From Persephonella sp. (lineage in GTDB: Bacteria > Aquificota > Aquificia > Aquificales > Hydrogenothermaceae): a stretch of DNA of 38,491 nucleotides. Numbering within the stretch: the first letter of the stretch is position 1; every line of letters begins with the position of its first letter. Shown piece after piece: positions 1 to 38,491 of this stretch. The stretch is taken from assembly GCA_030949555.1 (NCBI GenBank), contig JAUZSJ010000034.1, forward strand, positions 1-38,491, written 5' to 3'. A program made the position numbers and the translations under genes. The notes under the pieces were generated by a model, which saw only the letters and a list, made by a program, of their open reading frames with translations, was not told the DNA's origin and searched no databases.

Positions 1-1
1 C

Positions 2-106
2 ATATACCTTAACTGTATGGACAGGGCCAGCGGAGATTATATTGAGTTGTTAGAAGAAAAATATCTTCAGCAGAAAAAAAAGAAAAAGAAGAAGAACAGG
101 ATATAA
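2..106 (+). CDS. C-terminal end of an unidentified protein (cut by window start)
   Basis: An open frame enters from the left edge and stops at the TAA at 104-106. About 34 residues are visible, ending in a run of lysines after a short acidic helix-like stretch (IELLEEKYLQQ). Lys-rich tails of this kind are common at the C-termini of cytoplasmic or membrane-anchored proteins in thermophiles. Nothing in it identifies a family. It lies directly upstream of, and possibly in one operon with, the PilZ gene that follows. Confidence 0.35.
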   Translation: MYLNCMDRASGDYIELLEEKYLQQKKKKKKKNRI

Positions 107-728
107 TCATTGATTATCTGAAAATAAAAAGGGAAGATATCAGTATTATAGACCACTTCTACGAAGTTCCTGTAATATGCAATGCAAAACTTGTAAGGTT
201 AGAAAATAAGAAAGCCTATTTTGATGTAAAAAAATGCATCAGCAAAATATTTGAAAAGAACCACTTCGTTTTTATAAAAATACCAGATATGAAAAAAACA
301 ATGAAGGCCCGTATAGCTGATATAAATTATGAAATGGAATAGTTGTTCTTACAGATTTTGTTTTTTCACAGATACCTCATGAAAAGAGAAGATTTGTAAG
401 AGTTCGTCTTTCAAAAAAGGTAGCGGTAATAATAAAAAAAGAAAGTGAAGACTTGGAAGGAATGATTGATGACATATCTGTTGGGGGAGTTGGCGTTTAC
501 TGTGTAAACATTGACCACCTCCAGACTGAAGACACTGTGGAGCTCTCATTCCTGATAGATGGCTTTTCCATAGATGTTACAGGGAGATAGAAGTATATAA
601 CCCCTTTAGAAAAATTTTATCGCATCGGCATCCAGTTTCTAAACCTCTCACCTAAAGATGAGGAGGTAATAGGAGAGTTCGTCACAAAAAGACAGTTTGA
701 GATACTGAGAAAACTGAGACAATTATGA
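107..728 (+). CDS. PilZ-domain c-di-GMP-binding protein (frame broken by indels)
   Basis: Three frame segments join into one ~205-residue protein. The N-terminal half (DYLKIKREDISIIDHFYEVP...) resembles the YcgR-like N-terminal beta domain found before PilZ. The second half is a PilZ domain: RRFVR fits RxxxR and DISVGG fits DxSxxG, the two c-di-GMP contacts. It ends with YRIGIQFLNLSPKDEE, typical of the last PilZ strand. Frame changes fall near 338, 575 and 615; after correction the chain is continuous, so indels are more likely than decay. The start is not certain because no ATG lies in frame near 107. It probably acts as a cytoplasmic c-di-GMP receptor that modulates motility or surface structures. 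Exonuclease III follows after about 45 bases. Confidence 0.75.
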
Positions 729-773
729 CTTTTTTCAGTTTACTTTTCCCAAAACCTGTGTATCATAACATTG

Positions 774-1558
774 ATGCTGAAAATATACCTTTAACGTTAA
801 CTCCATAAGGGCAAGGAAAGAGCTTATTATCAGATGGCTCACAGAAAGGAAAAAGATATAGATATTCTCTGTTTTCAGGAAGTAAAAGTGGAAGAGGAAC
901 TATTCCCTTGTGAAGAGTTTAAAGAGCCTGGGTAGAGCTGCTACATTTATAGTCAGAAAAGGTATAACGGGGTTGCCATACTGTCAAGAACAGAAGCATC
1001 AGAAATAATAAAAGGAATTGGAGACAGCTACTTTGACCAGCAGAAAAGGGTTTTAACAGCAAAGATTAATGACATATGGATAATAAACACCTATGCCCCT
1101 CACGGAGATTTGGGGGAACAGACGGAATATCATTACAAGTTAGACTGGTACACAAAATTTTTAGAATTTATAAACAAAGAATTCTCTCCAGATGAAAAAA
1201 TAATACTCCTTGGAGACCTGAATGTTGCGTTAGAAGATATTGACGTATGGAACCCTGAGCTTCTAAAGGACAGTATAGGAACGATGGAAGAAGAGCGAAA
1301 AGCTTTAAGAAGCTATTATTAGAGTCTGGGATTTGTTGACTGCTCCGTTATCTCTATCCGAACAGGGAACAGTTCACCTGGTGGGATTACATAGGAGGAG
1401 CAATCTGGAGAGATGAGGGAATGAGGATAGATTATATACTTGCAACAAAACCTTTAATTTCCTGTCTAAAGGATGTTTATGTTGACCTGTGGACAAGAAG
1501 AAGGAGAAATCCAAAACCATCAGACCACGCTCCAGTAATAGGTGTCTTTCATGTATGA
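774..1558 (+). CDS. xth: Exonuclease III family AP endonuclease (frame broken by indels)
   Basis: Removes nucleotides 3' to 5' from duplex DNA and incises abasic sites in base-excision repair. From ATG 774 the corrected chain (~260 residues, the usual size) shows the family landmarks in order: FNVNSIRAR near the N-terminus, FQEVKV with the metal-binding Glu, INTYAPHG, LLGDLNVALEDIDVWNP with the catalytic Asp and Asn, the MRIDYIL region, and the C-terminal SDHAPV carrying the catalytic Asp-His. Frame shifts lie near 795, 930, 1318 and 1350. The stop overlaps the start of the following gene by 8 bases, suggesting translational coupling. Exonuclease III itself is secure from the motif set; the exact start is inferred. 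Confidence 0.87.
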
Positions 1559-2857
1559 TATAAGATTTTTTCTTGAAGGATTCAGACAGGATTTGAAGAG
1601 GGAAAAGGAAAATTTAGAGCAGTTTTACAGGGAATATGTACAGCTCAACAGGGAGATAGGAGCAAACACAGACAGATACGAGAAGATACTGCTGGAGTTC
1701 TCAACTGAAGAGCTGAAATTTACACTTGGCTTCCTCACTAATATATACAGAAACATAGACAACAGGAAGCATACAGTAATAGACAGTATTTTTGATGCTG
1801 TTGAGCATTCAGGAAGATTTGAGCTTACTGTATTTTATGGCAACAGAATATTAGAAAAATACAGTTCAGAAGAAATTGAAGATTTTCTCATAAGAATTTA
1901 TACAGTTAGGAGAGTCTCTCAATGCCCTCTCTGTGATAGACGACAGACTGGAATATCTGAGATTTATTCTGATTTTTACAGGAGAGATAGAACAGTTTTA
2001 CGACAGATATCCCCCTCCATACAAGAGAAAACCTGAGAAACAGCATAGACTTTTACCAGTTTATGTACATGTATTCACTGAAAATCAGCGGAAATGAAGA
2101 AGATGCCCTCGGATTTCTCATAAAGGGATATAATATAAAGAGAGCGATGGTACAGGAAGAGATGGTAAACTACCCAGAAGAAAACAACCTCTTCCAGATT
2201 ATAAATATAGTAGGCTCTTATTTACAGTTAGAAAACTCGTTTATTTCTCTGATAATAGAAATAGACGAATATATAAAAGAGTTTGTAAGGCAGATAAAAG
2301 ACCTGAAAGATTACTCCCTCAAAAAGCCTTCTGTTCTCCATCCATATCTGTCAAACCCATTCAAGAAATATATAAATCAGTTCCTCACAAACATATATAT
2401 ACTGGGGTTCGAAGATGAATATTATCAGGTTGCACATATACTGCCAGAGATGATTACAAAGGAACACCAGTTAGTTATAAGAATAAATGAGATACTGCTG
2501 AAAGAGAGCTGTAAGGAAGAGAAAATAAAGAAGATAAAGGAAGATATAGAAAGTTCTTTCAACAATTTCTCCCTTCAGAAAAAGGAGAAAGTCCTATACG
2601 TTTATTACAATGCTTACATATCTATATTCAGGGAGAAAAAGATGAGATAGAAAGGATATATCAGGAAATTGAAAATCAGATTAAAAAACTAAAAATCCTG
2701 TCAGTTTAAATGTTCCCCTTTAGAGTCTTTAAACATATTAGGTGAAAAAGAGAAGGCTATGAAAATAGCAGAGGAAACAAAAATAAATGCACAGGCTTCA
2801 GGAAAAAAATTTCTGGCAAGAGCAGTGGATGATTACATAAAAACAGAGTTATACTGA
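1551..2857 (+). CDS. Unknown helical protein, TPR-like (frame broken by indels)
   Basis: I do not recognise a family. The corrected product is ~430 residues, soluble, strongly alpha-helical, rich in Glu, Lys, Ile and Tyr, and without signal peptide or membrane segment. The N-terminal part (EGFRQDLKREKENLEQFYREY) looks like a coiled coil. The middle has pairs of amphipathic helices, and the last ~50 residues (LGEKEKAMKIAEETKINAQASG...) look like a TPR repeat. Frame changes occur near 1920, 2035, 2640 and 2710. The ATG at 1551 (MYDIRFF) is preferred to the GTG at 1542. It overlaps xth and is followed after 17 bases by a hydrolase, so the three probably form one transcript. A scaffold role is only a guess. 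Confidence 0.55.
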
Positions 2858-2874
2858 AATAAAAAGGAGGGTTT

Positions 2875-3644
2875 ATGATGAAAAGTTTTTGTAGAAAGAG
2901 CAGCTTCTATTTCTCCATGCGTTCCCCTTAAACAGCGATATGTACCGTTACCAGCTAAAAGCACTGGAAAGAGAAGGGATTTCCTACATAGCCGTTGATT
3001 ACCCTGGATTTGGAAGGGAGAGGAATTTCCCTTCAGATTACAGTATTGAAACTCTAACAGATGTGATAATAGGAAAAATCAAAGATTTAGGTATAAAAAA
3101 GCTAATACCTGTAGGAGATTCTATGGGTGGATACATAATGTTTGATATCTGGAGAAGGTATCCAGAAACTGTTGATGGGTTTGTGTTTGTATCAACAAGG
3201 GCTGAAGCTGATACTGAAGAAGCAAAGCAGTCAAGATTCTCCACTATTGAAAAAATCAAAAAAGAGGGAAAAGGTTTTCTGATTGATTTTATGCTTGAAG
3301 CCCAGACCTCACCATCAACAAAAAGAAATCCCCAAAAGATGGAGGAGCTAAAATGTATAATGAATCAGGCAACAGAAGAAGGGATAATAAAAGCTCTGAA
3401 AGCCCTTGCTTACAGGCCCGATAATACTGGACTGCTTTCATCAATAAACGTTCCTGCAGTTGTTATAGCAGGAAAAGATGACGAAAAGGTAACACCTCCT
3501 GATGTAGTGAGAAAAATAGCTGACGGTATACCTGGTGCGCAGTTTATTGAGTTAGAAAATGCTGCTCACCTGCCACCTTTTGAAAATCCAGAAAAGTTTA
3601 ATGCTATTCTGATAAAGTTTATAAAAGGTCTGTGGTCAGGTTAA
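2875..3644 (+). CDS. Alpha/beta-hydrolase fold protein
   Basis: A soluble serine hydrolase of ~255 residues; the substrate is unknown. The oxyanion-hole segment LHAFPLNSDMY, near residue 20, matches the LHGFP-type motif of the family. The nucleophile elbow is GDSMGG, the acid is in AGKDDEKVTPPD and the catalytic His in NAAHLPPFENP, so the triad is complete and in order. A strong ribosome site (AAGGAGGG) precedes ATG 2875/2878. One indel near 2890-2915 separates the start from the long frame. The gene ends tail to tail with the sensor kinase, overlapping by 9 bases. Relatives include esterases, C-C hydrolases and haloperoxidase-like enzymes; sequence alone does not choose among them. Confidence 0.8.
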
Positions 3645-5650
3645 TTTAATCCTGACCCTTATAACAGCACCTTCTTCAGATGGTAGAGCCTTAATAGTTC
3701 CTCTGTGCTTTTCTATAATTTCCTTTGTTATTGCAAGACCAAGTCCTGAGCCTTTGGACTTTTAGAGTAGTACGGTATAAACACCTTATCAAGCTCTTCA
3801 GGAGGTATACCTTTTCCGTTATCCACAAAATAGATTTCAAGATAATCACCTTTTTCTTCAACTGCTATACTGAGTTTTCCCTTTTCTGTGTCTGAAGTTG
3901 ATTCAAAACTGTTCTGTATAATATTGAGAAATGCCTGTCTGAGAAGTTTTTTGTCTCCAGAAATGGTGATGTTATCGGGAACATCTATCACAATCTCGAA
4001 TCTGTCAGAACTGTAGCTGTCTCTTTAGCTCTTCAAACAGAGCTTTTAGATTTACTTTTTCAAAGTTTACCTTCTCCCCTGTTGATGCAAACTGCCCAAA
4101 CTCTTTCACTAACTTTGAGAGGTGGTCAACCTCTGTAAATATAACATCAACAGATTTGTTCAGAATTTCCGGAAATTTAGGATTGTTATTCTCAAACTGC
4201 CTTTTTATTCTTTCAGCTGAAAGCCTTATTGGTGTAAGGGGATTTTTTATCTCGTGAGCTATTCTTCTTGCTATCTCCTTCCATGCAAGTATCTTTTCTG
4301 CTGCAACAATCTCTGTAATATCATCAAAAACAAGAACATATCCCTTTGATGAAATCTTTGTGATTTTTGCTATCAGTATCTTTCCGTCAAGATGGATTGT
4401 CTGCTCCTTATCAATCTCGCTCACATCAAGACCTAAACCTTCCATAAATTTTTCTACATCTTTTCCTTCTAACTTCTGGGATTCAATCTCTAAAATCTCT
4501 GATGCTGCCTTGTTAACCTTCTCTATTCTGCCGAATCTGTCAGAGTATATAACTCCTGTTCGGGCATTTTCCAGTATTGCCTCAAGATACTCCTTGTTAG
4601 CCTTAAGGTCTTTGTTGCTTCTCTGGAGCTGAAAGTACAGGTTCTTCAGCTCGTCAACCATATGGTTAAACTCTTCAATAAGAATACCTATCTCGTCTGG
4701 AGCTTTTATATCAACTTTCACATTCAGGTCCCCATTTGCAAGTCTTTTTGAGGCATCAACCAGCCTCTCAAGAGGATAGGTAAGATTTCTAACAACATAC
4801 TGACCAAACCACAGTGCAGCAAATATAACAAACATCGTTATTGTAAGCATTGTTACAATGTAGCTTACTCTTATAGGGTTTTTGTAGTAACGAAACTGGG
4901 AATAAATGTCAGAGATGTAAGATATCTCCTTCCTGTGTTTACTCAAAAGAAGGGAAGTCTGTAATCAATCATTATGAACTTGATTATTTTTGTATCTTTT
5001 ACATATCTCAGGTAGTAATTCCCTTTTTCCTCAATAATAGTCTTTTTAAGAGTGAAGTCGTAATCATCAATCTTTTTACGGGGTCTTCCATAAATCATCA
5101 CAGGTCTTCTGTTTCTGTCTAATATCACAATAGAGACTATGTTAAACCTTTTGAACGCCTCATAAGGAGTAATCTTTTTCTTCTCTATCATATAAATAAC
5201 TTCATCTAACAGCTGTGAGTAATTTTTTATATCTTCATCTGTCAATTTCTGAACCGTTTTTAAAGCATTCTCAACCTTTCCGCTAAACCACAGGTTTGTT
5301 GCATTTGATATCAGACTTATAGATGCAACAGACAGAATCATTGCAGGAATGATAACCATAGAAATCAGAATAAACGACAGCTTTCTCCTCAGTTTTCCTG
5401 TAGGTTCCCTTTTTTCAAAGAACAGCTTTATCAGATGTCTGAGTGAAATGGCAAGAATGGCAAGAAAAAACACAACATCAATATTTATAATAACGAGAAA
5501 TATGTAGGGGTTAAAAACATCCTTTACCTTTGATATCTCTTTGAATATGTAGAGGTTTCCAACTATAAAAACAAATACAATAACGGATATTATGAAGATA
5601 TTTCGGCGTCTTCTTTGAAAGTCAGCATAACTTCTGTCAAAATCTGTCAT
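3636..5650 (-). CDS. NtrY-like membrane sensor histidine kinase (frame broken by indels)
   Basis: One ~670-residue kinase reconstructed from four frame segments. It has N-terminal membrane helices (residues ~15-75), a further segment near 95-115, an extracytoplasmic region, then another helix leading into a HAMP domain (residues ~285-340). A PAS domain follows (~345-440), then HisKA with the phospho-acceptor in RIAHEIKNPLTPIRLSAER (~465), the N box LLRQAFLNIIQNSFES, and the ATP lid DNGKGIPPEELDKVF with GSGLGLAI. The H-box wording is characteristic of NtrY. It autophosphorylates and would pass phosphate to an NtrX-type sigma-54 regulator, but no NtrX lies in the window. Frame changes fall near 3762, 3998 and 4945. 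Its role in nitrogen or redox sensing is inferred from the family. Confidence 0.85.
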
Positions 5651-5685
5651 TTATAAGAATTTATCCCCTAAATTTCAGCAGACAA

Positions 5686-6462
5686 TCAGGATTTTTTGTA
5701 TTTTTCCGGGAGTTCCTGTGGCATTTTACCTAAATATTCAACCTCCTCTTCCTCGTCTAATCTTTTGGAAAATGGCTTCTCCATTGTAAGTTCTTCATAA
5801 ACATGGGCTACGAGACCTGCTGTTCTGCCGATAATAAAAAATCCTTTACCAAGCTTCCAGTCAAACCCCATCTCTGAAACAACAGCAGCTATAGCCCCGT
5901 CAACATTCATAACAAGCCTTTTCCCTTTTACTTTTTCTATTGCCTTTTCTACTTCTTCAGAGAACTGACAGTAATTACCGTAAAATCCCAGTCTTTTTGC
6001 CACATCCATTATCTTTTTTGAGCGGGGGTCGTACTCTCTGTAGTATCTGTGTCCATATCCAGGAATCCTTTTTCCCAGTTTTAGATACTCTGAAACTATC
6101 CTTTCAGGGTTTTCCTGACAGTTTTCCTGCACAAATCTCATTGCCCCTTCAAGGGCTCCTCCATGGGCTTCACCAAAGGCAAGAATTCCTGCCCCTACTG
6201 CCACATGCAGGGAATTTCCACCGCTTGCAACAGCCCTTGCTGCAATAACTGAAGGTGGGGCAATAGAATGCTCAACAGTTGCAACAAATATGGCGTCAAG
6301 CATCTGTCTCTCTTTTTCTGAAGGAAGCTCCCCTTTTAAAACAAGGTATATCGCTTCTGTAAATGTTAGATTTCCCACAAGGTCTGACAGTTTATAACCT
6401 CTTACATACGCCTCACGGTCAAAATGCCAGCTTATAGCTGTTCTCCACTTTTTCTTTTCCAT
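5686..6462 (-). CDS. ccl: Citryl-CoA lyase-type protein (citrate synthase superfamily)
   Basis: An intact 258-residue protein of the citrate synthase fold. It retains the catalytic residues: His in GEAHGGALEGAM, His in PGYGHRYY and Asp in MNVDGAIAAV. It is much shorter than citrate synthases (~370-430 residues) and has the size of the citryl-CoA lyase of Hydrogenobacter, which cleaves citryl-CoA to acetyl-CoA and oxaloacetate in the reductive TCA cycle. It also resembles the C-terminal domain of ATP-citrate lyase. No citryl-CoA synthetase is in the window. The gene is divergent from the permease gene with 56 bases between them. A short side-function citrate synthase is the alternative; confidence is good for the fold and moderate for the exact reaction. 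Confidence 0.72.
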   Translation of the reverse strand: MEKKKWRTAISWHFDREAYVRGYKLSDLVGNLTFTEAIYLVLKGELPSEKERQMLDAIFVATVEHSIAPPSVIAARAVASGGNSLHVAVGAGILAFGEAHGGALEGAMRFVQENCQENPERIVSEYLKLGKRIPGYGHRYYREYDPRSKKIMDVAKRLGFYGNYCQFSEEVEKAIEKVKGKRLVMNVDGAIAAVVSEMGFDWKLGKGFFIIGRTAGLVAHVYEELTMEKPFSKRLDEEEEVEYLGKMPQELPEKYKKS

Positions 6463-6518
6463 AACACCTATGCCCTGTGATATTATTTAACATAATATAG
6501 TATAAACAAAGAGGAGAG

Positions 6519-7506
6519 ATGTTTTTATATATAATCAGAAGGCTTTTTCAGATGGTTCCACTTGTCATCGGAATTACATTTATATCATTTCTTATCATAC
6601 AGCTTGCTCCGGGAGATTATTTAGACAAACTGAAAATGAATCCACAGATATCAAAGGAAACATTAGAGGAGCTGAGGAAAGCTTATGGGTTAGACAAACC
6701 ATTACTTATTCAGTACTTTTTGTGGCTACTGAATGCACTGAAATTTGACCTTGGCTATTCATTTAGCTATCACGTTCCTGTATTGGAACTTATAAAAGAA
6801 AGGGTAGGAAACACCCTGTTTTTATCTGTAACATCAGGTATTCTGGCGTGGCTTTTGGCCGTTCCCCTTGGTATATGGGCTGCACTCAATCCAAACAGAT
6901 GGGTTGATAAATTTATACAGCTGTTCTCTTTTACATTTATGTCAATCCCAAACTTTTTCCTTGCTTTTTTGCTTCTGTTTTTTGCAGTAAAAACAGGCTT
7001 ATTCCCAACAGGAGGTGCTACATCCCCTGATTACGAACAGCTTAGTTTTACAGGAAAAATTTTAGACAGACTGTGGCATGTTTCTCTTCCAGCTTTTGTC
7101 CTTGCTATAGGTTCACTGGCAGGTCTGGTCAGACTGGTAAGAAGTGCTATGATTGAGTCTCTCCAGTCAGAATATGTTCTTTTTGCAAAGGCTAAGGGAC
7201 TGCCTGAAAAACAGGTTATATACAGACATGCCTTAAGGAATGCCCTGAATCCCTTTATCACTCTTCTGGGTTTTGAAATTGCAAGTTTGCTGTCTGGTGC
7301 TGCCCTTATTGAGATTATTGTTAACTGGCCGGGAATGGGAATGCTTATGCTTGATGCTGTTCTGTCTCAGGACCTGTATCTGGTGATGGGTGGACTGTAT
7401 ATAGGAGCCATTATGTTGATTATTGGCAATCTGATTGCTGACCTGCTACTTGGTAAAACTTGACCCAAGGGTCAGGCAGAGGGAGGTTGAAGGAGTATTA
7501 AGATAG
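6519..7506 (+). CDS. ABC transporter permease, OppB/DppB type
   Basis: Inner-membrane permease for peptides, nickel or similar solutes. It has six predicted membrane helices. The N-terminus (FLYIIRRLFQMVPLVIGITF) and the cytoplasmic coupling loop (AKAKGLPEKQVIYRHALRNAL) are diagnostic of the BPD_transp_1 family, and the last segment LDPRVR is the usual end of the protein. That end lies in another frame after an indel near 7452, extending the gene to the TAG at 7504-7506. A ribosome site GAGGAGAG precedes ATG 6519. It pairs with the OppC-type gene at 7915, but the usual solute-binding protein and ATPases are not adjacent, so the partners must be encoded elsewhere. Confidence 0.9.
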
Positions 7507-7515
7507 GAGGAAGTC

Positions 7516-7927
7516 ATGACAATAGAAATCCCTTTTCAGGATTTTAAAAAGTTTATTCTGTTTGAGATTGCCCATATAAAGAGGTTTAACTGTCCAGACT
7601 TTTTCAGTATTGGTTTCCTGAAGTCTGAAAAACCTGAGATGTCTGGAGAACTGAAAGAGGTTATTATGGAAGCTCTGAGAGAAACAGATGTAATCTCTAC
7701 TTACGATAACACCATATTTGTTATTCTTCCAGGAACAGACACTGAAGGGGCACAGTTCATCAGCAGAGCAATTTATGACTTTTTAATGGAGAGGTTGTTG
7801 GAGGTTTATGCGGAGTATCCAGATGAGGGGAAAAAGTATTGAAGAGATTCTTGATGCTCTGGATAGAAAAACAAGAAAAAAGTTTGGATACATATTGGAG
7901 AGTATTTTCAGACAATGGGACAGCTGA
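7516..7927 (+). CDS. Degenerate GGDEF-like protein between permease genes
   Basis: A ~137-residue soluble protein preceded by a strong ribosome site (TAGGAGG). Its pattern of strand, helix and strand, with TDVISTYDNTIFVILPGTDTEGAQ in the middle, follows the core of a GGDEF domain. YDNTIF occupies the place of the active GGDEF loop and the N-terminal metal aspartates are missing, so it should not make c-di-GMP. A frame change near 7832 adds a C-terminal helical tail ending at 7925-7927. It overlaps the start of the OppC-type gene by 13 bases and sits tightly inside the permease operon, which suggests a regulatory or structural role tied to the transporter. The family assignment is by fold pattern only. 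Confidence 0.55.
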
Positions 7928-8972
7928 TTAAATATATAAAGAAAAATAAACTGGCCTATATGTCCCTGTACATATTAGGTATTCTGTACTTTTAGCTATA
8001 TTTGCCGACTTTATATCTCCATATCCCTATGACCTTCAGCACAGGGACACTCCCTATCATCCTCCAACACAGATACATTTTTTTGACAGAGAAGGAAAGT
8101 TTTCAATAAGACCATTTGTTTACGGATATAAACTTGTTGACCCTGTATTTAAAAAATACCAGATAGATTATACCAGAAAACATTACATTTACTTCTTTGT
8201 AAAGGGAGAAAGGCATTATCTGTTTGGGTTAATTCCAACAGAGATTCATCTGTTTGGGGTAAAAGAGGGAAAGATATTTCTTCTTGGAGCAGACCATTTA
8301 GGCAGGGATATATTTTCAAGGCTTCTTTACGGAGGAAGGATTTCCCTGTCTATTGGTATTGTTGGTGTTCTGATTTCCTTCACTATTGGAGCAATTATTG
8401 GAGGTATATCCGGCTATTTTGGTGGCAGAGTGGACAACATACTTATGAGGCTGTCTGAGATTGTAATGTCTTTCCCCGGCTTTTATCTGATGCTTGCCCT
8501 GAGAGCCATATTTCCTATAACTCTTTCCTCTGTTCAGGTATATCTACTTATTGTTGTGATACTGTCATTTATTGGCTGGGCAGGACTTGCAAGAGTTATC
8601 AGGGGAATGGTTCTCTCAATCAGAGAACAGGAGTTTGTTCTTGCTGCAAAAAGTTATGGAGCTTCATCCATCAGAATAATAACAAAACACATCCTGCCAA
8701 ACACATTCTCCTACCTCCTTATTGCAGCAACACTTTCTATTCCTGGCTACATATTGGGCGAGAGTGCTTTATCTCTTCTTGGTCTTGGTATTCAGGAGCC
8801 TTATGCCAGCTGGGGGAACATGCTTGCATCTGCAAGGAGCATATCTGCCATATCAAACTATCCGTGGATACTTGCTCCCGGCATAGCCATATTTATAACA
8901 ATACTGGCATTTAACCTACTGGGAGATGCTCTTAGAGATGCCCTTGATCCAAAACTGAGAAAGATGCTGTAA
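7915..8972 (+). CDS. ABC transporter permease, OppC/DppC type
   Basis: Second permease of the pair, ~352 residues. An N-terminal helix (residues ~10-28) leads into a large extracytoplasmic insertion of ~90 residues, then GADHLGRDIFSRLLYGGRISLSIG, the signature entry into the core of DppC-type proteins. The coupling loop reads AAKSYGASSIRIITKHILPN, and the C-terminus LGDALRDALDPKLRK is typical. An indel near 7990 interrupts the first helix. ATG 7915 lies inside the end of the preceding gene, indicating translational coupling. It should form a heterodimeric channel with the OppB-type protein at 6519. Confidence 0.9.
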
Positions 8973-9003
8973 AAAATCTTTACAGTGTAAAAATCCTTTA
9001 CAC
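8967..9003. promoter_or_regulatory. Two adjoining TGTAAA/TTTACA palindromes, putative activator sites
   Basis: CTGTAAA-N5-TTTACAG at 8967-8985 directly abuts GTGTAAA-N5-TTTACAC at 8985-9003. The first begins over the stop codon of the permease gene. They lie about 125-160 bases upstream of the sigma-54 promoter at 9127, the usual distance for enhancer sites of sigma-54 activators, and their twofold symmetry suits a Fis-type helix-turn-helix dimer. A weak transcription terminator is the alternative, but the stems are AT-rich and no T run follows. Confidence 0.5.
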
Positions 9004-9053
9004 TTCACTGTAAGTCTCTCATTTTTATAAAGTTCTGTAAGTATAAAAATAAA

Positions 9054-9072
9054 CTGTAAAAAAATTTTACAG
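9054..9072. promoter_or_regulatory. Third TGTAAA/TTTACA palindrome upstream of the amyloid operon
   Basis: CTGTAAA, a 5-base AT spacer and TTTACAG form a near-perfect palindrome 55 bases before the -24 element. Half-sites CTGTAAG also occur near 9008 and 9035. The recurring sequence argues for a protein-binding site rather than chance, with the PilZ-type sigma-54 activator encoded at 14586-16016 as the obvious candidate. That link is inferred. Confidence 0.5.
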
Positions 9073-9126
9073 TCTTCTGAATAACTATCCATATCAAATT
9101 ATCTATTTTTTCAAACACTTACAGAG

Positions 9127-9141
9127 TGGCACATCTTTTGC
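9127..9141 (+). promoter_or_regulatory. Sigma-54 promoter (-24/-12)
   Basis: TGGCAC, 5 bases, then TTGC: an exact match to the sigma-54 consensus, with exactly ten bases between the invariant GG and GC. Transcription would start near 9153, just before the ribosome site AGGAGAGG and the ATG at 9165. A GTG at 9126 would place the promoter inside the coding region, so it is rejected as the gene start. This is the only such match I noticed in an intergenic position. Confidence 0.82.
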
Positions 9142-9164
9142 TACTTAAAAAAAGCAGGAGAGGA

Positions 9165-9371
9165 ATGATGAAGAAAAAGATATTCAGCCTGCTTTTTGGA
9201 ACTGTGATATTAGCCTCAGTAAACAATATAAAAATATCTGAAGTTAAAGACAGGGAGTTAGAGGAGGTTTATGGGGGATTTTATCGGACAAAAATAGAAA
9301 CAGGGAAAAACCAGAAGATAATACTGTGGGATGAGAAAAAGATTTTACAGCTCAATAACAAAAACCGTTAA
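9165..9371 (+). CDS. Small secreted protein with double-glycine-like motif, first gene of amyloid operon
   Basis: A 68-residue protein beginning MMKKKIFSLLFGTVIL, a short signal-peptide-like N-terminus. About residues 24-35 read VKDRELEEVYGGF, strikingly like the leader of double-glycine peptides (D-x-E-L-x-x-V-x-G-G). The remaining ~33 residues are basic and polar (YRTKIETGKNQK..., ending LNNKNR). I do not recognise a family. It follows the sigma-54 promoter directly and is separated by 14 bases from the large repeat protein, whose N-terminus carries the related motif DDALEEVSGQG. It could be a minor amyloid subunit, a nucleator or a regulator of export; the sequence does not decide. Confidence 0.7.
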   Translation: MMKKKIFSLLFGTVILASVNNIKISEVKDRELEEVYGGFYRTKIETGKNQKIILWDEKKILQLNNKNR

Positions 9372-9385
9372 AGGAGGTACAAGTC

Positions 9386-11986
9386 ATGAGACACAGAAAG
9401 AGAAATCTACTGGCAGCTGCACTTGCTTGCAGTGGCAGTATCAACACCATCTATTGCACAGCCTCAGGCAGTTTCCGACGACGCATTAGAAGAGGTATCA
9501 GGACAGGGACTGCAGGTAATTGAAAACCACAATGGAACATTCAGTGGGCACGGTCCCCTTAACTCACAGAACAACAATCTTGATTCTGTCCAGATGAATG
9601 ACAATGCTATGGTTTCTTCATCAACACAATACGGAGGAGTTTTTGCAAACTCTGCAGTGAACACAACAGCAAACTACCTTTACGATGCTGTTTCACCACC
9701 ACCTCCACCACCTCCAGATAGAAACAAAGTGTACAGCAACTCTTTCACTCAGAAAAATATTGCAACTGCAGAAAACCACAGAAACAGTGCTGACAATGCA
9801 GGAGAGGAAGAATACATTGCAATTGCTGTTAATCTGAACAAGGAAACACAGCTCGTCAATACAGAACCTGATGAGGGATACCAGGTTGTAGGTTGTTGAG
9901 CAGGACAACAACAACAACTCTGTTCAGCTGAACGAAGATGCAATGAAAGCATCAAGAGGTATACTCCACACTAATGCTGCAGCTTCCGCTGTAAACTCCG
10001 GTGAAAACTACTTTGTTGCTGCAGGTGTGGAAAACACAGAAGGTAGTCAGCTAAATAAACAGGTAGCGTCAAACTTTGATAACTATGCAGAGGCTGAGGG
10101 AGATGGCTCTGTTGCAGGAACAGGAAATGTTGAGTTGAGTGAAGGAACACAGGTAATTAATAACGGTGGAACTGTTCTTGCCCATCAGGACGCGAACAAC
10201 AACAATGTTATTATCATTAACCAGGATAATAACAATAACTCTGTCCAGTTAAATAACAGTGCTCAGGAATATGCTGCATTCATGACATTGAAAAATACTG
10301 CAAAATCTGCAGCAAACAACGGCATTAATGTTACACATGTGACAGGTGATGTTGTTGATTCATCACTCAGCCAGAAAAATAGACAGATAGCAAGCAACCA
10401 CAACAACACATCAGAAGGTCCTGCAGATTACTCTGTCGCTATTAACCTGAACAAGGAAAGACAGGTGATAGACAATGGCCATTATTACGGAAGCAAAAAT
10501 GCCGATGATCCGAAAGCTCAGATTATGAACCAGGACAACAACAACAACTCTGTTCAGCTGAACGATTCAGCTCAGGCACAGGCTAGAGCATTCATCATGG
10601 AAAATGCATCAACATCTGCAACAAATACAGGAGTGAATCTTGCCCATATAGGTGGAAACAGCTCTAACTCTTCTGTATTACAGGAAAACAAGCAGACATC
10701 ACAGAACTTCAACAACACAGCCAGAGGAAATCTGTTAGCTGCTGCTGGAAATGTAGAATGGGAGCAACACAGGATATTAACAACTACTGGACAGAGATTA
10801 ATTACCAGAATAACAACAACAACTCTGTTCAGCTGAACGATTCAGCTCAGGTTGAAGCTGCAGGCATTATAATTGAGAATGTAGCAAACTCTGCATCAAA
10901 CACAGGGTTTAACCTCCTTGGTGGAGGAGATGTGGGAGATATAGAAACATACTCTGGAGACTTCTCAAATGCACTGTCCCAGACCAATAATCAGACAGCA
11001 GAAAACCACACAAACTATGCAAAAACGTATAACGGAGAGGAAGATGTTGCTATTGCAGGTAATCTGAATAAACAGACACAGGTTATAAGAAACTACACAA
11101 CAGACAATCCTGCAGACCTGATATATATATATGACCAGGACAACAATAACAACTCTGTTCAGATAAATGGTGTTGCTCAGGGGCTGCAAGGGGAGTCGTG
11201 ATATCAAACCTTTCTCTCTCTGCTGTTAATACAGGACTGAACATGATGAATGCAGGAAATATAGGGGGAAGTGAGATTTATCAAGGCAACAGTCAATCTG
11301 CTTCTAACTTTAAGAATACAGCAGATGGAACAGTTGCAATTGCCGGCTAATGCTGAGCTGACAGGTAGCTATTTCTATAAAACTGAGAGATGGAAGTAGG
11401 TCAGGTTATAGAAAATATTCATGCAGTAATACCAGAGGATAGAGAGCAGAACAACAACAACAACTCTGTCCAGTTGAATGATGCAGCTCAGATTGAAGCT
11501 GCAGGCATTATAATTGAGAATGTAGCAAACTCTGCGGTGAATACAGGAATAAATCTGATGGATACAGGGGATATAACAGACTCTACAGTTGAACAGAGAA
11601 ACGATCAGACAGCAGAAAACCACACAAACTATGCAGATGCTACAGACTTTGCCCTTGCAACAAACATAAACAAACAGAAGCAGTATATATACAACTGTAA
11701 CTGCAGTTCCATTGAAGGAGAGCAGAACAACAACATGAATTCTGTTCAGATAAATGACGGTGCTCAGGGAAGCATAGATTCTATTGTTCTCGTAAACGCT
11801 GCTGCATCAGCTGCAAATGTTGGTATAAACATGCTGAAAGCTGGAACTATTTCTGGCTCATCTGTAACACAAGTTAATACAGCAACAGCTGTAAACTTCT
11901 CTAACACAGCTTCTGGAAATACTGCCGTGGCTGGAAATGGGGAACTTTCTGGATTCTTTATGCCCGGTCCCATAATAGGTCCGTAA
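9386..11986 (+). CDS. Large secreted Asn/Gln-rich repeat protein, FapC-like amyloid subunit (frame broken by indels)
   Basis: After correcting indels near 9420, 9893, 10760, 11185, 11348 and 11395, a single ~865-residue protein emerges. ATG 9386 follows an excellent ribosome site (AAAGGAGGT). A signal peptide ends near PSIAQPQA and is followed by the leader-like VSDDALEEVSGQG. Then come eight ~90-110-residue repeats, each starting Q-x-NNNN-SVQLND-x-AQ and continuing with a helix-breaking AxSAxNTGxN segment and a Q-x-N-x-Q-TAxN core. Asn, Gln, Ser, Ala and Gly dominate; charged residues are few. A proline run lies near 9700. The only cysteines are a CNC near residue 770, recalling the CxxC of Pseudomonas FapC. 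Composition, repeat logic and the C39 peptidase/OMP neighbours point to a functional amyloid fibre subunit exported to the cell surface. It is homologous by pattern only; an adhesin with a beta-solenoid is the alternative. Confidence 0.75.
9567..11986 (+). repeat. Eight tandem ~300-bp coding repeats of alternating A and B type
   Basis: Repeat units begin near 9567, 9898, 10219, 10528, 10803, 11133, 11444 and 11720 (spacings 331, 321, 309, 275, 330, 311, 276, then 267 to the end). Units 1, 3, 5 and 7 end with an ENHxNxA...AxNLNKxTQVI type of sequence. Units 2, 4, 6 and 8 end with an NFxNTAxG...AxAGNxELS type. Units 5 and 7 share a 43-base identical block (in 10853-10895 and 11493-11535), evidence of recent duplication of an A-B pair. 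Confidence 0.8.
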
Positions 11987-11993
11987 ACACACT

Positions 11994-12010
11994 GGGGGGT
12001 GTTTCCCCCC
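11994..12010 (+). terminator. G6/C6 hairpin between amyloid subunit gene and downstream genes
   Basis: Six G, a 5-base loop (TGTTT) and six C lie 8 bases after the stop of the repeat protein, followed by TTAAAT. In a 37-40% GC context this is a very stable stem without a long U tract. It is best read as an attenuator or a 3' stabilising/processing hairpin that would let the fibre subunit be made in excess of the downstream export proteins. It ends just before the ribosome site (AAGGAG, about 12018) of the next gene. Confidence 0.55.
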
Positions 12011-12029
12011 TTAAATAAAGGAGAAAAAA

Positions 12030-12359
12030 ATGAGAAAAATAATAACAGCTGTTCTTTTAGCAGGGGTTCTGACAGCAGGAGCAAAGGAGAAAGATTTCAC
12101 TGTTTCCTTTGGAGATGGGGGATTAAAAAAATACAGCGTCGTAGATAACACATGTTTCAGCTACATAATGGGATATCCAAAAACAGACAGGACAGTTCCA
12201 AACATCATGAATGAAGCAGTTCTCTCTTCACTTGCTAAGGCGAGAAAAAATTTCAGCAGAGATTACGACGGTTTTATAAATGTGAAGGTTTTTACCCAGT
12301 TTATAGACAAAAGAATGATTATTTATCAAATCTGTGGTGATTTGATTAGGAGGAAGTAG
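12030..12359 (+). CDS. Small secreted protein of unknown family in the amyloid operon
   Basis: A 109-residue protein with a clear signal peptide (MRKIITAVLLAGVLTAGA). The mature part is ~90 residues: a beta-rich start (KDFTVSFGDGG), two cysteines (NTCFSYIMG near 48 and QICGDLI near 103) that could form a disulphide, a central helix (NEAVLSSLAKARKNF) and a closing strand pair (GFINVKVFTQF...IYQICGDLI). The pattern of helix plus paired strands recalls YbjQ-like or short outer-membrane biogenesis proteins, but I do not recognise it. It has a good ribosome site and is followed after 2 bases by the next secreted protein, so it is cotranscribed with the C39 peptidase. An accessory or chaperone role is inferred from position only. 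Confidence 0.65.
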   Translation: MRKIITAVLLAGVLTAGAKEKDFTVSFGDGGLKKYSVVDNTCFSYIMGYPKTDRTVPNIMNEAVLSSLAKARKNFSRDYDGFINVKVFTQFIDKRMIIYQICGDLIRRK

Positions 12360-12361
12360 CC

Positions 12362-12769
12362 ATGAGAAGGCTTATAGGTGCAGTTCTGTGTTCTGGAATT
12401 ATCTTAAGCGGGGCTTTTGGAGGGAACATTACTCAGGTTTCAGACAGTGAGCTTGATACTGTTTATGCCCAGGGATTTAATTTTGATATAAATGTGGACC
12501 ATATGAAATCCTTCCGTATTGGAGAAAATATCTACAATGTAGATATTGGCGACATAACAATAAATGATGGTGGTATGCAGTTTAATCTAAGCAGCAGTCT
12601 TATGCTGTCTGGTAATGCCCAGTCAAACGCATTTATGCCTATAAACATTGTTGATTCAGCAGTAAACATTCCAATAAACATTGTGGTAATAATGGGAGAT
12701 AACAATGGAAGTATTAATATATCTAATCTCCTCAGCAGTATTAATAAGTCTAACTTTATTGGACAGTAA
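12362..12769 (+). CDS. Small secreted protein with leader-like motif, putative minor fibre subunit
   Basis: A 135-residue protein: signal peptide MRRLIGAVLCSGIILSGAFG, then VSDSELDTVYAQGF, the third copy of the D-x-E-L-x-x-V-x-[GA]-[GQ] motif in this operon, then ~95 residues of Asn-, Ile- and Ser-rich sequence with alternating hydrophobic residues (INVDHMKSF, NVDIGDITINDGG, VNIPINIVVIMGD). Such beta-prone, low-charge sequence suits a minor amyloid subunit or nucleator, comparable in position to FapB/FapE. AGGAGG in the preceding gene end supplies the ribosome site. No cysteine remains in the mature part. The function is inferred from neighbours and composition. Confidence 0.7.
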   Translation: MRRLIGAVLCSGIILSGAFGGNITQVSDSELDTVYAQGFNFDINVDHMKSFRIGENIYNVDIGDITINDGGMQFNLSSSLMLSGNAQSNAFMPINIVDSAVNIPINIVVIMGDNNGSINISNLLSSINKSNFIGQ

Positions 12770-12795
12770 GATTCCTTCTATGGAGGCCCCTGTTC

Positions 12796-13521
12796 ATGGT
12801 TGAGGGAAAATATTTTAAGTTTATTTTAATCATTATTTTCTTTCACTTTATCCCTTTCCTTTCCCTCAGCCATGTTTTTTCACAGGAGAGAAAGGCAGAG
12901 ATTCCCTTAATGGTAGGGAGCAGTTTTGGAAAGGTTTATATAAGACCGAAAGTTGTTCCTTACAGTGAGATAAAGATGAAAAATGTTGTGAAACAGAAGT
13001 TAGATTACAGCTGTGGCTCTGCAGTTGTTGCCACCCTATTCAAGTACTATTTAGGATTAAATGTAACAGAGGAAAGTGTTATAAACGGCCTGTTCAGAGT
13101 GGGAAATGTGAAAAAGATAATAGAGAGAAAAGGTTTTTCTCTCCTTGATATAAAAAAGTTAGCTGTTGCCCTTGGTTATAAGGCAGCAGGTTACAGAACA
13201 GATGTAAATGGACTGGTAAAGATAGGCAAGCCTGCAATTGTTTCCATAACAGTCGGCAGTTACAAACATTTTGTTATATTCAAAGGTGTAAAAAAAGGCA
13301 GAGTTTTCTTAGCAGACCCATCTGTAGGAAATACAGTTATGTCTGTAGGCGAGTTTGAAAAAGTGTGGTACAGAAATATAGCTCTCGTTATATACCCAAA
13401 AGATGAGAAGGGTATATTTGGCATATCAGACGAGGAGCTTAACTATGTAAGTTCCGACTTTGTCAGACAGTCCCTATACAGAAACGGTATTCCCGGATAC
13501 AAGACATTCAGTGATTTTTAA
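12796..13521 (+). CDS. Secreted C39-family cysteine peptidase, FapD-like
   Basis: A 241-residue protein with an N-terminal membrane/signal segment (residues ~7-28) and one C39 peptidase domain (~60-210). The catalytic set is complete: Q67 (oxyanion), C73 in LDYSCGSAVVAT, H158 in YKHFVIFKG and D174 in LADPSVGNT. Unlike bacteriocin transporters it has no ABC or membrane domain, so it acts alone in the periplasm. The phrase pattern (V-V-KQ-x-x-DYSCG-x-A) matches peptidases found with Fap amyloid and Fil-type fibre operons of Proteobacteria. Likely substrates are the neighbours with double-glycine-like motifs. The ribosome site GGAGG precedes ATG 12796. C39 assignment is firm; the FapD role is inferred. 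Confidence 0.87.
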   Translation: MVEGKYFKFILIIIFFHFIPFLSLSHVFSQERKAEIPLMVGSSFGKVYIRPKVVPYSEIKMKNVVKQKLDYSCGSAVVATLFKYYLGLNVTEESVINGLFRVGNVKKIIERKGFSLLDIKKLAVALGYKAAGYRTDVNGLVKIGKPAIVSITVGSYKHFVIFKGVKKGRVFLADPSVGNTVMSVGEFEKVWYRNIALVIYPKDEKGIFGISDEELNYVSSDFVRQSLYRNGIPGYKTFSDF

Positions 13522-13555
13522 TATATATTTACTAAAAAATAAAAGAGGGCCAGTT

Positions 13556-14589
13556 ATGAGAGGAAAACTTCTTTTTTTTATTGTCATTTCTTCTATATTA
13601 TTCCATTCCTACGCATCAGAAATAGAAAAGCAAAAGAAATACTCAAAAAAGGAAAAACAGAAAAGTATGAGGAGAGTCTTACACAGTTTGACAGGGGATA
13701 CATACTGCTCAAAGGAGGGCAGTTTGAGATTGAAAACAGCTTTTCATACATTTACTATTCTGCAAACCAGATATACCTGAGCAGTTTTGCCATTTTAGAC
13801 CCTATATTCCTCACCCTTGGCGAGTTTGGAATTGAGAATGCAAGGAGACATATATTCCAGTACAATCTGGCACTGAGGTATGGAATAGCAGACTTCTTAC
13901 AGGCTGAGGTTAATATTCCTTTTATTTTCAGACATGAAAGATACTCTGTTGTGGGAACAAATGCAGGAGAGAGAACTGCAGATGACTACGGGTTTGGAGA
14001 TGTATCTGTAGGTATATCTATCCAGCCTATCAAAGAAAGAAAAAGCAGACCTGCTGTTATACTGTCTCTTGCACTTAAGACAAAAACAGGAAAAAGTCCT
14101 TTTGATGTTGACGACCCTAAGAGAGACCTTCCAACAGGAAGTGGTTATTATGCCGTAAAAGGTGGGATAAACCTGCTTAAGAGCATTGATCCTGTTGTTA
14201 TATTTGGGGGAATCGCTTATTCCTACAACATGCCTGAAGATGTAGGGAAGGTTTATACGCTGAACACCGGAGGAGGAACCACATCTGCTAAGCTGGATAA
14301 GTTCTATCCAGGGGACACACTGAGTTTTAACATTGGGTTTGCTTATGCTCTTTCCTACAACTTCTCAATGAACTTCCAGTTTGCTCAGGATTACACATTC
14401 ACATCAAAAAGTAAAGTTAACGGTGTAAAATCAGATGTAAACAACTCTACAATGAACTCTGCAACACTGAAGATTGGAACAGGATGGGCACTGTCAAAGA
14501 GGTCTTCACTCAATGTTTCGGTTTCCATGGGACTGACCAACGATGCACCTGATTACGTTATTGAGTTCAGACTGCCGGTCAGATTTTAA
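13556..14589 (+). CDS. Outer-membrane beta-barrel, FapF-like exporter (one frame shift)
   Basis: The corrected product has ~345 residues. A signal peptide (LLFFIVISSILFHSYAS) is followed by a short charged helix (EIEKAKEILKKGKTEKYEES), then alternating amphipathic strands through to a C-terminal Phe (IEFRLPVRF), the usual end of a barrel recognised by BAM. The block LLKGGQFEIENSFSYIYYS, followed by LALRYGIADFLQAEVNIPF and FRHERY, matches the transporter-type porins encoded beside C39 peptidases. FapF forms such a barrel with a helical plug, and the N-terminal helix here may serve likewise. The frame shift lies near 13630. ATG 13556 follows AGAGGG. It ends convergent with the sigma-54 regulator, stop codons overlapping. 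It is the probable pore for fibre secretion. Confidence 0.78.
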
Positions 14590-16016
14590 TCTGACACCTC
14601 TCCCATACGATGTTTCTCTATAAGTGTGTAGACCTTTGGCCTGCTTATTCCAAGTAGTTTTGCCATCTTTGTTATATTTCCACCTGTTTTTATAAATGCC
14701 CTTCTCACAAGCTCCCTTTCAACCTTTTCAATATTTTCTTTCAGATTAAGGGAATGGCCATTGAGACAGTATGCTGTATCCACATCCTCCCTTCTAAGAT
14801 TCAGCTCTTTTTCTGATATGTAGATATTTTCTGTCAAAACAACAGCCTTCCTTATGACATTTATAAGTTCCCTTACATTCCCCGGCCATGGGTAATTCAG
14901 GAGAGATTCTTCAGCTTCTGGAGTAAACCCCTTTATATCCTTTCCTGTTTCCCTTGCATACCTGTTCAGAAAATATTTTGCAAGAACCAGTATATCTTCC
15001 TTTCTTTCCCTCAAGGGGAGGAATGTTTATGGTCAGCACATTCAACCTGTAAAACAGGTCTTCTCTGAACCTTCCTTTTTTAACAGCCTCTTCAAGATTT
15101 ACATTTGTTGCCGCAATTATCCTGACATTTGCATGAAGGGTCTCGTTCCCCCCAACCCTTGTAAATGTAAAATCTTCAAGAAATCTCAGAAGCTTAGCCT
15201 GCATGCTAAGGGGCATGTCTCCAATCTCATCAAGGAACAGCGTTCCCCCATTGGCAAACTCAATTCTCCCTATCTTTCTCCTGTGGGCATCTGTAAATGC
15301 CCCTTTTCATAACCAAACAGCTCCGATTCTAACAGATTTTCTGGTATGGCTGCACAGTTCACCACAACGAATGGTTTACCGGCCCTTTTGCTCCTCTCAT
15401 GTATCGCCCTTGCTGTTAACTCCTTCCCTGTTCCTGTTTCTCCTATTATCAGAACTGGATAATCATTTGTTGCATACTTTCTTATAAGGTTAAAAACATT
15501 TTTTATACCTTTACTTATACCAATAAATTCCTCTTTTTCCTCTAACTTTTCCTCTATCTCTTCAGGATGCTCAACAAGCAGGTCATAGAATATCTTTCCA
15601 ACCTTAAATTCCTGTATAAATCTGACAATTTCAGGTTTTGTGTAGTCAAAAAACATCCCACACCTTCTGCAGTATTTCTCCCTGTTCTCAATCTTTTTTA
15701 AACAGAAAGGGCACATTCCGCTTTTGTAAATTCTTGAAGAGAGATATTTCCCTACTGTTGAAGCTATCAGCTCAGGGTCTTCATTAAAGGTGATAACAAA
15801 TTCATCCTCCCTAAACCTTGTTATTTTTCCCCTTAACGATACTTCTTCGTCTAACTCTATAAAAACAACAACATCTTCATGGTCACAGACAGAAAGGGCT
15901 TTATCCTTTACTTTCAGACCAAGGAGTGAGAGATTAACTCCTCTGACTGTAAAAATCTCCCTGTGACAGTCAATAAAAACATTATCTTCGTATCTTATTC
16001 TTGCAGATAGACGCAT
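14586..16016 (-). CDS. Sigma-54 activator with PilZ and zinc-ribbon input domains (frame broken by indels)
   Basis: About 476 residues. Residues 1-98 form a PilZ domain: R2-x3-R6 and N28-x-S30-x2-G33 fit the c-di-GMP motif. Residues 100-122 form a zinc ribbon with C102, C105, C116 and C119. Residues ~150-390 are the AAA+ sigma-54 domain: Walker A GETGTGKE at 172-179, FGYEKGAFTDA (GAFTGA variant with Asp), LFLDEIGDM, and [18 protein letters not shown]. The C-terminus is a Fis-type helix-turn-helix ([23 protein letters not shown]). No receiver domain is present. Frame changes lie near 15300 and 15020. Its position beside a sigma-54-driven amyloid operon makes it the likely direct regulator, sensing c-di-GMP. 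It probably shares a transcript with the DUF445 gene upstream. Confidence 0.85.
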
Positions 16017-16052
16017 AAACCCCTCTTTCCTGAAATTTCCCTCCAGTTATTA

Positions 16053-16740
16053 TTAATTTAAAAATAAAGTGATATTCTGTAAAAGTCCAATCAAAAATCC
16101 CAGAACTGCTCCTGTATACGTTATATGTTTCAGCTGTTTTTCAGAAAATCCCAAAACAACTTTTTCTAAAGTCTGTATATCCATCTCAAGAAATGTTTCG
16201 ACAACTAATTTTTCCACATTTAACTCTGAAAGAACCTGAGGTAATTCTTCCTCTATATTTCTTTCTATACTGACTGAAGCCCTCTCTAACAGCTTTTCTT
16301 TCAGTCTTTCCTTAATTCTATCTGTTGCCTTTTCAATTAATTTTTCCAGTGCAGTAGCAAAAACAGCAGTTTTTACGCTGAACTTACCAATAGATATACC
16401 CTCTTTTATATTTTCTCTAATGGAAAACACTATCTGTTCTACAAGTTCGTCAAACACATTTTCAATTCTGTTCTTCAGTCTTTCTCTGTACCGTGTCTCT
16501 TCAAACAGACTGTGGAGTTTTTCAGGTGTCAGGAGATGCTCTTCTATAACTTTAGCTATAGAAAAGGCTATATCTTTCCTTCTTTTTGGTATTAAACCAG
16601 GAGTGAATGGAACTCTCAGGCCAAAAATTCTTTTCTCTTCAAAGGGCCTGAACAACATTTTTACAGCAAGATAGTTGGTAACATAACCTATAAACGCTCC
16701 CACAACAGGGGGAAGCTAAAAAATGGATGTAGTTTTCCAT
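16053..16740 (-). CDS. DUF445 family membrane protein
   Basis: About 229 residues after correcting one indel near 16710. The N-terminal helix ([21 protein letters not shown]) continues into [20 protein letters not shown], the hallmark of DUF445 (YheB-like) proteins. The centre is a long amphipathic helical region, and a C-terminal membrane helix ([21 protein letters not shown]) closes it. The family's biochemical role is not established; some members have been linked to spore or envelope functions. ATG 16740 (MENYIHF) is preferred. It lies 36 bases upstream of the sigma-54 activator in the same direction, suggesting cotranscription. Confidence 0.82.
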
Positions 16741-16759
16741 CCTTTTCTCCAGAATAAGA

Positions 16760-16788
16760 TTGATATTATCTAAATTCCAATATATATT
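16760..16788 (+). promoter_or_regulatory. Sigma-70-type promoter for the redoxin-uvrC operon
   Basis: TTGATA at 16760-16765, 17 bases, then TATATT at 16783-16788, five of six matches in both boxes with ideal spacing. It lies 35 bases before ATG 16824, which has the ribosome site CAGGAGGT. The interval is shared with the divergent DUF445 gene. Confidence 0.45.
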
Positions 16789-16823
16789 ATAGACTCTGGC
16801 AGTATATGCAAACAGGAGGTAAT

Positions 16824-17177
16824 ATGACAGCAAAAGTAGGCAGTCAGGCACCATATTTTGAGTTTTTAGACGGTATAAAAGGCAAAAATTTCTACGACCT
16901 GAAACAGAAATACCACATCGTTATATATAAAGCAAAGGACGACCATTTAGAAAAGTATGAGGATGAATTTGAAAGGGCAAATGTTAAGCTGATAGATTAC
17001 GTTCAGATAACAACAAAAAATTTCCTTGAAAACTTTGGTATAAAAGAAGATGGAGACTTTATTATTTTGATTGACCAGTATGGTGTGGTTCAGTATGTGA
17101 GCAATACGGTTCCCAGCTTTGAAGAAATCATGAACCTTATTTCTTTTGCAGAAGATGAAGGATGCTGTGCCCTTTAA
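16824..17177 (+). CDS. Thioredoxin-fold, peroxiredoxin-like protein without active-site CxxC
   Basis: A 117-residue soluble protein. The start (AKVGSQAPYFEFLDGIKGK) has the VGxxAPxF opening of AhpC/TSA-type redoxins, and strands IVIYKA and FIILIDQYGVVQYV follow the fold. The position of the peroxidatic Cys is occupied by KAKDDH, so it should not act as a peroxidase. The only cysteines are a pair four residues from the C-terminus (GCCAL), which could bind metal or take part in thiol exchange. It overlaps the start of uvrC by about 20-30 bases. ATG 16824 is chosen because of the strong ribosome site; an upstream ATG at 16806 is possible but overlaps that site. Confidence 0.68.
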   Translation: MTAKVGSQAPYFEFLDGIKGKNFYDLKQKYHIVIYKAKDDHLEKYEDEFERANVKLIDYVQITTKNFLENFGIKEDGDFIILIDQYGVVQYVSNTVPSFEEIMNLISFAEDEGCCAL

Positions 17178-18879
17178 AGAAAAGATAGAAGAAGCACCAG
17201 AACAACCTGGAGTTTACATTTTCAGGTCTTCAGAGGGTAGATATATCTATATCGGAAAGGCGAAAAATCTGAAGAAAAGATTGAAGGGGCATTACCAGCA
17301 GTTAAAATACGACCCAAAGGAACAGAGGATATTCAGTGAAAGTGATACACTGGAGTGGATTATAACAAAATCAGATTATGAAGCTTTTGTCTTAGAAAAT
17401 GAACTGATAAAACAGTACAAACCCCGCTATAATGTCCGCCTGAAATCTGGCTCAGGTTATCCTATGCTTGTTATTACAGATGAGGAATATCCAACAGTTC
17501 TGATAAGCAGGAAGTATGGAGAGATAAAAGGTGATTATTTTGGACCCTTCCTTCCGTCAAGAACAGCAAGAGCAATGAAAGACCTTATACACAGACTTTT
17601 TAAACTGAGAACCTGCGACCCAATGCCAAAAAGGGATATTGCCTGTTTTGATTATCATTTAGGACTGTGCTCAGCTCCATGTACAGGAAAGCTATCAAAA
17701 AAAGATTACAACTTTGACGTAAAAGGAGCAAAGGCATTTTTATCAGGAGATGTGAAAAAGTTTATATACCAGCTTTACGACAGGATAGAAGAGTATACAA
17801 AAAAGATGATGTTTGAAAAAGCTGCAGTTGTTAGAGACCAGATAACAGCAATGGAGAATTTAGTGCAGAAACAGGAAGTATCGGGACTGCCATTTGAAGA
17901 GGGTGATATTCTTTTTTTTAGAGGGAGTGAGGTTTTACTGATTGTCGTTAGAGGATACAGAATTGTAGGTAAGGAATTTCTAAAAGTAAAAGAAGAAGGA
18001 TTGAAAGATGAGTTTGCTCTTAAAGTATTAACAGAGTACTATTCAAAGGGAAATTACATTCCTTCAAACATTTTTGTGAATAGAGAACTGGACGAGATAG
18101 ATAACATTATCCGCTGGCTGTCAAATAAAAAAAGAGGAGAGGTCAGTATAACTTCAGGAATTCCAGAGGAAATAAAACAGTTTATAGATAGAAATTTCAG
18201 CCTTCTGGATGTAGATAGGTTAAAAAATATATTCATAAAACTGTTTGGTTTTGAGCTTCCGGACAGGATTGAAGGGTTTGATATATCAACACTTCAGGGA
18301 AACTTTACTGTTGGTTCCTGTGTAGTGTGGGAAAAGGGTAAAATGAACAAAAAGGAATACAGAAGGTTTAAAGTGAAAACTGTTAAAGGCATTGATGATT
18401 ATGCATCTTTGAGAGAGGTCCTATACAGAAGGTTCAGAAAATACACCCAGATGGAAAATCTTCCCCTCGTTCTTATTGATGGGGGAAAGGGTCAGCTGAA
18501 GCAGGGCCTTGTTGTTAAGGATGCTCTTGGTTTAAAGAAGCTCAGGGTTTTCTCCATCGCCAAAAAAGAGGAAGTTCTTTTTACAGATGATGGTAAAGAA
18601 ATAAAACTCTTTGAGTTTCAGCATATCTTGAAGCTGTTTACTCAGATTAGAGACGAAGCCCATAGATTTGCCGTCTCTTACAACAGAAAACTGAGAGAAA
18701 AGGAAGGTCTGAAAGAGGTTTTAGACAAGATAGATGGTGTCGGAAAAAAGAGGAAGGAAATACTATATAGAACATATAAAACATTAGACAGGATAGCACA
18801 GGCGTCTGTTGAAGAATTAAGAAAGTTAGGTATCCCTGAAAATGTTGCCCAGAACATCAAGAAGTATCTGTCAGACTAA
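17155..18879 (+). CDS. uvrC: Excinuclease ABC subunit C
   Basis: Makes the 3' and 5' incisions in nucleotide-excision repair with UvrA/UvrB. Intact, ~574 residues, slightly shorter than the E. coli protein. GIY-YIG nuclease at residues ~10-95 (GVYIF...YIYIGKAKNLKKRLKGHY); a Cys-bearing segment (RTCDPM...ACFDYHLGLCSAPC); UVR helix pair near 205-240 (FEKAAVVRDQITAMENL) for UvrB contact; RNase H-like endonuclease with FDISTLQG and LVLIDGGKGQL and the His in DEAHRFAVSYNRK; terminal helix-hairpin-helix (LDKIDGVGKKRKEIL). ATG 17155 (MKDAVPF) is preferred over 17146. It overlaps the hemerythrin gene at its 3' end by 4 bases. Confidence 0.95.
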   Translation: MKDAVPFKEKIEEAPEQPGVYIFRSSEGRYIYIGKAKNLKKRLKGHYQQLKYDPKEQRIFSESDTLEWIITKSDYEAFVLENELIKQYKPRYNVRLKSGSGYPMLVITDEEYPTVLISRKYGEIKGDYFGPFLPSRTARAMKDLIHRLFKLRTCDPMPKRDIACFDYHLGLCSAPCTGKLSKKDYNFDVKGAKAFLSGDVKKFIYQLYDRIEEYTKKMMFEKAAVVRDQITAMENLVQKQEVSGLPFEEGDILFFRGSEVLLIVVRGYRIVGKEFLKVKEEGLKDEFALKVLTEYYSKGNYIPSNIFVNRELDEIDNIIRWLSNKKRGEVSITSGIPEEIKQFIDRNFSLLDVDRLKNIFIKLFGFELPDRIEGFDISTLQGNFTVGSCVVWEKGKMNKKEYRRFKVKTVKGIDDYASLREVLYRRFRKYTQMENLPLVLIDGGKGQLKQGLVVKDALGLKKLRVFSIAKKEEVLFTDDGKEIKLFEFQHILKLFTQIRDEAHRFAVSYNRKLREKEGLKEVLDKIDGVGKKRKEILYRTYKTLDRIAQASVEELRKLGIPENVAQNIKKYLSD

Positions 18880-19298
18880 TCTCTTATAAAGTGGGATAGA
18901 AAGTGGGCAGTTACAGTATCCATTGTCTGTATATGGTTCATAAGCCAGGGGAGAAACTCCTTTTCTATGTATGATTTTATCAGTTCTGGATTTTTATCCT
19001 TTTCCCACTTTTTCTTCAGATTCTGGAGCTGTCCTAAAATCATGTCGTGCTCTCCCCTGTGCATTGGATAGGCAAAAAAGTTATACTGCTCCATCATTTC
19101 CTGCTCAGAGGAAAAATGTTTCAAAACATCCTGAAAAAACTCTTCAAGTCTTTTGTCAATCTCTTCTAAACTCCCTTTTCCTTCCTGAAACTTTTCAATA
19201 GCCTCATAAAGCCGGTTCAGGATTTTTATCTCTTCCTCGTGAACCTTGTTCATTCTTTCAAGGGCTACCCTTGGTAGCTGGGAAATATCTAAAAGCAT
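18876..19298 (-). CDS. Bacteriohemerythrin
   Basis: A 140-residue four-helix protein that binds oxygen at a di-iron site. All seven ligands are present with canonical spacing: H20, H61 and E65 (HxxxE), H80 and H84 (HxxxH), H122 and D127 (HxxxxD). No fused signalling domain exists, so it is a free single-domain protein. In a microaerophile it could store or deliver oxygen to oxidases, or scavenge it. It is convergent with uvrC. The upstream gap (19299-19371) is AT-rich and may hold its promoter. Confidence 0.92.
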   Translation of the reverse strand: MLLDISQLPRVALERMNKVHEEEIKILNRLYEAIEKFQEGKGSLEEIDKRLEEFFQDVLKHFSSEQEMMEQYNFFAYPMHRGEHDMILGQLQNLKKKWEKDKNPELIKSYIEKEFLPWLMNHIQTMDTVTAHFLSHFIRD

Positions 19299-19371
19299 AA
19301 TAACTCCCTATATACAGCGATTTATATTATTTATTAATAATATAATAACCTGAAAACAGATATGATATAAA

Positions 19372-19750
19372 TCAATCACCAAAGTGAAACAGTTTTTCTA
19401 TTATGCTTTTATTCTTCTTTTTTTCCTTGAAGTGATACTCCATCTTTGCTTCTTCCACTATCTTCTCTATTAACTGGTCTATCTCCTCCTTCTCTCTTTT
19501 TTTTACTTTCAACATTCTGTCCTCTCTTTTTTTCTGTTTTTTCTTTTTTAATCTGCTTTTTTTCTGGACTTTTTTTAGGCTTTATAACCTTTTTCTGTAC
19601 ATTCTCAGGAATTTCTTTTTTCTCATCTATTGTTATAACCTCTTTTTTTACCGATGACTGGTTTTTATTAAAGATGAGTGCGTAAACTAAATATAAATCT
19701 ACCCCAACAATAAACAGCAGTGAAACTACAACAAAAACCTTCCTCAACAT
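19372..19750 (-). CDS. Lysine-rich single-pass membrane protein of unknown function
   Basis: About 126 residues after correcting an indel near 19490. One N-terminal membrane helix (residues ~5-27) is followed by a long, very basic Lys/Glu/Pro segment (KPKKSPEKKQIKKEKTEKK) and a C-terminal helix (EIDQLIEKIVEEAKMEYHFKEKK) ending FHFGD. The layout, anchor plus flexible charged linker plus short end domain, resembles TonB- or envelope-spanning linker proteins, but no TonB C-terminal domain is present. I do not recognise it. The upstream MTA phosphorylase gene is divergent. Confidence 0.55.
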
Positions 19751-19800
19751 CGCACCTTTTTAATTAAGTTTAAGCGGTATAAATGAAAATGGAAGTTTTC

Positions 19801-19832
19801 CCTGTTTTTCAGTATATAATTATAAAAACAGG
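19801..19832 (+). promoter_or_regulatory. Inverted repeat framing a TATAAT box before the MTA phosphorylase gene
   Basis: CCTGTTTTT at 19801-19809 and AAAAACAGG at 19824-19832 form a perfect 9-base inverted repeat. TATAAT lies in its loop at 19815-19820, and the ribosome site GGAG overlaps its right arm. This looks like an operator placed over the promoter; if transcription starts further upstream it could instead fold over the ribosome site. Confidence 0.4.
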
Positions 19833-19841
19833 AGAAGGTGA

Positions 19842-20683
19842 ATGTTAGGGGTTTTAGGTGGAAGCGGACTTTATGAAATTGATGGAATAGAGATTTTAGA
19901 AGAGAAAAGGCTAACAACTCCTTATGGAGAACCTTCAGACAGCTACGTAGTAGCCTGTTATAGAGGGAAAAATGTTATATTCCTCCCAAGGCATGGGAGA
20001 GGGCACAAACACCCCCTCATCTTATTAATTACAGAGCTAACATATGGGGATTTCGCAGGTTAGGTGTGAAAAAAATTCTGTCCATCAGTGCTGTTGGTGG
20101 AATAAATCCCCTTCTCAGACCGGGGGACTTTGTCATCTCTGACCAGTTTATAGACTTTACGAAGGTAAGACCAGTCACTTTTTATGAGGGAATTTACACT
20201 ATACATGATGAAGATGACACGTCAAATGACCTTGTAAATGAATATCTGAAAAATGACAGGGTTGTCCATATTGATGTTACACAACCTTTCTGCCCTGTAA
20301 TGAGAGAGATTTTAAAAAATGTTTTAGAGGATATGAAAGTGAGATATCACAATACAGGAACATATGGGGCAACTGAAGGACCGAGGCTTGAGACAGCAGC
20401 AGAAATAAAAGCCCTTTCCACTTTAGGGGCTGATGTTGTAGGTATGACTCTTGTTCCAGAAATAGTGCTGGCAAGAGAACTGTCTATGCATTTTGCATCA
20501 CTGAATGTGGTAACTAACATGGCGGCAGGAATATCAGAAAACAGGCTGACTTCTGAAGAAGTGATGCAGATGATGAAAGAGAAAAATGAAGAGGTAAAAA
20601 AGGCTGTTCTAAAGTTTATTGAAAATATTCCTGAAAGCTTTGATTGTAATTGTGAAGAGGTTCTTAAAGGAGCAGCTATATAA
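19842..20683 (+). CDS. mtnP: S-methyl-5'-thioadenosine phosphorylase (one frame shift)
   Basis: Cleaves methylthioadenosine to adenine and methylthioribose phosphate in methionine/polyamine salvage. The corrected chain has ~280 residues, the normal length. Landmarks: GVLGGSGLYEID at the start, FLPRHGRGHKHPP (phosphate binding), ISAVGGINP, GATEGPRLET (substrate pocket) and GMTLVPEIVLARE with the purine-site region NMAAG. An indel near 20005-20060 splits the gene within the HPPHLINYRANI region. Purine nucleoside phosphorylase is closely related; the pocket wording favours MTA. The DUF4282 gene follows after about 10 bases. Confidence 0.87.
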
Positions 20684-20693
20684 AGGGGGATTG

Positions 20694-20922
20694 GGACAAA
20701 GGATTTTATTTCTGGACTGTTTGATTTCAGATTTAACAGGTTTATAACACCTGTAGTATCAGGTGTTGTTCTGATTATACTCTATGCCAGTGCAACAGTT
20801 GGCTGGCTCAGTTTTCTGTTTGGTGTAGACAGCTACGTGCCATTTATTGTTAGACTTTTGATAACACTTGAAACCATGGTAGCTTTAACAAAATAGCAAA
20901 CATCACAGCAGATAAGATATAA
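20694..20922 (+). CDS. Small DUF4282-like membrane protein (one frame shift)
   Basis: About 75 residues. KDFISGLFDFRFNRFITPVV is the typical DUF4282 opening. Two hydrophobic segments follow (VVSGVVLIILYASATVGWLSF and YVPFIVRLLITLETMVAL). The end ALTKIANITADKI is recovered in another frame after an indel near 20892, extending the gene to the TAA at 20920-20922. The start is uncertain: a TTG near 20690 is possible. The function of the family is unknown. It is convergent with the NAD-epimerase gene, stops about one base apart. Confidence 0.6.
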
Positions 20923-20923
20923 A

Positions 20924-21803
20924 TCAGCATACAAAAGAGAAAAAAGGAAAATAGTTATATCCTGGAATGGATTTCTGACTTTTCCTAATATATCTTTCTG
21001 TGTGGGAAGTTTTCCTGAACATACATTATCCTTTTCAAGAAGATAAAGTTGGTCTTCTGTTACTGGAGGTTCAGGAAATAGTCTGAAAATAGGAAGCATA
21101 AGCCAGAAAAATGAAGATGGCATCTGGATAACAATCCTTTTCTTTCCTGTATAAGAGAGAGAAAACTCAAACAGTTCTTTGTAAGAAACTATCCTGTTTC
21201 CACACAGCTCTACAATTATATTTTTAAAATTTTTATCTTCTACACCTTTTCTTACCGTATCAGCAATATCTAATATATGTACAGGTTGAACATTTCCCTC
21301 GGGAGCAAAAATAACAGGTGTAAGTTTAGAAAACTTTTTCAGGTCTTCAAACAGTTTCTGTCCTTTTCCCAGGATTATAGAAGGTCTCAGAATGATGTAA
21401 TCAATTCCTGAATTTTTTATAATCTGTTCTCCTTCTGCTTTTGTTTTCGCATACCTGCTTTTTGAGTTAATGTCTGCTCCTCAACGCAGGATATATGAAT
21501 AAATTTTTTCAGTCCAACATCTTTTGCTCCCTTTATCAGTTTTTCCACGTACTGAACATGAACCCTTTCAAATGTGTCGTCTCCTTCTTCCTTCAGTATT
21601 CCAAGGCAGTTTACAACAATATCAGGCCTTATCTGTTTAACCATATAATCAAGCTCTTTAGAAAAAGGAATAAATTCTATATCTGAAGATAACTGGATAC
21701 CGGAGACTTTTCTGGTAGGAATTATCAGATGATGCTCCCTTTCTAAATCTTCAACGATATGCCTGCCTACAAAACCTGTCCCGCCGGTGATAAGAATCTT
21801 CAT
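20924..21803 (-). CDS. NAD(P)-binding epimerase, NDUFA9-like atypical SDR (frame broken by indels)
   Basis: About 290 residues. MKILITGGTGFVGRHIVEDL is the Rossmann nucleotide-binding start (GxTGFxG). VVNCLGIL, HVQYVEKLIKGAKDVGLKKFIHIS, and then DINSKSRYAKTKAEGEQIIKNSGIDYIILRPSIILG carry the YxxxK catalytic pair in a form typical of the complex I subunit NDUFA9-like group. A helical C-terminal substrate part follows. Frame shifts lie near 21480 and 21125. The ATG overlaps the stop of the diguanylate cyclase (ATGA), so the two are cotranscribed. The stop at 20924 assumes one more indel; without it the frame runs to 20833. Substrate unknown. Confidence 0.72.
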
Positions 21804-22879
21804 AACATAACTTCAACTCTATTTTTCCTTTCTTTTTTGCTCTGTACATTGCTTCATCAGCTCTCATCAATACACTCTCAACAGTATCGTCATCTTTTAC
21901 CTCTGTTACACCAAAACTGGCAGTTACTTTCAGCTTTTTCACACCGTTGCTTTCTACCTTTATCTCTCTGTTTTCAATAATTTTCCTCAGCCTCTCTGCT
22001 ATTTTGACAGCATCCTTAAGCTCTACACCGGGAAGCAGAACAGCAAATTCCTCTCCCCCCAGTCTTCCAATGATTGTGTTAGCTCTGAGATAAAATCTGA
22101 AAATTGTAGCAAGTTCTTTTAACACTATATCCCCTACTAAATGTCCGTAATCATCATTTATTTTTTTAAAGTCGTCAACATCAACAAATATTACAGAGAA
22201 AGGATAATTTCTCAGCTTTCTGTCCTTTATTGCATCTTGCAAAACCCTCTCAAACCTTCTTCTGTTTACAAGTCCTGTCAGAAAGTCTATGCTTGCCTCT
22301 TTTTTTGCTGTTGATAGTTCCTCTTTTAAGTGACACCACCTCTGCGTGATAAGCTTTCAGCTCAGATTTCAGTTTGTTGTTCTCTGCCCTTCAGTTTTTC
22401 AGTTCCTGGAGTATATCCATAACAGCATCGCTGATTGTATCAAGAGTTGCAGACTCCTTTGTTTTTACCAGTTTGTCAGCATGGTCGTCGATCTTTTCCT
22501 GATGATTATCAATGTTTGAGATAAGCTCCTTCAGTGTTTCATCAAGTTTATTTGCTATATCTTTAAACTTTTCCGCAAGGTTTTCAGGTACACTCTCTTC
22601 TTTACTTTCTATATCTACCGCCTGATAGTCTTCATCGTATATGTCTTTGTACAGACCAATCAGTTCCAGGTCGTCAAGTTCCTTTTTCTGCTCAGCCAAA
22701 GAACAGAATATGTAAAACCATTTCTCGTAATTTCTGGGAACAGGAGGGATGTTGTGCTTTATCAAGAAACTCAGCTCTTTACGGACAATATTCATAAGCA
22801 GTTTAATGTCGTCATGGGATAGTTTTTTACTCCCTCTAAGCTTACTGTAAAATTCACATTTTACCTTATTATGTGTCAT
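21800..22879 (-). CDS. GGDEF-domain diguanylate cyclase (frame broken by indels)
   Basis: Makes c-di-GMP from two GTP. The corrected chain has ~360 residues. The N-terminal ~190 residues are helical (LMNIVRKELSFLIKHNIPPVPRNYEKWFYIF...) and lead into a coiled coil (ENNKLKSELKAYHAEVVSLKEEL). The GGDEF domain starts FLTGLVNRRRF, has metal ligand VIFVDVDDFKKIND, and the active loop RLGGEEF, so it is predicted catalytic. No RxxD inhibitory site is visible before the loop. Frame changes lie near 22390, 22330, 22250 and 21830. The start at 22879 abuts the stop of the U32 peptidase gene at 22880, suggesting one operon. Confidence 0.87.
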
Positions 22880-24132
22880 TTAGATTTCCTTCTGCTCCAT
22901 TATTAACTGGTGATTTATATCATTATCGGAAGATTCTACTGATTTTATTAAATAAACTTTATCCCCTGGTCTGACCCTTTCCTCTGTCTTCAGTCCAACA
23001 GTAATTCCCCTCTCTGCTTTTGCTATATCCTTTCTATCAATCTGCATAGATTTCACTGTTTGCCTGATAAGACCTGTTTTTTCACCTATTATATGGATAG
23101 TATCTCCAATGGAGATTGGGTTGTCTATTATCTTCACTTCTGCAACGCTTATACGGGGATAAAATTTAATCACCTCTCCAACATACAGCTTTTTCTCTTT
23201 CGCTATAGATTTATTTATCCCAAACAGACCTTCTCCAAAGTAAAATCCAGAGTCCCATTCCCTGTGATAAACTCTCTCAAGTCTGTCCCACAGGTCTTTC
23301 CATCCTTTTGTATTCCACTCTCCATTCAGTATTCTGTCTCTTGCCTCTCTATAAGCAGAGGTTACCATATATGCATAATCTGCATTCTTGTTTCTTCCCC
23401 TCTATCCTTCCAGCTGTCAGCCCACATAAGTCTGTCAACAAAATTAATAGTAACAAGGTCTCTGGCAGAAAGAACGTAGTCTGCACCCAAATAAAACTCT
23501 GTTCCTGTATTTTTTGATACTATCTTCACATCATACTCGTGTCTACATACCTGATAACACTCCCCTCTGTTTCCAGATTTTTCAAAAACATCATGGGAAA
23601 GGAAGCATCTTCCAGATACAGCCATACACATTGCACCGTGAATAAAGATTTCCACCTCAAGATTTGTTTTTTTCTTTATGTCTAACAGCCCTTCTAACTT
23701 AACCTCCCTTGCAGGAACAATCCTCTTTATTCCCATCTTTTCGTAAAACTTTGCAGCCTGTGAGTTTGAAACAGAAGCCATTGTAGAAAGATGAGTTTCA
23801 ATTCCCTTCTCAATTGAGGCGGATATGACAGCCATATCCCAGCCTATAACTGCATCAACACCGATTTCTTTAAGCTGGTCAAGGGTTTCATTAATGTAGG
23901 GAAGGTCTTCTTCAAATACTATGGAGTTTAAGACAATATACTGTCTTACCCCTGCGTCCTGTGTTATTTTTCTGATTTCTTTTACATCTTCTATAGTGAA
24001 ATGAGACTTTAAAGCTCTCTGGTTAATCTTACCAACACCCATATATATTGCATCAGCTCCTGCCTTTATTACAGATGAAAGACCTTCGTAATGCCCAACA
24101 GGTGCGAGTATTTCAGGTTTTTTTCTTTCCAT
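22880..24132 (-). CDS. U32 family protein, TrhP/YegQ-like tRNA hydroxylation factor (one frame shift)
   Basis: About 417 residues from two overlapping frame segments. The N-terminal TIM-barrel-like half begins PEILAPVGHYEGLSSVIKAGADAIYMG, the U32 signature. Four conserved cysteines occur in HGAMCMAVSGRCFLS and GECYQVCRHEY, expected to bind a 4Fe-4S cluster. The C-terminal beta domain (YVGEVIKFYPRISVAEVKI...GDTIHIIGEKTG) is the OB/U32-C type. Family members are annotated as peptidases, but YegQ acts in 5-hydroxyuridine formation at tRNA position 34, and this is the nearer match by layout. The indel lies near 23370-23400. Confidence 0.87.
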
Positions 24133-24238
24133 TCTTACCTCCAGAATTTTTGATTAAATTAAATTATATGCATTGATACAATAAATCTATGATCTTTGGC
24201 TGTTTTATGTATAGAATAAAATAAAAAAGGTGGGTGGC

Positions 24239-25016
24239 GTGAATATATTAGATAAAATAATCCAGACAAAAAGGGAAGAGCTTGTTAGACTATACTCCAG
24301 ATTACATAAACTATCTTGAAGGAAAAGTGGTATCAAGGGATAAAGTAAGAGATTTCCCCGGTGCTCTGAAGAAGAAAGGGATTAACATCATAGCTGAAAT
24401 AAAGAAGGCTTCCCCTTCAAAGGGCACTATAAGGGAGGACTTTGACCCTGCACAGATAGGAAAAATATACGAGGAAAATGGGGCATCAGCCATATCTGTG
24501 TTGACAGACAGGGTTTATTTTAAAGGGGATGTCCAGTTTCTCAGAATTGTCAGGGCAGTAACAACCATTCCCCTTCTGAGAAAGGATTTTATCATTGATA
24601 AAAGACAGATATTGGAAGCATACGCCTATGGGGCAGACAGTTATCTGCTGATTGCAAGAGTTCTGTCAGAGAAGGAGTTACAGGAACTTATTTCATACGG
24701 AAGAGGGTTTGGCATGGAACCGCTGGTGGAGATACACACCTTTGAAGAAGGAGCGAAATCCTTAAATGCAGGGGCTAAGATTGTAGGTATTAACAACAGG
24801 GACTTAGAAACATTTACAGTGGATATAAATCTGTCAAAAAAACTTGCTCCAGAGATGAAAAGCTTAGGTGCTGAAATTGTTGTGGCAGAGAGCGGTATAT
24901 CAGAAAAAAAGGAGATTATGGAGCTGAAAGAGTGTGGAGTTGATGCTTTCCTGATAGGGGAAGCATTGATGAGGGAAAAAGACATAGGTAAAAAGCTGCA
25001 GAAGTTAATCAAATGA
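24239..25016 (+). CDS. trpC: Indole-3-glycerol phosphate synthase (one frame shift)
   Basis: Converts carboxyphenylaminodeoxyribulose phosphate to indole-3-glycerol phosphate in tryptophan synthesis. ~258 residues, the normal size. GTG 24239 gives MNILDKIIQTKREEL, the usual N-terminus, and the frame changes near 24287. IIAEIKKASPSKG carries the catalytic Lys and phosphate contacts; AISVLTD, VPLLRKDFIIDKRQI-like, GINNRDL, AESGIS and DAFLIGEALM complete the beta/alpha barrel. A purine-rich ribosome site (AAAAAGGTGG) precedes. It is not fused to TrpF, and no other trp gene is near, so tryptophan genes are scattered, as is usual in Aquificota. Confidence 0.93.
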
Positions 25017-25744
25017 AAAATACTGCCTTTTTGCAGAGATGTATATAAACTCGTCTGTAAAAGGGTTATACCCTGTAAGCTTGTTACCTAAAACACATCC
25101 TGTATCAATGCCGTAACATCTGTTGTTTATGTAGGGCTCGTCATAAACAACATGTCCGTAGATTATCTTTGGAGAGTTTTCTGTTACAATCCTGTCCCTT
25201 GTCCAGTCAATCCTTTCAGGGAATCCCTTTTTCTGTAAATCTACCTGTTGTCTGCCCGTATATAACAAAATCTCTTTACCTTTTTATCTGTTTTTCCTAC
25301 CATTTCGTCTTTTATACCTGCATGGGCAACAACAATGCTGTCGTTTACCACCACATAAAGGGGAAGACTTTCATAATAACTTATGTAGCGTTTTTTCAGA
25401 CTTTCTCTCTTTTCTTCCGGTAGTGATAGTATCTGACTGACCGTTTTCTGCATGCCGTAGCTTATATTCACATTTTTGCCTTTAAACCATCTATAAAGTT
25501 TCAGATTGTGATTACTCTGAACTTCAATGAATTTCCCCTCTTTTTGCAACTGAAAACACAGCTGTATCACTTCTAAATTAAAGTCTCCCCTGTCAACTGT
25601 GTCACCTACAGAGATAATAAATGTATCTTCTCCGTAGGTAGAGAAAACTCTGTCTATCATATCCAGAAACTCATAATAACAGCCGTGAATGTCACCTATC
25701 ACAACAAGCTGTGAGCTCACACTCAGTCTGATATAGTTATCCAT
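25005..25744 (-). CDS. PrpE/ApaH-like metallophosphatase (one frame shift)
   Basis: Calcineurin-type phosphatase of ~245 residues, probably hydrolysing diadenosine tetraphosphate or phosphoproteins. The metal motifs are GDIHG near residue 18, GDTVDRG near 47, then NHN where GNH is usual, HAGI and GHVVYDEPY near the C-terminus. The run NLKLYRWFKG after the third motif resembles PrpE. The G of GNH is replaced by S (QSNHN), which could be a sequencing error or a real variant. A frame shift lies near 25260. It overlaps the small membrane gene upstream by 8 bases and meets trpC tail to tail with a 12-base overlap. Confidence 0.8.
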
Positions 25745-25988
25745 TCTTTCCCATTATCTGCAGCAGTTTTGTTGTCCACAGGATGATAAGCACAACAATC
25801 CAGAAAACAAGCACAAAAAGAATGCCAAACTGAAAAGTTTTAAAAAATATCACAACAAGAAGATAAAACAGATATGGGACAGCAATCAGAACAACGACAA
25901 ATGCCATCCCCACCAGTAGTAGCACAAAAAAGGCTAACATATACTGGAAAGGAGTCCGTTTTTTTTCTACAGGAAACTTTTTATCCAT
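25737..25988 (-). CDS. Small two-helix membrane protein of unknown function
   Basis: An 83-residue protein with a charged N-terminus (MDKKFPVEKKRTPFQYM), then hydrophobic segments at about residues 17-45 and 50-72, and a short basic tail. No family is recognised. Both ends overlap neighbours by 8 bases, with mqnE upstream and the metallophosphatase downstream, so the three genes are translationally coupled in one operon. Confidence 0.65.
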   Translation of the reverse strand: MDKKFPVEKKRTPFQYMLAFFVLLLVGMAFVVVLIAVPYLFYLLVVIFFKTFQFGILFVLVFWIVVLIILWTTKLLQIMGKNG

Positions 25989-27112
25989 AGACCTTCAGAT
26001 GATTGTAAAGTGTATCCCTTTCTACAGGGATTTTACCAGCCTCTTTTATAAGTCTGATGAGTTTTTCTTTTTGCTGCTGTGTGGGAGATTTTGCCCCTGC
26101 AAAGTGGGCTATCTTTTCCTCCATCACTGTCCCGTCCATGTCGTCTGCACCAAAGTTAAGGGCAACCTGAGCTATCTTCTCACCTACCATAACCCAGTAG
26201 GCCTTTATGTGGGGAATATTGTCTAACATAAGTCTTGAGATAGCTATTGTTTTCAGGTCATCTACACCGTGGGTGTGCTCTGTAATATTCAGTTGATTGT
26301 TTTCTGGCTGATATGCAAGGGGAATAAAACATGTAAATCCTCCTGTCTCATCCTGAGCATCCCTTATCTTTAGCATGTGGTCTATCCTCTCTTCATAGGT
26401 TTCAACATGTCCATACAGCATTGTTACTGTTGAGTGGAGGCCTAATCTGTGGGCAGTTTTGTGTATCTCTAAATACTTTTTCCATCCAATCTTTGTTGGG
26501 GCTATAATCCTTCTAACTCTTGGTGCAAATATCTCTGCTCCACCTCCCGGAAGACTTCCCAGTCCAGCTTCTTTCAGCTCTGTCAGAACCTCCCTGTATG
26601 ACAGACCAGATATACGGGAAAAGTAATCTACTTCAACTGCTGTAAAAGCTTTTATGTGAAGCTGAGGAAATCTCTCTTTCAGGATAGAAACCATATTCAG
26701 ATATACATCAAAACCCCAGTCAGGATGAAGTCCACCAACAATGTGAACCTCGCAGGCTCCCTGTGATACCGCATACTCAGCCTTTTTTAATATCTCCTCA
26801 TAGCTCATCTCGTATGCTTTAGGGTTGTTTTTATCCATTGTGGCAAAAGCACAGAAATTACAGTCCAAAGCACATATGTTTGTTGGGTTTATCTGTCTGT
26901 TTATGACAAAATAGGCATACTTACCGTTCTTTTTCTCTGTAACATGATTTGCAAGGGCTCCAACAGCTCGCAGCAAGGTCGTCTGTTTCAAACAGCTTAA
27001 CGCCGTCTTCAAAAGACAGTCTCCTTTCTTCTAAGACCCTGTCTATAACAGGAAAACAGATTTCTGTCTGAGGAGAGAGCAATAAGCATTTTTCAATATC
27101 TGTTGAGAGCAT
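25981..27112 (-). CDS. mqnE: Aminofutalosine synthase (radical SAM, one frame shift)
   Basis: Radical SAM enzyme of the futalosine route to menaquinone, joining the chorismate-derived enolpyruvyl ether to an adenosine radical. About 377 residues. The cluster motif CALDCNFC (CxxxCxxC) lies near residue 85 and is followed by aromatic and SAM-binding regions, including HIVGGLHPD and GLGSLPGGGAEIF, typical of MqnE/MqnC. MqnE rather than MqnC is favoured by the N-terminal extension and the MqnE-like HSTVTMLYGHVET. A frame shift near 26970 separates the first 45 residues. Together with mqnD at 29438 it shows that this organism makes menaquinone without the Men pathway. Confidence 0.87.
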
Positions 27113-27169
27113 TTTCTTCTCCTTAATTTATATTTTTAAACCTTCTTTTCTATAAGCTGTTTAGCAAGA

Positions 27170-27746
27170 CTAAACTTTAAAACCATTAATAATCTCAATA
27201 TCTTCATTCCAGTCTGATATATACCATTTTTTCTCCCTTCGTAGCTACCATAACTTTTTTATCATCTGTTGTATACCATATAATTTTTTGACTCCAGCAT
27301 TTGAAAGGTCACTAATTTTTCCCTTCATGTATGAGAGCATCTCCCCTGAATATTTTCTTAAATCAGCCCTGGTATCTATCTCAATAACTACCTCTGGAGG
27401 TGTTTTCACATAATTTATCATTTATTTCTCCTTTTAGCAGTTTTTCCCTGTCAAATATTGCTATATCTAAATTTCTCCAGCTTCTTGGTGCCCACTGGAA
27501 ACCTGCCTTATTTGTAGCTATAAGATATTTTCTCCTGTCTAAATTTTCTACTAAATATTTAAAAATCAAGTAAATAATTACCCATTGTAACTTACTACTT
27601 CCCATAACTTCCTCCAGCGTTTTCTCGCCAGATAAAACTTTGTCGTATTCTCTGTAATATATGGGAGAACCGTATCTCACCTCGTATATAAGCTCCTTAG
27701 GGATAGACCTTCTCTTTTTTACTTTTTTGTTTTTAGCGGTTATCAT
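27170..27746 (-). CDS. Uma2-family PD-(D/E)XK endonuclease-like protein (frame broken by indels)
   Basis: About 190 residues after two corrections (near 27400 and 27275). The core reads RSWRNLDIAIFDREKL, then PPEVVIEIDTRADLRKY, and finally SDLSNAGVKK with IIWYTTDDKKVMVATKGEKM, matching the D...ExD...K layout of Uma2 (DUF820) proteins. Members are often numerous and associated with mobile or defence DNA; the biological role is unsettled. Expression could be independent, since it is flanked by divergent and poorly conserved DNA. Reading the stop at 27170 assumes both corrections. Confidence 0.65.
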
Positions 27747-27821
27747 AACTGCTTCCCCTTAAATGGTCTTACCTATATAATTATCATCTATTTGCTTTCT
27801 TTTTCAATCTTAACTAAGATA

Positions 27822-28580
27822 ATGTTTATGATTAGACTGCTTTTGACAATACTTCTTATATCAGGAATAGTTTTGGGAAATGAGCTGAGCATCAAAACAG
27901 ATGACGGATTTGTTCTTAAAGGTTTTCTGTATTATCCAGAGGAGAGCAAAGAAAAGTATCCTGTTGTTGTATTTGCCCATCAGTTTGGGACAACCCATAT
28001 TGTATGGTCTGATTTTGCAAAAGCTAAGGAAGATGGGATATGCAACACTGCTGATAGACCTGAGGGGGCATGGATTATCTGTTATTCAGAATGGAAAAGA
28101 AAACAGAATTGTACTTAAAAAAATTTCACTTCACTGGTAGACCTTGTGTCATTTTTCAGAAAAAGCAGTAAAAGGTCAACTTCTCTAAAAATACCGGAAG
28201 ATATATCCTCTGATAGATTACCTGATAGAAAATGAGAAGATAGACCCCTGACAGGATAATACTGATAGGGGCTGCATTGGGGCAACAACTATAATACCAG
28301 TTCCTGCATATCAGGACATAAAGGCTATGGTGTGTATATCACCCGGCCTCCAGCTGTTGTAGGAGAAGATAATGTAAAACTTGCACTTTCGTCTTATCTC
28401 AATCCTGTTTTATACATCTCTTCCATAGATGACCCGATAGGAAGCACAAAGTATGCCCTGTGGTATGAGAAAAACTCTAACAACGGTACACTGTTTATAT
28501 TTCCTGGAAAGGGACACGGTGTAGTATTGCTGAAAAAATACAGCGGGTATATATTGCAGTTTCTCAAAAGTTTAGATTAG
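27822..28580 (+). CDS. Secreted alpha/beta hydrolase (heavily broken frame)
   Basis: At least five frame changes are needed (near 28035, 28115, 28190, 28240 and 28320). The N-terminal signal peptide is IRLLLTILLISGIVLG. ELSIKTDDGFVLKGFLYYPE and VVVFAHQFGTTH form the first strands and oxyanion loop of a dienelactone hydrolase-like fold. LLIDLRGHGLS follows, and near 28262 IILIGASLGATTI can be read as the GxSxG nucleophile. SIDDPIGS and PGKGHGVVLL supply the Asp and His. The density of errors is higher than in neighbours, so true decay cannot be excluded. The substrate is unknown. Confidence 0.6.
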
Positions 28581-28588
28581 AAGTTATA

Positions 28589-29409
28589 ATGAGAAAAATA
28601 AAAGTAAACACAGGAACAACACTGAAGGATTTTATCTCTGAAAGTCTAAATATATCTAAAAAAAAGGCAAAACAGCTGATAGACTCAAAACTGGTGCTTG
28701 TTAATGGCAGAAGGATATGGATAGCATCCCACATACTGAATAGCGGTGATATTGTTGAACTCCCCACATTAGAAAGCAAACCCCAGTGGGAGATTAAACA
28801 GAGTATCATTTATGAAGATGAACACATTATTGCACTGAACAAACCTCCATTTGTGGAAACTGAAGGAAAAAAACACAGTCTTGAAGATAAACTGAGAGCT
28901 TTAAAAAAGACAGAAAGATTCAAGCTATCCACAGATTGGACAGGGATACCTCACGGGTTATACTATTTGCAAAAGACAGGTCTGTTTTTGAGAAGTTCAA
29001 AAGTATGTGGCAGGAAAAAAAAGTCAGGAAAGAGTATCTTGCCATCAGTCACGGGGAAGCACATTTCAGGAAAAAGGTTGTAAACATTCCTGTTGAGAAA
29101 AAGTATGCAAAAAGCATCATCTATACAGTCAAAACAGGCAGTGGCTTTTCCCTGTTTAAAGTGGAAATACCAACAGGAAGAAAATACCAGATAAGGATAC
29201 ACCTGTCAAAAATCAGACATCCTATCGTTGGAGACAAAACATACGGTCTGAAAGATATCACAGACCCACTGCTGAAAAGTGTAAAAAGGCAGATGCTTCA
29301 CGCATACAGAATTTCATTTTTCCATCCATATCTGAAAAGGAAGATAACAATAACAGGAAAGCCTCTGTCAGACTTTGAAAATTTTGGAAAAATTATCAGA
29401 TTATTATAA
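28589..29409 (+). CDS. RluA-family pseudouridine synthase (one frame shift)
   Basis: Isomerises uridine to pseudouridine in rRNA or tRNA. About 273 residues. An S4 RNA-binding domain (residues 1-65: LKDFISESLNISKKKAKQLIDSKLVLVNGRRI) precedes the catalytic domain: IIALNKPPFVET, then IHRLDRDTSR with the catalytic Asp in a second frame, then the GRKYQIRIHLSKIRHPIVGDKTYG block, diagnostic of RluA-type enzymes. The indel lies near 28945. It follows the hydrolase by 8 bases. The exact target (RluC, RluD or TruC-like) is not resolved. Confidence 0.9.
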
Positions 29410-29437
29410 AATTTATTAAACTTTTTAAGAGGTGAAA

Positions 29438-30294
29438 ATGGTGGAGATTAAAGAAAAAAAGCAGGTTATCAGAGTTGCCCACAGTCCAGACTCAGATGAT
29501 GCATTTATGTTTTACGCAATCAATCAGAAAAAAATTGATACAAAAGGATATGAGTTTGTAGATATACTCTCTGATATTGAAACACTTAACAGAAAGGCCC
29601 TTGAAGGGAGTATGAGGTTTCAGCCATATCAATACATGCGTTTCCGTATGTTGCCGACAAATATGCCCTGCTTTCCAGTGGAGCAAGTATGGGGGACAAT
29701 TATGGTCCCATGATTGTTGCCAAAGAAACTTTTGAACCATCTGAGCTGAAAAACAAAAAAATAGCAGTTCCTGGAACTTTAACCTCTGCATTTTTAGCCC
29801 TTGAGCTGTATTTAGGAACAGACAGGTTTGATTATCAGGTTATCCCCTTTGACCAGATAATAAAAGCTGTAAAAGAAGGTGAGGTTGATGCAGGTTTGAT
29901 TATACACGAAGGTCAGCTCACCTATCAGGACGAAGGTCTCGTATGCATAGTTGACCTTGGGAAATGGTGGTTTGAAAAAACAGGAGGCCTTCCACTGCCT
30001 TTAGGTGGAAATGTTATAAGGAAAGATTTAGATGAAGACGTGATGAAAGAAGTCTCTGAAATTCTCAGAGAGAGTATCAAATATTCCTTAGAGCACAGAG
30101 AGGAAGCTGTTGATTACGCTCTGAAATACGCAAGGGACATGTCAAGAGAAAAGGCTGACAGATTTATAGGAATGTATGTGAACGAGCTTACAGTAGATTA
30201 CGGAGAGAGAGGTAAAAAGGCAATAGAGCTGTTTTTAAAAGAGGCTTATGAGAAAGGATTTATTGATAGATTACCAGAAATAAAATTTGTGTAA
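29438..30294 (+). CDS. mqnD: 1,4-dihydroxy-6-naphthoate synthase (one frame shift)
   Basis: Converts cyclic dehypoxanthine futalosine to dihydroxynaphthoate in menaquinone synthesis. About 285 residues with a periplasmic-binding-protein-like fold. The family marks are IRVAHSPDSDDAFMFYAI at the start, DIETLNRKALEG, a G-x-x-YGPMIVA segment, KIAVPGTLTSAFLAL and EGQLTYQDEG, all positioned as in MqnD. Frame changes lie near 29612 and 29690. Ribosome site AAGAGGTG precedes ATG 29438 (a GTG at 29432 is less likely). Its partner MqnE is at 25981-27112 on the other strand. Confidence 0.9.
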
Positions 30295-30303
30295 GGGGCT
30301 TCC

Positions 30304-30780
30304 ATGAAAATCCTGCTGTTAGATGAAGATACAGCAACGTATCAGGTGCTCAGGGAAGTAGCCCAGCTCAGTGGTTCAGAGATTATTCAGATTACAGACA
30401 TAGAAAAGGCAAAGGAGTTTGTAAAGAGCAATACTGATATTGACGGTATTGTTGCTGAGCAGAAAATTGGTGAAAAGCCTACATGGGAGATAATACAGTA
30501 TATGAAAATGAAGAGGAGTCAGAGAGATACCTTTTATCATACTGACAGCATCACTGACAAAAGATGAAGAGATTTTTATCAGTATATGGGGGTAACAGCA
30601 ATATTAGAAAAACCCTTCAATCCCCTTTGGAGGTTTCTACTGCAATTGTGGAGTATCTGAAAAACAAAAGGGGAAGAATATGTAAAATCTAAATTGGAAG
30701 AAGAGCAGGTTGACAGGAACACTTTAAAGGTATTAATTGAAAAGTTGATAAACTTCCTCAAGTCTTTTTCAAAGAAGTGA
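30304..30780 (+). CDS. Receiver-domain protein with Glu at the phospho-site (frame broken by indels)
   Basis: A stand-alone receiver of ~155 residues. The acidic pocket LLLDED lies at residues 4-9. Where the phospho-Asp is expected, the sequence reads DGIVAEQKIG, putting Glu at the usual Asp position. The Thr in ILTAS and Lys in EKPF are preserved. Frame changes near 30535, 30580 and 30640 lead to a helical tail (KSKLEEEQVDRNTLKVLIEKLINFLKSF) ending at 30778-30780. The stop overlaps the ATG of the Toprim gene (TGATG). A Glu can mimic a phosphorylated receiver, so this may be constitutively on or a structural adaptor. Confidence 0.65.
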
Positions 30781-31121
30781 TGAAAGACGAAACCCTCAAA
30801 GAATGGATAAAGAGGTTAAAAGATTTTTCCAAATCAGATGGAATAGTTGTGATTGTTGAAGGGAAAAGGGACAGAGATAAATTGAAAAAAGCGGGAGTTG
30901 AGCATATATACAGTATCAGAGGTAGAAGGTTTTATGACATACTGGAAGAGCTTGAAAACAGTCGAAAAGTTGTAATCCTTACAGACCTTGACAGGCAGGG
31001 AGAAAAAATCTGCAAAAAACTTTCCCATATGTTCCAGAAAGAAGGCATACCAGTAGATACAGCATTCAGAGAAAGTCTGAAAAAATTTGAGATAAAACAT
31101 ATTGAAGAGATTCCAGTATAA
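30780..31121 (+). CDS. Small Toprim-domain protein, RNase M5-like
   Basis: A 113-residue protein of essentially one Toprim domain. Strand plus Glu motif VVIVEGKRDRDKL near residues 22-34 and the DxD motif VILTDLDRQGEKI near 65-77 provide the metal-binding triad. Similar short Toprim proteins, related to ribonuclease M5 (5S rRNA maturation) and found in archaea and thermophilic bacteria, lack further domains. It acts on nucleic acid by inference. ATG 30780 is preferred over GTG 30777. It is coupled to the receiver gene upstream and followed by hisF after 9 bases. Confidence 0.82.
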   Translation: MKDETLKEWIKRLKDFSKSDGIVVIVEGKRDRDKLKKAGVEHIYSIRGRRFYDILEELENSRKVVILTDLDRQGEKICKKLSHMFQKEGIPVDTAFRESLKKFEIKHIEEIPV

Positions 31122-31130
31122 GGAGAAAAA

Positions 31131-31889
31131 ATGCTTGCAAAAAGGATAATTCCGTGCCTTGACGTAAATAGAGGAAGAGTTGTGAAAGGAGTAAACTTTG
31201 TAAATCTCGTGGATGCTGGAGACCCTGTAGAGGCAGCGAAAGCATATGATGAAGCTGGAGCAGATGAGCTTGTGTTTTTAGACATAACTGCATCAGCTGA
31301 AGAGAGGGACATCATGTTAGATGTGGTAAAGGAAACAGCAGAAACAGTTTTTATGCCTCTGACTGTTGGTGGAGGAGTGAGAACATTAGAAGATATAAGA
31401 AAACTTCTTGAAAGTGGAGCAGATAAGGTATCTATAAACACAGCAGCAGTTAAAGAACCTTCCCTTGTAGAGTCAGCAGCAATCAGGTTTGGCTCATCAA
31501 CAATAGTGGTTGCTATTGACGCAAAACAGACATCTCCTGACAAGTGGGAGGTTTACATACACGGGGGAAGAACACCAACAGGAATAGATGCTGTTCAGTG
31601 GGCAAAAGCAGTGGAGGACCTTGGAGCGGGAGAGATACTCCTGACATCAATGGACAGGGACGGGACAAAAGCTGGATATGACATAAAGCTAACAAAAGCC
31701 ATAAGTGAAGCAGTATCTATACCTGTTATAGCATCTGGTGGAGCAGGAAAAAAGGAACACTTTTATGAAGCCTTCAAAGAAGGAAAGGCAGATGCAGCCC
31801 TTGCAGCATCACTGTTTCATTTCAGGGAGCTTACCATACAGGAAGTAAAGGAATATCTGAAAAGCAGGAATATCCCTGTAAGGATATAA
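31131..31889 (+). CDS. hisF: Imidazole glycerol phosphate synthase cyclase subunit
   Basis: With HisH it converts PRFAR and ammonia to imidazole glycerol phosphate and AICAR in histidine synthesis. Intact, 252 residues, the standard length. It is a full beta/alpha barrel: [15 protein letters not shown] with catalytic D11, [20 protein letters not shown] (phosphate loop), VVAIDAK with the second catalytic Asp near 130, and VIASGGAG. Ribosome site AAGGAG precedes ATG 31131. No other his gene is near, consistent with dispersed biosynthetic genes. Confidence 0.97.
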
Positions 31890-31898
31890 ATATCATAA

Positions 31899-31925
31899 TT
31901 GTTCAAAGAACCTGTGTGCTAAAAT
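31899..31925 (+). promoter_or_regulatory. Possible promoter of citramalate synthase gene
   Basis: TTGTTC at 31899-31904 and TAAAAT at 31920-31925, preceded by TG two bases before (an extended -10, TGCTAAAAT). The spacing of 15 is short, so recognition would rely on the extended element. It lies in the 63-base gap between hisF and the next gene. No leader peptide or T-box structure is visible. Confidence 0.3.
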
Positions 31926-31952
31926 TTTATTAAAATTCCAGTGGAGAAAACC

Positions 31953-33525
31953 ATGAAAAAGGTTTTGATTTACGACACAACTTTAAGGGATGGAACGCAG
32001 GCTGAAGGGGTCAGTGTATCTGTTGAGGACAAGCTGAGAATAACAGAGAAGTTAGATGATTTTGGCATACACTACATAGAGGGAGGCTGGCCCGGTTCAA
32101 ATCCAAAAGATGACCAGTACTTCAAACAGGTCAGGAACATAAAGCTGAAAAATGCAAAAATAGCCGCTTTTGGTTCAACAAGGAGAGCATATCTCAGGGT
32201 TGAAGATGACCCATTAATTCAGAATCTTATAAAGGCAGAAACTCCTGTAATAACAATATTTGGCAAGGCATGGGACCTGCACGTTATACAGGCTCTTAAA
32301 ACAACCTTAGAGAACAACCTTGAGATGGTTTACGACACAGTAAAGTATCTTAAAGAGCATACAGGTGAAGTGGTGTTTATTGGAGAGCATTTTTTTGATG
32401 GGTACAGATCAAACCCCGATTATGCCTATGCTGTGATGAAAACAGCAGAGGAAGCAGGAGCTAACTTTCTTGTTCTTGCAGACACAAACGGAGGAACACT
32501 TCCAAACGAGATAGAGAAGATAATAAAACAGGTAAAAGAAAAAGGGCTGAAGGGAAATTTAGGAATCCATGCCCACAACGACAGTGACACTGCAGTGTGG
32601 AACTCTGTGGTGGCTGTTTTAAACGGTGCTGTTCAGGTTCACGGAACAATAAATGGTTTTGGGGAAAGGTGTGGGAATGCAAACCTGTGTTCTATTATAC
32701 CAAATCTATCATTAAAACTTGGGTATGAAAACAATTCCTGAAAGAAGTATAAAAAGACTGAAGGAGCTGTCAAACTTTGTGGCTGATATTGTCAATCTGC
32801 CTGTTCCCAAGAATATGCCTTATGTTGGAGACAGCGCATTTGCACATAAAGGAGGTGTTCATGCATCAGCAGTTCTGAAAAATCCAAAACTGTATGAGCA
32901 TATAAATCCAGAACTTGTAGGAAACAGAAGAAAGATATTAGTTTCAGACCTTGCAGGTAAATCAAATATTATTTACAAAGCAAAGGAACTGGGAATAGAG
33001 ATTGACGAAAAGGACCCAAGGATAACAGAGCTTGTCCAGGAGATAAAAAGGTTAGAAAACTATGGATACCACTACGAAGCAGCAGAAGCATCTTTAGAAC
33101 TGCTGATAAGAAAACATCTTGGAATGCTGAAAAATACTTTGACCTTGACGCATACAGGGTATTAATAGCAAGAAGATACACTGATAAAGAGCCAGTCTCT
33201 GAAGCAACAGTTAAGAATAAAGATAGATAACCATTATAAGCATACAGCATCTTTAGGTTATGGTCCTGTTAATGCGTTAGACAGGGCACTTAAAAAAGCT
33301 TTAGTAGAAGTTTACCCTTCCCTCTCAGAAGTGGAACTGATAGACTACAAGGTGAGAATAATAAACGAAAGCGCTGGAACAGCAGCAAAAATAAGAGTTT
33401 TAGTGGAAAGTAAAGACAGAGAAAGGAAATGGGGAACTGTTGGAGTATCAGACAACGTTATTGAAGCGTCGTGGCAGGCAGTTGTTGACAGCTTTATATA
33501 CAAACTTGTAAAAGACGGGGTGTAA
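31953..33525 (+). CDS. cimA: (R)-citramalate synthase (frame broken by indels)
   Basis: Condenses pyruvate with acetyl-CoA to citramalate, giving threonine-independent isoleucine synthesis. About 523 residues, the size of the TIGR00977-type family. HMGL-like catalytic barrel: [17 protein letters not shown] at the start, [26 protein letters not shown] (metal ligands), and [25 protein letters not shown] links to the C-terminal LeuA-dimer regulatory domain ([26 protein letters not shown]), expected to mediate feedback control. Frame shifts lie near 32725, 33135, 33210 and 33225. ATG 31953 after GGAGA is chosen over GTG 31941. Confidence 0.9.
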
Positions 33526-33526
33526 G

Positions 33527-34399
33527 ATGAAGATAGGATGGGTAGGTCTCGGTCATATGGGTCTACCAATGGCTAAGAATTTAGCAGAAAAAGGATTTGA
33601 TATAACTGTATGGAACAGAACAAAAGAAAAAGCAGAGAAAAGTGGTCTGCCTTTTTGTAGAAACGATAAAAGATTTACTGAGCAGAAACGATATTGTGGA
33701 TAACCATGCTGTTTGGTCTCTCAGTCTGTGGAAGAGATTTATAAGGAAATAACAAAACAGACCATCAAAGGGAAGATATTTATAGATATGACCACTGTTC
33801 ATCCAGAAACAGCAAAAAAAACAGCAGAGCTGATTATAAAAAATGGTGGCGACTTCCTTGAGGCCCCTGTCCTTGGAAGCGTTATTCCTGCGAGGGAAGG
33901 AAAGCTGACAATATTAGTTAGTGGAGACAGAGAAACCTACGAAAAATGTAAAAATATATTCAGTGCGCTTGGAAAAAGCATCTATTACATGGGAGATTAC
34001 GGTAATGCATCAAAAATGAAATTGATAAATAATACTGTCCTTGCTTCGTTCATGTCTGTAATCTCAGAAGCCTTTACGATTTGCAGGCATAAAGGCAGGT
34101 CTTGAGCCGGAAACAGTAATTCAGATACTTTCTGACGGGGCAGGAAAATCGGCAGTTTTAGAGGCAAAAAGGAAAAACTTCTGAAAAAGATTACCCAACT
34201 CATTTTTTCCATCTCACTGATACATAAAGATATCTGCTACGCCCTTGACATAGCGAAGGAGGCCAACTTTCCTCCAGTAATAACATCCCAGATACTCAGT
34301 CTGCTAAGCTCAGCAAAAGCCCATAAACTGTCGGAAAAGGACTTTTCATCTATTGTTGAGATATACAAAAAATTAGGGAACATAGAGGAGGAAAAATGA
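33527..34399 (+). CDS. 3-hydroxyisobutyrate dehydrogenase family protein (frame broken by indels)
   Basis: NAD(P)-dependent beta-hydroxyacid dehydrogenase, ~290 residues. IGWVGLGHMGLPMAKNLAEKG forms the Rossmann loop, FIDMTTVHPETAKK the substrate-binding segment, FLEAPVLGSVIPAREGKLTILVSG the interdomain region, and GNASKMKLINN contains the catalytic Lys. Frame changes lie near 33655, 33715, 34080 and 34185. Members include glyoxylate/succinic semialdehyde reductases; the sequence does not fix the substrate. It follows cimA by 1 base and overlaps the next gene with ATGA, so the block is one operon. Confidence 0.83.
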
Positions 34400-35059
34400 G
34401 AAAAATTGCATGGAGTGTTGCCCATCAGGAATTTATAATATCGGACCACTACTACTTTTCAAAACTGCAAAAGTATGCAAAGGAAGCAGGATTACATATT
34501 GAAGAGGTTGACGAGATAGAAAAATTCTCTCAATACGACACAATCATATTTAACTATCCTGAGATACCATTTACATCGGAAGAGGCAGACTTTATTGAGG
34601 ATTTAGTAAAAAAAGGAAAAACTGTTGGAATTTTTGGATACTACAAAAATGAGGACTCAATAGCAGACACATGCAACACACTGTCTGAAAGATTTGGGAT
34701 ACACTTTAATGGAGATATTATTACTGACAGTATTAACAACTACGAAAATGACAACCTCCTGATAGTAACAGGGGACACTTACAACCCTACCAGAAAACAT
34801 AAAAAAGGTTATACTTGCCTGCACAGACAGTATAACAACAAAAAAGCCTCAGGTAAGGCCCCTTATCCATGGAGAAACAACAGCAGAGTCAAAATCAGGG
34901 AGAGAGACAGTTCTGTTTGCAGAATACGTTGACCCATCAGGAGGAAAGTTTATAGCTGGTGGAACATGTGTATTCTGGGACAACTACTCTATAGACCTTT
35001 ACAATAACAGGGAGCTGAGCCTACAACTGCTTACGATGATGATGGGAAGGGAGTACTGA
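34396..35059 (+). CDS. Unknown DUF4350-like protein (frame broken by one indel)
   Basis: About 220 residues, soluble, no signal peptide. The pattern of strands and loops (RKIAWSVAHQEFIISDHYYFSKL, then KFSQYDTIIFNYPEIPFTSEEADFIEDLVKKGKTVGIFG) suggests a class I glutamine-amidotransferase-like fold of the DUF4350/GldG type, without a visible catalytic Cys. A second part, FAEYVDPSGGKFIAGGTCVFWDNY, follows after an indel near 34795, and the frame ends MMMGREY. I do not assign a function. It is coupled to the dehydrogenase upstream and lies directly before trmI. Confidence 0.55.
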
Positions 35060-35076
35060 TCAACACAGCTGGACAA

Positions 35077-35792
35077 TGTTAGCTTTTCTGAAGGTTAAAA
35101 AAGGAGAGATATTTGGAACTCACAGGGAAACATAAGTCACGATGATATTATAAAAGCAGATTATGGAGGTAAAACCCACAAAGGGCACACATTCCTGGTT
35201 CTCCGTCCTACACTCCACGACATAATAATGTATGGAATAAAGAGAAAAACCCAGATTATATATCCCAAAGACAGCAGTTACATAACACTGAAGTTAGGTC
35301 TTACAGATGGGATGAAGGTTTTAGAGTCTGGGGTGGGAAGCGGAGCATTAACTATTGTTATGGCAAATGCTGTAAAGCCTTCTGGTAGAATATACTCCTT
35401 TGAAAAGAGGGAGAAATACATAAATAATGCCTACAACAACATAAAAGCTTGCAGGATTAGAAAAGTTATGTTGAGATAAAAACACCACAGCCTTGACCAA
35501 AGCCTCTACCTGAAAACTTTTTTGATGCTGCTTTTGTGTTGATGTAAGAGAACCATGGCTTTATATAGATAACATAAAAAAATCCATGAAAAAGGGTTCC
35601 CCTGTAGGCTTTCTTGTTCCCACAACAAATCAGGTAAGCAGTACACTTCAGGCACTTAAAGAAAACAGATTTATAAACTTAGAGGTTGTGGAGCTGTTAG
35701 AGAGGCATTACAAACCTGTTCCAGACAGGCTCAGGCCTGAAGACAGGATGGTAGCCCACACAGGATACCTCATATTTGGGAGAAGTGGCTGA
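35077..35792 (+). CDS. trmI: tRNA (adenine-58-N1) methyltransferase (frame broken by indels)
   Basis: Methylates A58 in the T loop of tRNA, important for stability in thermophiles. About 240 residues. N-terminal beta domain with GEIFGTH and SHDDIIKADYGGKTHKGHTFLVLRPTLHD; then KRKTQIIYPKDSSYI, a family signature; the SAM-binding motif VLESGVGSGALTIVMA and FEKREKY; then NFFDAAFVDVREPW. The C-terminus KPVPDRLRPEDRMVAHTGYL is diagnostic of TrmI. Frame shifts lie near 35132, 35450 and 35535. The start is uncertain; ATG 35077 is the first visible, but the real one is probably about 15-20 bases upstream. Confidence 0.88.
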
Positions 35793-35794
35793 TA

Positions 35795-36873
35795 ATGGAC
35801 AGGAAACAGGCTGTAAAAAGTACAAAAAGAGCGGTTATAAAGATAGGTTCCCAGCTTTTAGAAAAGAACGGACAGATAGACATAGACTTTATAAAAAATC
35901 TGTCATCAAACATCAAGCTCCTCCAGGATGAAGGAATAGAACCAGTTATTGTTTCATCAGGAGCTGTCCTTGCAGGGATAAAAAAATTAGGATTAAAGAA
36001 AAAGCCTACAACAATTACAGAGAAGCAGGCTGTGGCATCTGTTGGTCAGGCTTATCTTATGCAGATTTACGACCAGATATTTTCTGAAAACGGTCAGATT
36101 ATCGGACAGATTTTGCTCACCATTGAAGGTCTGAGAGAGAGAAAGCGTTATATTCTGGCACAGAACACCATAAATAAGCTGATAGAGATGGATGTTATTC
36201 CTGTTGTGAACGAAAATGACACTATAGCTGTTGATGAGATAGTGTTTGGAGATAACGATTTTTTAGCAGCCCACGTTTCTGTTTTAATCGGCGCAGACCT
36301 GCTCATTATTTTATCAACGAGAGCTTGGAGGTGTTTACACAAAAAACCCTGAAGAAAAAGACTCCCGGCTAATTCCAGAGATAAAAGAAATAGATAAAGC
36401 ACTACAATATGCCAAAGCATCAACCTCAAAATTTGGAACAGGAGGTATGAGAAGCAAATTAGAAGCGGCAAAAATAGCAGTATCCCACCAGATACCTGTT
36501 ATTATAGCTCCCAAAGGGAAAAGATACCCTTACTCAGAATTTTTGATGCGAATTTGAGTCACAGTGCAAGGCACTTTCATACATCCCCAGAAAGAAAAAA
36601 GCTGGCCAAGAGAAAAGCTGGCTGAAGCTTCTGTCAGCACCAAAAGGAAGGATAATTATTGATAAAGGAGCAGAAAGAGCATTAAAGGAAGGAAAAAGCC
36701 TCCTTCCAGCAGGAATAACAGATGTAGAGGGTATATTCTCAAAAAATGATGTTGTTGCCATCGTAAATGAAGAAGGACAGGTTATAGGTAAAGGTATAGT
36801 CAGCTACAGCTCAATGGAGCTAAAAAAGATTAAGAGGAAAAAGTCTGCTGAAGTTGAAAAGATTTTTGAATAA
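35795..36873 (+). CDS. proB: Glutamate 5-kinase with PUA domain (frame broken by indels)
   Basis: Phosphorylates glutamate in the first step of proline synthesis. About 358 residues. Amino-acid kinase domain: RAVIKIGSQLLEK at the N-terminus, EPVIVSSGAVLAG, NENDTIAVDEIVFGDNDFLAA and GADLLIILS, then GGVYTKNP and KFGTGGMRSKLEAAKIA (nucleotide site). The C-terminal PUA domain starts APKGRIIIDKGAERALKEGKSLLPAG. Frame changes lie near 36320 and 36530. It follows trmI with 2 bases between stop and ATG. Nothing visible suggests a fused ProA. Confidence 0.92.
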
Positions 36874-36919
36874 AAAATTTACAGAAGCAGTTCATACAGA
36901 TAACATAGTGGTTTTTTAG

Positions 36920-36999
36920 AAACAAAGAGCAAACCTAACGAATTAGAGGTGTTTGGAAAAAGTCTGTTAGAATTTCGAAGTGTTCGCTGCCCTTTGTTT
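36920..36999. ncRNA. Possible structured RNA or element end (long imperfect stem-loop)
   Basis: AAACAAAG at 36920-36927 pairs perfectly with CTTTGTTT at 36992-36999. The stem continues inward with AGC/GCT and AAC/GTT, and the loop contains its own complementary parts (CTAAC with GTTAG). The 262-base gap between proB and nfi otherwise holds no long frame. It could be a small RNA, or an end of an IS200/IS605-like element whose body is gone. Confidence 0.25.
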
Positions 37000-37022
37000 T
37001 GCAATTTTTCAACCTATAATAA

Positions 37023-37098
37023 ATGATTAAGTTTTGGATTTGCTTATTTGATAACTGTATTAATTGGGATGTATTTTATAAAAAAAAGAGAAGGATGA
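37023..37098 (+). CDS. Possible very small single-helix membrane protein
   Basis: From ATG 37023, removing one T of a run near 37035 gives a 24-residue peptide with a single membrane helix (FGFAYLITVLIGMYFIKKREG), positive-inside C-terminus and stop at 37096-37098. Such layouts occur in CcmD- or CcoQ-like subunits. A TATAAT lies at 37015-37020, but this is too close to serve the ATG. Without the correction the frame reads as a different short peptide. Only weakly supported; it may also be the remnant of a membrane-protein gene. Confidence 0.2.
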
Positions 37099-37135
37099 TA
37101 AGTAATATTCTAAAACTAATGTTTTAAAGAGTTTA

Positions 37136-37813
37136 ATGAAAAATCATCTCTCAATAGAAAAACTTAAAAAAGAACAGTTAAACCTGTCAAAAAAGCTAAA
37201 GAAGCTAACAGACAGAACCTGTGGAAAAGATAAGGACTGTTGCAGGTATTGACGTAACATTTACAGATGTATGGAAAAATCCTACAACAGGTATAGCCTG
37301 TATTGTTGTAATAGACACAGCAGAGAACTTCAAAGTGATAGAAACAGTTTATGCAGAAGAGACAGTAGATTTTCCTTACATTCCTACATTCTTAGCATAC
37401 AGGGAACTGCCTGTAATACTGAAGGCATATGAGAAGCTGAAAACAAAACCTGATGCGTTTATGTTAGATGGTATGGGTATTCTTCATCCGAGAAAGATGG
37501 GAATTGCTTCTCACTTTGGAGCGATAACAGATACAGTCTCTGTAGGCTGTGGAAAATCCAGGCTTATCGGAGACTATAAAGAACCTCCCAATAAAAAGCT
37601 GGCTTACAGCCCTGTTTGTCTGAATGGTGAACTGAGGGGATTTGCTGTCAGAACAAAGAAAAATGCAAATCCTGTCTTTATCTCTCCCGGAAACAACATA
37701 TCTGTTGAAACAGCAGTCTGAGACTTCTTATTAAATCTTTAGGTGGCTACAAACTTCCAGAGCCAACAAGGACAGCCCATCTTCTCCTCCAGAAATACAG
37801 GAAAAGGTTATGA
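37136..37813 (+). CDS. nfi: Endonuclease V (frame broken by indels)
   Basis: Cleaves near deoxyinosine in DNA repair. About 225 residues. The N-terminal helix (LSIEKLKKEQLNLSKKL) leads to AGIDVTFTD (first metal Asp), FPYIPTFLAYRELPVILKAYE, then LDGMGILHPRKMGIASHFGA (second metal Asp and the signature loop), GCGKSRLIGDYKEP, and FISPGNNISVETAV with the C-terminal YKLPEPTRTAHLL. These follow E. coli Nfi motif by motif. Frame shifts lie near 37218 and 37722. The stop lies 2 bases before the ATG of the next gene. Confidence 0.92.
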
Positions 37814-37814
37814 G

Positions 37815-38491
37815 ATGACTTTATTTGAACAGGTTTTACAGGAAATCTACGACGATTTTTTTAAAAACATGGTTCAAAACCCTCTTCACACAGATTTTTT
37901 TTCAGGCAAAGATATAAAACTGATAAAAGAAAGGCAGATAAAGGGAATTACACATCTCCACTCATTATTCATGAAAAAAGATGAGAAAAAGCTGAAAGAG
38001 AACCTCTGCCATCTCGAGCAGTGCCTTCATCAACAGACTTTGGTAGGGCAGTTTGCTCTTTTTCTTGAAGTGGTAAACAGACTTGAAATCCTTATCATTG
38101 ACATGAGACCGTCTCAAAAAGATTAACGACATTGAGAAGCAGTACTTTGAAAACAGTAGATTTTTTGAACTGATAAAGCATTATACAGCCCTTGGATACT
38201 TGAAAGAGTATGTAAGGGAAGAGAAAAAGCTCATCAGGGAATTTATAGAAGCAAATCTGAAAAAAAGAACTTTTGGTCAGTAAAGAATATTATTATAGAA
38301 AAACATCTGCTGTGGGAAGAAAAGATTCTTGACTTTATATCTGAAGAAAACAGAGAACTGGATGTCGAGACTGATTCCAATAAATGTGAGATAGGAAGAT
38401 GGTATAAAGAAATAAACAGAAAAAAATCCTAAACGGAAAACCGCCTTACAGAAGTGAGAAAACCCACATGTAGACATCCACCACATAGCAA
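37815..38491 (+). CDS. CZB-domain sensor protein, cut by window end
   Basis: An N-terminal ~100-residue helical domain (DFFSGKDIKLIKERQIKGITHLHSLF..., then HLEQCLHQQTLVGQFALFLEVVNRLE) looks like a globin-coupled-sensor type bundle. It is followed by helices and a CZB zinc-binding domain: His in EKHLLWEEKI, Cys in KCEIGRWYKEI, then two further His in EKTHVDIHHIA at the very end of the window. That set is the His3-Cys zinc site of CZB, as in DgcZ. A GGDEF or other output domain would be expected beyond the window. Frame changes lie near 38112, 38275, 38430 and 38465. The ATG is 2 bases after the nfi stop. Confidence 0.65.

Follow-up and report, generated by a model that had tools for sequence, protein, structure and literature searches.

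A Fap- and Fil-like peptidase and barrel locus with a giant, putatively fibre-forming repeat protein in Aquificota

Described systems

Among the described systems, Fap is the one with which the present locus was initially identified. In Fap, the genes of a C39 peptidase (FapD) and of an outer-membrane barrel (FapF) are adjacent, and proteins with imperfect Asn/Gln-rich repeats are secreted; both features are shared by the Aquificota locus studied here. Homologues of FapC are reported to average 377 +/- 143 residues, some having 4-16 repeats, and FapA is frequently absent from accepted Fap operons (PMC3792158). The target of FapD was described as unclear in 2017 (PMC5557850), while FapE and FapF are now thought to be its targets (PMC12822426).

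FapD/FapF gene pairs outside Proteobacteria are not new, because a review from 2018 reports co-located homologues in five additional phyla (PMC6173800); further, Desulfobacterota, Nitrospirota and Bacillota have been described as carrying fap operons (PMC12822426). A preliminary description of this DNA had taken Fap to be proteobacterial and the locus hence to be new, a claim that these reports weaken. Aquificota may be among the five phyla, which the review lists in a supplementary figure. Our literature search found no paper on the Aquificota locus or on the ILWDE peptide described below, and a text search of PMC5026340 returned no fap terms.

Fil, from Acinetobacter and its relatives, carries the annotation of a putative pilus system. 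Curli (CsgA/B/G) forms a beta-solenoid of Asn/Gln-rich repeats, as is predicted for the Aquificota subunit. In contrast to curli, the Aquificota locus has a FapF-type barrel and a C39 peptidase for export; no CsgG-domain protein was seen in the operon, such proteins being present elsewhere in these genomes. Finally, glycine-rich C39-barrel loci in Proteobacteria and Nitrospira (L048-L112) share the peptidase-barrel pair and proteins with GG leaders. However, in the loci that were read (L048, L051, L053, L083) the substrates are Gly-rich, and the model of the Aquificota subunit matched none of the 65 loci.

Compared with Fap, the Aquificota locus has no recognisable FapB, FapC or FapE, its peptidase and barrel fall on another branch, it contains an extra DUF74-fold protein, and the subunit itself carries a leader motif. 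It is not a Fap operon, although it probably functions in a similar way.

Layout and occurrence of the operon

The window, that is the whole analysed stretch of 38,491 nt, is contig JAUZSJ010000034.1 of Persephonella sp. (GCA_030949555.1), a genome bin that is 55% complete. The operon lies on the forward strand at 9,127-14,589, and every element listed in the preliminary description was found in its place and in the order given there. It starts with a sigma-54 (-24/-12) promoter, TGGCAC-N5-TTGC (9127..9141), the sole exact match within the window. The first gene (9165..9371) encodes a small secreted peptide with a signal-like N-terminal stretch, the leader ELEEVYGG and a conserved KIILWDE, and the second (9386..11986) a giant repeat protein rich in Asn and Gln, which is presumably the subunit of the fibre. 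Two small secreted proteins follow, one with a predicted DUF74/YbjQ fold and two conserved cysteines (12030..12359), the other with the leader LDTVYAQG and one copy of a stretch resembling half a subunit repeat (12362..12769). The last two genes encode a free, presumably periplasmic C39 cysteine peptidase related to FapD and FilB (12796..13521) and an outer-membrane beta-barrel related to FapF and FilC (13556..14589). Adjoining the operon is the convergent gene of a sigma-54 activator (14586..16016, reverse strand), with an AAA+ domain, a Fis-type HTH and an N-terminal PilZ-like domain.

In the window the genes of the subunit, the barrel (one frameshift near its start) and the activator are frameshifted. 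In G009 (L015), whose peptidase is 95% identical, the subunit is a single open frame of 862 residues. Across 12.9 kb the window differs from G009 by 15 single-base indels inside genes. Six of them hit the subunit gene and nine hit others, so that assembly error is the likely cause. A subunit pseudogene or programmed frameshifting was rejected, as the indels are not confined to the subunit gene and the relatives are intact. We also considered a C39 protein on contig 37 of the same genome as a paralogous system, but it proved to be a short C39-like protein of another kind, flanked by other genes.

A lone sigma-54 site is weak evidence. When one mismatch is allowed the window contains three matches, while 1.7 are expected by chance, so the idea that every such site is meaningful was rejected; the weight rests on conservation. 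Of the start sites examined, 11 of 13 from Aquificota and 3 of 8 from Proteobacteria are preceded by the motif TGGCA[CT]-N5-TTGC, against a background of 0.016 per 300 nt. The motif is absent upstream of the start used in L036, L037 and L040. The PilZ domain of the activator exceeds the Pfam cut-off in L024, which neither L015 nor the fragment in the window reaches, and all ten regulators examined contain both RxxxR and [DN]xSxxG. In L034 a GGDEF gene sits between the peptidase and barrel genes.

The peptidase lineage is present in 23 of 136 Aquificota and in 3 of 397 genomes of one class of Campylobacterota. A barrel accompanies 79 of the best 80 peptidase loci among 542 relatives. In a set of 61 relatives the peptidase (E <= 2e-66) occurs in 11, all of which also have the subunit, and the subunit occurs in 12. 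The genes of the locus keep a conserved order. In G018 the subunit genes are located about 125 kb away from the peptidase.

Affiliation of the peptidase and the barrel

The peptidase contains a C39 domain, and the catalytic residues claimed for it hold: Q67, C73, H158 and D174 do not vary among the 11 rows of its alignment, one of which is the window's. Comparison with the curated NCBIfam models gives a split answer. The peptidase matches FilB best (168.8 bits, cut-off 475), ahead of FapD (116.4 bits, E 1.1e-33, cut-off 330), whereas the barrel matches FapF best (167.8 bits), ahead of FilC (138.2 bits, cut-off 630); all these scores are far below the curated cut-offs. The FapD cut-off alone is indecisive, because this model finds 24 places in a class sample (229 genomes), the highest-scoring of which also falls below it, at 284 bits. 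FilB matches at E <= 1e-50 occur in four genomes of a 229-genome class sample, none of them above the cut-off.

The barrel further matches the solved structure of FapF in the PDB (E 4.2e-34); FapF is a trimeric barrel of 12 strands that has a coiled coil and a linker in the periplasm. The FapF model has 420 positions and matches from position 118 on, leaving the first 117, the coiled-coil/linker region, unmatched, and the N-terminal helix is therefore short.

In the peptidase tree (60 rows) canonical Fap forms a group (100/99) that is sister to the glycine-rich C39-barrel group (99/96), and the sequences from Aquificota and Campylobacterota are separate, with Fil as their weakly supported sister (81/45). 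A clade of canonical Fap with Aquificota and Campylobacterota is rejected at p-AU 0.0086, a group that was named after the first tree had been seen. The barrel tree (55 rows) agrees, with canonical Fap at 96/92 and Aquificota/Campylobacterota plus Fil at 100/100; it gives long-branch warnings, and the Fil rows are long-branched. The reference Pseudomonas FapD/F and Acinetobacter FilB/C are not included by name among the rows. Judged by these sequence comparisons, the peptidase and the barrel are homologous to those of Fap and Fil and form a branch of their own outside canonical Fap, nearest to Fil.

For the remaining genes, the NCBIfam models of FapB, FapC and FapE give no match at E <= 10 to the subunit or the two small proteins. 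In the proteobacterial control operon L130 FapB and FapC are recognised, both below their cut-offs, as is FapE (113.9 bits). The earlier reading of the locus as a Fap parts list is thus supported for the export kit, given the FapF score, the PDB match and the neighbouring peptidase and barrel genes. The reading as simply Fap is not supported: FilB exceeds FapD for the peptidase, the trees place the pair outside canonical Fap, and the models of the other Fap proteins miss the rest.

The subunit, its predicted fold and the leader peptide

Large subunits contain 5-13 repeats with a conserved core of about 66 residues, compared with the three short repeats (about 37-39 residues) of Fap, a number reported as near-universal in FapB and FapC (PMC12822426). 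In G009 the profile finds eight repeats, spaced 92-107 residues apart. Over 152 repeats from 22 proteins the columns Q1, N3, N4, N25, N32, N36, Q50, N52, Q54 and N58 are conserved at 92-100%. The earlier statement that the repeats are longer than those of Fap is confirmed, while a subunit "three to four times longer" is a rather high estimate in view of the published FapC mean.

The subunit has no noteworthy sequence match in Pfam, NCBIfam or PDB. An AlphaFold2 model of the 856-residue subunit of a relative (pLDDT 71.1, pTM 0.74) is all beta, except for the signal-like helix and one helical turn of three residues; the protein is thus predicted to fold as an all-beta stack resembling beta-solenoids. 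In the structure comparison with VIA-align 2, curli CsgA (8c50) tops the rows with Z 16.3 and an rmsd of 8.3 over 192 residues, and unrelated solenoids reach Z 6-13, so that the match could reflect shared architecture alone. Foldseek ranked FapC (9u4u) first among 350,542 chains, yet with E 2.1 and probability 0.01, and FapC is absent from the VIA-align 2 rows; neither was counted as evidence in either direction.

We consider it fairly likely that the locus is an operon dedicated to exporting a giant protein of surface fibres, with a secretion core homologous to Fap and Fil, and that it represents a separate lineage in Aquificota and a few Campylobacterota. The first proposal of a thermophilic system that has a peptidase and a porin of its own is supported. 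The sigma-54 activator, through its PilZ-like domain, would sense cyclic-di-GMP and turn the operon on. From their signal-like N-termini, all products would reach the periplasm via Sec. There the C39 peptidase may trim or recognise the L-x-x-V-x-[GA]-x leaders seen in the ILWDE peptide, the subunit and the LDTVYAQG protein. The DUF74-fold protein might, as a guess, be a periplasmic accessory or chaperone. By homology to FapF, the barrel would let the unfolded subunit cross the outer membrane. Outside the cell the subunit is predicted to fold as a beta-solenoid with Asn/Gln ladders, each repeat of about 100 residues forming one or more layers, and these layers may stack into an amyloid-like fibre. 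The LDTVYAQG protein, which in one relative (L033) is matched by the subunit model at E 2.1e-7, is a candidate nucleator or minor subunit.

It is also conceivable, although unlikely, that the same kit exports an adhesin or matrix protein with a beta-solenoid fold, either monomeric or anchored to the cell, which forms no amyloid. This would agree with the proximity of the peptidase and barrel to Fil, with the scores of generic solenoids against the model and with repeats that are longer than those of Fap and have a second conserved half, Q50-x-N52-x-Q54. In the Fil substrates examined a comparable motif, ...S/T-G-Q-x-G, lies close to the N-terminus; those of L146 and L147 do not look like FapC, and NNNxSVQ repeats are absent from them. 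Visual inspection of the ORFs around four Fil-type peptidases showed no resemblance to the subunit. However, the Asn/Gln columns are very regular, Asn and Gln make up 22-26% of the subunit and charges are few. Further, tandem subunit copies, several of them in one genome, and the presence of just one repeat-like stretch in a small protein suit a polymer with a nucleator better than a lone adhesin.

In our judgement it is quite improbable that the locus is a genuine Fap operon, diverged past sequence recognition, with FapA lost and FapB and FapC enlarged. The best model for the barrel is FapF, a CxC motif close to the C-terminus of the subunit recalls the CxxC of FapC (PMC6173800), and in L036 and L037 a protein of 206 residues with two repeats precedes a larger subunit, as FapB precedes FapC. 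In both repeat types the most conserved residues are equally spaced, N-x6-N-x3-N with Ala at -11 and +2. A comparison of the Aquificota and FapB/C repeats with hhalign gives E 0.0018 over 27 gap-free columns, but the score of 15.82 is approached by the reversed profile (15.25) and reached by 4 of 200 shuffles with composition correction (1 of 60 in an earlier, smaller set). Without the correction the scores are 35.1 and 29.7, and 9 of 200 shuffles reach the real one. An HMM built from 61 FapB/C repeats reported none of nine subunits at E <= 100, in lists of unequal depth (E <= 100 for real sequences, E <= 1000 for shuffled ones). Firm homology was thus rejected in spite of an alignment in one register that had looked convincing by eye and with hhalign, and a common origin of the repeats is suggestive only. 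Against a diverged Fap also stand the p-AU test, with its group chosen after the first tree, the FapB, FapC and FapE models, and the position of canonical Fap as sister to another C39-barrel family.

That the locus is a bacteriocin or peptide-pheromone system making the GG-leader peptide, with an unrelated large protein beside it, is very improbable: the GG leader, the C39 peptidase, weak sub-threshold matches to lantibiotic leaders (E 0.065 and 0.21) and the separation of peptide and regulator genes from the remaining locus in G015 would fit it, but no ABC transporter gene is among the operon ORFs, the peptidase is free and scores at most 48.7 bits with ABC bacteriocin exporters, and subunit and peptidase co-occur. 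The better match to a bacteriocin exporter, which the preliminary description had named as an argument against Fap, is thus not seen.

The recurrence of the ILWDE peptide in some proteobacterial fap operons is new here. The peptide profile recovers the copy in its own genome (9165-9368) at E 1.2e-22. The peptide is present in three of nine canonical fap loci (L130, L131, L134). For the remaining six, a search of the whole genomes gave no copy, so a constant association with canonical fap was rejected. In L130 and L131, both proteobacterial, the peptide is accompanied by a promoter and an activator of the sigma-54 type, as in Aquificota.

For FapD-type peptidases the ILWDE peptide is a candidate substrate. 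We further propose, tentatively and with more doubt than confidence, that a separate C39-barrel lineage exporting amyloid fibres with a giant beta-solenoid subunit exists in thermophilic Aquificota and a few Campylobacterota, and that the peptide, so far overlooked and shared with proteobacterial fap alongside the sigma-54/cyclic-di-GMP switch, is a common FapD-type substrate and a checkpoint or signal coupling export to expression. Fibres that tolerate heat, coming from a thermophilic phylum that branches early, would be of use as a material and would help to test how the secretion of amyloid evolved. The leader motifs on several proteins and the recurring small peptide make the question of the FapD target directly testable.

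Among the glycine-rich C39-barrel loci the peptide is also found in L139 and L140, and weak matches (E 4e-4 to 0.08) occur in G029, G025, G031, G016, G055, G039 and G014, and at second places in G059 and G060. An in-frame stop interrupts the peptide gene of G005 (L016), where the other genes are intact. Four Nitrospira ORFs (L057, L096, L098, L103) contain VVLWDE with no visible leader, possibly by chance.

Architecture and distribution of the operon

The order of parts in the preliminary description is borne out, with all of them on the forward strand. An exact sigma-54 site (9127-9141) is followed by a 68-69-residue peptide with a double-glycine leader and the motif KIILWDE (the ILWDE peptide, 9165-9371), the Asn/Gln-rich repeat protein or subunit (9386-11986), a pair of small proteins whose N-termini are signal-like (12030-12359 and 12362-12769), a C39 peptidase (12796-13521) and a barrel (13556-14589). 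A sigma-54 activator (14586-16016) lies on the reverse strand, convergent with the operon.

The source bin (1.43 Mb, 71 contigs, the window being contig 34) is 55% complete. In the window the subunit gene is frameshifted, with six single-base indels compared with a close relative, G009, where the subunit is a single frame of 862 aa. Since nine further single-base indels strike other genes in the 12.9 kb compared, the subunit breaks are most likely assembly errors.

Among 61 relatives, 20 have a peptidase match, and 11 have this locus's type (E <= 2e-66). The subunit model matches 12 of the 61, namely these 11 and G031, whose peptidase match is only distant. The same peptidase is found in 23 of 136 genomes of the phylum Aquificota, each at no less than 277 bits, and in 3 of 397 genomes of one Campylobacterota class; two of these three (G425, locus L155; G626, locus L156) carry subunits, a small repeat-like protein, a 110-aa-type protein, peptidase and barrel. 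Linkage has an exception in G018, whose two subunit frames, of 1109 and 1845 aa, are separated from the peptidase by about 125 kb. In G015 three large subunit frames stand in tandem.

A few neighbouring features were also observed. At L034:9692-10579 the peptidase and barrel genes are separated by a GGDEF (diguanylate cyclase) gene; the subunits of that genome are about 125 kb distant. In three loci from Aquificaceae-type genomes (L023, L024, L158) a large membrane protein is encoded after the operon; by eye it resembles a cellulose-synthase-type glycosyltransferase, which, if so, is consistent with a role in biofilm matrix. Elsewhere, the source genome has a second short C39-like protein with other neighbours (G000:C37:7451-7831, L031) and CsgG-domain proteins (G000:C20, G000:C49), the latter also present in 4 of 4 relatives tested.

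Relationship to the Fap and Fil systems

The peptidase matches Pfam Peptidase_C39 at 74.2 bits, and its Q67, C73, H158 and D174, which we take to be the catalytic residues, are invariant in all 11 alignment rows. A bacteriocin exporter, the alternative raised beforehand, is disfavoured, as the best ABC exporter in NCBIfam reaches 48.7 bits, well under FilB (168.8) and FapD (116.4). The barrel scores 167.8 bits for FapF and 138.2 for FilC, and matches the solved FapF structure at E 4.2e-34. All these NCBIfam scores are far below the curated cut-offs, as are those of a proteobacterial control operon with the full Fap set, L130 (FapC 180.6 against 195, FapB 100.8 against 190, FapE 113.9 against 250). 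The control was nevertheless scored, so such operons are within the models' reach; the FapB, FapC and FapE models gave no match at E <= 10 to the Aquificota subunit or to either small protein. Peptidase and barrel are homologues of the Fap pair; by score the barrel is nearest to FapF, the peptidase nearer to FilB than to FapD.

Scanning species genomes yielded 542 confirmed peptidase relatives, and the analysis retained the best 80. The top 15 of these best 80 comprise 12 Aquificota and 3 Campylobacterota, and the remainder, at 34-45% identity, are from Proteobacteria, Nitrospira and others. A barrel is present in 79 of the best 80 loci. Matches to the subunit model are found in 12 (0 of the 65 outside the top 15), to the 135-aa protein model in 12 and to the 110-aa protein model in 8, with several contigs stopping within the locus. 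Loci L048-L112 belong to a large C39-barrel family in Proteobacteria and Nitrospira, with glycine-rich repeat proteins in the loci read.

The peptidase tree (60 rows) has five groups. Canonical Fap (n=10, support 100/99) is sister to the glycine-rich group (n=20), with joint support 99/96. Aquificota and Campylobacterota form a third group (n=21, 93/88), which Fil (n=4) joins with a support of only 81/45, and a small three-gene type (n=5) is the fifth. A clade of canonical Fap with Aquificota/Campylobacterota is rejected (p-AU 0.0086), for a group picked after the first tree. L110, labelled glycine-rich, was reassigned to canonical Fap after its placement in that tree, and the canonical rows are genomes of one gammaproteobacterial class, the reference Pseudomonas not being among them by name. 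In the barrel tree (55 rows), which carries a long-branch warning from the program, canonical Fap (96/92) is likewise apart from Aquificota/Campylobacterota plus Fil (100/100), and Fil is nested among the Aquificota/Campylobacterota rows. The peptidase tree has as outgroup a second small cassette seen in Hydrogenothermaceae-type genomes (L025, L028, L029, L030), consisting of a protein with an LSDRELKKTKG-like stretch, a short barrel-like protein and a C39 peptidase.

We conclude that the locus is a conserved export operon on a separate branch of the C39-barrel family. It probably serves a surface fibre, and amyloid formation by its subunit is a good guess. In outline it probably functions like Fap, but it should not be filed as Fap.

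It had also been proposed that such a system would be new, Fap operons being known from Proteobacteria. In the available text of Dueholm 2013, Fap is confined to Beta-, Gamma- and Deltaproteobacteria, with FapD and FapF part of larger families (PMC3792158). However, Rouse 2018 reports fapD and fapF homologues located together in five additional phyla, unnamed in its available main text (PMC6173800). The main text of a 2025 review counts 1602 clusters in GTDB v226, more than 90% of them canonical; their hosts include Pseudomonadota, Desulfobacterota, Nitrospirota and Bacillota, and three repeats are nearly universal among the clusters (PMC12822426). The term "aquific" is absent from the review's main text (PMC12822426). 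As for the peptidase's role, FapC secretion requires the active cysteine of FapD, whose target was unclear in the available text of Rouse 2017 (PMC5557850), and FapD is now thought to process FapE and FapF, according to the review (PMC12822426).

Leader proteins and proposed sigma-54 control

The leader L-x-x-[VI]-x-[GA]-x is found in the ILWDE peptide (YGG), the subunit (SGQG) and the 135-aa protein (12362-12769; YAQG), which also has a stretch resembling the front half of the subunit repeat. C39 peptidases cleave after such leaders, and we infer that these proteins are cleaved here. Canonical FapE has MRGR, LRGR or IRGK at a comparable position in 6 of 9 loci (L130, L131, L132, L135, L137, L138), these being the six judged. 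The 109-aa protein (12030-12359) is predicted (pLDDT 85.3) to adopt a DUF74/YbjQ fold: 3qkb is matched with a Foldseek E of 1.7e-5 and with Z 9.9 across 86 residues, and RcsF with Z 6.6. No DUF74-type protein was seen by eye among ORFs of the canonical loci read.

The most useful by-product of the analysis is a leader peptide common to this locus and other lineages. The pattern [IVL][IVL]LWD[ED] was run on the 10,649 ORFs from the fetched loci and occurs in 24 short ones at about 20 distinct places, in Aquificota, proteobacterial fap operons (L130, L131, L110) and glycine-rich loci (L139, L140). This sample is biased because all loci were selected by peptidase, and a genome-wide test is fairer. 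Against 229 gammaproteobacterial genomes, a profile of 15 peptides gave five matches at E <= 4.3e-6, the next only at E 0.02, and each of the five has a FapD-type gene no more than 3 kb away; four of these genomes contributed rows to the profile, and the fifth, G220 (VTLWDERG), is independent. The 61 relatives gave nine matches at E <= 2e-7. Eight fall within the operon; the ninth, in G015, is about 107 kb distant from it, and there the peptide (L150, 5754-5975) and an adjoining PilZ-type sigma-54 activator (5976-7427) stand alone. In G005 the peptide gene has an in-frame stop (L016:4570-4750), the remaining operon being open. Nitrospira ORFs with VVLWDE, without visible leader, occur near glycine-rich C39-barrel loci (L057, L096, L098, L103).

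Of 22 start sites, 14 have a TGGCA[CT]-N5-TTGC site no more than 70 bases upstream (expected 0.016 per 300 bases); two of the loci, L023 and L041, represent a single place, and the start sites of close relatives do not count as independent. The split is 11/13 for Aquificota, 0/1 for Campylobacterota and 3/8 for canonical Fap, the last three (L130, L131, L134) being the same three that have the ILWDE peptide. The activators of L130, L131 and L132 have a VpsR domain. The N-terminus of the Aquificota activator is PilZ-like, with L024 (30.6) over the Pfam cut-off of 22.5, and L015 (17.4) and the window fragment (19.5) below it. RxxxR and [DN]xSxxG, motifs known to bind cyclic-di-GMP, are present in 10 of 10 of these PilZ-like activators examined. 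RpoN was found in 4 of 5 genomes tested and not in the source bin, 55% complete.

Repeats and predicted fold of the subunit

A profile identified 152 repeats across 22 subunit-family proteins, 2-13 per protein, with the maximum in L021. Columns Q1, N3, N4, S7, V8, Q9, Q15, N25, A27, S29, N32, N36, Q50, N52, Q54 and N58 are conserved at 89-100%, and nine subunits contain 16-18% Asn and 6-10% Gln. The spacing A-x10-N-x-A-x4-N-x3-N is common to these repeats and 61 collected FapB/C repeats, with reversed and shuffled controls scoring nearly as high.

In the AlphaFold2 model of the 856-aa subunit of L033 (9 rows; pLDDT 71.1, pTM 0.74), strands run throughout past a signal-like helix. The subunit is likely a beta-solenoid, whose resemblance to the solenoids named here may be one of architecture alone. 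In a Foldseek search of 350,542 chains the top row is FapC (9u4u), which at E 2.1 and probability 0.01 is no evidence. A second aligner places curli CsgA at Z 16.3 (rmsd 8.3, 192 residues) and other solenoids at Z 6-13.
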